A DNA stretch of 64,000 nt, taken from assembly GCA_016198585.1 (NCBI GenBank), contig JACQII010000008.1, positions 1 through 64,000 of the forward strand. Reading direction: 5' to 3'. This document shows, piece after piece, positions 1 through 64,000 of the stretch; position 1 is the stretch's first letter; the number at the start of each line of letters is the position of its first letter. Both the position numbers and the translations under genes were made by a program. Source of the DNA: Candidatus Aenigmatarchaeota archaeon (GTDB taxonomy: Archaea; Aenigmatarchaeota; Aenigmatarchaeia; QMZP01). The notes under the pieces are model-generated. The model was not told the origin of the DNA. It made no database searches and saw only the letters and a program-made list of their open reading frames with translations.

Positions 1-1
1 G

Positions 2-190
2 ATCCGCGACCTTGCCGAACGGGTGGGCGAACTCGACAAGACCAGGTTCTACATCACCCAGTGCCACACCGGTGTCCGCAGCCTGCATGCTCAGCACTTC
101 CTGCAAGAGAAGGGCTTCAAGGCCCGGTCGCTGGCAGGCGGCATCGAGCGGTGGGCGACCGAGATCGATCCCACGATCGGACACTACTGA
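2..190 (+). CDS. Rhodanese-like domain protein, C-terminal fragment
   Basis: The window opens inside this gene. The visible 62 residues read as the C-terminal half of a rhodanese (sulfurtransferase) domain: a beta strand ending YITQC, then the active-site loop CHTGVRS, in which the Cys would carry the persulfide, then the typical LAGGIERW segment. The frame is open to the left edge, so the start and any N-terminal domain (for example a ThiF/MoeB-type adenylyltransferase) are outside the window. The protein would move sulfur for thiolation or detoxification. The loop form CxxGxRS agrees with active members of the family. The partner pathway cannot be told from what is visible. Confidence 0.8.
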   Translation: MRDLAERVGELDKTRFYITQCHTGVRSLHAQHFLQEKGFKARSLAGGIERWATEIDPTIGHY

Positions 191-242
191 CCGGCGGTAG
201 GGGGCGGCCTCTTTTTAAGTGGCGCGAGGCTAATAACCCCCT

Positions 243-1412
243 ATGATGACCATCCACTGCCGTCCTGGAGAACTCTGGGTCGAGGACCAAGAGGACATCG
301 AGCGACTCCAGAAGGCCGGCGTCGGCAGCCTCCGGGAGGGGAAGCTCTGGCTCACGATCGAAGAAGCCCTGTACTTGGTGGCGTTCCAGAACGCCACCTG
401 CCAGGAAGGCGACCAGCGGCTAGGGTTCGGCGAGCTCGCGGCCCGGTTCCCGGAAAAACGGCTGTTCGTGCGCTACAATGCTTACCGGGACTGGAAGGAC
501 CGCGGCCTGGTCGTGGAGCGGGTCCGGTCTGTCCAGGGGAAGCAGCAGGCGAACCTCAAGCGTTACCCGACCCGCGGGCTGCGGCCTGAGAAGCTCGCCG
601 CGACCGCGACCTGGTTCCCCGATGACCTGTTCGCCGTCATTGAAGATGAGGCGGTCGGCCGGCAGCTCTTCCAGGGCCTGTGGATCGGGCAGTACGGGAT
701 CTACAAGCAGGACCGCGGCTCGCTGCTCACCCTGGACTTCATGGAGACTGCGCTGCTCGCGAAGCACTTCCACCTCCCGGTCGTGGACGTGCGGACCGGC
801 AAGAAGCTCAAGCATGGCGACCTGATCCGCCAGGCCGAGAAGCGGCGGCCATACGCCACGCAACTGTACGAGGTGTATGAGGATTGGCGGCTGCAGGGCT
901 ACGTGGTGAAGTCGGGCTTCAAGTTCGGATCGCATTTCCGGATCTACTTCCCTGGAGCCGCTCCGGGGAAGCTGGACTACACGCACTCCAAGCATGTGCT
1001 GCACGTGTTCCCCAAGCAGGAGCGGCTGTTGGTCTCGGAGTGGTCTCGCGCTGTTCGTGTGGCGCACGGCGTGCGGAAGACCTTCCTGCTCGGGATTCCC
1101 GAGCTCAAGGATGAAGACTACCAGGAAGCGGCCGCAGACTTCCTGGCCTACCGGCGGAAAAACGTGGGCGGCAACTGGGTCCGCGAGACCACGGGCGACC
1201 GGCCGCGCTATCTCATGGCCGCCCTGTCCGAGGAGGAGCACATTGGCGGGTTGGAGCTGGCCTCGCTGCTGAAGCGGGCGAACGACCTAGGACTCGAGCT
1301 GCTGCTGTCGATCACCGACCGGGAGACGGCGATCACCTACTACGTCCTCAAGCAGGTCGAGCTTCCCGGGTCGCGCTTCGCTTACTACGAGATCGAATGG
1401 ATGAAGCCGTGA
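243..1412 (+). CDS. endA: tRNA-splicing endonuclease, fused three-unit (epsilon-2-like) type
   Basis: Cuts pre-tRNAs at bulge-helix-bulge junctions to remove introns. The 389-residue length is about twice that of a canonical 180-residue alpha subunit. I read three units: an N-terminal piece without catalytic residues (about 1-95), a full catalytic unit (about 125-285), and a C-terminal piece (about 305-389) resembling the beta-C half. The catalytic triad is visible in the middle unit: Tyr235 in SHFRIY, His248 in THSKH and Lys279 in HGVRKTFLL. This alphaN-alpha-betaC layout is the one reported for ARMAN endonucleases, which accept introns at non-canonical positions. That matches the tRNA genes in this window, two of which carry introns in the anticodon stem. 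A TATA-like CTTTTTAAG lies about 30 nt upstream of the ATG. Confidence 0.85.
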   Translation: MMTIHCRPGELWVEDQEDIERLQKAGVGSLREGKLWLTIEEALYLVAFQNATCQEGDQRLGFGELAARFPEKRLFVRYNAYRDWKDRGLVVERVRSVQGKQQANLKRYPTRGLRPEKLAATATWFPDDLFAVIEDEAVGRQLFQGLWIGQYGIYKQDRGSLLTLDFMETALLAKHFHLPVVDVRTGKKLKHGDLIRQAEKRRPYATQLYEVYEDWRLQGYVVKSGFKFGSHFRIYFPGAAPGKLDYTHSKHVLHVFPKQERLLVSEWSRAVRVAHGVRKTFLLGIPELKDEDYQEAAADFLAYRRKNVGGNWVRETTGDRPRYLMAALSEEEHIGGLELASLLKRANDLGLELLLSITDRETAITYYVLKQVELPGSRFAYYEIEWMKP

Positions 1413-1515
1413 GCGGACGGTTTTCACCTTCGGGCCATGGGGGAACGCCCCGCGTCCGCATCCTGAGATATCCGTTTATATGCCACGTTCGCGAAGAGAG
1501 GGATAAGGAGCTTGT

Positions 1516-2343
1516 ATGAGCCTGCTTGGACCGAGCGTCATCGACCAGCTGATGGGACCCAGCCTCGGGAGGCAACTGCTCGGATCTTCCGTGACTGAAC
1601 GCCTTATGGCAGGCCTCGATGCCGCGCGGGACCCCTTTGTGCGGACCGGGTATGACCCTGGCCCGACCATGCGCCGGCAGCCGGGAAGCTCGGTGTGGCT
1701 TCATGATCCGGACACGGTCACGGCCTATGGCCGGCCCGAACCGACCGCCCATGAGCGGCTGCTCCGCGCCGAGGAGAGGTGGGAAGCATCCCGACGCGAG
1801 GCGGGTGTCGCGATGGTCGGCTCCGGGATGGGACCGCAGAGCGCCTGGGAGGAGCAGGCGCTTCACTATACCGAACGCGTGACCGGCCTGCGTTTTCCAC
1901 TGCCTGTGCCTCCGGCTTCTTACAGCGGCGCTGCGTACCAGGAACCGGCAGCCAGGGGGTTCTTGTCGCCTGCTGGACCGCCGGAAGGCCGGAGCGCGCC
2001 AGACCTGCTGGTGGACCAGGCGGTTTCGGTCCCGCTCCTCCCTGATCCTACCCGCGTTCCCCAGAGCAGCGGGCCCTCGCCTGTCACACTCCCCAACCTC
2101 CTGCCGCCGATCGACATCACCGACCCCGCTCTTTTCCCGCAACCGTATCGGCGGCATGACGCGGTCCGTTACCCGGGGAACGACCTCTGGTTGAGGACAC
2201 TGAAAGACGGGACTGAACTCATCGGCGAGATCGGCCTGGGCACGCACACCCACTTCGGAACGAGTTCGAGGACCGGACACTTCTTCGCCCAAGTCAAGGA
2301 TGAGACAACCGGCAAGCACTACAAGGACCTGGGCTGGACCTGA
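1516..2343 (+). CDS. Hypothetical protein, 275 aa
   Basis: I do not recognise this protein. It has no signal peptide, no clear membrane segment and no motif I can name. It is rich in Pro, Gly, Arg and Ser, with a Pro-rich middle (about residues 135-215), and it may be partly disordered. The C-terminal 60 residues look more ordered, with a LWLRTLKDGTELIGEIGLG stretch that could be a small beta domain. A TATA box GTTTATATG sits 40 nt upstream of the start and a Shine-Dalgarno-like AAGGAGC precedes the ATG, so the start is well supported. GC content and codon use match the neighbours. The next gene, polB, has its own promoter. Confidence 0.65.
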   Translation: MSLLGPSVIDQLMGPSLGRQLLGSSVTERLMAGLDAARDPFVRTGYDPGPTMRRQPGSSVWLHDPDTVTAYGRPEPTAHERLLRAEERWEASRREAGVAMVGSGMGPQSAWEEQALHYTERVTGLRFPLPVPPASYSGAAYQEPAARGFLSPAGPPEGRSAPDLLVDQAVSVPLLPDPTRVPQSSGPSPVTLPNLLPPIDITDPALFPQPYRRHDAVRYPGNDLWLRTLKDGTELIGEIGLGTHTHFGTSSRTGHFFAQVKDETTGKHYKDLGWT

Positions 2344-2355
2344 AGCGCTGGCATC

Positions 2356-2368
2356 ATAACGGCGTTAT
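2356..2368. promoter_or_regulatory. Palindrome ATAAC-GGC-GTTAT upstream of polB
   Basis: Perfect 5-bp inverted repeat with a 3-nt spacer, placed 16 nt upstream of the TATA-like ATTTTAAG (2385) that sits 28 nt before the polB ATG. The same palindrome occurs at six other places in the window, almost all upstream of a TATA box. This is likely the binding site of a dimeric regulator (inference). Confidence 0.6.
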
Positions 2369-2412
2369 ACTCCAGGGTGCAGGGATTTTAAGACCGGAAC
2401 CAAGCGTTCTCC

Positions 2413-4746
2413 ATGGACGCCTGCCTCCTTGACGCGGACTATGTCATCGAGGACAACCGGCCCGTGGTCAGGCTGTGGTGCGTGGACACGGCCGGGAAAC
2501 CGCTGACTCTGCAGGACAGGAGCTTCCTCCCGTCCTTCTACGTCGAGCCGAAGGACGGCCGTTCTGCTGCCTTGGCGAAGCGCCTGGCGGCGGTCGAGGT
2601 CGAGGGCTACGTCCCCGAAGCTGTCGAAGAGGTGACGAGGACGCTGCTCGGGAAGGAGAAGCTGCTGCTCAAGGTCACGGTCCGGATTCCGATGGACGTG
2701 CCCAAGTTCCGCGACGCGGTCAAGGACTGGGACGAGGTGCGGGAGGCGTACGAGTACGACCTGCCCCTCGCCCGCCGCTACCTGATCGAGCGCGGGCTGG
2801 TGCCGCTGGGCTGGTTCGCGGTCCGCGACCACTCCCCTGGCCGCGCCCTGGCGCGGGACGCGTACCCGCCGCTGCGGGTCCTGGCGTTCGACATCGAGGT
2901 GATCGCCGGGGAGGTCGTGGCGATCGGGCTGGCCGGCACGGCAGGAACCAGGACAGTGATCGCGACCCGGAAAGCTGCCGGGACCGAGGCGGTCGCGAAC
3001 GAGCGGGCCTTGCTCGAGCGTTTCCTCGCCCACGTCCGGGACCTGGACCCTGACCTGCTCGTGGGTTACAACTCTGATCAGTTCGACCTCGTCACCCTTG
3101 CCGGGAGGGCCGCAGTCCATGGACTCTCCCTCGGGCTGGGTCGGGACAGTGCGCCCCTCACCTTCGAACGGCGGGCCCGGTCAACCGCTGGCCGGCTGGT
3201 AGGCCGTATCCACCTCGACCTCTTCCCCTTCGTGGAACGGATCCTGGCGTCCTCGCTGCCGAGCGACGTGCTGACCCTCGACCAGGTCGCCCGGGAACTG
3301 ATCGGCAGGGGCAAGGAGCCGGTCGCCTGGGAGGAGATCGAGCGGGCCTGGACGCGGGGAGACCCGAAGCCGCTCACCAGCCACTGCCTGCGGGACGCGG
3401 AGCTGACCCTCGAGCTGGCCGAGCGGCTGCTGCCGCAGCTCTTCGAACTCTGCCGCCTGACTGGTCAGACGCCGTTCGACGCCAGCCGGATGTTCTACTC
3501 GCAGTTGGTGGAGTGGCTCTACATCCGCCGCGTCCATGAGGCCGGGGGCATCGCGCCCAACCGGCCCAAGTATGACGAGATCCAGCGCCGGCGGAAGGTG
3601 AGCTACCTCGGGGGCTACGTCCACCAGCCGCGCGAGGGCATCCACGAGCGGATCGCGGTCTTCGACTTCGCGTCGCTGTATCCGTCGATCACCATCACCC
3701 ACAACATCTCGCCTGAGACCCTGGACTGCGCCTGCTGTCCGGAGAACACGGTCCCGGACCTGGCCCACCACTTCTGCACCAAGACCCCGGGCTTCATCCC
3801 TTCGGTCCTGCGCGACCTGGTGGTGAAGCGGATCGAGGCCAAGGAAGCCCTGCGGAAGGCGCCGTCGAAAGTGCTGGAGAGCCGGCAGCAGGCCCTGAAG
3901 ATCCTGGCGAACGCGTCGTACGGCTACTACGCCTACCCGGGGTCGCGCTGGTACTCCAAGGTCTGTGCGGAATCGATCACCTCCCTGGGCCGCATGTACA
4001 TCACCGGCGTCATCTCCCTGGCCGACCGGGCAGGGTACGAGGTCATTTACGGCGACACCGATTCCCTGTTCCTCAAGATGCCCGAGCGCGACGCTGCCGG
4101 GTTCCTGGAGCGGGTGAACGACCACCTTCCCGGGATGATGGAGCTGGACTTCAAGGGCTTCTACCCGTCCGGGATCTTTGTCCTGACCAAGGGCGGCGTC
4201 GCCGCGAAGAAGCGCTACGCCCTGGTCGACAAGAAGGGCGAGATCACGGTCCGCGGGTTCGAGCGGGTGCGGCGCGACTGGTCCGGTCTGGCCCGGGAGA
4301 CCCAACAACAGATTCTGGAGGCGGTCCTAAAGGACCGGAAGCTGGACAAGGCCGTGCGCATCGTCCGGCAGAAGGTGAAGGCCGTGCGCGCCGGCACGGT
4401 CAGCAGGGCCTCACTGGTGATCCACACCCAACTGACCAAGCCGCTGGAGGAGTACGAGCAGGTCGGCCCGCACGTCGCGGTCGCCAAGAAGCTGCTCGCG
4501 CGCGGCCGCCCGGCCAGGCCGGGCGACGTGATCAGCTACGTTGTCCTGCGCGGCGAGGGCAGCATCTCCGAGCGGGCCGAGCCCGCCGACCAGCAAGGCG
4601 ACTACGACCCGGACTACTACGTCCACCACCAGGTCGTGCCGGTCGCGCTGCGCGTGCTCGGCGGCCTCGGCGTGACCGAGGAGGACCTGGTCGGCGACAC
4701 GCCAGGGAAGAAGGGCCAGCGGTCCCTCAAGAAGTACATCAGGTAA
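2413..4746 (+). CDS. polB: Family B DNA polymerase
   Basis: Replicative or repair DNA polymerase with 3'-5' proofreading exonuclease, 777 residues, the usual archaeal length. Exonuclease motifs: Exo I FDIE (Asp160, Glu162), Exo II YNSDQFD (Asp225), Exo III HCLRD (Asp328). In Exo III the usual Tyr is His324, which is worth noting because that Tyr assists catalysis. Polymerase motifs: A DFASLYPS (Asp418), B KILANASYGYY (from Lys496) and C YGDTDS (Asp548, Asp550). No intein is present at the motif A, B or C sites, where archaeal PolB often carries one. TATA-to-ATG spacing of 28 nt predicts a leaderless mRNA. The palindrome at 2356 suggests co-regulation with mcm. The stop overlaps the end of the convergent small gene on the minus strand. 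Confidence 0.95.
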   Translation: MDACLLDADYVIEDNRPVVRLWCVDTAGKPLTLQDRSFLPSFYVEPKDGRSAALAKRLAAVEVEGYVPEAVEEVTRTLLGKEKLLLKVTVRIPMDVPKFRDAVKDWDEVREAYEYDLPLARRYLIERGLVPLGWFAVRDHSPGRALARDAYPPLRVLAFDIEVIAGEVVAIGLAGTAGTRTVIATRKAAGTEAVANERALLERFLAHVRDLDPDLLVGYNSDQFDLVTLAGRAAVHGLSLGLGRDSAPLTFERRARSTAGRLVGRIHLDLFPFVERILASSLPSDVLTLDQVARELIGRGKEPVAWEEIERAWTRGDPKPLTSHCLRDAELTLELAERLLPQLFELCRLTGQTPFDASRMFYSQLVEWLYIRRVHEAGGIAPNRPKYDEIQRRRKVSYLGGYVHQPREGIHERIAVFDFASLYPSITITHNISPETLDCACCPENTVPDLAHHFCTKTPGFIPSVLRDLVVKRIEAKEALRKAPSKVLESRQQALKILANASYGYYAYPGSRWYSKVCAESITSLGRMYITGVISLADRAGYEVIYGDTDSLFLKMPERDAAGFLERVNDHLPGMMELDFKGFYPSGIFVLTKGGVAAKKRYALVDKKGEITVRGFERVRRDWSGLARETQQQILEAVLKDRKLDKAVRIVRQKVKAVRAGTVSRASLVIHTQLTKPLEEYEQVGPHVAVAKKLLARGRPARPGDVISYVVLRGEGSISERAEPADQQGDYDPDYYVHHQVVPVALRVLGGLGVTEEDLVGDTPGKKGQRSLKKYIR

Positions 4747-4891
4747 GCCTTTCAGCAGTAGAAAATCTAAGGCGCTCTTTATGGCTCAACGATATTGTCT
4801 CATGTTGATATCGATTAAGCTTCCATTGAGTCTCCGACATTTCTCCAAAATGTTGACCGCAGATGTCACATCGCCTTTCTTCTTTGTTCAT
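4739..4891 (-). CDS. Small C2H2-type zinc-finger protein, 50 aa
   Basis: A 50-codon reading frame with a CDIC pair (Cys8, Cys11) followed by His30 and His37, compatible with an atypical C2H2 zinc site (C-x2-C-x18-H-x6-H). It starts 2 nt after the stop of the small membrane-protein gene upstream, so the two probably form one transcript. Its 3' end overlaps the polB 3' end on the opposite strand by a few bases. The stretch is much richer in A/T than polB, which suggests recent arrival or weak selection. Function unknown; nucleic-acid binding is plausible. No similarity search was possible. Confidence 0.5.
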   Translation of the reverse strand: MNKEERRCDICGQHFGEMSETQWKLNRYQHETISLSHKERLRFSTAERLT

Positions 4892-4893
4892 AG

Positions 4894-5097
4894 CTATCGT
4901 GCTTTTCTGCCCTTATAGTACCAATAGTAAAGTGGACCAGCAATTGCAACTACTAAACCAATAATGAAATGTCTCTCGAATGTTGTGAGAAGGGGAACGT
5001 CTGCAATCGTGGAGACAAGAGCGTTAGCGTATGTGGTGTACATGAGAATTATACCCAACAAGAAAATTACTAAACCCTTGAATCCATTGTCTTCCAT
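4894..5097 (-). CDS. Small two-helix membrane protein, 67 aa
   Basis: Two hydrophobic segments are clear (about residues 8-26 and 43-61), followed by a basic tail KGRKAR. The short N-terminus MEDN is acidic. This is typical of a small integral membrane protein of unknown role. On the minus strand, CTTTTAAAG about 30 nt upstream is a good TATA box and GGAAAAGG could aid initiation. It is the first gene of a probable two-gene AT-rich unit with the zinc-finger protein downstream. Confidence 0.6.
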   Translation of the reverse strand: MEDNGFKGLVIFLLGIILMYTTYANALVSTIADVPLLTTFERHFIIGLVVAIAGPLYYWYYKGRKAR

Positions 5098-5178
5098 GAT
5101 ACCTTTTCCTTTTTGTCTTTAAAAGTACATCCGCTGACTACTCCTTCCCTTTTTAAGGCGAAAAACCTCAGTAGAGGT

Positions 5179-5397
5179 ATGGCCAGATACGAGTTCACGG
5201 TCGTCATTGAGAAGGACGAGGACGGGATGTACGTCGCAGAAGTCCCTGACTTGAAAGGCTGTTACACGCAGGGCGCTACGTTGGAAGAAGTGCTCAAGAA
5301 TGTCCGGGAAGTCATCGAGCTGTGCCTTGAGACTCAGAAAAGCGAGATTCGTCCCCACGAATTGGTCGGGGTCCAGAAGATCGAGATTTCTGCATGA
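5179..5397 (+). CDS. hicB: HicB-family antitoxin
   Basis: 72 residues with the HicB fold signature: a beta strand YEFTVVIEKDEDGMYVAEVP, then DLKGCYTQGATLEEVLKNVREVIELCLE. It should bind and neutralise the HicA toxin encoded immediately downstream. The C-terminus lacks an obvious ribbon-helix-helix DNA-binding domain, so autoregulation may involve another factor. The start was chosen at the ATG preceded by GAGGT, with TATA-like TTTTTAAGG about 28 nt upstream; a longer upstream frame exists but lies before the TATA box. The two genes overlap by 4 nt (ATGA), with the antitoxin first. Confidence 0.88.
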   Translation: MARYEFTVVIEKDEDGMYVAEVPDLKGCYTQGATLEEVLKNVREVIELCLETQKSEIRPHELVGVQKIEISA

Positions 5398-5627
5398 AAC
5401 TGCCTCTGGCCGATGCAAAAGATGTTATCAAGGTCCTCTTGGCCAAGGGGTATGCGAAAATCGGGCAATCGGGTAGCCATGCACAATTCAAGAACAACCA
5501 AGGAACAGTGATTACCGTGCCCATTCATCCCGGAAGGCCGATAGGCAGAGGACTACTCCGGAAGATCATGCGCGATCTCGAGGTTTCACGGGAAGAGTTC
5601 ATGGAGCTGCTCGGGAGAGCCCGCTAA
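5394..5627 (+). CDS. hicA: HicA-family mRNA interferase toxin
   Basis: 77 residues with the double-stranded-RNA-binding-like HicA fold. The essential His is visible in GQSGSHAQFKN, and the strand TVITVPIHPGRPIGRGLLRKIM is the typical second half. HicA cleaves mRNA when not held by HicB. It overlaps hicB by 4 nt, so translation is coupled. Length and motifs look intact, so the pair is probably functional. The locus lies in a short stretch of lower GC than the flanking housekeeping genes, consistent with a mobile toxin-antitoxin module. Confidence 0.9.
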   Translation: MKLPLADAKDVIKVLLAKGYAKIGQSGSHAQFKNNQGTVITVPIHPGRPIGRGLLRKIMRDLEVSREEFMELLGRAR

Positions 5628-5641
5628 GAAGCAGAGATACG

Positions 5642-6502
5642 TCAGGTGACCACGGCCAGCACCAGGGTCGCGCAGAAGGCGAGGACGATGCCGACCTGCT
5701 GGTGGTGGACCAAGCGCTCGCCGTTGACCAGCAGCCCGAGCAGCGCGGCAAGCGCGATGTAACTCTCCGACAGGCCGATCGCGATGGCGATCGGGATCAG
5801 GCTCGTCGCGAAGGAGAAGGATATCCAGGCCAGGTTGTCGACGACGCCGACCACGAGGAGGAGCTTCCGGTTCCGGTTGATGTCAGCCACCAGGCTTCCC
5901 ATGCTCCGGTGGCGGAAGAGGTATGCCAGAGCGACCGCCACGGTGATTGCATTGATGAACCACATCGTCACGAGCGGGTCAATCAGCCGGGCAGAGAAGC
6001 CGACCAGGAAGGCGGAGGCGCCCATGAAGACCGAACCGATGATGGCGAGCAGGACGCCGCGCTCCAGCCAGGCCGCGCGGCGGAGGTGGTGGGTGCGGAC
6101 GCTGACCAGGAAGAGGCCGGCAAGCAGGAAGATGATCAGGACCGCATGGAACCACGCGAGAGTCTCGCTGACAATGCCGAAGGCGAGGAGCGCGGCGATC
6201 GGCACTTCAAGGGCGAAGAGCGGCTCGACCACGGCGATCTTGCCCTTCTTCAGAGCCTCGAAGTCCAGGACCGAGGCCGCGACCATGAACCCGCCTGCGG
6301 CCAGAAGGACGAGCAGCGCAGGATCAATGACCAGGGCCGCCACGTTGGCGGCGACGAATGGCGTCAGCGCCACGACGCCGAGCAACGCGACGATGAACAG
6401 TGTCTCCCAGTCGCCGATCTTCCTGGTCGAGCGCTGGAGGAGGAAGTCTCCCATCCCCCAGCTCAATGCAGCGACGAGGGCGAGCACGACGCCGAACGCC
6501 AT
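5642..6502 (-). CDS. EamA/DMT-superfamily membrane transporter
   Basis: 286 residues with about ten hydrophobic segments in two similar halves, the layout of EamA (drug/metabolite transporter) permeases. It begins directly with a helix (MAFGVVLALVAALSWGMGDF), and the Trp-Gly pair in the first helix is characteristic. The substrate cannot be told. A TATA-like CATATATG lies 30 nt upstream of the start on the minus strand, so it has its own leaderless promoter. It is convergent with hicA, with only a few bases between stops. Confidence 0.85.
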   Translation of the reverse strand: MAFGVVLALVAALSWGMGDFLLQRSTRKIGDWETLFIVALLGVVALTPFVAANVAALVIDPALLVLLAAGGFMVAASVLDFEALKKGKIAVVEPLFALEVPIAALLAFGIVSETLAWFHAVLIIFLLAGLFLVSVRTHHLRRAAWLERGVLLAIIGSVFMGASAFLVGFSARLIDPLVTMWFINAITVAVALAYLFRHRSMGSLVADINRNRKLLLVVGVVDNLAWISFSFATSLIPIAIAIGLSESYIALAALLGLLVNGERLVHHQQVGIVLAFCATLVLAVVT

Positions 6503-6553
6503 ACTCTTTCTTTGGTGGAGAACGCATATATGGGCATCGACCGGCAGAGCCGT

Positions 6554-6895
6554 CTACTTGAAATACGTGACTTGCTCCTCGGTCCAAGAAGGCGAGTTGA
6601 CAATCACCAGCTTGAGCTTTCTTCCAACGGTGCGAAACTTCTCACCGGGAAGAAAGTGATAGATGTCGCCTTTCTTTATCGGGAACGTCCCTCTCTCCGA
6701 AAAGATGGTTCCCTCGCCTTCAAGGACGTAATACATCTCTTCGCATGTCATGTTCGCAACCCGCCCTGATTGGGGGTGGCTTCCCTCGATGAGACCGAGA
6801 ACGACACTCATGCGCTTGCTTCCCACCTCAGAACGCCAGATGGTGAACCCTGGATGGACGTCGGCCTGCTTGAGGTCGCTCTTCCGGACGAGCAT
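6554..6895 (-). CDS. Small single-domain cupin protein
   Basis: 113 residues forming one cupin beta-barrel. The first cupin motif is partly visible as CEEMYYVLEGEGTIF and the second as KKGDIYHFLPGEKFRTVG. One metal-binding His is in the second motif (YHFLPG); the usual HxH of the first motif is replaced by CEEMYY, so metal binding may be altered or absent. A TATA-like ATTTATATC lies 27 nt upstream. It could be a sugar-phosphate isomerase-like or regulatory cupin; the sequence does not decide. Confidence 0.75.
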   Translation of the reverse strand: MLVRKSDLKQADVHPGFTIWRSEVGSKRMSVVLGLIEGSHPQSGRVANMTCEEMYYVLEGEGTIFSERGTFPIKKGDIYHFLPGEKFRTVGRKLKLVIVNSPSWTEEQVTYFK

Positions 6896-6923
6896 GAAAA
6901 AGATGGTTCTGACGATATAAATG

Positions 6924-7424
6924 CTAAGCGAACACGCCCAGCACCCATTCCATCGCGTAGAGACCCGCGAAGGCGATGATGGTGGCGAGGATGAACTTGC
7001 CGATGATGTTCGCGAGGATGAACTTGCGCAGGTCGTAGCGGACGATGCCGGCGAGGATCGCGATGAGGTCGTCGAACGGCAGCGGCGTCGCGGCGACGAA
7101 GATGATGACCGGGAAGAAACCCCGCCGCTTCACCCACGCTTCGACCTTCTGCAGGTCCTTGCGCTTCTGCAGGACCGCGCCGCCTCCTCGGCCGATGGCG
7201 TAGCTGGAGAGCTCGCCCAGCGCAGACCCGACGCCGCCGGCGAAGCCGACCAGCCACGGATTGAGGACGGCGCCGGCGGCGAAGACGATGGCCCAGCCGG
7301 GAAGCGGGAGGAAGACGGACAGATTCCCCACCAGGGTGACGAGGAAGACGCCGAAGTAGCCGTAGTCGCCGACCGTGACCTGGGCCCAGGAGGAGAAGCT
7401 GAGGAGCCATCCAGCGAGGTCCAT
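6924..7424 (-). CDS. VTT/DedA-family membrane protein
   Basis: About 166 residues with four to five membrane segments and the hallmarks of the VTT (SNARE-associated, DedA) family: FLPLPGWAIVFAAGA in a re-entrant region and VAATPLPFDDLIAILAG. Such proteins scramble or flip lipids, including polyprenyl carriers. I chose the third in-frame ATG (at 7424) because it lies about 28 nt from a TATA-like CTATTTTACC; two earlier ATGs at 7433 and 7430 are also possible. Confidence 0.85.
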   Translation of the reverse strand: MDLAGWLLSFSSWAQVTVGDYGYFGVFLVTLVGNLSVFLPLPGWAIVFAAGAVLNPWLVGFAGGVGSALGELSSYAIGRGGGAVLQKRKDLQKVEAWVKRRGFFPVIIFVAATPLPFDDLIAILAGIVRYDLRKFILANIIGKFILATIIAFAGLYAMEWVLGVFA

Positions 7425-7463
7425 AGACATCATTGGTCGGCGAAGGTAAAATAGGGCGGCCGA

Positions 7464-7847
7464 TCACCAGGAGGCTGCTGGAGACTCCTGATACGCGCGG
7501 TAGGCCTGCTCGACCGTCTTCCGGTTGACGTGCGGCCGGTGGTGGCGGAACCCCCCGCCGAAGGAGTGGGGAATGTGCAGCAGCTCGTGGATCAGGGTCC
7601 TCACCTGGTCTTCCCGGGAGAGGCGGTCGAAGTTCTCGGAGAGGACCTCGATCACGTAGTGGGCCGGGAGGTTAAGGCCGAGCTGGATCACCTTGGGGAC
7701 GCCGTGGACGCGGGCGAGGGTGCGCCTGCTCTTCGAGCCGGTGCTGCGGACGCACCTCACCCGCTCCAGGGAAATATGGGACATGCCCAGCCCCCGTACG
7801 ATGGCGGCGATCCTCTGGTCCAGCAGGGGATCAGCCTGGTAGCGCAT
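7464..7847 (-). CDS. Predicted zinc metallopeptidase, 127 aa
   Basis: Contains a clear zinc-protease motif IHELLHIPHSF (HExxH), followed by GGGFRHHRPHVN, whose His residues could give the third ligand. This pattern is typical of a family of small archaeal predicted metallopeptidases (I associate it with COG4900, from memory). The N-terminal half looks like a small helical region with basic patches. No signal peptide, so cytosolic. The start at 7847 sits about 28 nt from a TATA-like GATTTATC. The divergent phosphatase gene starts 30 bp away, so the two promoters interleave. Confidence 0.75.
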   Translation of the reverse strand: MRYQADPLLDQRIAAIVRGLGMSHISLERVRCVRSTGSKSRRTLARVHGVPKVIQLGLNLPAHYVIEVLSENFDRLSREDQVRTLIHELLHIPHSFGGGFRHHRPHVNRKTVEQAYRAYQESPAASW

Positions 7848-7877
7848 CTTTATATGGTGCGTCGCAGAGATAAATCC

Positions 7878-8648
7878 ATGTTGCGGGAAACCCAGGTCGC
7901 GGTCCGCGCCGCGCAGGCCGCGGGGAGGATCGCGATGCGCCAGTTCTCCCGCGCGCACCGCGTCCGCCTGAAGGCCCTCGGCGAACTGGTGACCGAGACC
8001 GACCTGCAGGCCGAGCGGGCGATCCTGCGGATCCTCCAGGGGGCGTTCCCGAGGTACGCGGTCCTGTCCGAAGAGTCGGGCTGGCACGCCGGGGAGGACC
8101 GGACGTGGATCGTGGACCCGCTCGACGGGACGACCAACTTTTCGATCCGCAACCCTTTCTTCGGGGTCTCGGTCGCGCTGCTCCGCGGCGGCGACGTGGT
8201 CTCGGGTGTGGTCCTGGCCCCGGCGACGGGCGAGCTGTTCGTCGCCGAGCGGGGGAGGGGCGCGTTCCTGAACGGGAAACGGATCCGCGTCAGCAGCGAG
8301 AGCGATCTCGGGAAACTGCTGGTTACCTTCTGCAACGGGAACGATGCGGCGTCGATCCGCAGGATCGTGGCGATCTACGCGGCCATGAAACCGGCCGCCA
8401 GGGACTTCAGCCGCATGCGGGCGGCCACCCTGGAGCTCGCGTTCGTCGCTGCGGGCCGGCTGGCGGCGCACCTGTCGCCAGGCGGGAAGCCGTGGGACAA
8501 CGCGGCCGGAGCTTTGTTGGTCGAAGAGGCTGGAGGGAAGGTCACGGACTTCCGCGGGGACCGGTGGACGATGAAGAAAAAGGACCTGCTCGCCACGAAC
8601 GGGGTTGTCCACGAGCAGGTGCGCAAAAGAATAACAAGAAACACGTAA
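7878..8648 (+). CDS. Inositol-monophosphatase / fructose-1,6-bisphosphatase family enzyme
   Basis: 256 residues with all IMPase motifs: the metal ligand Glu in VLSEESGWHAG, the WIVDPLDGTTNFS motif, and WDNAAGALLVEEAGG near the C-terminus. Archaeal members hydrolyse myo-inositol-1-phosphate and often fructose-1,6-bisphosphate, serving lipid, solute or gluconeogenesis pathways; the sequence alone does not choose. The start at 7878 is supported by CTTTATATGG 30 nt upstream (leaderless). A much longer open frame extends upstream, but it lies antisense to the metallopeptidase gene and before the TATA box. Confidence 0.9.
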   Translation: MLRETQVAVRAAQAAGRIAMRQFSRAHRVRLKALGELVTETDLQAERAILRILQGAFPRYAVLSEESGWHAGEDRTWIVDPLDGTTNFSIRNPFFGVSVALLRGGDVVSGVVLAPATGELFVAERGRGAFLNGKRIRVSSESDLGKLLVTFCNGNDAASIRRIVAIYAAMKPAARDFSRMRAATLELAFVAAGRLAAHLSPGGKPWDNAAGALLVEEAGGKVTDFRGDRWTMKKKDLLATNGVVHEQVRKRITRNT

Positions 8649-8759
8649 GGAGTCGCAATTGCTGCGTTAGCGGCGTCGCTTTGCTGTTGTTCTCCTCGCC
8701 CTGCGTCGTGCGGCCATGGATTCATCCTCCCTGGGTTTTAAGCAGTCGGCCTGCTGTTT

Positions 8760-8832
8760 AGTATTATTATGCGAGGTTCCTAATAAGCTTGCGATCCCCG
8801 CTCTGTTTTCCGGGGGCCGCTTTTTTGGCGGC
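8760..8832 (+). ncRNA. Candidate small RNA between phosphatase and map genes
   Basis: A stretch without a convincing reading frame lies between 8649 and 8892. A TATA-like GGGTTTTAAG (8733-8742) is followed about 25 nt later by a short region with two hairpins: stem TTATTA/TAATAA (8764-8769 with 8781-8786) and stem CCCCG/CGGGG (8796-8800 with 8811-8815). It ends in GCCGC-TTTTTT-GGCGGC, a T-run that could terminate transcription. No C/D-box or H/ACA motif was recognised. The call rests on layout only. Confidence 0.3.
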
Positions 8833-8892
8833 GTCGCCAGACCGGGAAGCGCGCAGGACGCCGCTTATAAATCAGAGGTCTCAAGAAACGGC

Positions 8893-9771
8893 ATGGAAAA
8901 CCTCGACCACTACCTGGCCGCTGGCCGGATCCATGCCGAAGTGCGGGCCGAGGTCCAGGAACGGCTGACTCCAGGGACTCGGCTGCTGGAGATCGCCGAC
9001 TTCATCGAGCGCCGTATCAAGGAGAAAGGCGGCGGCCTCGCGTTCCCCGTCAACACCTCGCTCAACGAGGTCGCGGCCCACTACGTTGCGCAGCGCGACG
9101 ATCAAACGGTCATCGCAGAGGGCGACCTCCTGAAGGTCGACATCGGCGTCCAGGTCGAAGGATGCGTGGCTGACGGGGCGTTCACCTATTGCTCGGAGAA
9201 GAGCGATCTCGCCGCTGCCGCGGAGCGGGCGATCGCGGAAGCGGTCAAGGTGATCAGGCCTGGCGCGCGGGTCGGCGACATCAGCCAGGCGATCGAGGAC
9301 ACGGTCAGGTCAGCCGGGTTCGGCCTGATCGTGAACCTCACCGGCCATGGTGTCGACGAGTACCAGTTCCACGCCCCGCCCACCATTCCGAACACCGCGA
9401 CCGGATCTCGGGTCCTCCTGGAAGAGGGCCAGGTGATCGCCCTTGAGCCGTTCGTCGCGGAACGGAACGGGTACGTGAAGGAGTCCACGCCCATCGAGAT
9501 CTACCGCCTGCTTCTGGAGCGGCCCGTCCGCCTGGCAGAGGCGCGCCAGATCCAGCAGCTTGCCGCCGGCTGGAACGGGTTCCCGTTCGCGAAGCGCTGG
9601 CTTCCGTTCTCCCCGATCAAGGTGAGCATGGCACTCCGGCAACTGGACACCGTGAACGCGATCGAGTCCTACCCCCCGCTCAAGGAGCAGTCGGGCATGC
9701 GGGTCGCGCAGGCCGAGCACACCGTGGTCGTCCTGGACAAGCCGGTGGTAACGACCCAGGCCGTGACATGA
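8893..9771 (+). CDS. map: Methionine aminopeptidase, type II
   Basis: Removes N-terminal Met from new proteins. 292 residues, as for archaeal type II enzymes, with the internal insertion of that class. Metal ligands are visible in order: Asp in LKVDIGVQ, Asp in CVADGAFT, His in NLTGHGVDEYQ, Glu in IALEPFV and Glu in QAEHTVVV. The start at 8893 fits a TATA box CTTATAAA about 28 nt upstream. A longer upstream frame would pass through the candidate small-RNA region and is not used. The stop overlaps the start of the next gene by 4 nt (ATGA). Confidence 0.93.
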   Translation: MENLDHYLAAGRIHAEVRAEVQERLTPGTRLLEIADFIERRIKEKGGGLAFPVNTSLNEVAAHYVAQRDDQTVIAEGDLLKVDIGVQVEGCVADGAFTYCSEKSDLAAAAERAIAEAVKVIRPGARVGDISQAIEDTVRSAGFGLIVNLTGHGVDEYQFHAPPTIPNTATGSRVLLEEGQVIALEPFVAERNGYVKESTPIEIYRLLLERPVRLAEARQIQQLAAGWNGFPFAKRWLPFSPIKVSMALRQLDTVNAIESYPPLKEQSGMRVAQAEHTVVVLDKPVVTTQAVT

Positions 9772-10070
9772 AACGATTTGACGACCGCGTGCTGGAGCTG
9801 ACGGCGAGGATTCCGGAGGGGAAGGTGGCGACCTATCGGGACTTGGCGCGCGCCCTCCACACGACGGCTTACCGCGCGGTCGGCCAGGCCCTGCGGAGGA
9901 ACGAACACCCGATCGAGATCCCCTGCCACCGTGTCGTCCGGTCGGATGGCCGGGTCGGGGGCTATGCGGGAAAGCAGGAGAGCGCGAAGAAGGTCGCGCT
10001 CCTCCGCGGCGAGGGGATCCCCATCAGGAAGGGCAGGATCGACCTCGCCCGCTACGGGCATCGGTTCTGA
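9768..10070 (+). CDS. O6-alkylguanine-DNA alkyltransferase domain protein
   Basis: 100 residues containing only the C-terminal DNA-binding and active-site domain of the Ogt/MGMT family. The acceptor Cys is present in IPCHRVVRSDGRVGGYAG, so this is a potentially active alkyl-acceptor and not an Atl-type Trp variant. The helix-turn-helix with the Arg finger is in VGQALRRNEHP. The usual N-terminal ribonuclease-H-like domain is missing. It is translationally coupled to map upstream (4-nt overlap) and followed after 1 nt by the HAD gene, so the three form an operon. Confidence 0.88.
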   Translation: MKRFDDRVLELTARIPEGKVATYRDLARALHTTAYRAVGQALRRNEHPIEIPCHRVVRSDGRVGGYAGKQESAKKVALLRGEGIPIRKGRIDLARYGHRF

Positions 10071-10071
10071 T

Positions 10072-10668
10072 ATGCTCCGCGCCATCTTCTTCGATTTCGG
10101 CGGCGTGGTCTGGGCCACGCCCGGGAAGACCTTCTACGCGGCGCTCTGTGCGCGTCTGGGTGTCGACTATGACCGCTTCCATCAACTCTTCAAGGCGCAC
10201 GAACCGGCGTTGAAGGCCGGCCGCATGACGACCGCAGCCTTCGCGTCGATCGCGGAGCGGACGTTCGGACTGCGGCAGGTCATCCCCCTGTGGGAGGAGG
10301 TCTACCGCGAGCACCTCACGGTCAGGGACGGGATCCTTGACCTCGCGACCTCGCTGAAGGCCCGCTGCCAGGTGGGGCTCCTCAGCAACCAGATCGACAT
10401 CACCGCCCGCCTCAACCGCGCCTCGGGCCTGTTCGCGGCGTTCGACCCGATTGTCATCTCGTGCGAGGTCGGCTTGCGGAAACCTGAACTGGCGATTTTC
10501 CGGCGAGCCGCACAGATGGCGGGCTGCGCGCCGTCGGCCTGCATGCTCGTGGACGACAGCGAGACGAACGTCGCCGCCGCCCGAGCGGCCGGCATGCAGG
10601 CGATCCTCTTCGAGGATGAGGCAGCATTGCGGCGTGACCTCGCGGACAGAGGGCTGATCAAGGAGTGA
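10072..10668 (+). CDS. HAD-superfamily phosphatase-like hydrolase
   Basis: 198 residues. Motif I is FFDFGGVVW, with the nucleophile Asp; the second Asp is replaced by Gly, as is common in the HAD-IA DFGGV group. Motif II Ser is in GLLSNQID, motif III Lys in LRKPELAIF, and motif IV acidic residues in MLVDDSETNV. An alpha-helical cap lies between motifs I and II. The substrate is unknown; related proteins act on sugar phosphates or haloacids. It starts 1 nt after the alkyltransferase stop, so it is the third gene of the operon with map. Confidence 0.85.
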   Translation: MLRAIFFDFGGVVWATPGKTFYAALCARLGVDYDRFHQLFKAHEPALKAGRMTTAAFASIAERTFGLRQVIPLWEEVYREHLTVRDGILDLATSLKARCQVGLLSNQIDITARLNRASGLFAAFDPIVISCEVGLRKPELAIFRRAAQMAGCAPSACMLVDDSETNVAAARAAGMQAILFEDEAALRRDLADRGLIKE

Positions 10669-10740
10669 GCGAAGCCGCAGCCGAGCGAGAGAAGCGATCG
10701 ATGCCGGCTCTGTTTTCTGTGAACTCCTTTTCCAAAAGAG

Positions 10741-10893
10741 TTATGACCAGAGGTCGGGCTGCTCCTGCTGGGATTCCATGACCAAGCCGAACTCCGAGTA
10801 GAGCGTCGAGCAGCTGCGGCACTCGTACACCTGGGGTTCCTTGTTCCATTCCTTTCCGCTGGTCCCGCAGAGCGGGCATTTGGTGGTATCCAT
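10741..10893 (-). CDS. Mini zinc-ribbon protein, 50 aa
   Basis: A 50-codon frame with a classic zinc ribbon: CPLC (Cys6, Cys9) and CRSC spaced about 17 residues later. The rest is polar and acidic (ESQQEQPDLWS at the C-terminus). A TATA box CTATTTAAGG lies about 28 nt upstream of the ATG, giving a leaderless mRNA and strong support that the gene is real. It lies convergent to the HAD gene and downstream of the eL32 gene on the same strand. Possible roles are nucleic-acid or protein binding. One of several such mini-proteins in this window. Confidence 0.7.
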   Translation of the reverse strand: MDTTKCPLCGTSGKEWNKEPQVYECRSCSTLYSEFGLVMESQQEQPDLWS

Positions 10894-10928
10894 ACTGAAA
10901 GCATCTTTGGTGGCGCGGCCTTAAATAG

Positions 10929-11315
10929 TTAGACCGAAGTGCGGACGGCGCGCGGCTGCCGGCGGTTGACGACCGGCAGCTTCTTCTCATCCGCGACTTT
11001 CAGGATCGCCAGGCGTTTGCGGCGGCCGACGCTCGACGCGATCACGATCGCGTCCGCCGCCACGGCTGCGGCTTCCTCGGGGTTGCGGACGAGGATCTCG
11101 CGCAGTCCCTGGGCGTTGAGGCCGCGCACGGCCTTCGGCGCGCGGTAGCCCGGACCGGGCATGAGACCACGGCCGCGCTCGCCCACGCGCATCTTCGAGT
11201 GCTTGCCGCGCGGGCGGCGCCAGGAGGTCTGCAGGCGCTGGAGGTGGTGATATTCCTGGCGGTGGAACGTCGGTTTCCTCCGCTTCGCCTTCCGGCGGAC
11301 CTGCAACATGCGCAT
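10929..11315 (-). CDS. rpl32e: Large ribosomal subunit protein eL32
   Basis: Archaeal/eukaryotic ribosomal protein. The diagnostic segment FHRQEYHHLQRL...WRRPRGKHSKMR is clear near the N-terminus, followed by a basic globular domain and IASSVGRRKRLAIL. Length 128 residues, slightly short but complete. Two close ATGs (11315 and 11309) are possible. It starts 2 nt after the uL6 stop and is co-transcribed with it. In most archaea eL32 is followed by eL19, uL18 and uS5; none is here. Confidence 0.92.
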   Translation of the reverse strand: MRMLQVRRKAKRRKPTFHRQEYHHLQRLQTSWRRPRGKHSKMRVGERGRGLMPGPGYRAPKAVRGLNAQGLREILVRNPEEAAAVAADAIVIASSVGRRKRLAILKVADEKKLPVVNRRQPRAVRTSV

Positions 11316-11317
11316 AG

Positions 11318-11848
11318 CTACTCCGCCGGCCTCGCCTTCTGGATCAGGTGGATGCCGTCCTGGAAGATGCGGCGATCGAAGCCCTTCACCTTGGCGATGC
11401 GCTCGATGCGGCCTGCGGTCTGGCCCACCCGCTCCCGGTCGATGCCGGTGATGATGATCTCCTCTTTCTTGGCGTCAACCGTGACGCCTTCGAGTATCCC
11501 GACGGTCCGGGAGTCGCGCTCGCCCAGGAAGTTCTGGACGACGACCCGGTTGCCTTCGACCTTGACCTTGATCGGGAAGTGGGAGAAGATGGCCTTCAGC
11601 CGGGCCTCGTAGCCGGTCTGGACGCCCTGGATCATGTTCCGCACGTGGGCGGCCGTGGTCCCGGTGAGCGCGCGGGTCTTCCTGCGGTCGCTCGCTGACG
11701 TGATCTTGACCTCGGCGCCGGCCACCGCAAGGGTGACACCCGAGGCTTCGAAGGTCCTCGTGAGCGTGCCCTTCGGGCCCGTGACCGTGAGGATGGTGCC
11801 CTGCTGCTCGACAGTGACCCCTTCAGGGATCGGGATGGATTTCTCCAT
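11318..11848 (-). CDS. rpl6: Large ribosomal subunit protein uL6
   Basis: 176 residues with the two related uL6 domains. The N-terminal part shows VEQQGTILTVTGPKGTLTR and the C-terminal part the NFLGERDSRTV and RIERIAKVKGFDRRIFQDG segments that bind 23S rRNA. A TATA box GTATTTAAGC on the minus strand lies about 26 nt upstream, inside the tail region of the rpo1C gene, so uL6-eL32 has its own leaderless promoter while lying directly downstream of the RNA polymerase operon. Confidence 0.95.
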   Translation of the reverse strand: MEKSIPIPEGVTVEQQGTILTVTGPKGTLTRTFEASGVTLAVAGAEVKITSASDRRKTRALTGTTAAHVRNMIQGVQTGYEARLKAIFSHFPIKVKVEGNRVVVQNFLGERDSRTVGILEGVTVDAKKEEIIITGIDRERVGQTAGRIERIAKVKGFDRRIFQDGIHLIQKARPAE

Positions 11849-11890
11849 AGGCGATCTTTTGCTGATAAGCTTAAATACGTGCCTCGGCGG

Positions 11891-13042
11891 CTACTTCTTG
11901 CCGGGGATCCGGCCGACCAACTCGTAGGCGCCGGTCCCGATGGGCGCGACCTGGTTGACCATGATGTTCTCGACCGTCCCCACGAAGGGGTCGCGCTCGC
12001 CCTTGACGGCAGCGGCGGTGATGTGCTTCTTGGTCTCCTCGAAGCTGGCCCGGACCAGCGGGGAGGCTTTCTGCCCGGAGATCCCGTACCGGCCGATGGG
12101 CTTGATTCCGCCCTCGACGCACATGGTGTCGGCGAGCAGCAGGATGTAGCGGACGTCGATGACCAGGCCCTGCTCGTCCATGGTGAAGGCCGTTTCGCGG
12201 ACGATGGCTTCGCGGCCGGCCTCGATGCCGAGGACGTCGTAGACCTCGAAGATGTTGTTGCTCCTGGTGCGGGTGTAGTCCACGCCCTCCAGCTCGAAGA
12301 CCTTCTTCAGGTTGGAACCGAGGGTGTTGATCACCCACTCGCCATCCTCCTTGCTGACGACGACCTGGGAGATGTCCTTGATACCCTTGACGTGGGACTC
12401 GAGGACGGTGTACTTGAGCTTGTGCAGGACGGTGATGTCCTTCTTCTTGGGCCGAACCATGAGGGCGTCGCCCTCGACGGTGACGGCGGTGTTGCGGATC
12501 TTGAGGAGCTTCGAGAGGCGCTCGGGGTCGACCTCCAGGGACTGCAACTTCGGGAGGTTGAGCCGGCACTTCACGAGCACGTCGGTCATGTCGATCAGCA
12601 CCGAGGAAATCACGTCCTTCGCCCGGATGTCCTTGATGTTCTCAGCGATGCGCTTGACGTGGTCGAGCGTTTGGTATTCCTTCTTGATGTAGACCTTCAT
12701 CGTCGGCGTCCGGGGATCCTTCCGCGCGTCGAAGATCTCGAGCATGCGCGGCAGCCCCAGGGTGACCTGGATTCCTGCGGTACCGGCGAAGTGGTACGTC
12801 CTCATGGTCATCTGCGTCGCCGGCTCGGAGAGCGACTGGGCCGTGACGACGCCGACCGGCTCCTCGGGCGAGTAAAGGATGCGCTCGTAGATCTCACGGA
12901 CCCGCTCGCGGAACTCCCGCTCACGCTCGGGTGGCATCGGGCTGCGGGCGAGGTAGTCCTTCACGTCCTGCTCGATCTTCGGGGGCAGGGACTGGCCGTT
13001 CACCGGCCAGCGCAGCGGGGCGTGGGCAATGGTGTCGCTCAT
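11891..13042 (-). CDS. rpo1C: DNA-directed RNA polymerase subunit A''
   Basis: C-terminal half of the largest RNA polymerase subunit, 383 residues. The bridge-helix/trigger-loop region is clear: GVVTAQSLSEPATQMTMRTYHFAG, followed by GLPRMLEIFDARKDP. The C-terminal cleft region holds ADTMCVEGGIKPIGRYGISGQKASPLVRASFEET. The start overlaps the stop of rpo1N by 4 nt, so translation is coupled. Split into A' and A'' is the general archaeal state. It is the last subunit gene of the operon. Confidence 0.97.
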   Translation of the reverse strand: MSDTIAHAPLRWPVNGQSLPPKIEQDVKDYLARSPMPPEREREFRERVREIYERILYSPEEPVGVVTAQSLSEPATQMTMRTYHFAGTAGIQVTLGLPRMLEIFDARKDPRTPTMKVYIKKEYQTLDHVKRIAENIKDIRAKDVISSVLIDMTDVLVKCRLNLPKLQSLEVDPERLSKLLKIRNTAVTVEGDALMVRPKKKDITVLHKLKYTVLESHVKGIKDISQVVVSKEDGEWVINTLGSNLKKVFELEGVDYTRTRSNNIFEVYDVLGIEAGREAIVRETAFTMDEQGLVIDVRYILLLADTMCVEGGIKPIGRYGISGQKASPLVRASFEETKKHITAAAVKGERDPFVGTVENIMVNQVAPIGTGAYELVGRIPGKK

Positions 13043-15525
13043 ACGGCCTCCTTGACATTCAGCCGGCCCCAGTAGGACTTCGAGGGGTCGATGCCATCCT
13101 CGCCGGCCACGAACTGGACGATCTGGTTCTCGGATGAGCGGATGGTGAGGTCGCTGTGGACCTTGAGGTCCTGGAGGGCGTTGACCAGCCGGCGCTGCAT
13201 GTAGCCGGACTTCCTGGTGCGGAGCGACTTGTCCATGAGTCCCTCCCGGCCGTTCATGATGTTCCAGAAGAACTCGAATGGCGTGAGCCCTTGCTTGAAG
13301 CCGCGGGCGACGAAGCCGTGGGCCATGGGCGAGAGGTCGCCGGGCTGGAGGTGGGACAACGTGCGCTTGAGGTAGCCGCGCTTGATCCGCTTTCCGAGGA
13401 TGGTTTCCTGGCCGACCACGGCGGCCATCTGGGTCATGTTGATCACCGACCCCTTGGAGCCGGCCGCGGCCATGTTGAGGATGTCGCCGCCGGCGATGTT
13501 GCCGCGGACGATCTCGCTGATCTTGCCGACGCCGGAGGCGAGGGTGCGCATGATCTGGGCCTCGAGGGATTCAGTCGGCGTCAGTCCGGGGAGGATCTTC
13601 ATCTCGCCCTTCTCGAACTGGACGATGAGGTCGTCCGCCTCCTTCTCCGTGGAAACGATCTCCTCCTCGATGGTCTTCTGGACCTTGGGCGGGAGGTCGA
13701 GGTCGGAGATCCCGAGTGTGAAGCCGCGCTTCATGATGTAGGCGATGCCCAGCCGGCCCGCGTGGTCGATGAAGGCGCGGATGCCCTCGGCGCCGAGGAG
13801 GGCCTCAATCTTCCGGGTGATCTTGCCGTCCTCCGGACCGACGCCGGCCTTGTCAATGCGGCCCGCTTCGAGGACGCCGTCCTTGATGACGACCCAGAGG
13901 TCGGCCTCGCGCTTCTGCTCCTTGGTGAGTTCGTGGCTTTTCCCGGCGTGGGTCTCGTAGTCCATGGCGATGTTCTTTGGCAGCAGCAAGGAGAAGATCT
14001 CCTTCCCAGTGAACTGCTTCTTGTCCGGCAGGTCGACATCCAGGCCGGCCGAGCCGAGCAGCTGGGCCGTCTCCTCTTTGTTCAGCAGCACGTCCTTCCC
14101 GGTGAGCAAGTAGAGACCAGACACCTGGTCGAGGGTCATCCCGATGACCGGGCCGCCGAACTTGGGCGAGATGATGTTGCGCTGGACCTCCATGAGCAGC
14201 GACGCTTCTGCGCGGGCCTCCTCGGTCTGCGGGACATGGAGGTTCATCTCGTCGCCGTCGAAGTCGGCGTTGTAGGGGAAGCAGACCGACGGGTTGAGGC
14301 GGAAGGTCTGGTAGGGCATGATCCGTGTGCGGTGGGCCATGATCGAGACCCGGTGAAGCGACGGCTGCCGGTTGAAGAGGACGATGTCATTGTCGTGGAG
14401 CTGGCGGTCGATGGCCCAGCCGTCGGCGATCGTGTCGAAGATCTCCTTCTTGTTCTCGAGGGTGACCTTGACGCGGCGGCCGTCCGGGCGGACGACGTAG
14501 TTGACCTGGTCGTCCTTGATCAGGGACTTCGCGTAGTCGATGTTGAGGGACGTGACGTGAAGCGGGACGGTCAGCTCCTTCGCGATGACCTCGGGCACGC
14601 CAACCTCGTTGATCGAGATGCGCGGGTCCGGGGAGATCACGGTCCGGGCCGAGAAGTTGACGCGCTTGCCGAGCAGGTTGCCGCGCAGCCGGCCTTCCTT
14701 GGCCTTGAGGCGCTGGACGATGCCCTTCAGGGCCCGACCCGACCGGTGCCGCGCGAGGGGCGTGCCGGTGAGCTCGTTGTCGTAGTAGGTAGAGATGTGG
14801 TACTGGACCAGTTCCCAGAGGTCGTTGAGGATGAACTCGGGCGCGCCGATGTCGATGTTCTCCTTCAGGGACTGGTTGATGCGCACGATGTCGACGAGTT
14901 TGTGGGTGAGGTCATCCTCGGACCGCACGCCGCCCTCGAGGGTGATGGACGGGCGCATGGTCACGGGCGGGACGGGGAAGAGGGTGAGGATCAGCCACTC
15001 GGGCCGGCCGCCGTTGAAGTTGACCTTCTTGAGGTCCTTGTCGGGGATCTTCTCGAACCGCTCCCGGATCACCAGGGGGGTGAACTCGGTCTTGTCCTCG
15101 TAGTAGGTGTAGGGCTTCACGAAGGTGACCTTCTTCTGCTTGGTCTTGCAGTGCGGGCACTTCGCCGGCGGGAGCAGCAGCCGGTCGAAGAACTCCTCGA
15201 TCGGATTCTCGACCATCAGGCGGTTGCACTTCCGGCAGGTGAAGCGCAGGATCTGGTAGACGGTCTTGGTGAACAGGACATGGACGATGGGTTTGGCCAG
15301 CTCGAGGTAGCCGAAGTGGCCGCTGCACGATCCGATGCCGCCGCCGCACGTCCGGCACTGGAGCCCGGGGTCGATGACGCCCATCCGCGGGTCCATGACG
15401 CCGCCTTCGACCGGGAAACCATCAGGGTCGTAGAGGTCTGACACGACGACACGGACCTTGGCCATGTTCTTGACCATGAGCGGCGAGAGCAGGCCGAACT
15501 GCACTTCCTTGATGCGGGACACCAT
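13039..15525 (-). CDS. rpo1N: DNA-directed RNA polymerase subunit A'
   Basis: N-terminal part of the largest RNA polymerase subunit, 828 residues. The catalytic Mg-binding motif NADFDGDEMNLHVPQ is present. The N-terminal zinc-binding cysteines are seen in CRTCGGGIGSCSGHFG and a second set CRKCN...CPHCK. The frame is continuous, without intein or split. It is preceded by 6 nt after the rpo2C stop and overlaps rpo1C at its end, so it lies inside one tight operon H-B''-B'-A'-A''. Confidence 0.97.
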   Translation of the reverse strand: MVSRIKEVQFGLLSPLMVKNMAKVRVVVSDLYDPDGFPVEGGVMDPRMGVIDPGLQCRTCGGGIGSCSGHFGYLELAKPIVHVLFTKTVYQILRFTCRKCNRLMVENPIEEFFDRLLLPPAKCPHCKTKQKKVTFVKPYTYYEDKTEFTPLVIRERFEKIPDKDLKKVNFNGGRPEWLILTLFPVPPVTMRPSITLEGGVRSEDDLTHKLVDIVRINQSLKENIDIGAPEFILNDLWELVQYHISTYYDNELTGTPLARHRSGRALKGIVQRLKAKEGRLRGNLLGKRVNFSARTVISPDPRISINEVGVPEVIAKELTVPLHVTSLNIDYAKSLIKDDQVNYVVRPDGRRVKVTLENKKEIFDTIADGWAIDRQLHDNDIVLFNRQPSLHRVSIMAHRTRIMPYQTFRLNPSVCFPYNADFDGDEMNLHVPQTEEARAEASLLMEVQRNIISPKFGGPVIGMTLDQVSGLYLLTGKDVLLNKEETAQLLGSAGLDVDLPDKKQFTGKEIFSLLLPKNIAMDYETHAGKSHELTKEQKREADLWVVIKDGVLEAGRIDKAGVGPEDGKITRKIEALLGAEGIRAFIDHAGRLGIAYIMKRGFTLGISDLDLPPKVQKTIEEEIVSTEKEADDLIVQFEKGEMKILPGLTPTESLEAQIMRTLASGVGKISEIVRGNIAGGDILNMAAAGSKGSVINMTQMAAVVGQETILGKRIKRGYLKRTLSHLQPGDLSPMAHGFVARGFKQGLTPFEFFWNIMNGREGLMDKSLRTRKSGYMQRRLVNALQDLKVHSDLTIRSSENQIVQFVAGEDGIDPSKSYWGRLNVKEAV

Positions 15526-15531
15526 GGGGAA

Positions 15532-17328
15532 TCAGAGCTCCTCCACCTGGACGTTCGGGTAGACGCCCATCGATTTGATCTCGTCCAGGGTCAGCTTGAA
15601 GGCGTAGGAGGTCTCCACCCACTGGATGGACGACTCCTTGCAGATGGAACAGAAGGTCCTGTTCTTGGCGACGTCGTGGGTCGCGATCATGCCGCACTTG
15701 GTGCAGACAGGCATGAAGGCCTTGTCCGAGTCGAACCGCTCCTTGAGCGTGAGCGCGGCGCCGTGGCCGATCAGGCACTGCTGCTCCATCTCCCCTATCC
15801 GCAGGCCGCCCCGCTTGGCCCGGCCCTCGGTCGGCTGCTTCGTCAGGAGCGTGACCGGACCGCGCGAGCGGGCGTGGATCTTGTCGGTGACCATGTGGTC
15901 GAGCTTCATGTAGAAGGAGATGCCCACGTAGATGCGGACAGTGAACGCCTTCCCGGTGCGGCCGTCGTACAGGACCTCTTTGCCGTCGTCGCGGAATCCC
16001 AGGCGCTTCAGGAGCTTCCGGATGTCCTCGTCCTTCATGTGGTCGAAGGCCGAGGCGTCGACGGTCTCGCCGTTGAGCGCGCCGGTCTTGGCGGCGATGA
16101 TCTCGAGGAGCTGGCCGATCGTCATCCGCGAGGGGATCGCGTGGGGATTGAAGATGATGTCGGGGACCACGCCACGGCCGGTGAAGGGCATGTCCTCCTG
16201 GTTGACGAGCAGGCCGACCACGCCTTTCTGCCCGTGGCGGGAGGCGAACTTGTCGCCGAGCTCGGGCTGCCGGGCGTCGCGGATGCGGATCTTGAACAGC
16301 TGGTCTGCGTCAGTCGTCTCGGAGATGAAAATCGTGTCGACCAGGCCGCGCTCGCCGTGCTTGATCGTGACTGAAGTCTCGCGCTTGTTCTCGATGTCCG
16401 AGGCGAACTCCTCGGTGGTGAGGAACCGGAGCGGGGAGATCTTCCCTACCAGGACGGAGTCGCTCGTCACGAAGGACATCGGGTTGATGATGCCGTCGGC
16501 GTCCAGGTCCTTGTAGGCGTCCTCTCCCCGGAATCCCTTGATCCCCGGTTCGGGGATCTGGATCGCGTCTTCCTGGCCTCCCCAGTAGCGCTTCTTGAGG
16601 GTCTCGTACGTCCTGAAGTAGAAGCTGCGGGCCAGGCCGCGCTGGATCGAGGACTTGTTCAGGATCACGGCGTCTTCCATGTTGTAGCCGTCGTAGCAGC
16701 CGACCGCGATGACGATGTTCTGGCCCTCGGGGAATTCGGACAGGACCTTACTGGTCTTGGTCTCGACGAGCGGGACCTGGGGATAGGCGAGGGCGTTGAA
16801 CTTGGTGTCGGTCCGCAGGAGGTAGTTGCCGGTCGGCACGCCGATCGACTGGCCCACCATCTTGGCGCCGTAGTTGATGCGGTCACCGCGGTTGTACTCC
16901 GGATAGGGGATCAATCCAGCAGAGAGGCCGAGCAGGGAGATCGGGTCGATCTCGACGTGGGTGTGGTCCTTACCGATCTGGTCCTCGCGGAGCGCGACCA
17001 GGGCGTTCTCCTCCTCCTCGGCGTCCAGGTATTCCACGATCCCGTGGGCGACCAGGAACGACCAGTCCGCCTGGCCGGCGTCGACCTTGGCGCGGACGGC
17101 CTCGGTGAGGCGGGACTTGCCGTTCTCGACGATGATCAGCGGGCGCCGGACGCGGCCCGCGTCGGTGGAGATGCGCACTTCCCGGAACTCGGGGTAGTAG
17201 ACCGCGTTCAGCTGGATGGAGAGCAGCCCCATCCGGCGTTTCTTCCGGACGTTCGCGACGTAGAGGTCGGGCTGGGCCGCCTCTCCGATGCGCTTGCCGT
17301 TGAAGTAAATATCTGCCTTGTCTTTCAT
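15532..17328 (-). CDS. rpo2C: DNA-directed RNA polymerase subunit B'
   Basis: C-terminal part of the second largest RNA polymerase subunit, 598 residues. Characteristic segments: GYDGYNMEDAVILNKSSI, GDKFASRHGQKGVVG with the conserved nucleotide-binding Lys, and RGGLRIGEMEQQCLIGHGAA. A C-terminal zinc site is visible as CTKCG...CSICK. The B subunit is split into two genes, with the break just before the segment starting MKDKADIYFNGK; this split is seen in many euryarchaeal lineages and absent in Crenarchaeota. Spacing to rpo2N is 4 nt. Confidence 0.97.
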   Translation of the reverse strand: MKDKADIYFNGKRIGEAAQPDLYVANVRKKRRMGLLSIQLNAVYYPEFREVRISTDAGRVRRPLIIVENGKSRLTEAVRAKVDAGQADWSFLVAHGIVEYLDAEEEENALVALREDQIGKDHTHVEIDPISLLGLSAGLIPYPEYNRGDRINYGAKMVGQSIGVPTGNYLLRTDTKFNALAYPQVPLVETKTSKVLSEFPEGQNIVIAVGCYDGYNMEDAVILNKSSIQRGLARSFYFRTYETLKKRYWGGQEDAIQIPEPGIKGFRGEDAYKDLDADGIINPMSFVTSDSVLVGKISPLRFLTTEEFASDIENKRETSVTIKHGERGLVDTIFISETTDADQLFKIRIRDARQPELGDKFASRHGQKGVVGLLVNQEDMPFTGRGVVPDIIFNPHAIPSRMTIGQLLEIIAAKTGALNGETVDASAFDHMKDEDIRKLLKRLGFRDDGKEVLYDGRTGKAFTVRIYVGISFYMKLDHMVTDKIHARSRGPVTLLTKQPTEGRAKRGGLRIGEMEQQCLIGHGAALTLKERFDSDKAFMPVCTKCGMIATHDVAKNRTFCSICKESSIQWVETSYAFKLTLDEIKSMGVYPNVQVEEL

Positions 17329-17332
17329 GGGA

Positions 17333-18778
17333 TCACGCGAGCGATTTCAGGATCTTCTCCTCTTCATCCGCAGAGATGCCGGGAGTGATCTCGGCCAGGA
17401 GCGCGAGGTGCTTCCGGAGGCCGATCGAGCTTCCTTCAGGGGTCTCGGCCGGGCAGAGGCGGCCGAACTCGGTCGGGTGGATCTGCCGGGCGCGGAAGTG
17501 CTCCTGGGTGGTGGTCAGGGGCGACATCACCGAGCGGAGGTGCGAGACGGTCTTGGTGTACGAGCTCCGGTCGAGCCGCTGCGAGACGCCGGACCGGCCG
17601 CCGATCCAGTTGCCGGTCGCGAGGGAGGAGAGGATCTGCTTGCTGACCGCGTCGGCCTCGATGATGCCCTGGATGGTCGGGGTCTTGCCGCGCTTGATCA
17701 GCTTCTGGTAGTTGTAGGTCATCTTCGCGAGGAGGCCCCAGCGCCCAAGGAGGATCGACCGGAAAAGCTGCGAGAGGAGCTCGCCCGAGGTGAGGAGGCG
17801 CTTGTTCGCGTAGTGGTCGATGTCGTCCTCGGGGATCTTCCGCATCGACAGGAGGATGGTCTTCTTGATGACCCGGGAGAGCACGCGGGCCTTGTTGAGC
17901 CGGTCGGCGGTCTCCTGGCCGACGTGCGGGAGCAGGTAGCGGTCGAGTATCTGTGCCACCCGCTCGTCGCGGTAGTCCTCGTCTACCCGGAGCTTCTTCC
18001 CGATGACTTCGACGGCCGATTTCTGCGTTGCTGCTTCCTCCTGGTAGAGGTTGATGAAGAACTCGTTGAGGATCTGGGGGTCCGAGGAGATGTTGAGGGA
18101 GATGTCGCGGTCGGTCTCCATGCCGAGTGCCTTGAGCAGCGTCACGATCGGGAGCTTGCGGATGTTGGCGAAGGAGATGCTGATCTCACCGTCGCCGCGG
18201 CGCTCGATGAGGTGCCGCTGCTTGAAACCGGCGCGCTCGGAGTTGATGCGGACGCTCACCAGGTCGCCGGCCGCCTCGAAGATGGGCTTGTTGTTGGCGA
18301 TCTCCTCGATGAGGACGATGACGCGCTCGGTCCCGTTCACGATGAAGTACCCGCCGGGGTCGGCCGGGTCCTCCCCGCGCTGGATCAGTTCCTTGTCCGC
18401 GAGGCCTGCCGTGGAGCAGAGGTCTGATCGGATCATGATCGGGATGGCGCCGATGTGGACCTTCTCAGGCTTCTCCTGGACGCCGTTCATGACCGGGACG
18501 ATCTCCACGAAGAGCGGGGCAGAGTAGTTGAGGTTCCGGATGCGGGCCTCGTTGGGGAACAGCGTCCGGGTCGAACCGTCGGCTTCCTTGACCACGGGGC
18601 GGCCGACGCTCACCTTGCCGAAGACGAGCTTGATGTCGCCCAATTCAGGCGAGAGCTTGACTTCCTTGATCTCGTTGATGATGTTCTGGAGGCCCTCGGC
18701 GATGAACCGGTTGAAGGAGTCGATCTGGAACGTGACGAAACCGCGTTCCCTCTCGAACAGTTCAATCAGGTTCACCAT
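17333..18778 (-). CDS. rpo2N: DNA-directed RNA polymerase subunit B''
   Basis: N-terminal part of the second largest RNA polymerase subunit, 481 residues. It begins with the ELFERERGFVTFQIDSFNRF region and contains GGYFIVNGTERVIVLIEE and, near the end, CPAETPEGSSIGLRKHLALLAEI, the fork-loop region before the split. The neighbour rpo2C supplies the remainder. The rpo5 stop is immediately upstream (adjacent bases). No inserted domain was noticed. Confidence 0.97.
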   Translation of the reverse strand: MVNLIELFERERGFVTFQIDSFNRFIAEGLQNIINEIKEVKLSPELGDIKLVFGKVSVGRPVVKEADGSTRTLFPNEARIRNLNYSAPLFVEIVPVMNGVQEKPEKVHIGAIPIMIRSDLCSTAGLADKELIQRGEDPADPGGYFIVNGTERVIVLIEEIANNKPIFEAAGDLVSVRINSERAGFKQRHLIERRGDGEISISFANIRKLPIVTLLKALGMETDRDISLNISSDPQILNEFFINLYQEEAATQKSAVEVIGKKLRVDEDYRDERVAQILDRYLLPHVGQETADRLNKARVLSRVIKKTILLSMRKIPEDDIDHYANKRLLTSGELLSQLFRSILLGRWGLLAKMTYNYQKLIKRGKTPTIQGIIEADAVSKQILSSLATGNWIGGRSGVSQRLDRSSYTKTVSHLRSVMSPLTTTQEHFRARQIHPTEFGRLCPAETPEGSSIGLRKHLALLAEITPGISADEEEKILKSLA

Positions 18779-19009
18779 TCACATCACCACACGATAATAG
18801 AGGCTCTGGCCAGCGGTCGGGGAATTCCGGGTAATCTTGATGATGTCGCCCTTCTGGGCGTTGATGGCCTTGACGACTGGATCAGTCGACGGGATCAGGG
18901 GGAATTGGTCCTTGGTGACGCCGAGGCTGTCGAGCAGGTTTTTTGCGTCTTGCTTGGAGAGAATCTCGTGGGGAGGCACAAGTTCATGCTTGAGGATATC
19001 CACCACCAT
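18779..19009 (-). CDS. rpo5: DNA-directed RNA polymerase subunit H
   Basis: 76 residues, the usual archaeal length of Rpo5 (eukaryotic Rpb5 C-terminal assembly domain). The signature LVPPHEILSKQDAKNLL is followed by FPLIPSTDPVVKAINAQKGDIIKITRNSPTAGQSLYYRVV. It is the first gene of the polymerase operon. I chose the ATG at 19009, directly before the conserved VVDILKHEL; the open frame extends to an ATG at 19147, but that codon sits almost on the TATA box and the added residues look non-coding. This leaves an untranslated leader of about 120 nt, unusual for this genome. Confidence 0.95.
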   Translation of the reverse strand: MVVDILKHELVPPHEILSKQDAKNLLDSLGVTKDQFPLIPSTDPVVKAINAQKGDIIKITRNSPTAGQSLYYRVVM

Positions 19010-19024
19010 AGCCACACCACCGCC

Positions 19025-19157
19025 CCGACAGCTTTCAGGCACAAGCCGCTGTCGGCACGGAACAGGCAGGAGTACGCTCGAACACGTTGCCCCGAGGTGC
19101 CCCCAGCCCAGTCCCCTCTCTCGCGATACTCCCACATTGACGCGCATCTATTTAAAG
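19025..19157 (-). promoter_or_regulatory. RNA polymerase operon promoter and structured leader
   Basis: The minus strand carries a TATA box CCTTTAAATAG (about 19148-19158), then roughly 120 nt of leader before the rpo5 ATG. Near the ATG the leader has a perfect 8-bp stem CCGACAGC/GCTGTCGG (19048-19055 with 19025-19032) with a 15-nt loop, ending 15 nt before the start codon. The GGTGGTG just after it could be the ribosome-binding site. Most genes here are predicted leaderless, so this leader may regulate polymerase synthesis (inference). Confidence 0.5.
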
Positions 19158-19168
19158 GTTTCGTCGTT

Positions 19169-19702
19169 TTACGACAATTGGCTAACTTTTCCGGACGGTT
19201 TTCTCTCCGGCACCCCACGGGACGCCCGTGAAAGGATCTCCTCCTCTCCGGGCGGTCTTCCTGAAACCCTTTGCACCGCCGCTGGTCCTCCATGACCTAA
19301 CTTGCCCTCGGCGAACGCCGAAAGCCTCGTGATCTTTGGAGACGGCCCAGCCTCCCAGAAGCCGAGCCTTCCCCTGGCATCCAGTGGTTCAATCCGTTGC
19401 ACATCTTCGAGAACGAAGCCATATGTGCCCCATGCGGATGTCGCCAGGTGGCGGGAGTGGTCAGCCCGATGGTCCTGCTCACTAACATACTTCTTGACCG
19501 CGACGAGCCTCGCCTTTCCTAGGATGGCCCCGCAAGGGAGGGCGGAGAAGCCGAAACGCTCCATGGCTTTCCGGTCTGGTGCGCGCGACGCATGGATGAG
19601 GAACGCTCCCCGAAAGGCCGTCGTCCACGTCCGCAGCTCTATCGTTTTCCTGCCCTGCAGGATCAGCTCGGCAAACGGCTGCTTGATGGAGAGCGCTTTC
19701 AT
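19169..19702 (-). CDS. ASCH-domain (PUA-like) protein
   Basis: 177 residues. The N-terminal 110 residues form an ASCH/PUA-like domain, recognised by MKALSIKQPFAELILQGRKT followed by IELRTW, then FLIHASRAPD and AILGKARLVAV. Such domains bind RNA or act on modified nucleosides (some are N4-acetylcytidine amidohydrolases). The C-terminal 60 residues are rich in Gly, Pro, Arg and Ser and look disordered. The gene ends just upstream of the polymerase operon promoter and lies downstream of a tRNA-Lys gene on the same strand, so the two could be transcribed together. Confidence 0.8.
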   Translation of the reverse strand: MKALSIKQPFAELILQGRKTIELRTWTTAFRGAFLIHASRAPDRKAMERFGFSALPCGAILGKARLVAVKKYVSEQDHRADHSRHLATSAWGTYGFVLEDVQRIEPLDARGRLGFWEAGPSPKITRLSAFAEGKLGHGGPAAVQRVSGRPPGEEEILSRASRGVPERKPSGKVSQLS

Positions 19703-19706
19703 GGAA

Positions 19707-19846
19707 TGGGCCCGACGGGATTCGAACCCGCGACCGCCCGGTTTCTTCTGTCATCGCGCTTGCGCGCTACGCACGCTTTTAACATGACATTAAAAGCCTC
19801 ATCGGGGAGCTCCCACGGATGCTCTACCAGACTGAGCTACGGGCCC
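19707..19846 (-). tRNA. tRNA-Lys(UUU) with two introns
   Basis: Acceptor stem GGGCCCG/CGGGCCC, discriminator A, D-arm GCTC-AGTCTGGTA-GAGC, T-arm GCGGG-TTCGAAT-CCCGT. Removing two introns gives anticodon stem TCCGG/CCGGG and loop CTTTTAA (anticodon UUU). Intron 1 (18 nt, 19798-19815) lies between positions 30 and 31: exon CATC pairs with intron GATG, with bulges CG|T and AG|G. Intron 2 (48 nt, 19743-19790) is at the canonical 37/38 site: exon CTTT pairs with intron GAAG, bulges TA|A and AA|A, inner stem TGTCAT/ATGACA. Exons total 74 nt. TATA GTTTTATATAG lies about 30 nt upstream. The A discriminator is unusual for Lys, but the anticodon loop fits. Confidence 0.85.
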
Positions 19847-19915
19847 ACAGTATCTCCTTTGGCCGTGGACTATATAAAACGGTGGGCGCAGGAGCTGCCG
19901 CCTTCCTGGACTGGC

Positions 19916-20407
19916 TCAGTAGTTGCCGTGGATCTGTGCGTCCGCGTCCTGGCGGCGCTTCATGTGCTCGGCGAACAGCTCCTTGTAGCCGGACTTCTCG
20001 CGCGCAGGCGGCGTCACGAGGGGCAGCTGTTTCCGCAGCTGGGTGAACGCCTCCTGGACGTCGCCGGTGAACTTCCAGGAGAGGACGCACTTGCCGACGC
20101 TGGGGTTGGTGATCGTGTAGCCGGCGTTGGCGGGGATAGTGACCTTGTCGCCGGTCTGGAGCGTCTGCTCGCGCTCCTTGCCGGCTTCTTCGATGCGGAT
20201 CACTGAAGAACCGGCCATCTGCTTGAACATGCCGGGCGCCTGTCGGGCGCGCTTCGGGAGGGTGGCGTTCGGGTTCAGGTCGAGGAAACCCTGGGAAGCG
20301 AAGGGATCGCAACGGCCCACCAGAAGGAGGCCTTCCGGCATCTGGTAGTAGTCGCAGTCCTCGGCTTCGATCTCGATCATGAAATCCTGCTCGATGTCGC
20401 GGTCCAT
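19916..20407 (-). CDS. Cupin-like protein of unknown function, 163 aa
   Basis: No named family recognised with certainty. The middle (about residues 65-110) alternates strands and turns, with TLQTGDKVTIPANAGYTITNPSVGKCVLSWKF, which resembles the second half of a cupin barrel; a first motif is not obvious. The C-terminus is helical and charged (KRRQDADAQIHGNY). No signal peptide or membrane helix. CTTTTTAATCC 30 nt upstream of the ATG is a good TATA box. It may be a sensor or sugar-binding cupin; low certainty. Confidence 0.6.
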   Translation of the reverse strand: MDRDIEQDFMIEIEAEDCDYYQMPEGLLLVGRCDPFASQGFLDLNPNATLPKRARQAPGMFKQMAGSSVIRIEEAGKEREQTLQTGDKVTIPANAGYTITNPSVGKCVLSWKFTGDVQEAFTQLRKQLPLVTPPAREKSGYKELFAEHMKRRQDADAQIHGNY

Positions 20408-20453
20408 AGGAAGAATGGTGGGGTTTGGATTAAAAAGGCGCCATGGTCGGCCC

Positions 20454-20900
20454 TTACTCGCGCTCGTACGTCCCCATGAGCTGGGCCTCGTCGAGGACGT
20501 GGCCTTCCGTGGCCGCGAGCAGGTCGCTCTTGGTGGACCCCGCCTGCAGGTGGAGCTTCGTGTCCAAGGCGTAGAGCTTGAAGAAGTACCGGTGCTTCGC
20601 GGGCGGGCACGGTCCCCCGTACCCAGGGCGGCCCCAGGTGTTTTCGCCCTCGACGCCGATCTTCGCGCCCTCGGGAATCTTCTTGGTGTGCGCCGGAATG
20701 TTCCAGACCACCCAGTGGTTCCACATCCGATCCGACCGGATCACGGTGGGCACGTCCGGATCCTCCATGATGAGGACCAGGCTCTCGGTCCCTTCCGGGA
20801 CGTCGTCAATGTGCAATTCAGGGGACCGGTCGTCGCCGTCGCAGGTGTACTTTGCGGGGATGGGTCCGTGATCCTTGAACGCGGGACTGCTGAGCTTCAT
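20454..20900 (-). CDS. PEBP/YbhB-family protein
   Basis: 148 residues of the phosphatidylethanolamine-binding-protein family in its bacterial/archaeal form. Diagnostic segments: IPAKYTCDGDDRSPELHIDDVP, LVLIMEDPDVP, WNHWVVWNIPA, and GRPGYGGPCPPAKHRYFFKLYALD. The ligand pocket residues (Asp in DPDVP, His in HWVVWN and in KHRY) are conserved. The role in archaea is not established; protease inhibition or ligand binding has been proposed. The start at 20900 is 30 nt from a TATA-like CTTTTTTAG; an earlier ATG at 20918 is less likely. Confidence 0.9.
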   Translation of the reverse strand: MKLSSPAFKDHGPIPAKYTCDGDDRSPELHIDDVPEGTESLVLIMEDPDVPTVIRSDRMWNHWVVWNIPAHTKKIPEGAKIGVEGENTWGRPGYGGPCPPAKHRYFFKLYALDTKLHLQAGSTKSDLLAATEGHVLDEAQLMGTYERE

Positions 20901-20965
20901 GAAGAAGCTTGACGGCACGACTAAAAAAGCTTCCGCCGCGCGCCTCGTGGAAGAAGCGCACGCGA

Positions 20966-21087
20966 CGGCCCGGGCGGGACTCGAACCCGCGTCAAGAGCG
21001 ATCTGTCACGTTTTTCCGTGCACGCTTTTGCGCGCAGCGGAAAAGGGTGCTGACAGGCTCTTATGCTAGCCGCTACACCACCGGACC
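20966..21087 (-). tRNA. tRNA-Asp(GUC) with a canonical 37/38 intron
   Basis: Acceptor GGTCCGG/CCGGGCC (one G-U), discriminator G, D-arm GTGT...GCAT, anticodon stem AGAGC/GCTCT, loop CTGTCAC (anticodon GUC), T-arm GCGGG-TTCGAGT-CCCGC. A 50-nt intron (21001-21050) lies after position 37. Its bulge-helix-bulge is textbook: exon CTGT pairs with intron ACAG, bulges CA|G and AT|C, inner helix CAC/GTG continuing into TTTTCCG/CGGAAAA. Exons total 72 nt. The minus-strand TATA box CGTTTTAAATAC lies about 30 nt upstream. Confidence 0.92.
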
Positions 21088-21114
21088 TTGTGCATCTTCT
21101 TTGGGCCGACGTAT

Positions 21115-21894
21115 TTAAAACGGTTGCGCGGCTCCGGTCCCTTTCGAGGCGATGCGGCGCAGCTCCCGTTGTCCGATCCGGGCGATACGACTGCCGTGGA
21201 AATCGATGTCCGCGAGGCGGAGGCCGCCGATGGCCGTGCGCTTCAAGGAGAGGACGCGGTTGTCGAGGGCAGCGACCATCTTCTTGACCTGGCGCTTCTT
21301 TCCCTCGGTGATCACCAGCTCGAGCTGCCGCGGACCGAGGAGTTGGGCGCGCACCGCGCGCACCGGAAAGGAGCGGCCGGTGTCGTCGTCGCGGATGGTG
21401 ACGCCCGCGAGGAGGTGGGCAAGGTCGGCCGGGGAGACCGGCTTCTCTACGATGGCCTCGTACGTCTTCATGACCTGGTGCGCTGGCCGGGTGACCAGCT
21501 TCTCCAGCTGGCCGTCGTTCGTGACCAGGAGCAGGCCTTCGGTATCGCGGTCGAGCCGACCGATGCAGAAGAGCGATGCCCTGGTCTTCGGGTCCAGGTC
21601 GAAGAGGTCGAGGAGGCCGTAGATCGTGCGCTCCCCGGTCGAGGTCTTCTGGCAGACATAGCCAGGAGGCTTGTCCATCGCCAGGTAGAGGGGCCGCTGC
21701 AGCTGGAGCGCATGCTGGACCCCGTCCTTCACCAGGAGGATGTTCGAGGTCCGGCGGATGCCGGTCTTCGGGTCCTCGGCAACGATCCCGTTCACGAGGA
21801 CGCGCCGCTGCTGGACTGCCCGGACTGCCTCGGCTGCCCGGGAGAACTCGCCGGTCTTCATCAGGTACGAGAGCAGCATGATGCGTTTCGACAT
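21115..21894 (-). CDS. RsuA/RluB-family pseudouridine synthase
   Basis: 259 residues: an N-terminal S4-like RNA-binding domain (about 1-60, with RRVLVNGIVAED) and a catalytic domain with GRLDRDTEGLLLVTNDGQL, in which the first Asp after GRL is the catalytic nucleophile. The downstream motif ELVITEGKKRQVKKM matches the RNA-contacting segment of the family. This family modifies rRNA in bacteria and is uncommon in archaea, so ancient transfer from bacteria is plausible (inference). GC content matches the host. A TATA-like GCTTTTAAGC lies about 34 nt upstream. Confidence 0.88.
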   Translation of the reverse strand: MSKRIMLLSYLMKTGEFSRAAEAVRAVQQRRVLVNGIVAEDPKTGIRRTSNILLVKDGVQHALQLQRPLYLAMDKPPGYVCQKTSTGERTIYGLLDLFDLDPKTRASLFCIGRLDRDTEGLLLVTNDGQLEKLVTRPAHQVMKTYEAIVEKPVSPADLAHLLAGVTIRDDDTGRSFPVRAVRAQLLGPRQLELVITEGKKRQVKKMVAALDNRVLSLKRTAIGGLRLADIDFHGSRIARIGQRELRRIASKGTGAAQPF

Positions 21895-21935
21895 GGTGCC
21901 ACTGTGGAGATACAGATTCCCGGCTTAAAAGCGGG

Positions 21936-22325
21936 CTAGGTCACGACCAGCTTCACGTAGTCGATCTTCTTGCTGGTCTCGAGCTGGCTGTGCATTTTCT
22001 TGATCGTGGCTGCGTCGCCGGAGAGGACGAAAACCTCCAGGCACTTCCCGCCGGGGAGGTTGTTATGGATCTGGGTGGTGATGATCTCCTCGAACTCGTG
22101 CTTGGCGAACGTCACTGCGTCTTCGGCGCCTTTCGAGTGCATCAGCAGGAGGATGCCCTGCTTCTGGCCGACGAGGGCCTCTTGCTGCTTGTGCTCGACC
22201 ATGATCTTGCGGAGCCCGGCCCGGAGCATCTCGCTCCGGCCGGAGAAGCCCATCTCCTTCTGGATGCGCTGCATCTCCCTTGCCAGTTCCGGGGAGACCG
22301 AGAGGCTGAGAATGCGCTGTGCCAT
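21936..22325 (-). CDS. NikR-like ribbon-helix-helix transcription regulator
   Basis: 129 residues. The N-terminal ribbon-helix-helix (ILSLSVSPELAREMQRIQKEMGFSGRSEMLRAGLRKIM) is followed by an ACT-like metal-binding domain as in NikR. A His/Cys pair in TQIHNNLPGGKCLEVFVLSGD sits where NikR has its nickel ligands, but the full four-ligand set is not obvious, so the metal may differ from nickel. It is divergent from a ZIP-family metal transporter with only about 80 bp between, strongly suggesting metal-dependent control of that transporter and of itself. Confidence 0.82.
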   Translation of the reverse strand: MAQRILSLSVSPELAREMQRIQKEMGFSGRSEMLRAGLRKIMVEHKQQEALVGQKQGILLLMHSKGAEDAVTFAKHEFEEIITTQIHNNLPGGKCLEVFVLSGDAATIKKMHSQLETSKKIDYVKLVVT

Positions 22326-22356
22326 ATAATAATTCTGCGCCTTTTCTTTATAAAAG

Positions 22357-22384
22357 TTAATAACGATAGCGAAAAGCTTATTAA
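22357..22384. promoter_or_regulatory. Candidate operator TTAATAA-N14-TTATTAA between regulator and ZIP transporter
   Basis: A perfect 7-bp inverted repeat (22357-22363 and 22378-22384) spanning 28 bp, the same overall span as the known NikR operator of Escherichia coli (two 6-bp arms with 16 between). The right arm forms part of the TATA box of the transporter gene (28 nt before its ATG) and the left arm abuts the TATA box CTTTTATAAAG of the regulator gene, so binding would block both promoters (inference). Confidence 0.6.
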
Positions 22385-22405
22385 TGGTCGCGGTCTCTCT
22401 TAGTG

Positions 22406-23170
22406 ATGGCAGCCGACATCCTGCTGATCCTGGCCAGTGTGGTGATCGTCAGCCTGATCTCCGTGGTCGGGGTCGTCACGCTCTCCCTGCGGAAGGACGC
22501 GCTGGCGAAGGTGCTCATGCTCCTCGTCGCGCTGGGCGCGGGGACGCTCATCGGCGGCGCCTTGTTCGACCTCATCCCTGAGGCGCTGGAGCTTGGGGGA
22601 AACGTCGCGCTCCAATACATCGCCGGCGGAATCGTGCTCTTCTTCGTGATCGAGCGGGTGATCCACGCCCACCACCATCACCACATCACCGAGGATTCCC
22701 AGGAAGCTGAGCACCTGCGGCGGCCGTTCGCCGTCCTGAACCTGATCGGCGAGGCCATCCACAACTTCCTGGACGGGACGATCATCGCCGCCTCGTACCT
22801 GCTGGGGTTCGAGCTGGGGGTGGCAGCGACGATCGCCATCATCTTCCACGAGATCCCCCAGGAGATCGGCGACTTCGGCATCCTCGTGAAAGGTGGATTC
22901 TCGGTGCGGAAGGCCCTGCAGTACAACCTCCTGGTCGCGCTGACGGCGGTTGTCGGGGCGCTGGTGGTGGTCTTCGCCGCCGGCCTGGTCGAGGGGCTGG
23001 AACTGTTCCTGATCTCCATCGCGGGCGGAGGCTTCCTGTATATCGCCCTTGCGAACCTCATCCCTGAGCTGCACCACGAGCGGAGCACGGTCAAGCAGGT
23101 CCTCCAGACGATCTTCCTGATCGTCGGGATCGCCCTGCTCTTCGTCATCACGACGACGTTCGTGGAGTAG
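22406..23170 (+). CDS. ZIP-family metal transporter
   Basis: 254 residues with about eight membrane helices. Family signatures: GEAIHNFLDGTIIAASYL in helix 4 and IFHEIPQEIGDFGILVKGG in helix 5, whose His and Glu residues line the metal path. A cytosolic His-rich loop HAHHHHHITEDSQ lies between helices 3 and 4, as in many zinc/iron ZIP carriers. The ATG at 22406 lies 28 nt from the TATA box (a GTG three bases earlier is less likely). The gene is divergent from the NikR-like regulator and likely metal-repressed. Confidence 0.92.
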   Translation: MAADILLILASVVIVSLISVVGVVTLSLRKDALAKVLMLLVALGAGTLIGGALFDLIPEALELGGNVALQYIAGGIVLFFVIERVIHAHHHHHITEDSQEAEHLRRPFAVLNLIGEAIHNFLDGTIIAASYLLGFELGVAATIAIIFHEIPQEIGDFGILVKGGFSVRKALQYNLLVALTAVVGALVVVFAAGLVEGLELFLISIAGGGFLYIALANLIPELHHERSTVKQVLQTIFLIVGIALLFVITTTFVE

Positions 23171-23217
23171 GGGCTCGGCATCTCCATTTAAAGTTTCGCG
23201 AGAATCATGTCCTAGCT

Positions 23218-23835
23218 ATGGGGAGACCGCCGCTCCGGCCGGAGTTTGAACGGAAATTCGACATCCCACCCATGGAGGATGAGGCGCTGCTCATGCTCCG
23301 GATCAGCGAGGCGCTGACCAGCACCGGGTGGGTCCTCGAGGCCCCGCGGCGCGTGGAACGCCAGTACGTCCATTTCGACACCCCTGACCTGCGCCTGTAC
23401 CGGAAGGGGAGAACGCTCCGCGGGCTGCGGGGGTTCCCTGATGACCGGATTCGCTATGATTACAAGCACGGTCCGCTGACCGACCGGTGGGAAGCGAACT
23501 ACTGGTCAGATGTCCCGCTCTCGCCCGGCCAGGTGGTCGACGCCTTCGGGCTGCGGTACGACGACGTCCGGGTGGCCGCGCGATCGGTGTCCTCCCACGT
23601 GAAGTTCAAGGCCGAACAGGACGGCATCGTCCTCCGGGCGAAGCTCGACCGGGTCACGGTCCGGGGCGGCGGGGAGTTCAAGGAGTTCGAGGTCGAGTAC
23701 AAGGGGGACGAGCGGCGCGGCAGGAGGATGCTCAGCCGGGTGGGCGACGCCTTAGCCCGGGCGGGCCTCGAGTCGATCGGCGGGCAGAAGTATGCCCGCG
23801 TCATCGAGCACTGCCCGCGGTATGCGGTGCGTTAA
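23218..23835 (+). CDS. CYTH-like triphosphate-tunnel protein
   Basis: 205 residues. The N-terminal EFERKFDI matches the ExExK motif of CYTH (adenylate cyclase CyaB / thiamine triphosphatase) proteins, and the strands continue with RQYVHFDTPDLRLYRKGRTLRGLRG, VKFKAEQDGIVLRAKLDRV and FKEFEVEYKGD, giving the alternating charged strands of the tunnel. Possible activities: tripolyphosphatase, thiamine triphosphatase or adenylate cyclase. The substrate is not decidable. A TATA box CATTTAAAG lies 31 nt upstream. Confidence 0.75.
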   Translation: MGRPPLRPEFERKFDIPPMEDEALLMLRISEALTSTGWVLEAPRRVERQYVHFDTPDLRLYRKGRTLRGLRGFPDDRIRYDYKHGPLTDRWEANYWSDVPLSPGQVVDAFGLRYDDVRVAARSVSSHVKFKAEQDGIVLRAKLDRVTVRGGGEFKEFEVEYKGDERRGRRMLSRVGDALARAGLESIGGQKYARVIEHCPRYAVR

Positions 23836-23894
23836 GAGGGAGAACGGAAAAGAAGTAATGCGGCTGAAAGCCGCCAAGAATTGAAGCGTGTCTC

Positions 23895-24080
23895 TTATTT
23901 CTTTCCTTTGATATCGATGGGCACTACCTCTGCGTCCCATTCTAGGTTTGCTATCTCAGTCGGATCAAACACACTCTTTGGCATTTCCACCAACACGGGC
24001 GATCCTTGGGAAATCTGAAGAGCTCGGGCTGAGATGATCCTCACCTTCTCGAACTTTGAATAGGTATCTTTACTTCTCAT
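23895..24080 (-). CDS. rpo6: DNA-directed RNA polymerase subunit K
   Basis: 61 residues, the size of archaeal Rpo6 (eukaryotic Rpb6, bacterial omega counterpart). The signature KFEKVRIISARALQISQGSPVLVE is clear, followed by DPTEIANLEWDAEVVPIDIKGK. The start at 24080 has a strong Shine-Dalgarno GGAGGTGA six nt upstream. The frame stays open upstream to an ATG at 24326, so an N-terminally extended form or an upstream coding segment cannot be excluded. The region has lower GC than the main polymerase operon about 5 kb away. Confidence 0.88.
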   Translation of the reverse strand: MRSKDTYSKFEKVRIISARALQISQGSPVLVEMPKSVFDPTEIANLEWDAEVVPIDIKGKK

Positions 24081-24529
24081 ATTCTTCACCTCCCCCACCT
24101 TGTCTACGACTGATCGGACATGCGTCCAACCGGGATTCTCCATATCGTTGGGCTCTGTTCTCGGCTGCCCATGTCCCGGGCACACGGCTTTCTCATTCTC
24201 GCCGTCGATTGCAAAGCCGTGTGCCCCTTTCTCCCTTGAGACGTCAAGTGCGCCTCCACGGACGAGAACCCGCATGCCTAGAGTTGTCTTGTACATTCGG
24301 TACTCCTTTGCACGCTGTAGGAGCATGGTGCGAGAAGCCCCGTTGGGAACTTGTGTCGCCCCTATGCCCCTTATTCTCTACCGCAAGGAACAGGACACGA
24401 TCCGAGTCCCACGATATTTGCTCTGGAACCTTCTCTTGAGATGATTCGTCAAGTGATGTTCTGAGCTATGTCTTTCTTTAGTCCATTCTTCATAGGGAGT
24501 CCACCTCCGACATATACTTTTTCTCAATC
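24081..24529. other. Stretch without a confident gene
   Basis: No gene is convincing here. On the minus strand the rpo6 frame remains open to 24326 (about 80 codons, including CPGHGQPRTEPN and SVVDKVGEVKN), which could be an extension of Rpo6 or a small separate coding segment. From 24327 to 24529 I see nothing clear; base composition drifts to A/T. Plus-strand frames in 24056-24444 are Ser/Pro/Arg-rich and look like shadows. Confidence 0.4.
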
Positions 24530-24598
24530 CCTATAGGTATATATACATAAGGGTCTTTATATACTCATAGGTAAATATACCTATGGGTATATAAAGGC
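24530..24598 (+). promoter_or_regulatory. Repeated half-sites and dyad upstream of a mini zinc-ribbon gene
   Basis: An AT-rich promoter with a perfect 8-bp dyad CATAGGTA-AATA-TACCTATG (24566-24585) directly abutting the TATA box GGTATATAAAGG (24587-24598). Upstream lies CCTATAGG (24530-24537), followed by TATATATAC, and further half-site-like CATAGG at 24491. The TATA box is about 30 nt before the ATG at 24622. This looks like a multi-site operator, possibly for autoregulation (inference). Confidence 0.5.
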
Positions 24599-24621
24599 GG
24601 AATGTCAACGATAGTGTAGTG

Positions 24622-24804
24622 ATGCAGATGAAAGCCACGTGCCCCCGTTGCCACCTGGAGTTTGATATCCTTCGCCAATGCAAAAGATGCGGCCATAAGT
24701 GGACTCCCAGGAGCGAAAAGCCTCCCGTGGTCTGCTCGAACCCCTCCTGCAAGAGCCCCTATTGGAACAGGGAGCGGCTGAAGAAGCGGAGAAAGAAGTC
24801 CTGA
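24622..24804 (+). CDS. Mini zinc-binding protein with two Cys-pair sites, 60 aa
   Basis: Small basic protein with cysteines in pairs: CPRC, CKRC, then CSNPSC near the C-terminus, ending in a basic run RLKKRRKKS. Cysteine and His spacing suggests two zinc knuckles, and the basic tail suggests nucleic-acid binding. The ATG at 24622 (or 24628) is about 30 nt from a strong TATA box. The promoter has a striking dyad. The 3' end faces the 5S rRNA gene on the other strand. Confidence 0.7.
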   Translation: MQMKATCPRCHLEFDILRQCKRCGHKWTPRSEKPPVVCSNPSCKSPYWNRERLKKRRKKS

Positions 24805-24830
24805 CCCGTTCTTGGGCTGGAATGAGAAAG

Positions 24831-24941
24831 TGGCAGCGAACTGGGTTTCCCAGGCTCATGCCCAGTACACCCCAGACCGCAGGAGAGCTTGACTTCTGTG
24901 TTCGAAACGGGAACAGGTAAACCTCTCCGCTTTGGCCGCCA
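24831..24941 (-). rRNA. rrf: 5S ribosomal RNA, solitary gene
   Basis: The minus strand reads as an archaeal 5S rRNA: terminal stem TGGCGGC/GCTGCCA, then AGCGGAGAGG, the loop B-C region TTTCGAACACAGAAGTCAAGC, CTCTCCTGCGG, GGGTGTACTGGGC and CTGGGAAACCCAGTTCG. Length about 111 nt; ends may shift by a few bases. A minus-strand TATA box CTTTTAAATC (24961-24970) lies 28 nt upstream of the predicted 5' end, so transcription would begin almost exactly at the mature end. A CTTTCTC pyrimidine run follows the 3' end. No 16S or 23S rRNA gene lies nearby. Confidence 0.9.
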
Positions 24942-25042
24942 ATCCTGTATACGCGGGAGGGATTTAAAAGCTTTGCCGTGCTGGGGCTGGCGAGGGATTA
25001 AAAAAGGTCTCGCCGGCCAAAGCGCCGGCGGAAAAAGGGAAA

Positions 25043-25369
25043 TCACTGTGCCTTGGTGATCTGGAAGACCTCACGGAGGCCGACCAGCAGGGCTGCCCCG
25101 CCCACGAAGGCGAGGAAGTGGTCCAGGATCGCCTGGAGCACCCCGCCGAACGCCGGGAGGGCCGAGAGGACCGAGCCCACCAACAGGAGGGCAATGGTCG
25201 CCACGAGGAAGGAATGGATTTCCTTCCCGGTCACGTTCAAGGCGCCGACGATGATGCCGAGCACGACCAATGCGGCCACGCCCAGGTCACCCACGTTGGC
25301 GAACCCCGCGATCACCGCGATCACGAGGCCGATGTAGAAGGCGATACGCCCCCATCGTTCCATGTTCAT
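25043..25369 (-). CDS. Small membrane protein, 108 aa
   Basis: Three to four hydrophobic segments (about residues 9-30, 32-48, 55-72, 75-98) and little else. Not a family I recognise. The ATG at 25369 (or 25363) is about 28 nt from the TATA box GCATATATACC on the minus strand. That promoter carries one copy of the ATAAC-N3-GTTAT palindrome 25 nt upstream of the TATA box, and the divergent small-gene promoter carries another, so the two units may share a regulator. Confidence 0.65.
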   Translation of the reverse strand: MNMERWGRIAFYIGLVIAVIAGFANVGDLGVAALVVLGIIVGALNVTGKEIHSFLVATIALLLVGSVLSALPAFGGVLQAILDHFLAFVGGAALLVGLREVFQITKAQ

Positions 25370-25422
25370 AGGAAGGATGGGCGTGACGGGTATATATGCG
25401 TTTCAGGCCTCATGATCGTGAT

Positions 25423-25435
25423 ATAACGCTGTTAT
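25423..25435. promoter_or_regulatory. Palindrome ATAAC-GCT-GTTAT, copy 1 of the divergent promoter
   Basis: Exact copy of the recurring palindrome, 25 nt upstream of the minus-strand TATA box (25390-25398) serving the small membrane protein. A second copy lies 69 bp to the right and serves the opposite promoter. Confidence 0.6.
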
Positions 25436-25491
25436 ACACACCAACCTTCACGGGTCGGGGACCGTGGGCAGGCTCCCTGTTCCCCGGGAAG

Positions 25492-25504
25492 ATAACACTG
25501 TTAT
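25492..25504. promoter_or_regulatory. Palindrome ATAAC-ACT-GTTAT, copy 2 of the divergent promoter
   Basis: Exact copy of the recurring palindrome, 24 nt upstream of the plus-strand TATA-like CTTTTTATGC (25527-25536) that precedes the mini zinc-ribbon gene at 25558. Confidence 0.6.
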
Positions 25505-25557
25505 ACACCGTTTTCGGAAAGCGGGGCTTTTTATGCCTGCACGCCTATAAGGTACAG

Positions 25558-25698
25558 ATGGAGAAGAAGGGCAAACAGCCCGTCGGTTGCGTCAAGTGCG
25601 GCACGCCCATGAAGTCTGTTTTTAGCGACATGGAACGAACCTATGCTATTTACGCGTGCATCTCCTGCAGCAACCAGACGAAGATGATGCTCAAGTAG
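25558..25698 (+). CDS. Mini zinc-ribbon protein, 46 aa
   Basis: A 46-residue protein with CVKCG and CISCS spaced about 20 residues apart, a minimal zinc ribbon, and a short basic N-terminus MEKKGKQPVG. TATA-to-ATG spacing is about 30 nt, fitting a leaderless mRNA. It is followed after 1 nt by a second small zinc protein, so the two form an operon. Function unknown; possibly a nucleic-acid or ribosome-associated factor. Confidence 0.7.
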   Translation: MEKKGKQPVGCVKCGTPMKSVFSDMERTYAIYACISCSNQTKMMLK

Positions 25699-25699
25699 C

Positions 25700-25897
25700 A
25701 TGTTCAAAGGCCACCGGATCGTCTATAAGCGCCCCAAGCGCCGGTTCACGCGCACGCCACGACCGCTCCACGCGTGCGACGATTGCGGGAAGCCGACGCG
25801 GCTGCCGTTCAGCCCGAACAAGGGCCTGCCCGTCTACTGCAAGGCCTGTTTCGCCCGCCGGGCGGCCCGGCGCCACACGGACCGGACCGCGGCCTAG
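25700..25897 (+). CDS. CxxC-x17-CxxC zinc-binding protein, 65 aa
   Basis: Contains CDDC and CKAC separated by exactly 17 residues, the layout of a widespread CxxC-x17-CxxC domain, within a very basic context (KRPKRRFTRTPRP before it and RRAARRHTDRT after it). It lies 1 nt after the preceding mini zinc-ribbon gene. The basic character points to RNA or DNA binding. The family has no firmly established function that I know of. Confidence 0.75.
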   Translation: MFKGHRIVYKRPKRRFTRTPRPLHACDDCGKPTRLPFSPNKGLPVYCKACFARRAARRHTDRTAA

Positions 25898-25924
25898 CGC
25901 GCAGGTCGGAGCGGCAGTGGCGAT

Positions 25925-26344
25925 TCAGGCCTTCCGTCCCTTCATCAGGACCTTGAGCGCGTCCATGAGGTCGGGCTGACGGTCGATGATGTCGGTGGCG
26001 GTGACGATGCCGACCAGCCGGCGGCCGTCCATGACCGGCAGCTTCTTGATCCGGTGCTCGGTCATCAGCGCGATGGCCGTCTGGACCGATTGGGCCGGGG
26101 TCACGGAGTAGACGTACCGGGTCATGACGTCGGCGACCGTCACGCCGTCGAGGGTCTCCCGCTCGGCGACGGCCTGGAGCAGGTCGCGCTCGGTGACCAT
26201 GCCCTGGACGATGCCGCCGGTGACCACGACCGCGCTGCCGACGTGATTGTCCACCATCAGGCTGGCGACCTCCCGGAGCGGCAGGGACGGACCGCAGGTC
26301 ACCACGTCCTTGTGCATCACGTCCCGGACCAGGATGCCGACCAT
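25925..26344 (-). CDS. Protein with a pair of CBS domains
   Basis: 139 residues made of two CBS motifs: VRDVMHKDVVTCGPSLPLREVASLMVDNHVGSAVVV, then VADVMTRYVYSVTPAQSVQTAIALMTEHRIKKLPVM with GIVTATDII. A tandem CBS pair forms one Bateman module that binds adenosine ligands such as AMP, ATP or SAM. No catalytic domain is attached, so it probably regulates a partner. Its start lies 4 bp from the 3' end of the tRNA-Lys(CUU) gene on the same strand, and it has no obvious promoter of its own, so it may be co-transcribed with the tRNA. Confidence 0.9.
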   Translation of the reverse strand: MVGILVRDVMHKDVVTCGPSLPLREVASLMVDNHVGSAVVVTGGIVQGMVTERDLLQAVAERETLDGVTVADVMTRYVYSVTPAQSVQTAIALMTEHRIKKLPVMDGRRLVGIVTATDIIDRQPDLMDALKVLMKGRKA

Positions 26345-26348
26345 AGAG

Positions 26349-26486
26349 CGGGCCCGAGGGGATTCGAACCCCCGACACCTCGGTTAAGAGCTTCACCACT
26401 TCATCCGGCTTCAGTAAGCTCTGGATTGGATCAAACCTTACAGGAAGGTTTGCTCGAGTGCTCTAACCAGACTGAGCTACGGGCCC
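26349..26486 (-). tRNA. tRNA-Lys(CUU) with an intron in the anticodon stem
   Basis: Acceptor GGGCCCG/CGGGCCC, discriminator G, D-arm GCTC-AGTCTGGTTA-GAGC, T-arm GGGGG-TTCGAAT-CCCCT, anticodon loop CTCTTAA (anticodon CUU) with stem CTCGG/CCGAG. The stem only forms when a 63-nt intron (26392-26454) between positions 30 and 31 is removed. At the junctions exon CACT pairs with intron GGTG (one G-U), giving bulges CG|A and AA|G. The intron has its own hairpin CAAACC/GGTTTG; a strong inner helix next to the splice bulges is not obvious. Exons total 75 nt. The minus-strand TATA box lies about 30 nt upstream and overlaps the divergent aIF2-gamma promoter. Confidence 0.85.
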
Positions 26487-26541
26487 GTGATAACCCATAG
26501 GGTGTGTTTCTTCTTAAAGCTTATAAGACATAGAGAACCGT

Positions 26542-27795
26542 ATGGCGAAACAGGCGACACGCGCACCCGCGGCGAAACCCGGCCAGCCCCCCCAGCAGGC
26601 AGCAGCCGGTATGCTCCCCGAGGTCAACATCGGCATGGTCGGCCACGTCGACCACGGCAAGACCACCCTGACGCAGGCGGTCACCGGCAAGTGGACGGAC
26701 ACCCATTCCGAGGAGATCAAGCGCGGCATCACGATCCGGCTCGGCTACGCCGACGCGACCTTCTACCGCTGCCCGACCCACGGCTTCGGCGTCACGGCCA
26801 CCTGCGCGTCCTGCGCGCCGCTGCGGACGGTCTCGTTCGTGGACGCGCCCGGCCATGAGACGCTCATGACGACCATGCTCTCCGGCGCGGCCATCATGGA
26901 CGGCGCCCTGCTCGTCGTCGCCGCGAATGAGAAGTGCCCCCAGCCCCAGACGCGCGAGCATTTGCAGGCGCTGGACATCGTCGGGATCCGGAACATTGTC
27001 GTGGTCCAGAACAAGATCGACCTCGTGACGCCTGAACAGGCGAAGGAGAACTACGCGCAGATCCGCTCCTTCCTGAAGGGGACGGTCGCCGAGCACGCAC
27101 CGGTGATTCCCATCTCGGCCCAGCACCGGGTGAACCTCGACGCGCTGGTGGAGGCGATCCAGACCGTGATCCCCACGCCACCCCGTGACCAGGCGAAGAA
27201 GCCCAAGATGCTCATCGCCCGGAGCTTCGACATCAACAAGCCCGGGACGCCCATCGCCACGCTGCACGGCGGCGTCGTCGGCGGCAGCCTCATCCAGGGG
27301 AAGCTCAAGGTAGGCGACGCGGTCGAGATCCGGCCGGGAGCGAAGCGGAAAGACCGCTACCAGCCGGTCAAAACCACGGTCCACGGCCTGCAGAAGGCCT
27401 TCCACGACCTGCCCGAGGCAGGGCCGGGCGGGCTGCTCGGGGTCGCCACGGGACTGGACCCGTTCCTGACCAAGTCCGATTCCCTCGTCGGCAACGTCCT
27501 CGGCCCTGCGGATGCATTGCCGCCGGTCTGGGAGGAGGTCGAGCTCAAGACCTCGGTCTTCCCGCGCGTGGTCGGCAGCAAGGAAGAGCTGGTCGTCGAG
27601 CCGATCAAGCCCGGGGACGTGATGCTGCTGACGTCCGGGATCACCCGGACCGTCGGGACCGTTGCTTCAGTAGGCGGCGGGAAGGTCAAGATGCAGCTCA
27701 AGATCCCCATCTGCGCCGAGAAGGGCGACAAGGTCGCGCTGTCCCGCCAGGTCCTGGGCCGCTGGCGGCTGATCGGCTGGGGCGAGCTGGGGTGA
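26542..27795 (+). CDS. eif2g: Translation initiation factor aIF2 subunit gamma
   Basis: 417 residues. GTPase that delivers initiator tRNA to the ribosome. G1 GHVDHGKTT, switch I region KRGITIRLGYADA, zinc knuckle with CPTHGFGVTATCASC, G3 DAPGHE, G4 NKID and G5 ISAQHRVN are all present, followed by the two beta-barrel domains. The first 20 residues are a Pro/Ala-rich extension without known function. TATA-like elements at 26511-26526 give a leaderless or near-leaderless transcript; this promoter overlaps that of the divergent tRNA-Lys. The next gene follows after 4 nt. Confidence 0.95.
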   Translation: MAKQATRAPAAKPGQPPQQAAAGMLPEVNIGMVGHVDHGKTTLTQAVTGKWTDTHSEEIKRGITIRLGYADATFYRCPTHGFGVTATCASCAPLRTVSFVDAPGHETLMTTMLSGAAIMDGALLVVAANEKCPQPQTREHLQALDIVGIRNIVVVQNKIDLVTPEQAKENYAQIRSFLKGTVAEHAPVIPISAQHRVNLDALVEAIQTVIPTPPRDQAKKPKMLIARSFDINKPGTPIATLHGGVVGGSLIQGKLKVGDAVEIRPGAKRKDRYQPVKTTVHGLQKAFHDLPEAGPGGLLGVATGLDPFLTKSDSLVGNVLGPADALPPVWEEVELKTSVFPRVVGSKEELVVEPIKPGDVMLLTSGITRTVGTVASVGGGKVKMQLKIPICAEKGDKVALSRQVLGRWRLIGWGELG

Positions 27796-27799
27796 TCAC

Positions 27800-28504
27800 A
27801 TGAAGGTCCTGGTCACCGGCAGCAGCGGCTACCTGGGCGCGCCCACGTGCGCGGCGCTGCAGCAGAAGCATATAGTGAGGCCGTACGACCTGCGCGACGG
27901 CAAGGACATCTTCGATGCGGCCTCGCTTGCGCGCGCCCTGCAGGGCATGGATGCCGTCGTCCATTTGGCCGCGATCCCGCGGCCGCTCCCGGACCGGTCG
28001 TTCGCGGACTATTTCCAGGTGAATTGCGTCGGCACGCACCAGGTCGTGCAGGCTGCCGTGGCGAAGAAGGTGAAGCGGCTGGTCTTCGCCAGTTCGACGG
28101 CCTATTACGGGATCGAAACGGGCATTCCTGTCCAGTTCCCGGTCCGGGAGGACCAGCGCACCGTCCCGATGTACCTCAAGGCCGAGGACTTGACCTGCAC
28201 CGACGGGCACATCGCCTACTCCGAGAGTAAGGTCATCGCGGAGAACATCCTCGCCTTCTACGGCCTCCGGAAGAAGATCGAGATCGTGATCTTGCGCTTT
28301 TCCGCGATCGGGAAAGTCTACCAGGAAACCTCCGTGAGCCTGGAAAACGCGGTCCAGGGGATTGTGAAGGCGCTCGAAAGCCCCAAGCGGCTGTGGTACG
28401 AGGCCTTCAACGTCGTGGATGACATCGCGCGGGTCAACAACGAGAAAGCCAAGAAGGTCCTGGGCTACCGGCCCGGACCCGCGGTGGAGGGACCGGTCGT
28501 ATGA
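27800..28504 (+). CDS. NAD-dependent epimerase/dehydratase family protein
   Basis: 234 residues, an extended short-chain dehydrogenase. The nucleotide-binding motif TGSSGYLG, the strand VVHLAAIPRP, the catalytic Ser in FASSTAYYG and the YxxxK motif IAYSESKVIAE are all present. The protein is shorter at the C-terminus than typical UDP-sugar epimerases, so the substrate domain is reduced; substrate unknown. It lies 4 nt downstream of the aIF2-gamma gene and overlaps the next gene by 4 nt, forming a three-gene transcript. Confidence 0.88.
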   Translation: MKVLVTGSSGYLGAPTCAALQQKHIVRPYDLRDGKDIFDAASLARALQGMDAVVHLAAIPRPLPDRSFADYFQVNCVGTHQVVQAAVAKKVKRLVFASSTAYYGIETGIPVQFPVREDQRTVPMYLKAEDLTCTDGHIAYSESKVIAENILAFYGLRKKIEIVILRFSAIGKVYQETSVSLENAVQGIVKALESPKRLWYEAFNVVDDIARVNNEKAKKVLGYRPGPAVEGPVV

Positions 28505-29136
28505 TCGTCCAGGGCATCGACCTGCAAGTGGGCTTCTCCAGCGTGCGCCTCGCTGCCGCGGGCAAGGTGATCCACGTCGACCCCGCCCACATCAACCGAC
28601 CGGAGCGGGCCGACGCGATCCTGATCACGCACGAGCATGACCGGCACCTCTCGCTCCCGGACATCGCCAAGGTCTTCCACGAGGACGCGGTCGTGGTGAT
28701 CAACCCGGTCTGCCACCCCCCGCTCCTGCAGCTCGACCGGGACATCCACACCCTGGTCGTGGTCGCCGCGGGAGAACGCTACGAGGCCGACGGCTTCTCG
28801 ATCCTGACCACCCCGGCCTACACGACCTCGAAAACCCAGGGAGGTCGGCCCTGCCATCCGCAGCTGAACGACGGCCTGGGATTCCTGATCACCCTCGCAG
28901 GGAAAACGATCTACGTCGCGGGCGACACCGACATCATCCCCGAGATGGCGTCGTTCCCGCCCGTGGACATCGCCCTCCTCCCGGTCTCCGGTGGGACGGT
29001 CATGACCGCCGAGGAAGCTGCGCAAGCCGCAGCTGCCATCAAGCCGACAACCGCAATTCCCATGCACGGCTCGCCAGAGGACCAGCGCGCGTTCGAGAAA
29101 CTCGCCGCGTGCGAGGTCGTACTCTCTGCGGATTGA
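28501..29136 (+). CDS. Metallo-beta-lactamase-fold hydrolase, UlaG-like
   Basis: 211 residues. The metal-binding motif ITHEHDRHLS fits HxHxxH, with further ligands in YVAGDTDIIPEM (Asp) and PMHGSPED (His). This is the UlaG-like branch of the fold, which includes L-ascorbate-6-phosphate lactonase and N-acyl-phosphatidylethanolamine phospholipase-like proteins; activity cannot be assigned. It overlaps the epimerase gene by 4 nt (ATGA), so it is coupled to it. Confidence 0.88.
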   Translation: MIVQGIDLQVGFSSVRLAAAGKVIHVDPAHINRPERADAILITHEHDRHLSLPDIAKVFHEDAVVVINPVCHPPLLQLDRDIHTLVVVAAGERYEADGFSILTTPAYTTSKTQGGRPCHPQLNDGLGFLITLAGKTIYVAGDTDIIPEMASFPPVDIALLPVSGGTVMTAEEAAQAAAAIKPTTAIPMHGSPEDQRAFEKLAACEVVLSAD

Positions 29137-29152
29137 TGCATATTCACGCGCG

Positions 29153-29599
29153 CTACAGCGTGTTCAGCACGATGAGGATGATGTCGCCGTCCTGGGGGAT
29201 GTAGCGCGCGAATGCCCTCGAGAGCTGGCCGTTCACGAACATCTCGTAGTCCTCGTCGCAGTACTGGAAGAGGCAGCGGTCGGTGAAGACCACCCCCCAG
29301 GTGTCGAAGAAGCTGCCCAGTGTTTGGGGTTCCCAGGCTTCGGTGTGGATGATGTTGTCCCAGTCGTGGGTGTGGGTCGGCGCAGGAGGCCGGCCCTCGG
29401 GCAGGCCGACGCCGGCCGGGATGGGGATTTCCTCGCCGTTGATCACGATGTCCAGCCGTGCGTGCCAATGGATGGGCTCGCCTGCGCGGACGATCCCCCC
29501 GCTGGGCAGGAACAGGAAGGCCGCAAGGAGGGCGAGCGCGATCACGGCGGGAAGAGCGACCAGCGCAGGCGACGTCGTGCGGCGGGAACGCCTGGTCAT
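29153..29599 (-). CDS. Membrane-anchored HWH-motif protein
   Basis: About 148 residues. A basic N-terminus (MTRRSRRTTS) and one hydrophobic segment (LVALPAVIALALLAAFLFL) anchor it, with the rest outside the cell. The outer domain has EPIHWHARLDIVINGEEIPIP, HTHDWDNIIHTEAW and TLGSFFDTWGVVF, a His-rich pattern seen in many archaeal membrane proteins of unknown function; metal binding is likely. I chose the ATG at 29599, which is about 29 nt from the TATA box AATATATGCC. Confidence 0.7.
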   Translation of the reverse strand: MTRRSRRTTSPALVALPAVIALALLAAFLFLPSGGIVRAGEPIHWHARLDIVINGEEIPIPAGVGLPEGRPPAPTHTHDWDNIIHTEAWEPQTLGSFFDTWGVVFTDRCLFQYCDEDYEMFVNGQLSRAFARYIPQDGDIILIVLNTL

Positions 29600-29632
29600 G
29601 CCTTTATGTGAGCGGGAGGGCATATATTGGTT

Positions 29633-29881
29633 ATGAGGCGGCGCTATCGACCAGGCCGGTGCAACATCGGCCCGCGGAACCGCTGGGGACGCTTCCTCGC
29701 CGGGATGCTCTCCTACGGGATGGGGGTCTGGGCGTGGACGTTCATCGCGGTGAATCAGTTGCCAGCGTTCTTCAGAATCCTGCTATTCGTGCCGTTCTAC
29801 CTCGCCTTCCTCGGGGTCTACCAGGGCATCTTCGGCTTCTGCATCCACCACGCGACCAAGGGGACGCACGACATGAGGTAA
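29633..29881 (+). CDS. Small membrane protein of the DUF2892-like type
   Basis: 82 residues: a basic start RRRYRPGRCNIGPRNR, then two membrane helices, the second followed by FLGVYQGIFGFCIHHATKG. This layout, with Cys near both ends, resembles the YgaP-type inner-membrane domain (DUF2892). The TATA box CCTTTATG is about 28 nt upstream of the ATG and interleaves with the promoter of the divergent HWH-motif gene. A 31-residue membrane peptide follows 3 nt after the stop. Confidence 0.7.
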   Translation: MRRRYRPGRCNIGPRNRWGRFLAGMLSYGMGVWAWTFIAVNQLPAFFRILLFVPFYLAFLGVYQGIFGFCIHHATKGTHDMR

Positions 29882-29884
29882 TCC

Positions 29885-29980
29885 ATGGCCCACCCGAAAG
29901 ACCGCCGCAAGGCGTACCTGATCCACCTGGTCGCGATCATCTCCGCACTCGCGCTCACTGCCTACTTCTGGTTCCTCTAG
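29885..29980 (+). CDS. Single-helix membrane peptide, 31 aa
   Basis: 31 codons: a basic start MAHPKDRRKAY, then one hydrophobic helix LIHLVAIISALALTAYFWFL to the end. It starts 3 nt after the DUF2892-like gene, in a position expected for a translated small gene. No motif for function. Confidence 0.5.
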   Translation: MAHPKDRRKAYLIHLVAIISALALTAYFWFL

Positions 29981-29988
29981 CGGCTGCG

Positions 29989-30621
29989 CTAACGCAGCCA
30001 GGTCGCGACCCGCACGACCAGGTAGCCGAAGGCGAAGCCGCCGATGTGGGCGAAGAACGCGATGCCCGATCCGACCCCGCCCACGAGGGAAACCGTCCCG
30101 AATACCAGCTGCAGCAGGAACCAGAACCCGATCAGGACGTAGGCAGGGAGCCGGACCTGGCGGAAGAAGAACCCGGTCCCGACCAGGGTCCGGACTTTGA
30201 CGTGCGGGAACAGGACCAGGTACGCGCCCAGGACGCCTGATATTGCACCGGACGCGCCGATCGTGGGGACCAGGGAAGTCGGGTCAGTCACGTAGTGGGT
30301 TAGGGCGGCCGCGAGGCCGGCGACCAGGTAGAACGCCAGGTAGGGCAGCCGGCCGAGCCTGTCCTCGACATTGTCGCCGTAGATGTGGAGGAAGAGCATG
30401 TTGCCGAAGATATGGTCGATCCCGCCGTGCAGGAACATCGACGTCAGCAGCGTTAGCAGGACGAAGTCGGCTGGCGTGAACCCCCACGTACCGATCGTCG
30501 CCTCGAAATCGGTGAGGCTCCACAGGAAGACCGCGACGTTCAGGATGATCAGCGCGGTCGTCACCAGCGGAAACCGGTGAGCTGGGTTCTCGTCTTTGTA
30601 CGGCAGGAACTGACCCTTCAT
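29989..30621 (-). CDS. Rhomboid-family intramembrane serine protease
   Basis: 210 residues with about six membrane helices. The catalytic Ser lies in TIGASGAISGVLGAYL and the catalytic His in FFAHIGGFAFG; the oxyanion-side His is in HIFGNMLFLHIYG. The N-terminus has no extra domain. Rhomboids cleave membrane-anchored proteins; likely targets could include the surface proteins elsewhere in the window, but this is speculation. Two tandem TATA-like elements lie upstream. Confidence 0.93.
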   Translation of the reverse strand: MKGQFLPYKDENPAHRFPLVTTALIILNVAVFLWSLTDFEATIGTWGFTPADFVLLTLLTSMFLHGGIDHIFGNMLFLHIYGDNVEDRLGRLPYLAFYLVAGLAAALTHYVTDPTSLVPTIGASGAISGVLGAYLVLFPHVKVRTLVGTGFFFRQVRLPAYVLIGFWFLLQLVFGTVSLVGGVGSGIAFFAHIGGFAFGYLVVRVATWLR

Positions 30622-30640
30622 CCTGCTGCTTCGCCCCGAA

Positions 30641-30678
30641 GGTTTTTATGCGTTCCCTGGCGGGTTTTTATGCGTTCT
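30641..30678. repeat. Tandem duplication carrying two TATA-like elements
   Basis: The 15-mer GGTTTTTATGCGTTC occurs twice, 22 bp apart (30641-30655 and 30663-30677 approximately), between the rhomboid start and the stop of the 200-residue gene. On the minus strand each copy reads GCATAAAAACC, a TATA-like element. The nearer copy is spaced correctly for the rhomboid gene; the duplication may add a second start site. Confidence 0.6.
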
Positions 30679-30686
30679 CCTGGACC

Positions 30687-31289
30687 TCACCCGCTGCGGC
30701 GGATACCCTGGACGATGTCCTCGTAGGACCGCTCCAGGTGGAGCGGCGTGATGCTGGCGATGGCGTGGCGCTCCCGGAACAGGATGCCGATCTCCCTGGT
30801 CTCCTGCCGGACCTCACGGAGCGCGTCCTCGACCTGCCTCCAGAAGCCCACGGGCAGGGACTTGCGCTGGCGGCCCTTCTTGGTCTCAGCAAGGATGCCG
30901 TTGAAGAGTATCTCGACGGTCAGGTTCAGGCGGTGGACCCGCTGCGCCAGGGAGGCGTCGTGCCGGATCAGCCGCACCAGGAACTCGTGCGGGATCGGCT
31001 TCCACGTGCAGTGATGGACCTTGACCTCGTCCCCGAGGACGTCGACCTCCTCCCGGGCGTCCTGGAACTTGTCGAGCAACCCTTCAGCCAGCTGGAGGGA
31101 GAACAGCAGGTCGGAGACATTGTAGAGGAGCTTTTTCGCAGCGGAGAGGCCGCCGTTGAGGAACTGGCACACCCGCTCGTCGGTCCGCTGGCACGTTTCA
31201 GGTGTCTCGTAGGAGTAGCCGGGGATGAGTTTCTCCATCTCCGCCGCCTGGGTGAACGCTTCTCCGCGGGCTTTCTTCCAGTCCACCAT
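30687..31289 (-). CDS. Hypothetical helical protein, 200 aa
   Basis: I do not recognise a family. The protein is mainly alpha-helical and charged, with segments such as LLYNVSDLLFSLQLAEGLLDKFQDAREEVDVL and SLAQRVHRLNLTVEILFNG. No signal peptide, membrane helix or catalytic motif is visible. It could be an archaeal regulator or scaffold. It starts about 60 nt downstream of the hppA stop on the same strand, so co-transcription with hppA is possible. Confidence 0.6.
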   Translation of the reverse strand: MVDWKKARGEAFTQAAEMEKLIPGYSYETPETCQRTDERVCQFLNGGLSAAKKLLYNVSDLLFSLQLAEGLLDKFQDAREEVDVLGDEVKVHHCTWKPIPHEFLVRLIRHDASLAQRVHRLNLTVEILFNGILAETKKGRQRKSLPVGFWRQVEDALREVRQETREIGILFRERHAIASITPLHLERSYEDIVQGIRRSG

Positions 31290-31348
31290 ACATCTCCTTG
31301 GTCGTCAGGCGATAAAAGGCTGACACCCCGAAGCCACGAAAGCCTCGG

Positions 31349-33358
<2,010 letters not shown>

Positions 33359-33433
33359 AGCATCTCCCTTTCTAATGGGAGGATAGGTATAAAAAGCTGC
33401 CGCAGCCGCATGGTTCCGGTCCTGGCCGGAAGG

Positions 33434-33796
33434 TCAGAGCATGGCCAGGGTCTTCCGCTGGCGCATGGTGATCACTTGCAGGCGGCGCGCGTGGATGCGG
33501 CGGATGAGTTCCCGATCTTGCGTGCAGACCGTGAATCGGTCGGCCAGCTTCAGGAGGGCAGCATCGGCCGATCTCCCCTCGACCGGGATGACCCGCACGC
33601 CCTGCTGCCGCAGCTGGAGGAGCGCGAGCCGGGCATGCTTCCCGGCGACTCCCTTCTCGGCAAGCTTCTCCAGCTCCTGGACCACCAGGCTCACTGTATA
33701 GAAGCGCGGCGCGCCGAACCCGAGCAACTGGTCGTACACGTCGACGCGGAACTGCGCCGGGATCAGCAGGAAGTTGGTGTCAAGGAGGAAGGGCAT
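33434..33796 (-). CDS. PIN-domain protein of the FCF1/UTP23-like archaeal type
   Basis: 120 residues. Acidic PIN residues appear in FLLDTNFLLIP, VVQELEKLAEKG, and CTQDRELIRRI, which suits a metal-dependent RNase. The length and the VCTQDRELIRRIHARRLQVITMRQRK ending resemble the archaeal Fcf1-like group involved in rRNA processing; a VapC toxin is less likely because no antitoxin gene is adjacent. A TATA box GATATATATAC lies 30 nt upstream. Confidence 0.8.
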   Translation of the reverse strand: MPFLLDTNFLLIPAQFRVDVYDQLLGFGAPRFYTVSLVVQELEKLAEKGVAGKHARLALLQLRQQGVRVIPVEGRSADAALLKLADRFTVCTQDRELIRRIHARRLQVITMRQRKTLAML

Positions 33797-33844
33797 GGTG
33801 GATCTTTCTTTGATATTGTATATATATCGGTGTCTTTGGTGGGC

Positions 33845-34834
33845 TCACGCCGTGTTGACGTTGATGGTGACCTTGGCAATGTCGCGGGCCTTGCTCGACG
33901 TCCGCCGCAGGTAGCCGGTGATGAGGGGGACCCAGTGCTTCTGGTACCTGACCAGGAAGTTGTAGAGCTGGCGGTCGTTCTTCTTGTGGAGCTCGAAGAC
34001 CTCGTTCGCCAGGGGGACGGATTTCGTGTTGTACGAACGGAGCGCTGCCGTGTAGGCCTGGCCGACCGCGGCGAAGAGCGGGACCAACTCTTCCCGGCCG
34101 CGCGGCCCGAGCTTCTCGAGGGAGTCGGTCGCCGTCAGGAAGAACGCGATGTTCAGCACGTAGTCCGAGGTCTTCTCCATGTACTCGATCAAGTGCCAGA
34201 CGAAGGAGAGCGCGAGGGGGTCGACCTGGATACCCTGGACCTGCCCGGCGAAGACGGGATCGGTGAGGGCCTGGACGATGACTCGGATCGCGAACAGAGA
34301 TTGCCGGTCAACCTCCCGCTTCTTCTCCGCGAGCTCGCGGTACATGAGGTCGCGGTCCCCCTTCTTCCGGACGACTGCGGCGGTGTCCTGGAGGATGTTC
34401 ATGGTGATGTTCTCGATCCGGGAAAGGATCCGCGGGAGGGAGATGGTCGAGATGTCGGTGAACACGTTCGCCGTGATCCGATCCTTGGTGACTTCCATGA
34501 TCTCGACGGCGATCAGCTCGTGCAGCCTGCGGCGGAGCTCGGCAATCTTACCTTCGTGGCTACCGATGAGGTTGATGATGGAGTAGCCCTTGATATAGGC
34601 GGCGATGAACTCGCGCTCGACCTCCTTCAGCGGCCGGTTGTCCACCGGGATGTTGATGGTCTTTGCGGCTGGTTTCTCCTCGCGCGTCCCGGGAGAGATC
34701 TCGAGCTTGCCCAGGGGCAGCTCGCGCACGAGGACGCTGTCCCCCTTGCGGAGCTTGTTCGCGACCACCCACCGCTTTGGGAGGGTGATGCTGAAGGTGG
34801 ACTCCCCGAGGGCGATGATCTTCCGCGCGTCCAT
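33845..34834 (-). CDS. PhoU-domain phosphate-uptake regulator with AbrB-like N-terminus
   Basis: 329 residues. The first 50 residues form a SpoVT/AbrB-like DNA-binding domain (IIALGESTFSITLPKRWVVANKLRKGDSVLV), followed by two helical PhoU repeats (about 75-200 and 210-310). This fusion is the common archaeal PhoU form and probably regulates phosphate transporters. No pst genes are nearby; the adjacent pyrophosphatase links loosely to phosphate metabolism. A TATA box CTTATAAATCC is 30 nt upstream. Confidence 0.85.
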   Translation of the reverse strand: MDARKIIALGESTFSITLPKRWVVANKLRKGDSVLVRELPLGKLEISPGTREEKPAAKTINIPVDNRPLKEVEREFIAAYIKGYSIINLIGSHEGKIAELRRRLHELIAVEIMEVTKDRITANVFTDISTISLPRILSRIENITMNILQDTAAVVRKKGDRDLMYRELAEKKREVDRQSLFAIRVIVQALTDPVFAGQVQGIQVDPLALSFVWHLIEYMEKTSDYVLNIAFFLTATDSLEKLGPRGREELVPLFAAVGQAYTAALRSYNTKSVPLANEVFELHKKNDRQLYNFLVRYQKHWVPLITGYLRRTSSKARDIAKVTINVNTA

Positions 34835-34965
34835 GGGACGTTCTTGGTGCAGGGATTTATAAGCATTATACTTTTTTCTTCAGTATATACTTCTATGGCT
34901 GTATATATAATTAAAGACTCTTCTTTATACCTCCGGACACCACCTGTTCTGCAGGGAGGTGCGAG

Positions 34966-35421
34966 ATGGAAGGAACATGCATTTCATGCCAGGAAGTCAT
35001 CACCAACTTTACATCTATCAACACGATAGGCGAACATATCGCGATGTGGCTCCCGGCCGAACTGGCGGAGGAATTCCGGGGATTCCATTCGGTCCTGACG
35101 AAGATTTTCTACCGGCACTACCATACGGAAGACGTTGCCATCGAACGCGAGCAGCCGATTTGCCTGCACTGCTACATCGGCGAGGTCTACCACTGGCTGC
35201 AGCGGCACGATCCACCGACGGCTGGCCGGTTTCTGGAGATCTTCTCCTTCGGCTACACGAGGGACAGTTTCGACCACGAGACGCCTTCGCCGCCGGAACC
35301 GGACGCCTTCGCCCGGCCGAAAACCCAGTTCGGGATCTGCGACGAATGCGGGGAGTACGCCGAGAAACTGGTCTTCGTGGCGGGCGAGTGGCTCTGCGGA
35401 GTCTGCGAACGATACGGATAA
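34966..35421 (+). CDS. Zinc-ribbon protein, 151 aa
   Basis: Cysteine pairs: CISC near the N-terminus, CLHC in the middle, and a C-terminal ribbon CDECGEYAEKL...CGVC. The middle is helical with Pro-rich linker SPPEPDAFARPK. Not a family I recognise. GGGAGGTGC directly upstream is a Shine-Dalgarno site, and a TATA-like CTTTATACC lies about 45 nt before the ATG. The C-terminal ribbon is closely repeated in the small gene downstream, so the two arose by duplication. Confidence 0.7.
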   Translation: MEGTCISCQEVITNFTSINTIGEHIAMWLPAELAEEFRGFHSVLTKIFYRHYHTEDVAIEREQPICLHCYIGEVYHWLQRHDPPTAGRFLEIFSFGYTRDSFDHETPSPPEPDAFARPKTQFGICDECGEYAEKLVFVAGEWLCGVCERYG

Positions 35422-35434
35422 GGAGGTGAGCGCA

Positions 35435-35575
35435 ATGGCGATGAAAGCTGCGACAGCCTGGAGGCTCCCGTTCGGCATCTGCGACGAATGCGGGGAGTAC
35501 GCCAAGGATGTCTCCTATGAAGACGGGGAATGGGTCTGCCGGGACTGCAGGGAGTACTTGCACGGCGAGTTCTAG
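35435..35575 (+). CDS. Mini zinc-ribbon protein, 46 aa, paralog of the upstream C-terminal domain
   Basis: 46 residues, essentially a stand-alone copy of the upstream protein's C-terminal ribbon: FGICDECGEYAK, then EDGEWVCRDCREYL. A perfect Shine-Dalgarno AGGAGGTGAG lies 5 nt before the ATG, confirming translation from an internal site on a two-gene mRNA. Function unknown. Confidence 0.75.
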   Translation: MAMKAATAWRLPFGICDECGEYAKDVSYEDGEWVCRDCREYLHGEF

Positions 35576-35599
35576 CTCATGCGGTCCGGGAAGAGGACG

Positions 35600-35851
35600 C
35601 TAGATGTTGAAGAGGTAGATGACGCCGACCAGCCAGAAGAGCACGTAGATGGCCGCACCATTGGCGAGCCACCACTTCACGCCCTTCTTGCCCAGGGCCC
35701 GTTCCAGGAGAAAGTCGGCGGCGAACAGCACGATCAGGCCTAGCCCGAGGCCGGCGAGGCCGGTGACCACCATCGTCGACGCGTAGGCGACACCCGCGGC
35801 GAGTAGCGAATGCACTACGACAGAGACCCGGATTTGGTTACCATCCTGCAT
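35600..35851 (-). CDS. Small three-helix membrane protein, 83 aa
   Basis: Three hydrophobic segments (about residues 9-29, 31-48, 62-82) with a short polar start MQDGNQIR. No motif. It starts 5 nt after the stop of the 29-residue basic peptide gene upstream on the minus strand, so the two probably share an mRNA. Confidence 0.65.
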   Translation of the reverse strand: MQDGNQIRVSVVVHSLLAAGVAYASTMVVTGLAGLGLGLIVLFAADFLLERALGKKGVKWWLANGAAIYVLFWLVGVIYLFNI

Positions 35852-35856
35852 ACAGA

Positions 35857-35946
35857 TTATTTCCTCTGGTGTCGCGTCTTTCGCCGGCGCTTCTTCAGCT
35901 TGTGCTTCTTCATTTTCGAGCGCTTTCTCTTTCTGCCGCTGGGCAT
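35857..35946 (-). CDS. Very basic 29-residue peptide resembling the AURKAIP1/COX24 (mS38) motif
   Basis: 29 residues, of which about two thirds are Lys, Arg or His. The core KRKRSKMKKHKLKKRRRKTR closely resembles the C-terminal motif of mitochondrial AURKAIP1/COX24 (ribosomal protein mS38), also found as tiny proteins in some bacteria. Such peptides bury into rRNA. The start at 35946 has a GAGGTGA Shine-Dalgarno; an ATG at 35967 would add seven residues. TATA GCATATAAGCC is about 45 nt upstream. It is the first gene of a unit with the membrane protein. Confidence 0.65.
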   Translation of the reverse strand: MPSGRKRKRSKMKKHKLKKRRRKTRHQRK

Positions 35947-36072
35947 CGTTGACGTCACCTCTTGCATTGTTCTTTGGGCGCGCGGGCTTATATGCGTTGC
36001 TCTTGCCGTGCGCACGGTGATGCCCCGCCTATGGAGCGCTGCCCGCGGCCTCTCGGATGGAGAGAGGGACCA

Positions 36073-37191
36073 CTACCCGTTGCAGGCAGGGATGTCGAGC
36101 GTAAGGTTCAGCGGCGCGGTCTCGGCCGTGAAGCCGAACTCATCGGTAGTATTGAATTTGAAATAGTTCAAGCCGTTGTCCTCCAACGAGAATTCATGAA
36201 CGAAGTAAACAGTAGTGGAAATCCCCACGATAAGGTACTGGCCAATGGGCAGCCAAGTGATGGAGTCCGCGCTCTGCCACAGGGTGAGCGTGTTCGTGTT
36301 GAAGTCCGCGTCCGTAAAGAGCACCGAAAACTGGTAGCTCTCGGAGCAGGCAGAGGCGGAAAGGAAGTCAACCTGCGGGTTTGCGAGAACCGGCTCGTTT
36401 CCTAAGTTAAATATATCGATCTCGGTTGTGGAATTGGGCGGATAACCTTCCTTCGCAGCGTCCATCTGGACGGTGTAATTCCCTTTGGGTCGGTTGGTGG
36501 TGTCGCGCGTGCAGTTGTACCAGCCGCCGTCCTCAACGTAGCCATCATTCACGGTTTTGGTGCAAGAGAATGCAAGCGAAGGCGAGTTTTCCGGTATCAA
36601 GAGGTAACTGACTGCAGCATCCTCCACCGGCTGGCCGCAGCCATTCGTGAGGAAGCCGCTGATCGTCACGATGTCGCCCTGGAGGAAGCCCTCGCCGTGC
36701 GGCTCAACGATAGCGGGAATGAGCGACTCGTTGCACTGCTTCAAGAAAGGGCGTTGAGTAACGTTCAGTGCTAGACCGACAGAAAGCTGGTTTGGCGTGG
36801 CGGTGGTGGACATGAACAGTAGTTTCCCTGCATATACGCCGATCGGGGCAGTGGCGGGGATGGTATAGTGCACGTACACTTTCTGGACGCCTGACGGCGG
36901 CAAGACAAAAGCGACGGGATTCACTGAAATGAGTTCAGCCGCGGTTCCCAATTCAAAGACAGAGACGTTCAGCGGCACCGTCGACGAGGAGCCTACAAAG
37001 ATTGTGCCGATTCTGCCTGACGAGTTGGGAGTCACGGTAAACATGCCAAAGGAGGCTGGGTGGAGGCCCCAACTGGCCCTCGATGACGGGGATGGATTCG
37101 ACTCGGCAAGGGCGACCGCAACCGACATCATGGAGATTGCCACGACGACTCCAGAAATCATCACAGGACGCGTAAGGCTGGGAGTGCTCAT
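36073..37191 (-). CDS. Secreted or surface protein, 372 aa
   Basis: A hydrophobic N-terminal segment after MSTPSLTRPV acts as signal peptide. The rest is beta-rich with immunoglobulin-like segments (VYVHYTIPATAPIGVYAGKLLF; GDIVTISGFLTNGCGQPVEDAAVSY) and many N-glycosylation sequons (NVS, NVT, NESL, NCT, NTT). Cysteines occur in pairs, suggesting disulfides. No C-terminal anchor is seen. AT-richer than housekeeping genes. It lies downstream of a larger surface-protein gene on the same strand. Confidence 0.75.
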   Translation of the reverse strand: MSTPSLTRPVMISGVVVAISMMSVAVALAESNPSPSSRASWGLHPASFGMFTVTPNSSGRIGTIFVGSSSTVPLNVSVFELGTAAELISVNPVAFVLPPSGVQKVYVHYTIPATAPIGVYAGKLLFMSTTATPNQLSVGLALNVTQRPFLKQCNESLIPAIVEPHGEGFLQGDIVTISGFLTNGCGQPVEDAAVSYLLIPENSPSLAFSCTKTVNDGYVEDGGWYNCTRDTTNRPKGNYTVQMDAAKEGYPPNSTTEIDIFNLGNEPVLANPQVDFLSASACSESYQFSVLFTDADFNTNTLTLWQSADSITWLPIGQYLIVGISTTVYFVHEFSLEDNGLNYFKFNTTDEFGFTAETAPLNLTLDIPACNG

Positions 37192-37227
37192 TTCTCTCCT
37201 CTTGAAATGATAAGCACAAAAATCTTT

Positions 37228-40089
37228 TTATGTGTAATCTACCTGCAGGGCGGAGTATTCCAGCATTCCGGCGGTGTCCGAGTGGAAGAGGAACGGGACC
37301 GAGCAGACATTGCCACTGAGCTGGCAATCGGTGCAGACACATGCCGGGAGGATCGAGGCGAGCTTGGCGGAGAAGTCGGGAGTTGTGGTAACATTGATGT
37401 ATGAAACATTAATTGCCGAGAGTCCGAGTTTTCCTCCTGTAGCCGTCGAGATGTTCAACGGGACGGTACATGCGGATGTCGTGCATACTGTACTCATGTA
37501 GTTCTTGAGGGCAGTGATGTTCAGATCAACCACTTGGGAAGAGGGTGAGATCAGTTGGCCGGGAATGGAGATGTCAATTATCGCATCGTTGCCAGTATCT
37601 ATAGTCAAGTCTGTTATATTTACCGAATCACTGAGCGTAAAGCCAGTCATGTTTTTGCTTTCTCTTGAGCCGATGACGACTGCCCACTCGTTATTTCCTG
37701 TAAGGTTGAATACCACCTCAGGATCATCATCTTTACCTGTGTCAAGAGGATCGCCAATAACGAAATCGTCGTTTTGTATCCATTGCTGTTCGTTCCAGTA
37801 AAAGGCCTTCACAGGAACGGCTATATCGGTGAAATATCCAATGTAAGCTTCCCACACACCCTCCTCATGAGGGTTGAATTCGATATCAATGCTATACTCG
37901 GTGTTCGTAAAGGGCAACCCTGCGACATAGAGGTCTTTCTCCTTCCATTCCGCTCCTGACCAGTAACCACCCCTCCACAGCCCGGCGGGAACGCAATCGA
38001 GAACAATGCTCCAATTCCCATCTCCCGAGAGGTTGAACTCTACATCAGCGTTACGCGGACCTACTGATTCACCAAAATTGCAGAGAGTTTTGAGACCGAC
38101 GACATACGAATTATCAGGCTCCCACAGAGTCCCGTTCCAGAAGAAAGAACTGTAGTTGCCTCTGTCCGACACTATGAGCACCCACCTATCGTCTCCCGTA
38201 AGGTTGAATACCAATTCGAGAGGGATATAGAATGGAACTGTGTTGGGGGGTATTGGCGGTGTGACGTTCATTTTGAAAGGTGGCAGACCGTTCACGTAGG
38301 CGTCATTCTTTGTCCATCCAGTGCCATTCCAGTAATAACCGCCGATTGAGGAATTCCCAAGATTGTCATGACCTGATTGGAGAAGTGTCCAATTACCATC
38401 GCCGGTGACGTCTTTTTCGATAGTCAAGAGGGAGTTGATAAGAGACTGATTAAGGCCTGTTGCGAGAGATGGCTGGGATGACCACTCTTTGAGACTAAAG
38501 CCGCTCACATTCATCACCGCTTTGAAAATGTCTGCATTCTTAGGGAGCCTCAGATTCTCCCGTTTACTGTTTTTGTTGGCAAAGGTAAGGTTTTTCTTGG
38601 TTGTACCATCGCTTAACGTGCTGAGGATGCCCGTTGTCTGCTTGTATGACCCGGTGACGATCCACTCGAACGTGCCGTCCGGCGTCCCGATCTCCAGCCA
38701 GGGGTTGGTGGGGAACTGGCCGCCGCTCACGAAGCCGGTGAGGTTCATCGTCCCTGACAGGACGACGGCGTCCTTCGGGATGTCCAGCCAGCGGGTGATG
38801 TTCTCGTTGCCGGTGAAGGTGAGGTTCTCCTTCTCCAGGCCGTTCGTGAATGTGGTGATCGTCGCCGTGTAGGCGACCGTCAGTTTCGGCCGCCTGGAGG
38901 CGTTGTTGTCGTCCTTGGCGCTGATCCTGGTGGGCTGGACATTGGCAGCAGCAGGCTGGCTCTCGCCCGAGGAGAAGAACCCGACGGCGAAGACCTGCCC
39001 GTCGTCGACGGCGCTCTCGACGTCAGTTCCAGCGGCGAGGGTCCAGTTCACGAAGCCGGCGGCGGTGAGGTTGGTCGTGTTGTAAGTGGAACCGTTGCCG
39101 AGGTCGGCGAAGTAGAGCTTGTTGCCGCTGTTGGTGTCCGGGTAGGCGGAGCTGTTGCCCTCCGCCTGCACGATGGAGAGGTTAGTGTTGGCCCCGGAGC
39201 CGAGGGACTCGACGTAGGTGGTGAGGACGACCACTGCAACGGTGGCGTTGGCGGGGATGGGGACCGAGAACTCCATGGTCGCGCGGTGGTTCTGGTCCTT
39301 GGTCACGGACCAGCAGCAGCTGGTGTTGGCTTCCTTGCCGACCTTGAGCGGGCGGGTGGGGTTGAGGCTGCGGTTGTAGGAGGCGGGGAACGCGAGGTTG
39401 TCCTTGGTCACGTGGCCGTTGACGTCGGCGTCAAGTGCTATGGAAGGGTCGATGGTGACCGGGTACGCCCGGTCTTTGGCCGCGAGCCAGTCCAGGGGAA
39501 CGGTGATGGCGGAGACGCTGCCCTGGGTCGCTGTCGGGAGGACGAGGCAGGCGCCGAGCGCGTCGCAGGCCCAGGGATCCAGGAGCTGGAAGCTCGGGCC
39601 GGATTGGGAGAGGGAGTAGCTGATGACGACGTCCTCTGCCGGAGCGGAGGCGAGGATGATCTCTTCCTTGAAGAGGGCGGGGAGGTAGGTGAGCGTCAGG
39701 GTCGCGCCGGGGAGGTCGTAGGAGAGGCTGTTGGCGGCGACAGCCGGCGACGCGGGAACGGTCCCCTTCACCGAGAGAAGCGTGAAGGTCAGCGCATCCT
39801 GGCCGCGGGTGAGGGTGACGGTGTTGCCGGAGACCGCGGCCTGGTAGAGGTTCTTGTCGACGCAGAAGCCCTGAAGGCAGGGCTTGAAGGACTCGTCGAT
39901 GACCTTCCACGTGCCTGCCTCTTGGTAGTAGCGCGGCATGGGGTAGGCGGTGAGCGTGCACCGTCCTTGGGAGCAGGACTGGTCCCAGGTCTCGCCATAG
40001 GTGACCGCTGCGGGCGCGGGCTGGGACGACGAGAAAGGAAGAACCACCGCCGAGACGAACAGGATGAGCAAGATAGCCCATAGTCGCAT
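37228..40089 (-). CDS. Large secreted surface protein, mosaic, 953 aa
   Basis: Signal peptide MRLWAILLILFVSAVVLPFSSS. The N-terminal 480 residues (GC-rich DNA) contain a jelly-roll-like region. Then two copies of a module follow: ENLTFTGNENITRWLDIPKD and KNLTFANKNSKRENLRLPKN, each ending in MNxSGF-like strands. Next come about five beta repeats with the pattern W-N-G-x-x-W-x-x-x-D-x-Y-V-x-G-L, resembling a lectin-like propeller. Many N-glycosylation sequons. The coding DNA changes sharply from GC-rich to AT-rich near 38,630, inside the gene. The ATG is 31 nt from the TATA box CTTATAAGG. Confidence 0.8.
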   Translation of the reverse strand: MRLWAILLILFVSAVVLPFSSSQPAPAAVTYGETWDQSCSQGRCTLTAYPMPRYYQEAGTWKVIDESFKPCLQGFCVDKNLYQAAVSGNTVTLTRGQDALTFTLLSVKGTVPASPAVAANSLSYDLPGATLTLTYLPALFKEEIILASAPAEDVVISYSLSQSGPSFQLLDPWACDALGACLVLPTATQGSVSAITVPLDWLAAKDRAYPVTIDPSIALDADVNGHVTKDNLAFPASYNRSLNPTRPLKVGKEANTSCCWSVTKDQNHRATMEFSVPIPANATVAVVVLTTYVESLGSGANTNLSIVQAEGNSSAYPDTNSGNKLYFADLGNGSTYNTTNLTAAGFVNWTLAAGTDVESAVDDGQVFAVGFFSSGESQPAAANVQPTRISAKDDNNASRRPKLTVAYTATITTFTNGLEKENLTFTGNENITRWLDIPKDAVVLSGTMNLTGFVSGGQFPTNPWLEIGTPDGTFEWIVTGSYKQTTGILSTLSDGTTKKNLTFANKNSKRENLRLPKNADIFKAVMNVSGFSLKEWSSQPSLATGLNQSLINSLLTIEKDVTGDGNWTLLQSGHDNLGNSSIGGYYWNGTGWTKNDAYVNGLPPFKMNVTPPIPPNTVPFYIPLELVFNLTGDDRWVLIVSDRGNYSSFFWNGTLWEPDNSYVVGLKTLCNFGESVGPRNADVEFNLSGDGNWSIVLDCVPAGLWRGGYWSGAEWKEKDLYVAGLPFTNTEYSIDIEFNPHEEGVWEAYIGYFTDIAVPVKAFYWNEQQWIQNDDFVIGDPLDTGKDDDPEVVFNLTGNNEWAVVIGSRESKNMTGFTLSDSVNITDLTIDTGNDAIIDISIPGQLISPSSQVVDLNITALKNYMSTVCTTSACTVPLNISTATGGKLGLSAINVSYINVTTTPDFSAKLASILPACVCTDCQLSGNVCSVPFLFHSDTAGMLEYSALQVDYT

Positions 40090-40179
40090 AAGTCCCGATT
40101 ATCGCTCGGCCTTATAAGCCTGGAGCCTGCTTTATAAACCCGTCGTTCCTTTCCAGAAACAATGCTTCTTCGTGAACGG

Positions 40180-40395
40180 CTACTTCTTGCGCATCTTGAA
40201 GGCGAGCTTCACGTCGACGTCCAGGACCGTCTTGCGGTTCGCGTGGCGCGCGATCTCCGAGGCGTCGGCCGCCAGCTCCTTCGAAATCTCGAGCATGAGG
40301 TCACTGAGCGCCTTAGCTGCCGCGTCCGATACCCGGATATCTTTCGCTGACTCTTTGAGGATTTTCTCGAACGGGGCCTTGGGCAGGCGGGCCAT
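40180..40395 (-). CDS. Archaeal histone
   Basis: 71 residues forming one histone fold: LPKAPFEKILKESAKDIRVSDAAAKALSDLMLEISKELA and HANRKTVLDVDVKLAFKMRK. The RKTV-LD stretch and the Arg/Thr pair that enters the DNA minor groove are conserved. It packages DNA as dimers or polymers. The start at 40395 is the first Met of the conserved region; the open frame upstream is not coding in style and lies beyond the TATA-like GCATTTAAGTCC. Confidence 0.95.
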   Translation of the reverse strand: MARLPKAPFEKILKESAKDIRVSDAAAKALSDLMLEISKELAADASEIARHANRKTVLDVDVKLAFKMRKK

Positions 40396-40534
40396 ACCTT
40401 TCTCCTGACACGGGGACTTAAATGCGTGCGTCCCGGCGCCGGCCAGCGGAGCGGGAGCAACCCTGGGAATCGCAACCAAGAGACGCGGTCTTCTGCGCGC
40501 GGTCCGTCCAGGGAACAGCGGACGCCGGCTGCCT

Positions 40535-40547
40535 ATAACGGTGTTAT
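40535..40547. promoter_or_regulatory. Palindrome ATAAC-GGT-GTTAT between histone and mini-protein genes
   Basis: Exact copy of the recurring palindrome in the 234-bp region between the histone gene (left) and the 46-residue protein gene (right). It lies 35 nt upstream of the right-hand TATA box GTTTATATAG and about 115 nt from the histone TATA box, so it more likely serves the right-hand gene. Confidence 0.55.
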
Positions 40548-40629
40548 GCACCGCGCCCGCGCAAAAAAGCATGCGCCGAACGTTTATATAGAAGGAAACG
40601 TATAGTTGATTGGCGACGGAGGTCGTCAC

Positions 40630-40770
40630 ATGCCAACAGCGTATTGCGAAAAGTGCAAGAAAAAGCAAGAGATGAAAGACGCCAAGAAGGTTACCCTGAA
40701 GAACGGTAAGCCGGCAATGAAGGGTCTGTGCCCGAAGTGCGGCACCAAGATGTTCCGCATCGGCGGCTAA
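40630..40770 (+). CDS. DUF5679-like mini zinc-binding protein, 46 aa
   Basis: 46 residues with CEKCKKKQEM and CPKCGTKMFRIGG flanking a basic middle. This matches the short archaeal family I know as DUF5679 (name from memory). The GGAGGT Shine-Dalgarno lies about 7 nt before the ATG, and the TATA box GTTTATATAG is about 45 nt upstream. The upstream palindrome links it to the putative polB/mcm regulon. Function unknown. Confidence 0.75.
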   Translation: MPTAYCEKCKKKQEMKDAKKVTLKNGKPAMKGLCPKCGTKMFRIGG

Positions 40771-40815
40771 TTCATTTTTTTCTCCTTTTTTGTTTTTCGT
40801 TGCTGCCTGCGGCAG

Positions 40816-41607
40816 CTACCTTCTCGCGTACCCGAGGATGACCCGTCTCCTCCTGACCCGTCCTTCCCAGCTGCCCGCATAACGGGAGCGCCTGAAGGAA
40901 GGCGTGGGGAGCCAGCGCACTTCTCGCCGCCGACCGCTGTGGATCGTGATGAAGAGATAGAAGTAGGTAGTATACCGGGAACAGAGATCGCGCACGAAAG
41001 CCGGATAGCGACCTTTGAGCGTCGCCTGCAAGATCGGGCGCAACGGGGTGGGTGGGAATAAGGAGGTGCATTCTACCATCGCATGGGGGAAGTGTCTCCT
41101 GACCATGTCCATGACGGCCGGCCTTTCCCCAGTCCCGGGAGACATGACGATCATCTGCAGTTTCCCAGCCGGCCGGAGGTGGCGTGGCGCTTGACGGAGG
41201 ATGCGCCGGGCAAGCCGAAGGCCATCAGGCCCGCCATCAGAGAACAGTGCCCCTTTCTGCCCGGGCGGCGTGATATTGAACGGTGGATTGCAGGTGATAA
41301 GGTCGAACATCCCGGCGACGGGCTCGAGACCGTCTCCCAGAAGGAAACGGATCTTGGAACGGACGCGGTTGCGGGCAGCGTTCCGCATCGCAAAGGAGAT
41401 GGCACGCGGGTTGCGGTCGACGGCCACCACCTCGGCGCCTTCCTGGGCAGCAGCGATAGCCAGGATGCCGGAGCCTGTTCCGATGTCGAGAACGTCTGCT
41501 CGCCGGTCGACCTGGATGTTTTTCGCGAAATAGGCTGATTCATCCTCGAAGATGGGGAAGACCCTGCCGAACCTTTGGTCGGTCAGGGAATCGGTTCGCA
41601 TGTTCAT
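40816..41607 (-). CDS. SAM-dependent methyltransferase
   Basis: About 263 residues. Motif I VLDIGTGSGILAIAAAQ, the acidic VVAVDRNP, and the catalytic NPPF in LITCNPPFNITPPG mark an N-methyltransferase acting on nucleobases or Gln/Asn. The C-terminal 70 residues are highly basic (RRREVRW, GRVRRRRVILGYARR), suggesting RNA or DNA binding. I chose the ATG at 41607, 31 nt from a TATA-like AGCTTTTCTGG; the next ATG at 41601 is also possible. Confidence 0.85.
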   Translation of the reverse strand: MNMRTDSLTDQRFGRVFPIFEDESAYFAKNIQVDRRADVLDIGTGSGILAIAAAQEGAEVVAVDRNPRAISFAMRNAARNRVRSKIRFLLGDGLEPVAGMFDLITCNPPFNITPPGQKGALFSDGGPDGLRLARRILRQAPRHLRPAGKLQMIVMSPGTGERPAVMDMVRRHFPHAMVECTSLFPPTPLRPILQATLKGRYPAFVRDLCSRYTTYFYLFITIHSGRRREVRWLPTPSFRRSRYAGSWEGRVRRRRVILGYARR

Positions 41608-41656
41608 GGACAATCTTGCAGCTGATCCAGAAAAGCTTCTCACCGTCACCGGGGAG

Positions 41657-44620
41657 CTACCCGACGTAGCTCATTTCCCTCGGCTTCTCCTTCATGGGCG
41701 ACCGGATGGTCTCGGCGACCTTGCGATAGAAGCCCTGCATCTCCTGAGTGATCGAGGGCCTCGCCTGCTTCAGGGACTCGTCGAAGTGCTTCTTGCTGAG
41801 GGACTTGGCAGCGATGTCCTCCCGCAGCGCGAGGATGCCGGCTTCCTTGCAGACGGCCTCGATGTCCGCCCCGGAAAAGCCCTCGGTCCGCTTGGCCAGC
41901 CAGGTCAGGAAGAGGTCCTGGTCCGGCGCAGGCTTGCGCGCCTTCTTCCCCGGGACTTTCTTCTCCTGGTCCCGGAGTTCCATCCCGGCGAGGTCGTCCT
42001 GGAGCTCCTGCTGTTCATCCTTGGCCAGCGTGATCGGCATACTCTCGGTGTGGATCCGGAAGATCTCGAGCCGGGCCCGTTCGTCTGGAGCGGGGACCAG
42101 GATCTGGCGGTCGAACCGGCCGGGCCGCAGGAGGGCGGAGTCGATAATGTCGGGCCGGTTGGTCGCGGCGATCACGACCACGTCATGCAGGTCTTCGAGG
42201 CCGGACATCTCGGTGAGGATCGTGCTCACGACGTTCTCGTTGACCTTGCTTCCTGAATCTGAGCCACCGCGGCGCGACGCCACCGAGTCGATCTCGTCGA
42301 AGAAGACGATCGCCGGCGCAACCTGCTTGGCGCGGCGGAAGATCTCGCGGATGTGCTTCTCCGATTCGCCGACCCACTTGCTCAGGACCTCAGGACCGCG
42401 GATCGAGATGAAGTTCGCGTCCGATTCTGTCGCGACGGCCTTCGCCAGCATGGTCTTCCCGGTCCCGGGCGGGCCGTACATCAGGATCCCCTTCGGAGGG
42501 CGGATGCCCATGCGCCTGAACGCGTCAGGATGGCTGAGCGGCCACTGCACTGCTTCCTGGAGCTGCTGCTTGACTTCCTCCAGGCCGCCGACGCTGTCCC
42601 AGCGCACGTTCGGCCGTTCGATGAGGACCTCGCGCATCGCCGAGGGACCGACCATCTTCTGGGCGTTCTTGAAGTCCAAATTCTTGACCTTGAGCTTCTC
42701 GTAGATTTCAGGCGGCAGTTCGGGTGTCTTCTTCCACGAAATATCAGGCAGCACGCGCCGCAGGGCAGACATCGCAGCCTCCTTGCAGAGCGCTTCGAGA
42801 TCTGCGCCGACAAACCCGTACGTGCTTTTTGATATATCTTCTCGCATTTTCTTTATTGACTCGGCTATGACCTCATTGAGATACTCTATTGATATAACAC
42901 CTGTCTCGAGCAGCGTTTCCTCTATTTCTTTCAGTTTGAGCACTTTCTCCTCTAGAATTCTTTCGCTAAAGATATTACGAATATCATCGAAAGAACGGGT
43001 TTGTTGTGACTGAACAATCTCGTTTATTTGATTTCCTATGCTGTCTATGATATCTTTTGACTTGATGGCAGTCTCGCGGATTGCAGCGACTCTAACTACA
43101 TCTTCTTCTATCTTTTGTATCTTTTTTGTCAATTGCTCAATCTGATCCTTAATTCCATCAATCTTAAGTCTGATTTCTTCGATCTCGCTCTTCTTGTTTG
43201 CAATTCTAGCAACAATTCTTTGTGCAAGGGAGGAAGGTGATTGTTTACTTTCTCTTTCGAGTTCTCGCAACTCTGCAATAGCAGAACGCAACGCGTTCTC
43301 ATCATGTTGCTTCTGTTCAAGAACCTTCTCGATATTTCTTTTTTTCTCCTCTATCTGCTTCGCAGATATTTCTTTGAATCGAACGACTCTGTCCACGAGA
43401 ACCTTAGCGGCAATATCGCCGTCCCAATGATCAAGGGGCATGTTGCGGGTGTGGATCTGGAGGATTTCCTTTCGTCCGGCCTGGTCGGGCACGCCGATCT
43501 CGACCTCGCGGTCGAACCGGCCGCCGCGCCGCAGGGCCTGATCGAGGGCGTTCTCGCGGTTGGTCGCCGCGATCACGATGACCTTGCCCCTGCTCTTCAG
43601 GCCGTCCATGAGCGTTAGCAGCTGGGAAACGACGCGCCGCTCGACTTCCCCGGTGACTTCCTCGCGCTTCGGCGCGATCGAGTCGATCTCGTCGATGAAG
43701 ATGATCGCAGGGGCGTTCTTCTCCGCGTCTTTGAAGATCTTCCTGAGGTTTTGCTCAGACTGTCCGTACCATTTCGACATAATCTCAGGCCCGCTGATGG
43801 AGACGAAGTGCGCTCCCGATTCGTTCGCCACGGCCTTCGCCAGCAGCGTCTTGCCTGTTCCGGGCGGGCCGTAGAGCAGGACGCCCTTCGGCGGGTCGAT
43901 GCCCAGCCGGGTGAACAGTTCAGGATGCCGGAGCGGCAGCTCGACCATCTCGCGGATCTTCTGGATCGCCGAGCCGAGGCCGCCGATGTCCTCGTACGTC
44001 AGTGTGGGAATGGTGCGGTCTTCCATCTCGATCGGTTCAGGGGAGAGCTCGACCTGGGTCGCTTCGGTGACCCGCACCACGCCATCGGGGCTGGTGACCG
44101 CGGCAATGAGCCGGGCCTCGCCGGGGATGGAGGTGAAGCCGAAGAGGTCGTCGAATAGGTTGGAGCCGAAGAGGTCCTCAAAGGAACCGCCGCGCCGCTG
44201 GCGGACCACCGGGAACGGCGTGATGACGTCACCCTTGGTCACGGGCCGCATGTAGAGGTTCTTCTTGAGGATCTCAGGGTTGATTTGGAGGATAACGCCT
44301 TTCTGGATCGGCGCCAGGAGGACGCGCTTCGCGTCCTGAACGCGCGCCTTGGTGATCTTGATGGTCTCGCCGACGCCGACGCCTGCATTACGGCGCGTGA
44401 TGCCGTCCATGCGGATGACGCTGAGGCCGACGTCTGCCGGGTAGGCTCGAACCGCGAGCGCGCCCGTCCGGCGCTTGGCCGTGAGCTCCACGACATCACC
44501 CTCCTTGATGCTGAGAGTAGACATGGTCTTCGTGTCGACTCGGATGATGCCGCGGCCGAACTCGTCCCTGCTCGTGAGCTCGCCCACCTTCAGGGTCACG
44601 GATGGTTGGTCGTCTTCCAT
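41657..44620 (-). CDS. Cdc48/VCP-like AAA ATPase with a coiled-coil insertion in D1
   Basis: 987 residues, about 200 more than usual archaeal Cdc48. N-domain (1-200), D1 with Walker [11 protein letters not shown] (251-258) and Walker B FIDEID (308-313), D2 with Walker [11 protein letters not shown] (716-723) and FFDEID (773-778). Between HTRNMPL and YGFVGADL of D1, where normal proteins have about 20 residues, lie about 200 residues (397-598) of predicted coiled coil. D2 has a shorter insertion (about 40 residues, 866-905) at the same site. The D1 insertion DNA (about 42826-43432) is strikingly AT-rich. The C-terminus is SYVG. Last gene of a four-gene operon; starts 3 nt after the HTH gene. 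Confidence 0.95.
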
Positions 44621-44623
44621 AGC

Positions 44624-44857
44624 CTATCCTTCCTCCTTATGATTAATATGCCTTACGACGCGCACGATCACCGAATGCCGCGTCCTGATCACTTCGATCT
44701 CCGGCTCCTCCCGGACGCGCTCGATGATCTGCACGTACCGGCGCACGGTCACGTAGTGGAGCTTGGTCTGCTTGGCCAGCTCGTTCATCGAGCAGGCCTT
44801 GCCCCGCTCCAGCTCGGCCAGGATCCGCTCGATGATCATGAGGGGATCGCGCTTCAT
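44624..44857 (-). CDS. Small winged-helix-like protein, 77 aa
   Basis: Helical N-terminus MIIERILAELERGKACSMNELAKQTKLHYVTVRRYVQIIERV has the spacing of a helix-turn-helix, followed by beta-wing-like EPEIEVIRTRHSVIVRVV. It may bind DNA or serve as a small adaptor. It starts inside the stop of a tiny 18-codon frame (ATGA) and ends 3 nt before Cdc48, in one operon. Unlike its neighbours it does not end in Tyr-Ile/Val-Gly. Confidence 0.7.
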   Translation of the reverse strand: MKRDPLMIIERILAELERGKACSMNELAKQTKLHYVTVRRYVQIIERVREEPEIEVIRTRHSVIVRVVRHINHKEEG

Positions 44858-44910
44858 AGGGCTGCCTCTCTCGCCTCGTCCCGTTCCTGCTGTTCCCTGT
44901 GTTCATGCAT
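44854..44910 (-). CDS. Possible 18-residue leader peptide
   Basis: 18 codons reading MHEHREQQERDEAREAAL, overlapping the start of the 77-residue gene by 4 nt (ATGA), with GGAGAG upstream of the ATG. The layout suggests translational coupling. Too short to judge by sequence alone. Confidence 0.3.
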   Translation of the reverse strand: MHEHREQQERDEAREAAL

Positions 44911-44921
44911 GCTGCACTCTC

Positions 44922-45245
44922 CTACCCGATGTAGGATTGCTGCGGTGCCGTCTCGAGGACCGGCTGGGCGGGCATGGTGTGATCCTTGAGCTGCGCCTTG
45001 AGCTGCTCCAGGCTCTTGGTGATGCCGGCCGCGAGCTGCTCGGCCGCGATCGGCGTCATAACGACGTCGGCCACGACTGAGTTGGAGACCGAATCCACGA
45101 AGATGATGCGGATCGTTCCCTCCTTGCGCTCGGCCTTCTTCTTGTCCTTCTTCGACGGCAGCGATGCGACCTGGCTCGCGGTGATGGATCGGTCGGTGAA
45201 GACCGGCATCGTCCGGAAGGTCAGCTGCTTGATGTTCTGGTCCAT
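44922..45245 (-). CDS. Unknown protein with C-terminal SYIG, 107 aa
   Basis: 107 residues. A Lys/Glu-rich stretch (SKKDKKKAERKEG) precedes a segment TIRIIFVDSVSNSVVADVVMTPIAAEQLAAGITKSLEQLKAQL that resembles the C-terminal part of DUF3467 proteins (weak). The last residues are QQSYIG. It starts 14 nt after the metzincin-like gene and lies in the Cdc48 operon, so it may be an adaptor or substrate (inference). Confidence 0.7.
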   Translation of the reverse strand: MDQNIKQLTFRTMPVFTDRSITASQVASLPSKKDKKKAERKEGTIRIIFVDSVSNSVVADVVMTPIAAEQLAAGITKSLEQLKAQLKDHTMPAQPVLETAPQQSYIG

Positions 45246-45259
45246 AGCATGCTCCGAGG

Positions 45260-45766
45260 CTACCCGATGTAGCGGGTCGCCTCCCTGTCAAATCCTTGGA
45301 TGAGCGTGACGTCTGCCGACGCCGGCGGCTGGTAGCCCTCGCCGGGGTGGGCCAACCCGGGGAGGAAGGCCTCGAAGTTGTCGGCGATCTTGGTGACGAT
45401 GTGCTCGTCCCCGAAGATCTCCGTGCTCACGAGGAGAGCAGTGGCGCGCGTGCGCGGCTCGTCCACGACCCCGAGGGAATGCAAGTATTCGTGCAGCAGC
45501 AGGTGGAAGGTGTAGGGGATCAACCGGTCTGGTGATTGCTGCTCGATCCGCTTGAGCAGCGTGGCGTTCATGACGATCAGGTTCGAACCCATCTGGTGGT
45601 ACGCCCCGACAAACCCCTGCGAAGCGAAGCCCAGCGGCGACAGCCCCAACATCAGGCCTGCTCGCGATCGGCCGAGCGCGTCCCGCACCGCGGCCTTCAC
45701 GACTTCGAACACGTCCGCGACATCGCGGGCAGCGTCCAGCTTCAGGATGAGGTCTTTATTCACCAT
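45260..45766 (-). CDS. Predicted metzincin-type zinc protease with C-terminal RYIG, 168 aa
   Basis: 168 residues, no signal peptide. The motif HEYLHSLGVVD (His92, Glu93, His96, Gly99, Asp102) fits HExxHxxGxxD, the zinc site of metzincins in which the third ligand is Asp (as in snapalysin). The N-terminal part is helical and a Gly-rich, hydrophobic middle (AGLMLGLSPLGFASQGFVGAY) leads into it. The last residues are ATRYIG. First gene of a four-gene operon ending in Cdc48; a TATA-like GCTATATC lies 30 nt upstream. A cytosolic metzincin beside an unfoldase suggests a proteolytic partnership (inference). Confidence 0.75.
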   Translation of the reverse strand: MVNKDLILKLDAARDVADVFEVVKAAVRDALGRSRAGLMLGLSPLGFASQGFVGAYHQMGSNLIVMNATLLKRIEQQSPDRLIPYTFHLLLHEYLHSLGVVDEPRTRATALLVSTEIFGDEHIVTKIADNFEAFLPGLAHPGEGYQPPASADVTLIQGFDREATRYIG

Positions 45767-45838
45767 AGGTCATCAGTCTCAACATTATGATGTATAGATA
45801 TAGCACTTCACCTTTAAATACTTTACAAACTCTCGTAT

Positions 45839-46396
45839 TTATCCAAATTTTGACAAGATCAGCTGCCCCATGCTCACCATATACTCTCCAGCTTCCTCGG
45901 TTCCTTTAGAAGTAAGGTGAATGAGATATTCACTCTTGACAATCCAGAGATGGTAATAATAGACGTTTGGGTCAGTGAACTCGGCACCATAATCGTCCTC
46001 GCTGTTCACCCGGAATCTGCTCATATCCCCGTACGCATTCTCGCTTATGAGTCCCTTGGCGCCAAACAAGTGCGAGGAATCATATTGGTAGGTGCCATGG
46101 AGGTCTTCGAGATTTGTATATTTCTTCAATTCAAGCACGACCTCGGTCTGATTCAGGCTGCTGATGGTGTAGTTGCAGAAGCTGTATTGCGCCAGTGGCG
46201 AATATTCATTGGTTGGATATTCCTCTGTTCGGCAATCAGTTCCAACGCTCATCATTCCAAGCTGCTGAAGGTCTTGGTCATTAAGCACCAGATCCTGTGT
46301 TCCTGATATTGTTACCGTTCCTGTATTTTGACTGATACACCCACTGGTCAAGACAACCCCAAGTAACGGGATAAGAAGCATCACATTTTTTCCCAT
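45839..46396 (-). CDS. Putative lipoprotein, 185 aa
   Basis: Starts MGKNVMLLIPLLGVVLTSGC, a lipoprotein signal with lipobox LTSGC, then a Ser/Thr/Asn-rich exposed domain with glycosylation sequons (NYT, NQT). The C-terminal part (YYYHLWIVKSEYLIHLTSKG) looks like a small beta domain. The ATG at 46396 is preferred over one 24 nt upstream because it puts the signal peptide at the N-terminus. The DNA is AT-rich relative to the flanking Cdc48 operon; it lies in an island with the helicase gene. Function unknown. Confidence 0.75.
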   Translation of the reverse strand: MGKNVMLLIPLLGVVLTSGCISQNTGTVTISGTQDLVLNDQDLQQLGMMSVGTDCRTEEYPTNEYSPLAQYSFCNYTISSLNQTEVVLELKKYTNLEDLHGTYQYDSSHLFGAKGLISENAYGDMSRFRVNSEDDYGAEFTDPNVYYYHLWIVKSEYLIHLTSKGTEEAGEYMVSMGQLILSKFG

Positions 46397-46522
46397 TAGA
46401 ACATCATTGTGAAAATCCATAAAAGCTTAATTACCACCGTAAACCTGCACTATTGGACGTTTTTATCCGTTCCAACCGCGCCTAAGTCTTAAAAATAATG
46501 GACTTTTTGTGGAGGATTCGTT

Positions 46523-46593
46523 TCAATACTCCAGCGTCGTCGGCAGCCCCGCGTCGCGGAGGCGCTTCAGTTGCTCCCCACGACAACAATAAG
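46523..46593 (-). pseudogene. GC-rich coding remnant next to the helicase gene
   Basis: Directly after the helicase stop, in the same direction, an open frame ends EQLKRLRDAGLPTTLEY and a stop at 46523. This GC-rich piece contrasts with the AT-rich island around it and reads like the C-terminus of a lost host gene (Leu/Arg/Asp/Gly-rich helix end). It has no start of its own. Possible scar of the island's insertion. Confidence 0.35.
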
Positions 46594-48462
46594 CTATCTC
46601 TCGATTCTACTCATGAAGAAGTTTCTCGTGTCGTTATCCATGAAATAGACGTAACATCCCTTCATGCCTCTCGAAAGAAGTACCCTGTACGTATTTTTAA
46701 CGAGATCGACGAAATTTTCTTTTGACCGCTTCACAACACTATCGGCGGAATTCTCTCTTTTTCCCACCCATTGTGCAGCTATTGGATCATACACCAAATC
46801 CTTTCCAATGATGACCCCAACATAATCAAATTCAAACCCTTGCGCAGTGTATATGCATCCGATCTGATTTATTCCATTGGGATCGTGGGCCCAAAGGGAT
46901 GCTTTTGGGATACCGGGAGCGAGCTTTTTTGCCTCAGGCTTCGCATCCCACGGTTTTCTGTACTCGCCTATGATGACGTCATCCCGTAAGGTTCCGTCGA
47001 CATTTGGAAGGGACCATGACCAACAGAAACCAGCAACCAATCTTGCGGTGAATCCTTCCTGAACCTTCTGTCGTATTGCATCCTCCAGCGCCTGCGGAGA
47101 ATCGAGAACCTTGAAATCGAACTCTTCATGCAAATCCCAGATCACGTTTGCGGTTCTCTCTACGCCTAGCGTGTTGTTCACCCAGTTTACAAAGGCGTCA
47201 GAACCGTTGCACCTGAACTGTGCTTCTAGTTCGAACTCCAATATCTTGCAATTGTTTTTGTTTGCTTGTTCTTTGATGTATTCAACGGATCCAATTTCGT
47301 TCGGCCTGACGATCTGTCTGTCGTCTATGAAGAAGACCGCAACCTTTGACGCATCAATAAGTTCCTGTGTCTGGAGTTTGCTCGTCCTTGCTACCGCTGG
47401 TGTGAACCTATTGTGGCTTGTGACCCGCAGCCTGTGTGCTTCGTCCATGATGAGCACATCGATCTCGTTCTGTTGGGCCTCCTGATAGCTGTTGAAATAT
47501 TTGAACTGCTGCGATCCTCGGAGACCTATAATTTTCCGGAGGGTCTCAGTAAATGCCCGAGAGCCCGTAGCGTAGTGAGCATTATATCCTTTGAGAAGGA
47601 GGTCGGCCATCAGGTTGATGGCGATCACCGATTTCCCTGTTCCGGGACCGCCTTTAATTATGATGACGGTCTTCCTCCGGTCACGGAAGCCACCATTTGC
47701 TGCAGCCATCACCTTGTCGTAGACAACCAGCTGCTCATCAAGGAGGATGTATTCCGACCTCCCTTTTATGATGTTCCCCACATGATCCATGAGTTTTTTA
47801 CTAGGCCGGTATTTGCTCTCCTCGATCCTCTTCAAGACGTCTGCTCCTTCGCCTCTCTGAAGTTTCTCACTAAGGAACCCTTTGAGCTTGTCGAAATCAT
47901 CAGCGGTATATATGGGGTCTGATTGAAGATAGGTTCTGAATTTTTCGGCAAAAATTGGGTCATTCTCATTGAAGACATAATTATGCAGATAACTGCACGC
48001 GCTCAGGAGTATTGCATCGCTTCCTTGGAACGCAGTATGACCATCCTCCAAGAACATCCTATATTGTCCTACCTGGACGGAGGGGTGAGGTATATCTCTT
48101 TTTGCACCTCCAACCCACGTTGTTACGAGGTGTTCCCCATCAGACTCCTCACATTTCTCCCACTGTTTCAACTCTATAATTACTGCATTGTCTTTACCTG
48201 TTCCATCCTGCCCGGAGATGATGCAATCTAGTCTTTTAGAAGAGAGGGGAAGTTGATATTCCAGCATAATGCCATGATCGGTAAAGCCGCAGCGATCGAA
48301 CACCTGTGATATTGCTCGGAGTGAGTTTCTCCAAGAGTTGACTTCCGCTGGGGGAGGATAATATCGGAAGTGTTGAAAGAATGCCTGCTTGAGTTTCTCT
48401 GCTATTTGATTCTGGATAACGTCCTCGATAAACTGTCCGGAACTACCCGCATAGAGTCTCAT
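46594..48462 (-). CDS. Nuclease-helicase with PD-(D/E)xK and DUF2075 domains
   Basis: 622 residues. The N-terminal part contains RLDCIISG and VIIELKQW (Asp79, Glu97, Lys99), a PD-(D/E)xK nuclease pattern. The helicase part starts near 230, with Walker A GGPGTGKS (271-278), Walker B LIMDEAH (about 340) and helicase motifs FFIDDRQIVRPNEIG, EAQFRCNGSDAF, YTAQGFEFDYVGVIIG and YRVLLSRGMKG; this is the DUF2075/Schlafen-type superfamily 1 helicase. Such nuclease-helicase fusions are often found in antiviral islands. Much richer in A/T than neighbours; horizontal origin likely. Start unclear within a few codons. Confidence 0.85.
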   Translation of the reverse strand: MRLYAGSSGQFIEDVIQNQIAEKLKQAFFQHFRYYPPPAEVNSWRNSLRAISQVFDRCGFTDHGIMLEYQLPLSSKRLDCIISGQDGTGKDNAVIIELKQWEKCEESDGEHLVTTWVGGAKRDIPHPSVQVGQYRMFLEDGHTAFQGSDAILLSACSYLHNYVFNENDPIFAEKFRTYLQSDPIYTADDFDKLKGFLSEKLQRGEGADVLKRIEESKYRPSKKLMDHVGNIIKGRSEYILLDEQLVVYDKVMAAANGGFRDRRKTVIIIKGGPGTGKSVIAINLMADLLLKGYNAHYATGSRAFTETLRKIIGLRGSQQFKYFNSYQEAQQNEIDVLIMDEAHRLRVTSHNRFTPAVARTSKLQTQELIDASKVAVFFIDDRQIVRPNEIGSVEYIKEQANKNNCKILEFELEAQFRCNGSDAFVNWVNNTLGVERTANVIWDLHEEFDFKVLDSPQALEDAIRQKVQEGFTARLVAGFCWSWSLPNVDGTLRDDVIIGEYRKPWDAKPEAKKLAPGIPKASLWAHDPNGINQIGCIYTAQGFEFDYVGVIIGKDLVYDPIAAQWVGKRENSADSVVKRSKENFVDLVKNTYRVLLSRGMKGCYVYFMDNDTRNFFMSRIER

Positions 48463-48544
48463 GACACGACCTTGTGACCTTTCACTATTGTGTTTCGTTC
48501 GTCTACTTTCTGGTTATTGTTTCTTGAAAGAATAGATTGCAGAT

Positions 48545-48664
48545 TCAAATAATCAACAGTTGGAGACCTTTCAGCAGGCGATCGATGCCATTGACAACCT
48601 CAGTTTCCGAATAACCTCTTCTTTCCATTTCCAGAACTGCTTCATAGATCTCTTGGGCCTTCAT
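48545..48664 (-). CDS. Small helical protein, 39 aa
   Basis: 39 residues, MKAQEIYEAVLEMERRGYSETEVVNGIDRLLKGLQLLII, one amphipathic helix followed by a short hydrophobic helix. The ATG at 48664 is about 30 nt from the TATA-like CCTTTATC, and the recurring palindrome lies about 32 nt upstream of that TATA box, which supports this start. A longer frame from 48733 would overlap the palindrome. Function unknown. Confidence 0.5.
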   Translation of the reverse strand: MKAQEIYEAVLEMERRGYSETEVVNGIDRLLKGLQLLII

Positions 48665-48731
48665 ACAATATTGGTTTTTCTTGCGGCCAGATAAAGGTAA
48701 TGCAGGCACCATTCCGGCCATTCCGCTAGAC

Positions 48732-48744
48732 ATAACATTGTTAT
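48732..48744. promoter_or_regulatory. Palindrome ATAAC-ATT-GTTAT
   Basis: Exact copy of the recurring palindrome upstream (minus strand) of the 39-residue protein gene. The distance to the likely TATA box is about 30 nt, within the 5-35 nt range seen at the other copies. Confidence 0.55.
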
Positions 48745-48788
48745 ATGTCAGTTGACTGTGGTCTGAACCCCATACGAGTCTTTTTTGG

Positions 48789-50495
48789 TTATTTTTGCCA
48801 CCGCACCGCTTCCTGGAACCAGGTGGGGAAGAGCGCGCCGTTGCCCGCGTAGAAGCGCTTGAAGTCCTCATCCAGGATGAAGGTCGTGCAGAAGTCGTCC
48901 GGGCTCCGCATCCCCCTCCCATAGGTCTGCACGATGCGCAGGGCGGTCTGCCACGCGTACCAGGCCCGGTCCTGGTCGGCCCGCTTCTTCACCTGGGGAT
49001 CGCCCAGGTCAGGGTAAGGGACCTTGCACAGGACCTGCCACCTGCACTGATCGTCCTTGAAGTCCACGCCCTCGTACGCAGAGGGCGTGACCAGCACGAG
49101 CGGCTGCTCCGAGGACTTGAACTGCTTGAAAATGTCCTGGGAGGCGCTGCCTTCGTTGGCGATGAACCGGGGGCTCGCGACGCCTTCGAGCACGGCCTTC
49201 TGGATCGCGTAGCTGTGGGTGTGGATCACCCCTTTCTCCGTGGGGTGCTCGGCCAGGATCGCCCTGAGTTCCTGCAGCAGGAGCGGCATCGTCGCATCCT
49301 TGCTGGCGCGGGACATCTTGCCCACGGGCCGGTAGAGGAAGGCCCGACGCTCAGCAGGGAAGATGGACGGGACCTTGAGGGAGAGGACCTTCCCCTCGAC
49401 TCCCAGGGAGGCGCAGAGAGCAGCCGCGTCGAGGATGGTCGCCGACTGGAGCACGAACGCTCCCCCTTTCGAGAACAGGAAGCTGCTCCACTTCTGCACG
49501 CGGATGGGCTTGAAGCTGACCTTGCTGCCTGCACGGCCCTTGTAATTCGTGGGAGCGACAGAAACGACCCAGAGGTCCGGGTCCTGGTCGAGCTCGCCCA
49601 TCAGCTCGTTGCACTTCGCGACCGTGTGCCTGAAATCCTCGAGCTTCTCCAGGTCGAGCGGGGTCAGGTTCTCCATGTTCGCTTCGGCTTTCTTCACCTT
49701 CGCGTCGAAGCGGTCGCGCCAGTCGCCGAGGACGGATATCCACGCCTCGGCGGTGAGTTCTTCCTTGGGAACCCACGCCCCGGCCTTCTCCAGTTCATGC
49801 GAACTGATCTCGAAGCCGACGAACTTCATCAACTTCGTCTCGATCGCGTGGGCCTCGTCGCAGACCACCAAGTCCCGGAGACCGAAGTCGCCCGCGTACC
49901 GGGTCTCGTGGAGGAAGTAGTCGTAGTTGAAGAGTGGGAAGGCGTGCTCCATGGCCGTGCACTTCTGCTCCCAATACGGGCACACGCCCATGTCCTCAGG
50001 GATGTAGAGCGCGCCGCGCTTGGCCGAGGTCCCCAGGAACGTCTTGCCGTCAGGCTTCGTTGCCGGAGCAGGGATATGTGCGCAGCGGGTGCCGTTTCCC
50101 TGCATCTGGGAGACTTCGCAGCTCTGGGGCCGGCTGAGACAGGCGAAGTTGGCCCGACCTTTGGCGGTCACGGTCGAGAAGTCCTGGAGGTACTGGTCTT
50201 GCAGGACCTTGGAGGAGACGATGATGTACGAGCGCTTCTGGTTCGCCTCGAACCAGCGGGCGAGGGCGACTGCCAGGGCAGATTTCCCGAAGCCGGTCGG
50301 CGCCTCGAGCACGACCGTCCGGTAGCCTGCCTGCAGCGCGCCAATGATCGCGCGCAATGCGGTCTCCTGGTGCTCGCGCATCGTCGGGAAGGGGAACCAG
50401 CGCGACAGGTCGTCGAGGCCGGGCAGGGGGAACGGCGCCTGGTCTCGGATGTCCAGTTCCGTGATCTGGACCCCCGCGGCCGCGGAGGGCGTCAT
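48789..50495 (-). CDS. XPD/DinG-like superfamily 2 helicase
   Basis: 568 residues. Q-like region REHQETALRAIIGAL, Walker A EAPTGFGKSALAV, Walker B VVCDEAHAIE (DEAH). Four cysteines between motifs Ia and II (FACLSRPQSC, RCAHIPAP, GVCPYWEQKC) form the likely iron-sulfur cluster of the XPD/DinG group. Later motifs: HTHSYAIQKAVLEG, VLVTPSAYEGVDFKDDQCRWQVLCKVPYPD and QTYGRGMRSPDD. 5'-3' DNA helicase for repair. It begins 1 nt after the 61-residue gene and is in one transcript with the nucleotidyltransferase pair. Confidence 0.92.
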   Translation of the reverse strand: MTPSAAAGVQITELDIRDQAPFPLPGLDDLSRWFPFPTMREHQETALRAIIGALQAGYRTVVLEAPTGFGKSALAVALARWFEANQKRSYIIVSSKVLQDQYLQDFSTVTAKGRANFACLSRPQSCEVSQMQGNGTRCAHIPAPATKPDGKTFLGTSAKRGALYIPEDMGVCPYWEQKCTAMEHAFPLFNYDYFLHETRYAGDFGLRDLVVCDEAHAIETKLMKFVGFEISSHELEKAGAWVPKEELTAEAWISVLGDWRDRFDAKVKKAEANMENLTPLDLEKLEDFRHTVAKCNELMGELDQDPDLWVVSVAPTNYKGRAGSKVSFKPIRVQKWSSFLFSKGGAFVLQSATILDAAALCASLGVEGKVLSLKVPSIFPAERRAFLYRPVGKMSRASKDATMPLLLQELRAILAEHPTEKGVIHTHSYAIQKAVLEGVASPRFIANEGSASQDIFKQFKSSEQPLVLVTPSAYEGVDFKDDQCRWQVLCKVPYPDLGDPQVKKRADQDRAWYAWQTALRIVQTYGRGMRSPDDFCTTFILDEDFKRFYAGNGALFPTWFQEAVRWQK

Positions 50496-50496
50496 G

Positions 50497-50682
50497 TCAA
50501 AGACTCCTCGGCGCCCTTCTCCTCTTTGGCTCGTGGATCAGCTTCTTCTGGGCCGCGCTCCAGGTCGCGTTCTCCTGCTTCTTGACCCAATCAGCATAGA
50601 AATCGACAAACTCCAATCGATCATGGAAATTCTCCCTCTTCTGCCGCTTCAACTGCTTGAGGTCGATCTTCGGGGTTTTCAT
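50497..50682 (-). CDS. Small basic protein, 61 aa, partner of the nucleotidyltransferase
   Basis: Very basic and hydrophilic (KTPKIDLKQLKRQKRENFHDRLEFVDFYADWVKK). No known motif. It overlaps the upstream nucleotidyltransferase stop by 4 nt, so the two are coupled as in toxin-antitoxin or enzyme-adaptor pairs. It could bind nucleic acid. Confidence 0.6.
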   Translation of the reverse strand: MKTPKIDLKQLKRQKRENFHDRLEFVDFYADWVKKQENATWSAAQKKLIHEPKRRRAPRSL

Positions 50683-51278
50683 ACCATATACTTCGCAAAG
50701 AGGCTTTTAACATTGAGTTTCCGGACGAACTCCTCCAGGAGGCTGCGCTCCAGACGCTCCTTGAACAGGTGATACAGAAACTTCGCATCCTCAATATCCT
50801 TCTCGCTCCCTAGGAAGAGCTTATAGGCGATCTGCGATTCCAGGGGTGAGGTGTAGAGGGTATGCGACCCGAGCCGGATCTCCATCCGGTGCGCCACTGC
50901 CCATCGGTCAAGATCATTTTTCGGGAACTTGAACTCGATATTCGGGATGACTCCGCCTTTCTTCGCAAACCGTATCGCAAGCCCCGTCATGAGGTAGTCG
51001 TCGTACGCCTCCTGCGCGGTCGGCGCGTTGAGGCAATCGAATTGGGGCTCGACTTTCTGCCAGAGAGCGGTGAAGGAATCGGGATTCATCCGATCGACGA
51101 TCAGGTCGATATCTTCAGAGGCTCGGTTCCGCCCGAAGAGGATGGCGACGTAGCCGGAGACGATCACGTAGGGGATCTGCGCTTCCTGCAGCATGTCCGT
51201 GAATCGGAGCGCGAATTGGTCGAGCGCGTTGAGTTCCTTGTTCAGTTCGATGCGCCCTGGAGAGAATCGTAGGTCCAT
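50679..51278 (-). CDS. Nucleotidyltransferase-fold protein (AbiEii/MNT-like)
   Basis: 199 residues. The segment IPYVIVSGYVAILFGRNRASEDIDLIVDR has the GY/G-x-A and DxD-like catalytic pattern of polymerase-beta-type nucleotidyltransferases (EDIDLIV). The C-terminal helical region (SLEEFVRKLNVKSLFAKYM) is like AbiEii or minimal nucleotidyltransferases. Its small partner gene follows with a 4-nt overlap, then the helicase. Possible roles: tRNA-targeting toxin or aminoglycoside-type transferase; toxin-antitoxin more likely because of the paired layout. Confidence 0.75.
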   Translation of the reverse strand: MDLRFSPGRIELNKELNALDQFALRFTDMLQEAQIPYVIVSGYVAILFGRNRASEDIDLIVDRMNPDSFTALWQKVEPQFDCLNAPTAQEAYDDYLMTGLAIRFAKKGGVIPNIEFKFPKNDLDRWAVAHRMEIRLGSHTLYTSPLESQIAYKLFLGSEKDIEDAKFLYHLFKERLERSLLEEFVRKLNVKSLFAKYMV

Positions 51279-51365
51279 GCAATCGCTCCGTCATCAGGTG
51301 TTGATGGTACTATCGGGATGGCATAAAGCTTTATCGGGGGCAGCGTGCCGCCCAGGCCGCTAGGC

Positions 51366-51378
51366 ATAACGCTGTTAT
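51366..51378. promoter_or_regulatory. Palindrome ATAAC-GCT-GTTAT upstream of a membrane-protein gene
   Basis: Exact copy of the recurring palindrome, 5 nt upstream of the TATA-like CTATTTAG, which is about 33 nt before the ATG at 51417. The nearest of the set to its TATA box. Confidence 0.55.
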
Positions 51379-51416
51379 ACCTCTATTTAGTTACAGCAAG
51401 CGAATAAGAAATAGAC

Positions 51417-51659
51417 ATGGCCAAGAAGTCCAGCCTCGACAAGTTCGCGGACATTCTCGACCGGACCGTCGAGGTCTTGAAAGGGCCACACCGCGTCGCC
51501 GCAGGCGCGGTGATCGCCGCCGCCCTCGGGGGGCTGCTGAAGCTGACCGAGGTCACCAAAACGTTCCCGCCTCCGGCCGATCTTGCAGGGAATCTGGTCG
51601 TCTTCTTCGCCGTCATCTTCTTCGTCGCGGACGTGGCGAAGGGCGGACTGTATGAATAG
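51417..51659 (+). CDS. Small membrane protein, 80 aa
   Basis: 80 residues with two hydrophobic segments (about 27-43 and 58-73) and a polar N-terminal helix MAKKSSLDKFADILDRTVEVLKG. No known motif. It overlaps the start of the following surface-protein gene by 8 nt, so the two are translated from one mRNA, with a palindrome and TATA box upstream. Confidence 0.7.
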   Translation: MAKKSSLDKFADILDRTVEVLKGPHRVAAGAVIAAALGGLLKLTEVTKTFPPPADLAGNLVVFFAVIFFVADVAKGGLYE

Positions 51660-53385
51660 ACACGCGCCTCCCTTTGTGCTCGTCCTCGCCATCGCCTTCA
51701 CCATCACCTTTCTGCCTTCCCTCCAGCAGCATGCGCTGGGGAATAGCATTGCAGGGGCGCAGTTCGTTGTGTCTAGTGTGTCATCGCGAGCGGCTCTCCT
51801 GTGCGACGATCAAGGGGGCTATCCTTTCGTTCAGGAGATCTGCACGGACAAGGACGGCCAACACAGCGATGTCTGCACCAGCGGTAACATTACCGACTGG
51901 TGGGATCCTACATGGAAGTTTCGCCTCCCCATGGCAGTGAAGAACTCGGGACCCGTTGAGATACCCTCAGGATACGTTGTCTCTTTCTCCCTGAACCACC
52001 AGTCGCTCGTCGCTAGCGGACAGTCCCTGGCCAACGGTAATGATGTCCGCGTCATTCACGGGTCATCACAGCTTGAGCGGGTTGCGTTGACTCCCTTCAA
52101 TACGGTCTCAACGGTCATCCATGCTAGGCTGACGGAGCCGGTCCCGGTCGGCGGCGAGGACACCTACTATCTCTATTATGGGAACCCGTCGGCGGGCAAT
52201 CCGCCAGATGACCCCTTGGCCGTCTACCTCTTCTTTGACGATTTCGATGACGGGGATCTCGTTGGCTGGTTCAAGGATGCGGGCACTTGGGAGGTAAGCA
52301 ATGGGGCGGCCATCAGCCAATCGGTTGATGGGCGGCTCCGCCACCTCACCTTCCTTCCCGAGATCACCGGAAAAGGCGTTCAGTATTGGTACCGGGCATA
52401 TCCAGGAAACAGCAACGGTATCCTCTCCCTGTCGAAGGACATTACTTCTGCAAGCCCTGGTTTCTGGACGATGTTCGAGTCGCCGAGTCGGCTGACGCGC
52501 CACCAGGGAGGATATCAGAATATCTGCCTGCTTTCCACCTCAACATCCTCGTCCACATGGTATGACGTCCACGTCACCAAGACGGCCAACGGCCAATGGA
52601 CGCTTTCCACGAAAACTCCTCTCGGGGAGAGCTCCTGCTCGGGGGTGGACCAAACGGATCTGGGTACATCCTTGAGACTTGTCCTGTACTCCTCCAATGC
52701 GGCCGGGGCGCTGTGGGATGACATCCGCTTCTCCCCCTTCCTCGACCCGGAGCCGATTGTCCAGGCGGGAGGGGAACAGATCCTGGAAAACACTGTTGTG
52801 GAATTCAGCTGCCTTCAAGGGGCGTGCGTCGGCGCAACAACCGACTGCTCCGCACTGGGTAAGGTCTGCAACGACGGGATGTGTGTCGATCCCCCGATGC
52901 ATCTCGAATGTAACAATTTCCAGTGTGTTTCAGTGATCGGGGTGGGTCCTGACGGATGCGCCGACGTGAGCGACTGCAAAGGGCATCTGGAGTGTGTATC
53001 GCTGACATGCACCCCTGTTCCTGAGCCGGGTGAGGACAAATGTCCCGTTGATGGACTGAACTGTCTGCCGGACATCATTATCACTGATTTCTCCGCCTCT
53101 GTAGGGAGCCCGGTAAATGCCACCCTGTACAATATCACGATGCAGTTGATTGTCCAGAATCACGGGTTCCTCTCTTCGGCGAGTGCATACCACCGAGTCA
53201 ACATCTCAAACATCACGCTGTACTTCCAAGATGGCGGCATGAATCCTGGGGATACATTGAACATGACCAAGACAGTACTGCTCCCCGCGGGCTTCTATCC
53301 TTCGTGGGCCTTTGCGGATTTCTTCGGGGCAGTCCAGGAGGCCAACGAGAATAATAACAACGTGACGGCGTCGTTCACGGTGTGA
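51652..53385 (+). CDS. Secreted DUF2341-type surface protein with CARDB-like end, 577 aa
   Basis: Signal peptide MNRHAPPFVLVLAIAFTITFLPSLQQHALG. Then a WWDPTWKFRLPMAVKNSGPVEIP region of DUF2341 (Trp-rich jelly-roll seen in archaeal surface proteins), a lectin-like part (about 200-380), a Cys-rich zone (CLQGACVGATTDCSALGKVC...CADVSDCKGHLECVSLTC), and a C-terminal CARDB-like beta domain (ITDFSASVGSPVNATLYNITM). The start overlaps the preceding small gene. Faces the large surface-protein gene in convergent orientation. Confidence 0.8.
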   Translation: MNRHAPPFVLVLAIAFTITFLPSLQQHALGNSIAGAQFVVSSVSSRAALLCDDQGGYPFVQEICTDKDGQHSDVCTSGNITDWWDPTWKFRLPMAVKNSGPVEIPSGYVVSFSLNHQSLVASGQSLANGNDVRVIHGSSQLERVALTPFNTVSTVIHARLTEPVPVGGEDTYYLYYGNPSAGNPPDDPLAVYLFFDDFDDGDLVGWFKDAGTWEVSNGAAISQSVDGRLRHLTFLPEITGKGVQYWYRAYPGNSNGILSLSKDITSASPGFWTMFESPSRLTRHQGGYQNICLLSTSTSSSTWYDVHVTKTANGQWTLSTKTPLGESSCSGVDQTDLGTSLRLVLYSSNAAGALWDDIRFSPFLDPEPIVQAGGEQILENTVVEFSCLQGACVGATTDCSALGKVCNDGMCVDPPMHLECNNFQCVSVIGVGPDGCADVSDCKGHLECVSLTCTPVPEPGEDKCPVDGLNCLPDIIITDFSASVGSPVNATLYNITMQLIVQNHGFLSSASAYHRVNISNITLYFQDGGMNPGDTLNMTKTVLLPAGFYPSWAFADFFGAVQEANENNNNVTASFTV

Positions 53386-53391
53386 CCGCAG

Positions 53392-55899
53392 TCAGCTGAT
53401 AATCGTCATCTCCAGGGCCGGCGAGAGGGAGATGTAGCCCTTGGGGAACGGCATGCTGTTGTTGATCGAGGCGAAGGCCGCGTAGACCTTCTTTCCTGCA
53501 AGCGCCTGGGTCTTCGGGATAGTCCAGGTCACGATCGCGTTGCCAGTGGAGCTGAACGTCCCCAACGAGTTCTGGAGGCCGATCGAGGTGGGCCCGTAGA
53601 GGACCGAGAAGCTGAAGAGCAGGTCAGGGTCGAGGGGGAAATACCGACCATCACCCAGCGGGATGCCCGTGCTGTTGCTGAACGAGAGCGCGAGGACGTA
53701 GAACTGGTTCGCAGCCGCGGTGTCGCTCAGGAAGAAGGTCACGGTGTTGCCCATGACGGGCGCGCCGACCTTGTTCAGGGTGGCCGTCGGCGCGTCGAGG
53801 ACGGTGATCGTAATGGTCTCGCTCACCGTGAAGACCCCGTCGAAGACGGTGAAGGTCACGTTGTACTGGCCGTAATCAGTATACGTTGGGGTCCAGTTGA
53901 ATTGACCCCCGGCAGAAAACTTTGCTCCGGGGATGTTCTCCGCGGCATTGCTCGTATTTATCAGGATGTTCCCGTCGGGGTCGAAGACCTTGAGCTTGAA
54001 GCTTAGGAATTGGCCTTCAGTAATGATCTTGTCCCCCGTAGGCACTATTTGTGGCGGATCGTTGATGTTTACAACAACTATCGAGATTGTTTTCTCGTCT
54101 GAGAGCTGCCCGTCCGTGACAGAGAAAGTCACGCTCAGGTTGGCGCCTCCGTCGTAATAGGTGGGTGTCCAGTTGAAGGTTCCTGTGGATGAGTCGAAGA
54201 AAAACGGACTGGGAAGAACGTCCCCCGCGTTCGTTGAATACGTGAGCGTGTCATTGTCGGTGTCTGTGGCATTGATTTTGAATATTAATGTCGAGCCCTC
54301 CGCTACCTGCTTGTCGGGGATTGGAATAAGGATTGGGGGATCGTTCACTGGCAGGACATTAATAGAGAAATTCTCCCCAGATACATAATCACCGTCTGAG
54401 ACCGCAAGCGTCACAGTTGTTGATCCATACTGGTTGGATATCGTCTGACAATCGATAGATAGCACCTGATCAATGGCGCATGTGATAATCGACGTGGATG
54501 ATTGCTGCAGGGAGAAGGAAAGATGCTCAAACGCGGATTCCGCATCAGTGACAACATCTTCGAGGTTTATGAGATTGTCCACGACGCCCGCATCTTCAAG
54601 AATTTCGATATCAGAAAGCTCAGCGATCTCCGGCGGATTCAGGTTCGCGGTAAAGCCTACCGAATCTAAGGAGGATTCTCCACTACCGGAGGTGGCAACA
54701 ACGGTCAGGTTATTAAATCCGTCAGGTACCTCGATCGTAATGTTTGGCACGAAGGGGATTTGAGGTCCATTGTTCAGGGAATATTGCCAGGAGATGACCG
54801 GTGATCCATCGATAACAGAGACATTCACCTCAATGAAAGGCGTTATATAAGACTTATTTTTAGGAGTGTCAATGAAAAAAAGCGCTCCTTGCACTTCTTT
54901 TGGATGCACTATTGTCGTTGGTTCGGGGATAACGAGCTTCCTGTACAGGATCGTATCCATGTAATTCCCGTCCTCTTTCCCTCCCTGATCGTTCACAACT
55001 ATACGTATCGCATTGGGTCCAGAAGAAGGCGCCAAATCCAGATTAAGATCGCTTGCCAGAATCTCGAGAGAATCGCCTTTTGTCACGCTGAAATTCATCT
55101 TGCCGTTGTTGACAAACGCGGTAAACCCATGGTGTTTATTCTGGTCAAAACTCCCTACCTTTTTGTAGGAAGAGGACGGCGTGTAGTATCCCAGATCTGA
55201 GCCAACGCCATTAGCATCGATATGGAATGCTGTGAGGAGTGTGGATCCTTCCTGAAGCTGCAACTGAAGTGTTGCGCCTGTGTCTTGGGGCGCAGCCTTC
55301 AGTATTCGGGCGCTTATTACATAGTTGCTTAACTGTGGGATGTTCCTGCTAATACTATAATCTTGAGCGTCCAGAAGATTCAGAGCCTTGGCACCCTCCC
55401 ACGCACTAACTTCAGAGACCACGGCAGATGCACTGCCTGCCCACGAGTCCTGCCCATTGAGAGGGCCGTTCTGCAGATTGTTGAAGTTCTCATAGTATGA
55501 GAATACGTTCTTAGGATTAGCTGGAGGGCTTTGTGCTGAAGGGTTCCCGTAATACACCCAATAATTGCTCGCGCTCTCCTCTGCCAGGATGGGGGTCTGA
55601 GTCTTGAAAAGAAGGGTTGTCGCCGATGTGTTAAACGACGAGTCATTAATTCTGTCGATCTCGATCTGGTTGTTGAAAAGGATGCGCACGTCGTTGCCAT
55701 TGTCGAGGAAGTCGAAGCCGGTCGTGTCAAGCTTGACGGCGACAGTATAACCTTCGGGGATAGGAAGGTTGTTATTAACGATTGTGATTTGCTTTCTGAA
55801 CTCCCAATCCGTGTTCCACCAGGATTGAGATTGCGCGAGAACTGCAGGGGTCAGGCTCAGGAACGCCAAGAAGACGGCGGCTGTCAAGACCCCCTTCAT
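53392..55899 (-). CDS. Large secreted surface protein with DUF2341 and cadherin-like repeats, 835 aa
   Basis: Signal peptide MKGVLTAAVFLAFLSLTPAVLA, then the DUF2341 signature QSWWNTDWEFRKQITIVNNN. The middle has at least three cadherin/Ig-like repeats with VNDPPILIPIPDKQVAEG, INDPPQIVPTGDKIITEG and shared FNWTPTYYDGG-type strands. N-glycosylation sequons are frequent. DNA of the ends is GC-rich, while the middle (about 53,900-55,650) is AT-rich, another mosaic gene. The last gene before a divergent promoter with the redoxin gene. Confidence 0.85.
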   Translation of the reverse strand: MKGVLTAAVFLAFLSLTPAVLAQSQSWWNTDWEFRKQITIVNNNLPIPEGYTVAVKLDTTGFDFLDNGNDVRILFNNQIEIDRINDSSFNTSATTLLFKTQTPILAEESASNYWVYYGNPSAQSPPANPKNVFSYYENFNNLQNGPLNGQDSWAGSASAVVSEVSAWEGAKALNLLDAQDYSISRNIPQLSNYVISARILKAAPQDTGATLQLQLQEGSTLLTAFHIDANGVGSDLGYYTPSSSYKKVGSFDQNKHHGFTAFVNNGKMNFSVTKGDSLEILASDLNLDLAPSSGPNAIRIVVNDQGGKEDGNYMDTILYRKLVIPEPTTIVHPKEVQGALFFIDTPKNKSYITPFIEVNVSVIDGSPVISWQYSLNNGPQIPFVPNITIEVPDGFNNLTVVATSGSGESSLDSVGFTANLNPPEIAELSDIEILEDAGVVDNLINLEDVVTDAESAFEHLSFSLQQSSTSIITCAIDQVLSIDCQTISNQYGSTTVTLAVSDGDYVSGENFSINVLPVNDPPILIPIPDKQVAEGSTLIFKINATDTDNDTLTYSTNAGDVLPSPFFFDSSTGTFNWTPTYYDGGANLSVTFSVTDGQLSDEKTISIVVVNINDPPQIVPTGDKIITEGQFLSFKLKVFDPDGNILINTSNAAENIPGAKFSAGGQFNWTPTYTDYGQYNVTFTVFDGVFTVSETITITVLDAPTATLNKVGAPVMGNTVTFFLSDTAAANQFYVLALSFSNSTGIPLGDGRYFPLDPDLLFSFSVLYGPTSIGLQNSLGTFSSTGNAIVTWTIPKTQALAGKKVYAAFASINNSMPFPKGYISLSPALEMTIIS

Positions 55900-56007
55900 G
55901 CTGGTTCGGTGGATCTGCGCTTTATAAACGCAGGGAAAGCTTCCCTTCGGCGGGAGAGATCAGAGAATCCTTCAACGCTTTTATCCGTGCGGCGCCATAG
56001 GGAATGC

Positions 56008-56568
56008 ATGGTCCTGACGAGGAGCCTGTACGCGAAGGCGAAGAAGGGCGAGCCTGCGCCCGATTTCTCCCTCAAGGGCATCGACGGCCGGGTCTACGAC
56101 CTGAACAGTTACCGGGGAAGGAAGAAGGCGATCCTGGTCGTGTTCATGTGCAACCACTGCCCCTACGTCAAGCACAAAATCTCCGCGATCGTGGCCCTTG
56201 ACCGGCAGTTCAAGAAGAAAGGCCTCCTCGTGATCGGCATCAACTCAAACGACCCGTCCCAGCACCCGGAAGACAGCGTCGACGGGATGAAGATCTTCGC
56301 CGAGAACAGGGGGATTGTGTTCCCCTACCTGGTTGACGAGGCCCAGGACGTGGCCCGGGCCTATGGGGCGTCGTGCACGCCCGACCCCTTCCTGCTCGAC
56401 GGCCAGCTCAGGCTCGTGTATCACGGCCGGATTGACGACGCCATCGAGCCGCGGACAACTCCCACGACGGCGGAGATGCGCCGGGCCATCGAGCAGCTGA
56501 TTGCTGGCGAAGAGGTCTCGGTCGAGGAGAAGCCGTCGATCGGCTGCTCGATCAAGTGGCGGCGGTAA
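56008..56568 (+). CDS. Redoxin of the AhpC/TSA-thioredoxin superfamily
   Basis: 186 residues. KKGEPAPDFSLKGIDGRVYDLNSYRGRKKAILVVFMCNHCPYVK gives the thioredoxin fold with Cys-x-x-Cys-Pro active site (CNHCPYV), typical of the family often annotated as thioredoxin-like/AhpC proteins. The C-terminal half contains LLDGQLRLVYHGRIDDAI. It would reduce disulfides or peroxides. The ATG at 56008 is about 30 nt from the TATA-like GCTTTTATCC, and an ATG at 56004 is in another frame. Confidence 0.88.
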   Translation: MVLTRSLYAKAKKGEPAPDFSLKGIDGRVYDLNSYRGRKKAILVVFMCNHCPYVKHKISAIVALDRQFKKKGLLVIGINSNDPSQHPEDSVDGMKIFAENRGIVFPYLVDEAQDVARAYGASCTPDPFLLDGQLRLVYHGRIDDAIEPRTTPTTAEMRRAIEQLIAGEEVSVEEKPSIGCSIKWRR

Positions 56569-56682
56569 GGTCCGTCTCGATGGGCCGACAGCAGAAGAGC
56601 CATTTCTCCCCTCCCGAGGCTGGGCTCCATCCATAAAAGAGGCTGGCTGAAGGATTTATGCCTGCACACGAAAGAGGAGGAT

Positions 56683-57234
56683 ATGAACGTCCTCGCCATG
56701 TGGATCGCCATGGTGGCCGTCGCCGTGGCGCTGACGTTCTTCTTTCCCGGAAGTCAGCTCCAACCCCAGTTGACCGGCCCCGCTCTCGCCGCCGACCTTC
56801 CTTCGACCGGCGACTTCACCGTGGCGGCCTGGATCACTCCCGCAGACTCCGCTGAGGATGGCTACGCCCTGCTGAAAGGCCGGGCGGATGGTGCTTTGCA
56901 GGGTTTTGGGCTCGGCATCGCCAACCGGAGGCCGTTCGTCGCCATCGGAGACCAGGACTCCTCTATCCTCATCCAGGGTCCGATGCCGGTCCAAGGCCGC
57001 ACCCAGCTGGCGGCGATGCGGCAAGGCCGCGTGCTGCGCCTGTTCGTGAATGGTCTTCCGGTTGCTGAGGCGGTGGCGACCGCGGCATTGCCTGCCGATC
57101 CGCTCCAGGCAGGCACGCTTCCCGGCGATCACACCTTCCGCGGCACCGTGGAAGGGGTCACGATCTTCCTGGCAGCCCGCAGCGACGCTGACCTCCGGCA
57201 GCGCTATGCTGCCGATGCAGGCGTGGCGCAATAA
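56683..57234 (+). CDS. Membrane-anchored LamG-like (concanavalin A-type) domain protein
   Basis: 183 residues. N-terminal signal or anchor MNVLAMWIAMVAVAVALTFFF, then a LamG/pentraxin-like beta sandwich: FTVAAWITPADSAEDGYALLKG, FVAIGDQDSSILIQGP, RLFVNGLPVAEAV and FRGTVEGVTIFLAA. Such domains bind sugars or cell-surface partners. AGAGGAGGAT upstream of the ATG is a clear ribosome-binding site; a TATA-like GGATTTATGC is about 30 nt upstream of it. Confidence 0.8.
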   Translation: MNVLAMWIAMVAVAVALTFFFPGSQLQPQLTGPALAADLPSTGDFTVAAWITPADSAEDGYALLKGRADGALQGFGLGIANRRPFVAIGDQDSSILIQGPMPVQGRTQLAAMRQGRVLRLFVNGLPVAEAVATAALPADPLQAGTLPGDHTFRGTVEGVTIFLAARSDADLRQRYAADAGVAQ

Positions 57235-57267
57235 CTGGTTTTCTGGATTGCGTGGAACGCATGCGCT

Positions 57268-57537
57268 TCAGAAGAACTGCAGCCCTTCAGCCGGATCGGT
57301 CGCCGGGTCGGCCTGCGGCGCTGTCGCAGGCGTGGAAGTGAATTGGCTGGGCGCAGTCTCAGCCGGCCGTCGGCGCTTCCCCAGGTCTTCCACGAAGAGG
57401 CGCGAGAACTTTTCCGTGCAGGCACGGCAGATGTAGACGCCTTTGATGATCGCCCGGATCGCCGCCTTCTCCTCAAGGATGCGGATCAGCTCCTCCTCGG
57501 AGAGCAGGCAGCCGCCCCCGCACTTCGGGCACTCCAT
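57268..57537 (-). CDS. Zinc-ribbon protein with disordered tail, 89 aa
   Basis: CPKCGGGCLL then CRAC give a zinc ribbon (Cys3, Cys6, and the pair near residue 37-40), linked by a helical middle LSEEELIRILEEKAAIRAI. The C-terminal 35 residues are Pro/Ala/Thr-rich and likely disordered. TATA-like GTATTTATGC lies 25-30 nt upstream. It could be a transcription- or translation-associated factor; family not recognised. Confidence 0.65.
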   Translation of the reverse strand: MECPKCGGGCLLSEEELIRILEEKAAIRAIIKGVYICRACTEKFSRLFVEDLGKRRRPAETAPSQFTSTPATAPQADPATDPAEGLQFF

Positions 57538-57616
57538 TGACTCTCTTTGGGCGCGGAAGCATAAATACGGGCCCGAGCCTGGGCGGCCTTTTAAGGCGGG
57601 AAAGCATCGCCTTACC

Positions 57617-57853
57617 ATGAAGAAGCGGAGCGTCCTGCTCGCGGCGGTCGTCCTGGCCGCGCTCGTCGCCGGCTATGTCCTGGCCGCCACGATCCAGCAG
57701 ATCCAGGCCGCATCATATCTCGCTGGGGCCGAGGCAGGTTACCGGCAGGCGGTCCTTCAGTTGCTGACTGAGGCCGCAGACTGCGAGCCGTTCGACGTCT
57801 TCTCCGGCAACACGAGCGCGACCCTGGTCAACGTGGCGTGCCTCGGAACGTAG
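57617..57853 (+). CDS. Membrane-anchored small protein, 78 aa
   Basis: N-terminal basic start MKKRSVLL and a hydrophobic helix AAVVLAALVAGYVLAATIQQI, then a short exposed domain with two Cys (DCEPF, NVACLGT) that could form a disulfide. No family recognised. The promoter region (TTTTAAGGCG) is shared with the divergent zinc-ribbon gene. Confidence 0.6.
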   Translation: MKKRSVLLAAVVLAALVAGYVLAATIQQIQAASYLAGAEAGYRQAVLQLLTEAADCEPFDVFSGNTSATLVNVACLGT

Positions 57854-57882
57854 GCTGCCGAGGTCTGCCGGGAACGGGGTCG

Positions 57883-58215
57883 TCATTTCAGGGCGTTGAT
57901 CTTGGCGGCGACGATGAAGTCGTTCTCGGTCAGTCCCTGGAGCGCGTGGGTCGAGAGGGTCAGTCGAACGCGGTTCCAGGAGTGGATCAGCAGGTCGGGG
58001 TGGTGACCCTCGCCTTCCGCGAGGCAGGCGACCTTGTTCACGAATTCCAGGGCGTGGACGAAGTCCGTGAACTCGAAGTCGCGGCGGATCGACAGGACGC
58101 CCTCGGCCGCGAGCGTCCAGCCCGGGACGCGCTTGAGCAGCGCCCGCGCCTCGGCCAGGGTCATCGCCCGGCCGATGCCCTCGCAGGCGACGCACTTCTT
58201 CTGGGTCAGGTCCAT
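57883..58215 (-). CDS. Pterin-4a-carbinolamine dehydratase
   Basis: 110 residues. The family signature AEGEGHHPDLLIHSWNRVRLTLSTHA carries the active-site His pair and His; RRDFEFTDFVHALEFVNKVACLAE precedes it. It dehydrates 4a-hydroxytetrahydropterin or acts on molybdopterin-related precursors; in archaea the role is uncertain. A possible N-terminal zinc-like CVACEG motif is noted. A TATA-like ATTATAAACC lies near 58235-58245. Confidence 0.9.
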   Translation of the reverse strand: MDLTQKKCVACEGIGRAMTLAEARALLKRVPGWTLAAEGVLSIRRDFEFTDFVHALEFVNKVACLAEGEGHHPDLLIHSWNRVRLTLSTHALQGLTENDFIVAAKINALK

Positions 58216-58262
58216 GGACCTTCTTGTCGGGCTGGTTTATAATGCTTGAGCGGCCGGGGAGG

Positions 58263-58514
58263 TCACTTCTTGCGGCGGGTCTTCGGGGGCTGGAGAGCCT
58301 GGGGCTTGAAGAAATACACGACCATGGCGGCGATGACGAGGCCGATGTAGATGACCAGCCACACGACCAGGAAGAGGAAGGTGGACATGACCGCGGTCAT
58401 CCCCGCGAACTTGAAGGCAGGCAGGGCGGCGATGAGGATGAGCAGGCCGAGCACGACGCTCAGCAACCCAAGGACGACCATCTCGCTGGTCTTCAGGAAG
58501 TTCTGATCCTTCAT
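58263..58514 (-). CDS. Two-helix membrane protein, 83 aa, paralog of the one at 59426
   Basis: Two long membrane segments: VLGLLSVVLGLLILIAALPAF and STFLFLVVWLVIYIGLVIAAMVVYFF, ending in KPQALQPPKTRRKK. The protein at 59426-59719 has the same plan (ALGLLSLLVGFLIFI ... VVVWMVIYLALLVGAILVNLF), so the two are paralogs flanking the AIM24-like gene. Function unknown. The ATG at 58514 starts the conserved part; the preceding frame overlaps the neighbouring promoter. Confidence 0.7.
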   Translation of the reverse strand: MKDQNFLKTSEMVVLGLLSVVLGLLILIAALPAFKFAGMTAVMSTFLFLVVWLVIYIGLVIAAMVVYFFKPQALQPPKTRRKK

Positions 58515-58601
58515 GTCCTTAAAGTATTCGCTGAGCTCCCATTTAAAGGCACCGGGAGCCCAGGGCCGCAGGTTTATATGGACGGTCGCCAACGGGTGAC
58601 C

Positions 58602-59336
58602 ATGAAGTATGATCTCCACGGCACGACCATGCAGCTGCTCAACCTGCAGCTCACCGCCGGCGAAAAAGTCACCGCAGAGTCGGGCCGGCTCGTCTACATG
58701 AGCGACAACATCGCGATGCAGGCCGAGGCGACGGGCGGCCTGTTCGCCGGGCTCAAGCGCAAGCTCATCGGCGAGAGCTTCTTCCTGGTGTCGTTCAGCT
58801 GCGCGGGCGGCTCAGGGATGGTGGGCTTCGGGTCCGAGTTCCCGGGCAAGGTCATCCCCCTGCCACTCAAGAAGGGCGACGAGATCATCGCCCAGAAAGA
58901 CGCCTTCCTCGTGGCGGAGGAGTCGGTCACCTTCGACGCGTCGTTCACCAGGCGGATCAGCGCCGGCCTCCTCGGCGGCGAAGGCCTGCTCCTGATCAAG
59001 CTCCGCGGGCCTGGCCTCGCATTCATGAACGTGGGCGGCGAGGTCTCCGAGATCAAGCTCAAGGCAGGCGAGAAGATCCGCGTGGACACCGGGAACCTCG
59101 CGATGTTCGACGCGACCGTGGACTACGCGGTCGAGCGGGTGAAGGGCGTCCGGAACCTGATCTGGGGCGGGGAAGGCCTCTTCCTGGCGACCTGCACCGG
59201 CCCAGGCCGGGTCTGGGTCCAGTCCATGCCCGTGGCTGAACTGGCCGGCAAGCTCGCCGAGTATCTCCCGGACCGCCGGGGCGGCTCCCTGGCTGCGGGC
59301 TTCGTTGCGGGCAGCCTGCTCAGCGGCCGGCGCTGA
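58602..59336 (+). CDS. AIM24/TIGR00266-family protein
   Basis: 244 residues. Beta-rich double-stranded helix: ESGRLVYMSDNIAMQAEATGG, GGSGMVGFGSEFPGKVIPL, GEGLLLIKLRGPGLAFMNVGG, and FDATVDYAVERVKGVRNLIWGGEGLFLATCTGPGRVWVQSMP, matching the TIGR00266 (AIM24-like) family. The C-terminus is a small hydrophobic tail AAGFVAGSLLSGRR. Role unknown; bacterial homologs are linked to membrane integrity. A TATA box GTTTATATG lies 30 nt upstream. It is bracketed by the two paralogous membrane proteins. Confidence 0.88.
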   Translation: MKYDLHGTTMQLLNLQLTAGEKVTAESGRLVYMSDNIAMQAEATGGLFAGLKRKLIGESFFLVSFSCAGGSGMVGFGSEFPGKVIPLPLKKGDEIIAQKDAFLVAEESVTFDASFTRRISAGLLGGEGLLLIKLRGPGLAFMNVGGEVSEIKLKAGEKIRVDTGNLAMFDATVDYAVERVKGVRNLIWGGEGLFLATCTGPGRVWVQSMPVAELAGKLAEYLPDRRGGSLAAGFVAGSLLSGRR

Positions 59337-59425
59337 CCTGCCTCCGAGGGCCGCGGCCCACGGGGCCGCATCCCCGAACGGCCCGCTTATAAGCCCGCTC
59401 CCCCAACACTATTCCAGGGGTCTCC

Positions 59426-59719
59426 ATGCCTGAGAGTCGCTATTTCCTGAAGCTCAGCGGCGTCCTCGCCCTCGGGCTGCTGAGCCTGCTCGTCGGTTTC
59501 CTCATCTTCATCCTGCTCGCGCCGGTCATCCTGGCGATCGGCGTCACCGTGACGCTGGTGGTGGTCCTGTTCGTCGTGGTGTGGATGGTGATCTACCTGG
59601 CGCTGTTGGTCGGCGCGATCCTCGTCAACCTCTTCCGGCCGGCAGAGACCGCACCCACCGGGAACTACACCCTCGCAAAGGTTAGGGAAGCCGGCCGCCG
59701 CCGGCGCAAGACGTCGTGA
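59426..59719 (+). CDS. Two-helix membrane protein, 97 aa, paralog of the one at 58263
   Basis: Two hydrophobic stretches (about residues 10-38 and 42-75) and a polar basic tail KVREAGRRRRKTS. Similar in plan and sequence to the 83-residue protein left of the AIM24-like gene. TATA-like CGCTTATAAGCC lies about 38 nt upstream. These three neighbouring genes may form one membrane-linked unit. Confidence 0.7.
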   Translation: MPESRYFLKLSGVLALGLLSLLVGFLIFILLAPVILAIGVTVTLVVVLFVVVWMVIYLALLVGAILVNLFRPAETAPTGNYTLAKVREAGRRRRKTS

Positions 59720-59728
59720 GCGCGCCCG

Positions 59729-59860
59729 TCAGACAAAGACGGTCTGCTGGTTCTCCGGGCCGACGGAGATGATGTCGATGTCGCAGCCGATCAGGTCCTT
59801 GATGACGGTGGCGACGTTGCGGGCTGCCGGGGGCAGGTCTCCCCATTCCCGCGCCCCTCC
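59729..59860 (-). pseudogene. C-terminal remnant of adenylosuccinate synthetase
   Basis: The minus-strand frame ends EWGDLPPAARNVATVIKDL...IDIISVGPENQQTVFV, which matches the conserved C-terminus of PurA (LP-x-x-A-R ... I-I-S-V-G-P-x-R-x-Q-T-I). Only about 40 residues remain; the upstream part of a PurA gene is not present, and the frame is not preceded by a start with family-like sequence. It lies next to the IMP-dehydrogenase-like gene, consistent with a lost purine gene pair. Confidence 0.55.
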
Positions 59861-59885
59861 GGACAGAAGCATTCCTTTGCGGCCA

Positions 59886-61388
59886 CTACACGCCCGCATC
59901 CTGAATGGCGTTCGGAGAAGCGAACTCCAAGACAACCTTCTCCCTGAACTCTTTGAGATCCTTTGCGCCGACGTTGGTCAGGGTCACTTGGAGCTGAGTG
60001 CCGAGCTTCTCCATGAGCGGCTTGAGTCTCCCTTGGACGCTGACATAGTCTTCGATGCCCTCTTCAATCGCGGCCCGCTTCACGCGTTCCCCAATCCCAT
60101 ACCGCTGGAGGGTCCTGGCCTTCCGTGAACCTTCCCCCCATCTCCCCCGGAAGCGTTCTCCGCGGTATGCAAGCAGATTTCCGGCGGCCTCTTCGAGAAT
60201 GTTGAAACCGGTTCCCATCATGACCGCATCCGAAAATGCCAGGGCCACCCCAATGGTCCGCGCATCATGCTCTATCCAGTTCAGTACCTTGCCGTCCTGC
60301 GTCTCTTTCTTGAGCCTCCGTGTCCCTATCCCGCCATCGCCAATGATGACCTTCCTGTCCTCCCCCAATCCCTCGTTTGCGTCGCTGACCTCCTTGAGGG
60401 CCGTGTAGATTCCTCGCCCGACCCCCCTCCCGTGGGTGGTGATGCACGAGCCTCCCGAGCCCATGCCCTCCTTGAAGCCGGCTGCGCCCACGTCGACGCA
60501 CGCGCGGTTGAATCCTTCCAGATCAACGCCGTTCCCCGTGATGAGGGGCTTGCCTGGATAGAGTTCTTTGAACTCCCGTGCCACCGCCACCAGGTAATCG
60601 CTCTTGCAGCTGGAGGCGGTCGTGAACATGGTGTCCGCTCCCGCGTCTACCGCCGCCCTTGCCCTATCTTTCCAGCCTGGGTGGGTGTGGATTGCCGCGC
60701 CGACAGCATAGCCGTTGAACTTGTACACGAAAGCAAGCTGCTGGAGGACGCCATTCCTATCGATAATGGGCATGAAGCTGATCCCTTGCTCCCGCATCCT
60801 CTCGTGAACAAACTCGGGCGAGTCTTCGTCGGTGCAATACTGCCTCCCGTGGACGGCCGTCGCCTTGTCGAACGGGGCGATGCTTCCTGCGAAGCCGGGG
60901 TCGCCGTTCGAGAGGGCTCGTTCTAGCGATATCGACGTGTCTCCCGTGATCCCGTCCCTATACCGGAAGACGCCACGCAAGCGCCGAAACGAATCGCAGA
61001 TGGGGATGGTAGAATGGCCGAACTCGTCGTACATTCTCATCGCCTGCTCAACGGTGCTGGTGACGTCGATGCGTACCGGATCTTGGAACTCCAGATCTCC
61101 CCGCTTCACTTCCTGTGCCTTGACCCTTCGTATGATATCGGCCTGCTCCTCGATGGGAAAGGATGCAGGGACGACCGCCATGAGGCCGTTGCGGGCGCAC
61201 TCAAGAGTCATATCATAGCCGCTCACGCAGGCCATATCCGCGGCGATGAAAGGGTAGCGGAGCACGACACCGCCGGGGAGCTGCACAGAGAGGTCAACCT
61301 TGTCGTACGTCAATCCTGCCGGGGTCCATCCGGGTTGAATGAAGAAATCGCGCAGGCTGAAGGACGTTTCCGGGGAGAGCCGTACCAT
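59886..61388 (-). CDS. IMP dehydrogenase/GMP reductase-family enzyme, divergent
   Basis: 500 residues, the length of IMP dehydrogenase with two CBS domains (about residues 100-220). A TIM-barrel follows. The catalytic-loop Cys is present, but the context GSGGSCITTHGRGVGRG differs from the usual GxGSICxTR; the phosphate loop GDGGIGTRR replaces the usual ADGGIRxSGD. NADP- or NAD-dependent oxidation of IMP or reduction of GMP are both possible. The TATA box GCATAAAAATG is about 30 nt upstream. A PurA remnant follows the stop. Confidence 0.85.
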   Translation of the reverse strand: MVRLSPETSFSLRDFFIQPGWTPAGLTYDKVDLSVQLPGGVVLRYPFIAADMACVSGYDMTLECARNGLMAVVPASFPIEEQADIIRRVKAQEVKRGDLEFQDPVRIDVTSTVEQAMRMYDEFGHSTIPICDSFRRLRGVFRYRDGITGDTSISLERALSNGDPGFAGSIAPFDKATAVHGRQYCTDEDSPEFVHERMREQGISFMPIIDRNGVLQQLAFVYKFNGYAVGAAIHTHPGWKDRARAAVDAGADTMFTTASSCKSDYLVAVAREFKELYPGKPLITGNGVDLEGFNRACVDVGAAGFKEGMGSGGSCITTHGRGVGRGIYTALKEVSDANEGLGEDRKVIIGDGGIGTRRLKKETQDGKVLNWIEHDARTIGVALAFSDAVMMGTGFNILEEAAGNLLAYRGERFRGRWGEGSRKARTLQRYGIGERVKRAAIEEGIEDYVSVQGRLKPLMEKLGTQLQVTLTNVGAKDLKEFREKVVLEFASPNAIQDAGV

Positions 61389-61421
61389 ACCTTTATTGGG
61401 GAATTACATTTTTATGCTTAT

Positions 61422-63428
61422 CTACACCTTCGCGACGTACCCGGGATTGGGCTCGAAGAGCATGCCTTCCTTCTTGAGCTTCTCGATGATCTCCTCGGCG
61501 TTCGGGACGCCTTCCTTCTTCGCCGCTTCCTCGATCTCGCCGACCGGGATCTCCTTCTTGGTCTCCGAGAGGGTGTTGATGATCTCGAGGATGACGCGGA
61601 TGCCCGACCGCTCCCTCGCGGTCGTCCCGCCTTCAGCGCGGTCGACGTCGATCTCCTGGGTGTCCGGATCCATGCCCAGCTGCCGGAGAGAGGCCATCAT
61701 GAGCCGGATCGCGCGGGCAGCGTCCTGCTTCCTGACCTCGGGGGAGAGCTGGATCTTCGCCGATGCTTCCGCGAGCCGGATGAGGGCCTCGAACTGTCGG
61801 AGGGTGATGGAGACCGCGCTGCCGCCCTCGGCCCGCTTCCGCATCTTGAGGTAGAAGGTCTTGAGCAGCTTCCCCGCATCCTTGGTCAGGACGGGCTTGC
61901 AGGTGCTCTTGGCGTACGCGATGTACTTGCGGATGGTTTCGGACGGGATCTTCGGGACCGCACCTTCGAAACCCTCTTCCCTGGTGGAGAGCATGTGCTC
62001 GACCACGCGCCGGTCCTTTGCTGCGTCCGGCAGGTCGCGCAGGGCGAACTTGAGGTCGAACCTGGTCATCAGCGTGTCCGGGATGGTGATCTGCTTGGAG
62101 ATGGCCATGTACGGGTCGAAGCGGGAGAACTTCGGGTTGCCGCCGGCGAGGACCGAGGTCTGCGCCGGGAGCGTGGCGACGATCGCGGCCTTCGCGATCG
62201 AAACTGAACCCTGCTCCAATGCCTCGTGCATAGCGACCTGGTCTTCGGGGGACATCTTCTCGAACTCGTCGATGGCCAACAGGCCCTTGTTCGCGAGCAC
62301 CATTGCCCCGGCTTCGAGCACCCAGCCGCCCATGAACTGCTCGTCCTTCGAAACCGAGGCCGTGAGCCCGGCCGCGGTCGTGCCCTTGCCGGAAACGTAC
62401 TTCCCGCGCGGCACGATCTGAGGAGTGAGCTTCAATAATTGAGATTTGCCACTCGCCGGGTCTCCTATGAGGAGGATGTGGATGTCGCCCCTGGACTTGG
62501 TCTTGTCCGGCAGAGTCCGGTGGATGCCGCCGAAGAGCTGCAGGATGATCGACTCCTTGATGTCCTCGAGGCCGTAGAGAGTCGGCGCCAGCGACGCGAT
62601 CAGCTTCTCGTAGATGTACTCATCGGCCGCGAGCTTCTTGACCTCGTCCTCGTCCTCTTTCGAGAGCTCGAGCCGCTCCCAGCCGATCTCCTTGGGCTCG
62701 ATGTGATTGACGTCCATGTAGAAGTCCAGCTTGATGTTCCAGAACTTGCCCTTGGGGATGTCGTGGAGGACGCCCGTCAGCAGCAGCCGGTTGCCGGGGT
62801 CGGTGATCCTCCTGAAATCGGGCGAGGTCAGGTCGGCCTGCATCACCAGGTTGACCTGGGAGGGCTTGTCCCCCTCGGTGAGCTCGAACGGCTCCTCGAT
62901 CATGATCCAGCGCATGTCCACCAGGGTCTTGTCCTTCTGCCGGAAGCCGAACTTGTTGCCGCACTCGCACTGGTACGGCTTGGGGATGAACGTCCCCTTC
63001 CTGGGCTGTTCGATCTCGTTGCCGCATTCCGGGCACTCCCAGGTGATGGCCATGATCTCTGGCCGGATCTCCGATGCTTTGCGCACCATGCCCTCGACCG
63101 CGATGAGCTTGCCGATGTGCTTCGACCGCAGGTTGCGGATCGGGATGGCCTGGGATTCGGGAAGGTGGAAGAAGCGGATCTTGACGGGCGAGGGCAGGTC
63201 GATCCCTGCGGCGGCCTCGTCCGCGGCCTCGAAGAAGAGGTCAGGTTGGTCGAGCAGCAGGGCTGAGAGCTCCTGCGAATGCTTGTCCAGCACCAAGAAA
63301 TCGACCGCCAGGGCCTGGCCCTTAAGGGCGGCCTTCACCAGCTCCTGGTCATACGACTGCCGGAGGAATTCCCTGAACCGGGACGTGATCAGGGCTTTCT
63401 GCTCGTCCTTGACGTCCAGGGTGGGCAT
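61422..63428 (-). CDS. mcm: MCM replicative helicase
   Basis: 668 residues, a single archaeal MCM. Zinc site CPECG...CECG in the N-terminal half (about residues 135-165), Walker A GDPASGKSQLLK, Walker B LLAIDEFEKM, arginine finger region TLMTRFDLKF, and a C-terminal winged helix. Unwinds DNA at forks. The start at 63428 has a minus-strand TATA box CTTTTAAATC about 37 nt upstream, and 8 nt further upstream the palindrome TTAAC-GGC-GTTAT, matching the polB promoter layout. Confidence 0.96.
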   Translation of the reverse strand: MPTLDVKDEQKALITSRFREFLRQSYDQELVKAALKGQALAVDFLVLDKHSQELSALLLDQPDLFFEAADEAAAGIDLPSPVKIRFFHLPESQAIPIRNLRSKHIGKLIAVEGMVRKASEIRPEIMAITWECPECGNEIEQPRKGTFIPKPYQCECGNKFGFRQKDKTLVDMRWIMIEEPFELTEGDKPSQVNLVMQADLTSPDFRRITDPGNRLLLTGVLHDIPKGKFWNIKLDFYMDVNHIEPKEIGWERLELSKEDEDEVKKLAADEYIYEKLIASLAPTLYGLEDIKESIILQLFGGIHRTLPDKTKSRGDIHILLIGDPASGKSQLLKLTPQIVPRGKYVSGKGTTAAGLTASVSKDEQFMGGWVLEAGAMVLANKGLLAIDEFEKMSPEDQVAMHEALEQGSVSIAKAAIVATLPAQTSVLAGGNPKFSRFDPYMAISKQITIPDTLMTRFDLKFALRDLPDAAKDRRVVEHMLSTREEGFEGAVPKIPSETIRKYIAYAKSTCKPVLTKDAGKLLKTFYLKMRKRAEGGSAVSITLRQFEALIRLAEASAKIQLSPEVRKQDAARAIRLMMASLRQLGMDPDTQEIDVDRAEGGTTARERSGIRVILEIINTLSETKKEIPVGEIEEAAKKEGVPNAEEIIEKLKKEGMLFEPNPGYVAKV

Positions 63429-63473
63429 GGCTCTCGGACAGGACTTTTAGCGCCCGGATTTAAAAGCGGCACC

Positions 63474-63486
63474 TTAACGGCGTTAT
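63474..63486. promoter_or_regulatory. Near-exact palindrome TTAAC-GGC-GTTAT upstream of mcm
   Basis: One base off the consensus ATAAC-N3-GTTAT, with the same spacer GGC as the polB copy. It is 8 nt upstream of the minus-strand TATA box of mcm. Confidence 0.55.
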
Positions 63487-63542
63487 CTCTGGTCATCCCC
63501 ACACAATCAGGAAACCGAGGTGCCGGGGAGCTGCTTGGCGCG

Positions 63543-64000
63543 TCAGCGGGAACTGCTGAGTTCCTCGGCTGCGGCCCGGGCGGCGCGCTGGACCACTTCA
63601 GAGAGCGCGGGATGGATGTGGATCGTGCTCACCAGGGAATCGACCGCATTCGCGTGCTTCATCGCGACCAGGACTTCGTGGATGAGCGTCGCCGCTTCCG
63701 GCCCGATGATGTGGCAGCCCAGGATCTTCCTCGTGCCTTTCTCGGCCAGGAGCTTGACGAAGCCTTCCTCGTCCTGAAGGGCAGCGCCCATGCCGGTGTC
63801 CTTGTACCAGTAGCGGCCGACGACGTAACGGGCGCGCCGCTCCTGCAGCTGCTGCTCCGTTTCTCCGACGGCGGCGATCTGCGGCGCGGTGAAGATGGCA
63901 TGGGGCATCGCGGTGTAGTCGGCCGGGTACTTGCGCCCCGGGAAGAGGGCATTGTGGGCTGCCACCGTGGCCTCGAGGTTGGCGCTGTGCTTGAAGAGGA
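63543..64000 (-). CDS. Dihydrolipoamide-dehydrogenase-like flavin disulfide reductase, C-terminal part
   Basis: The gene runs off the right edge. The visible 152 residues are the dimerisation domain of pyridine nucleotide-disulfide oxidoreductases: AIFTAPQIAAVGETEQQL, KLLAEKGTRKILGCHIIGPEAATLIHEV, and the active-site HP pair in STIHIHPALSEVV. Dihydrolipoamide dehydrogenase or mercuric-reductase-like; the redox Cys pair lies beyond the edge. Confidence 0.88.
   Translation of the reverse strand, partial: LFKHSANLEATVAAHNALFPGRKYPADYTAMPHAIFTAPQIAAVGETEQQLQERRARYVVGRYWYKDTGMGAALQDEEGFVKLLAEKGTRKILGCHIIGPEAATLIHEVLVAMKHANAVDSLVSTIHIHPALSEVVQRAARAAAEELSSSR

Follow-up and report, generated by a model that had tools for sequence, protein, structure and literature searches.

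A 29-codon archaeal reading frame as the probable gene of a small-subunit ribosomal protein of the bS22/mS38 family

Does a reading frame of only 29 codons, situated on the contig of an archaeon, represent a gene, and if so, of which protein? The frame lies in the window, i.e., the whole stretch of 64,000 nucleotides that was analysed, and its translation reads MPSGRKRKRSKMKKHKLKKRRRKTRHQRK (minus strand, Table 1). A first-pass annotation had noted in this peptide the KxMKKHKxxKRRRxTR pattern of the mS38/COX24 motif and upstream of it a Shine-Dalgarno sequence and a TATA box. All three are present, the motif in the form of SKMKKHKLKKRRRKTR and the two signals at the positions given in Table 1. 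We presume, with a probability of roughly 0.9, that the ORF is the gene of a small-subunit ribosomal protein of the bS22/mS38 (COX24_C) family, which takes the place of eL41. The host is an archaeon, since genes of RNA polymerase A and B (both subunits being split), aIF2 gamma, CDC48, PolB, and uL6 are found in the window. Due to these archaeal core genes and the recurrence of orthologues across the phylum, contamination was rejected as the origin of the ORF.

Table 1. Position of the bS22/mS38-type gene, its upstream signals and further genes in the window
Feature	Coordinates	Strand	Remarks
bS22/mS38-type ribosomal protein gene (probable)	35857..35946	-	29 codons, ATG start, TAA stop
Shine-Dalgarno GAGGTGA	35955..35961	-	-15 to -9 from ATG, 8 nt before bS22 ATG
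TATA-like box CATATAAG	35987..35994	-	-48 to -41 from bS22 ATG
Downstream neighbour, 83-aa predicted small membrane protein	35600..35851	-	conserved; no Pfam family
PIN_9 domain protein	33434..33796	-	Pfam 60 bits; about 2 kb downstream of bS22 gene
RNA polymerase B subunit	15532..18778	-	two genes; A subunit split too

Judged from its sequence, the window peptide is a member of the COX24/mS38/bS22 family. COX24_C (PF08213) was its sole Pfam match (25 bits versus a cut-off of 23). A phmmer comparison to all PDB chains with E-values up to 10 returned exactly three matches, namely 7jil_5 (bS22 of Flavobacterium), 8fmw_V (bS22 of Borrelia), and 9i5v_10 (an AURKAIP1/COX24-domain chain), all of which are aligned end to end and without gaps, so that the similarity to structurally verified bS22 covers the full length. 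The same three chains head the matches of a profile of 49 archaeal sequences searched against every PDB sequence (Borrelia bS22 2e-7, 9i5v_10 2.8e-6, Flavobacterium bS22 4.9e-6). The next match is the mitochondrial mS38 chain 8a22_BC (E 0.0096), and the other matches are at chance level (bL35 0.37 and above, yeast mS38 6.7). Among the 49 archaeal orthologues, 24 match COX24_C at E<=1, and no other Pfam family was matched by any of them.

Archaeal bS22 is largely invisible to standard annotation, because the COX24_C cut-off is passed by one of the 156 genomes of the phylum that were scanned, the window's own, and because the NCBIfam model NF047430 (actinobacterial-type bS22 equivalog) misses these sequences. 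The search of NCBIfam with the window peptide gave no match, and NF047430 itself was matched neither by this peptide nor by one archaeal orthologue nor by the Flavobacterium bS22, while the positive control, a M. smegmatis-type bS22, reached 62.6 bits. Due to a length of about 29 aa, a whole ribosomal protein family has thus been missed by annotation models. Weak PF08213 matches in G090, G125 (contig C41), G028, and G019 (E 0.058-0.085) were dismissed as noise after inspection of the frames; the true bS22 copy of G125 is located elsewhere than on contig C41.

The nearest relatives are bacterial bS22 of 28-30 aa from Bacteroidota, spirochaetes, and Zixiibacteriota. With 7jil_5 of Flavobacterium johnsoniae and 8fmw_V of Borrelia burgdorferi, the window peptide shares 17-18 identities over 28-29 residues, the MP(S/C)G(K/R)KRK start, and the HK.KKR...RH core; apart from their bacterial hosts, these proteins differ by R17 and N24, where the archaeal sequences have L17 and, in most cases, M24. 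The closest non-archaeal sequences that were detected, two ORFs of Zixiibacteriota (L037 and L038, 72% identity in tblastn), combine the archaeal-type L17 with the bacterial N24. They were also the only matches when named genomes of bacteria and archaea were scanned with a six-row archaeal profile, a procedure which requires short exact peptide patterns and thus is no measure of the spread of the family. We know of no structure of a Zixiibacteriota bS22-like ORF. Actinobacterial bS22 (NF047430) is the same named protein at the same site (PMC10085706), but belongs to a distinct subfamily, whose model the archaeal and Flavobacterium sequences miss. The resemblance to mitochondrial mS38 (AURKAIP1/COX24) proposed in the first-pass annotation is correct as to the family, the Pfam domain being the same, and is refined here as to the closest relatives: mS38 of animals and fungi is far longer, carries the domain towards the C terminus, and its similarity is much weaker than that of bS22.

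From these relatives we infer ribosome binding, site, and function of the archaeal protein; the unrecognised ribosomal peptide suspected by the first-pass annotation is very probably what the locus encodes. Bacterial bS22 sits in a cavity lined by h27, h44, and h45 and contacts large-subunit rRNA (PMC10085706, PMC10618245), and both eL41 (PMC7005279) and mS38 (PMC6582356, PMC7005279) have been placed in the same cavity. Most likely, the archaeal bS22 would be lodged between these 16S helices as well, in the place held by eL41 (eS32) in Thermococci and some other archaea. By homology, its expected role is to stabilise the upper end of h44 close to the decoding and P sites and to serve as an intersubunit bridge. 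The family is already known from bacteria and mitochondria, and no report of it in archaea was found in the open-access literature searched, i.e., without subscription papers and preprints. A bacterial and mitochondrial ribosomal protein would thereby be extended to ribosomes of several archaeal phyla, and the site gains a candidate occupant; what fills it in archaea lacking eL41 has been called puzzling (PMC7005279).

Since the site is shared, the peptide could also be a diverged archaeal eL41, i.e., the member of a family different from bS22/mS38, which we consider improbable. Like bS22, eL41 is a tiny basic helix reported in this cavity (PMC7005279, PMC11724365), and some authors propose a single universal protein, uS22 (PMC10085706). 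Yet no sequence similarity to archaeal bS22 is detectable, and eL41 membership was rejected by profiles in both directions. PF05162 is matched neither by the window peptide nor by the 49 orthologues; none of the ten PDB matches of the archaeal bS22 profile is an eL41 chain, and a profile-profile comparison of archaeal bS22 to eL41 produced no alignment. Furthermore, none of the eL41 sequences in the comparison has the MPxG, HK, and RH residues that the archaeal peptide shares with bacterial bS22. With PF05162 and a Thermococcales/eukaryote eL41 profile, no credible match and none over the cut-off was obtained in the window's phylum, an absence that is provisional, since the eL41 profiles are of modest sensitivity (the control M. 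jannaschii remained below the curated cut-off).

Across 392 archaeal genomes, bS22 was found in 73 and eL41 in about 29, and in none of the 392 does bS22 coincide with a credible eL41. G354 alone is listed for both, its eL41 match being a 16-residue fragment (E = 0.043). At the level of families, the two sets (19 for bS22 and 6 for eL41) are disjoint as well. This exclusion follows phylogeny, so that the single genomes do not count as independent evidence: lineage history alone could yield it, and competition for one site predicts the same pattern. L41e is described as sparsely distributed in DPANN (PMC9258230). The proposal of a universal uS22 becomes testable with the archaeal sequences, which also bear on the question whether mS38 and eL41 are convergent.

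Slightly less probable still is a role outside the ribosome, as a conserved basic peptide with affinity for DNA, tRNA or mRNA. Such a role would suit a Lys/Arg content of more than 60% and the observation that the free bS22 peptide of C. acnes is antimicrobial and inhibits translation (PMC10085706), but the peptide resembles, over its full length and without gaps, proteins that were solved inside ribosomes, and its N-terminal MPCGRKRK segment is among the most conserved parts. Residues other than Lys and Arg (M1, P2, C/S3, G4, and H15) recur in archaea and bacteria alike, with little or no variation at P2, G4, and H15.

A similarity to bS22 beyond mere basic composition is indicated by shuffled sequences as well. 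With a bacterial-only bS22 profile, the window peptide scored 35.7 bits, compared to 18.4 for the best of 50,000 shuffles, so that it stands clearly apart from arbitrary Lys/Arg-rich peptides, a distinction on which the first-pass annotation had made its proposal depend. In ungapped comparisons to the bacterial sequences, shuffles of unchanged composition had mean scores of 41-45, whereas the real scores were 94-116 (z about 9-13). For the 79 distinct sequences of all loci retrieved, two of them bacterial and some from other archaeal phyla, a mean pS of 0.96 and a mean pN of 0.18 were determined (pN/pS 0.19), and pN was lower than pS in all 3,081 pairs. Synonymous sites are saturated among the orthologues, while the protein level is conserved; amino-acid identity amounts to 73% in frame compared to 36% in the other two frames. 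The ORF is a true gene, and the selection acting on it is strongly purifying. Its often retained downstream neighbour and its Shine-Dalgarno and TATA signals speak for a gene as well. A Lys/Arg-rich reading frame due to chance, as might be suspected from the very short ORF and the many relatives without it, is rejected by the shuffles, the codon-level selection, and conservation in about 100 genomes, and its probability is close to nil.

A profile built from six relatives detected the bS22 gene in 57 of the 156 genomes of the window's phylum, among them almost all genomes of the order to which the window belongs. The gene is thus conserved in close relatives, and, as a refinement of the first-pass annotation, it is not confined to this archaeal group. 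In a sample of relatives spanning the archaeal domain, 16 further carriers were found outside the phylum. In a second archaeal phylum it occurs in 24 of 29 genomes (without exception among the 5 with a completeness of at least 90%), in a third one, with a patchy distribution, in 18 of 34, and outside these three phyla in at least one genome (G359). In total, about 100 archaeal genomes of at least three phyla carry bS22, apparently mostly from small-genomed lineages. Except for G127, which contains an additional partial tandem copy, all carriers of the own phylum have a single copy. The partial copy (L059:1887-2095) is situated 51 bp downstream of bS22 and lacks the N-terminal segment.

In one genus of the third phylum, bS22 is present in G167 and missing in G189 and G209, and its presence also varies within the genus of G268 and G229, all of these genomes being near-complete. 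Such patchiness within genera suggests that bS22 was recently lost, was transferred or has diverged beyond detection. At E<=0.05, the bS22-lacking genomes of this phylum gave no eL41 match, and roughly two in three genomes of the own phylum show neither bS22 nor eL41. Because of these genomes with neither protein and the patchy occurrence in the third phylum, the protein is either dispensable, replaced or too diverged in the genomes without a match. With its 29 residues, the protein offers too little signal for a tree to distinguish transfer from descent.

A Shine-Dalgarno core of at least 5 nt was found upstream of the orthologues in 32 of 73 genomes, compared to 6.8% of random positions, and a TATA-like hexamer in 56 of 73 loci, the latter being a raw count without a background rate. 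In case of L100, L102-L104, and L107-L114, a TATA-like box precedes the bS22 ATG by about 30 nt and a Shine-Dalgarno sequence is missing, which suggests that many bS22 mRNAs of the second phylum are leaderless.

Ten genomes of the own phylum and two of the third phylum have ATT or ATA in position 1, in most cases preceded by a Shine-Dalgarno sequence at a suitable distance. For eight of these an alternative start is possible, namely a GTG overlapping the Shine-Dalgarno sequence, or an upstream ATG at a distance of two codons in case of L053. The open frames of G115 (L023), G129 (L042), and G127 (L059) contain no ATG, GTG or TTG, so that AUU or AUA, which follows a good Shine-Dalgarno sequence, seems to be the start of their bS22. 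The case of G417 (L181) is similar, the nearest of these three codons being a TTG situated eleven codons upstream. Bacterial infC starts at AUU, and by analogy such starts may add an initiation-dependent self-regulation to some archaeal bS22. More speculative, and rather doubtful at present, is a scenario in which bS22/mS38 is ancient and was present in early archaea and bacteria, eL41 and bS22 being alternative or anciently diverged occupants of one universal decoding-centre site that replaced each other along archaeal lineages, with self-regulation possibly added in this way.

The downstream 83-aa neighbour is kept in about half of the bS22 carriers of the phylum. Besides the window's own genome, 30 genomes of the phylum have a homologue on the same strand within 1.5 kb, the match of G129 being weak (E 0.004). 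A PIN_9-like protein is also encoded near the bS22 orthologues of G128 and G123.
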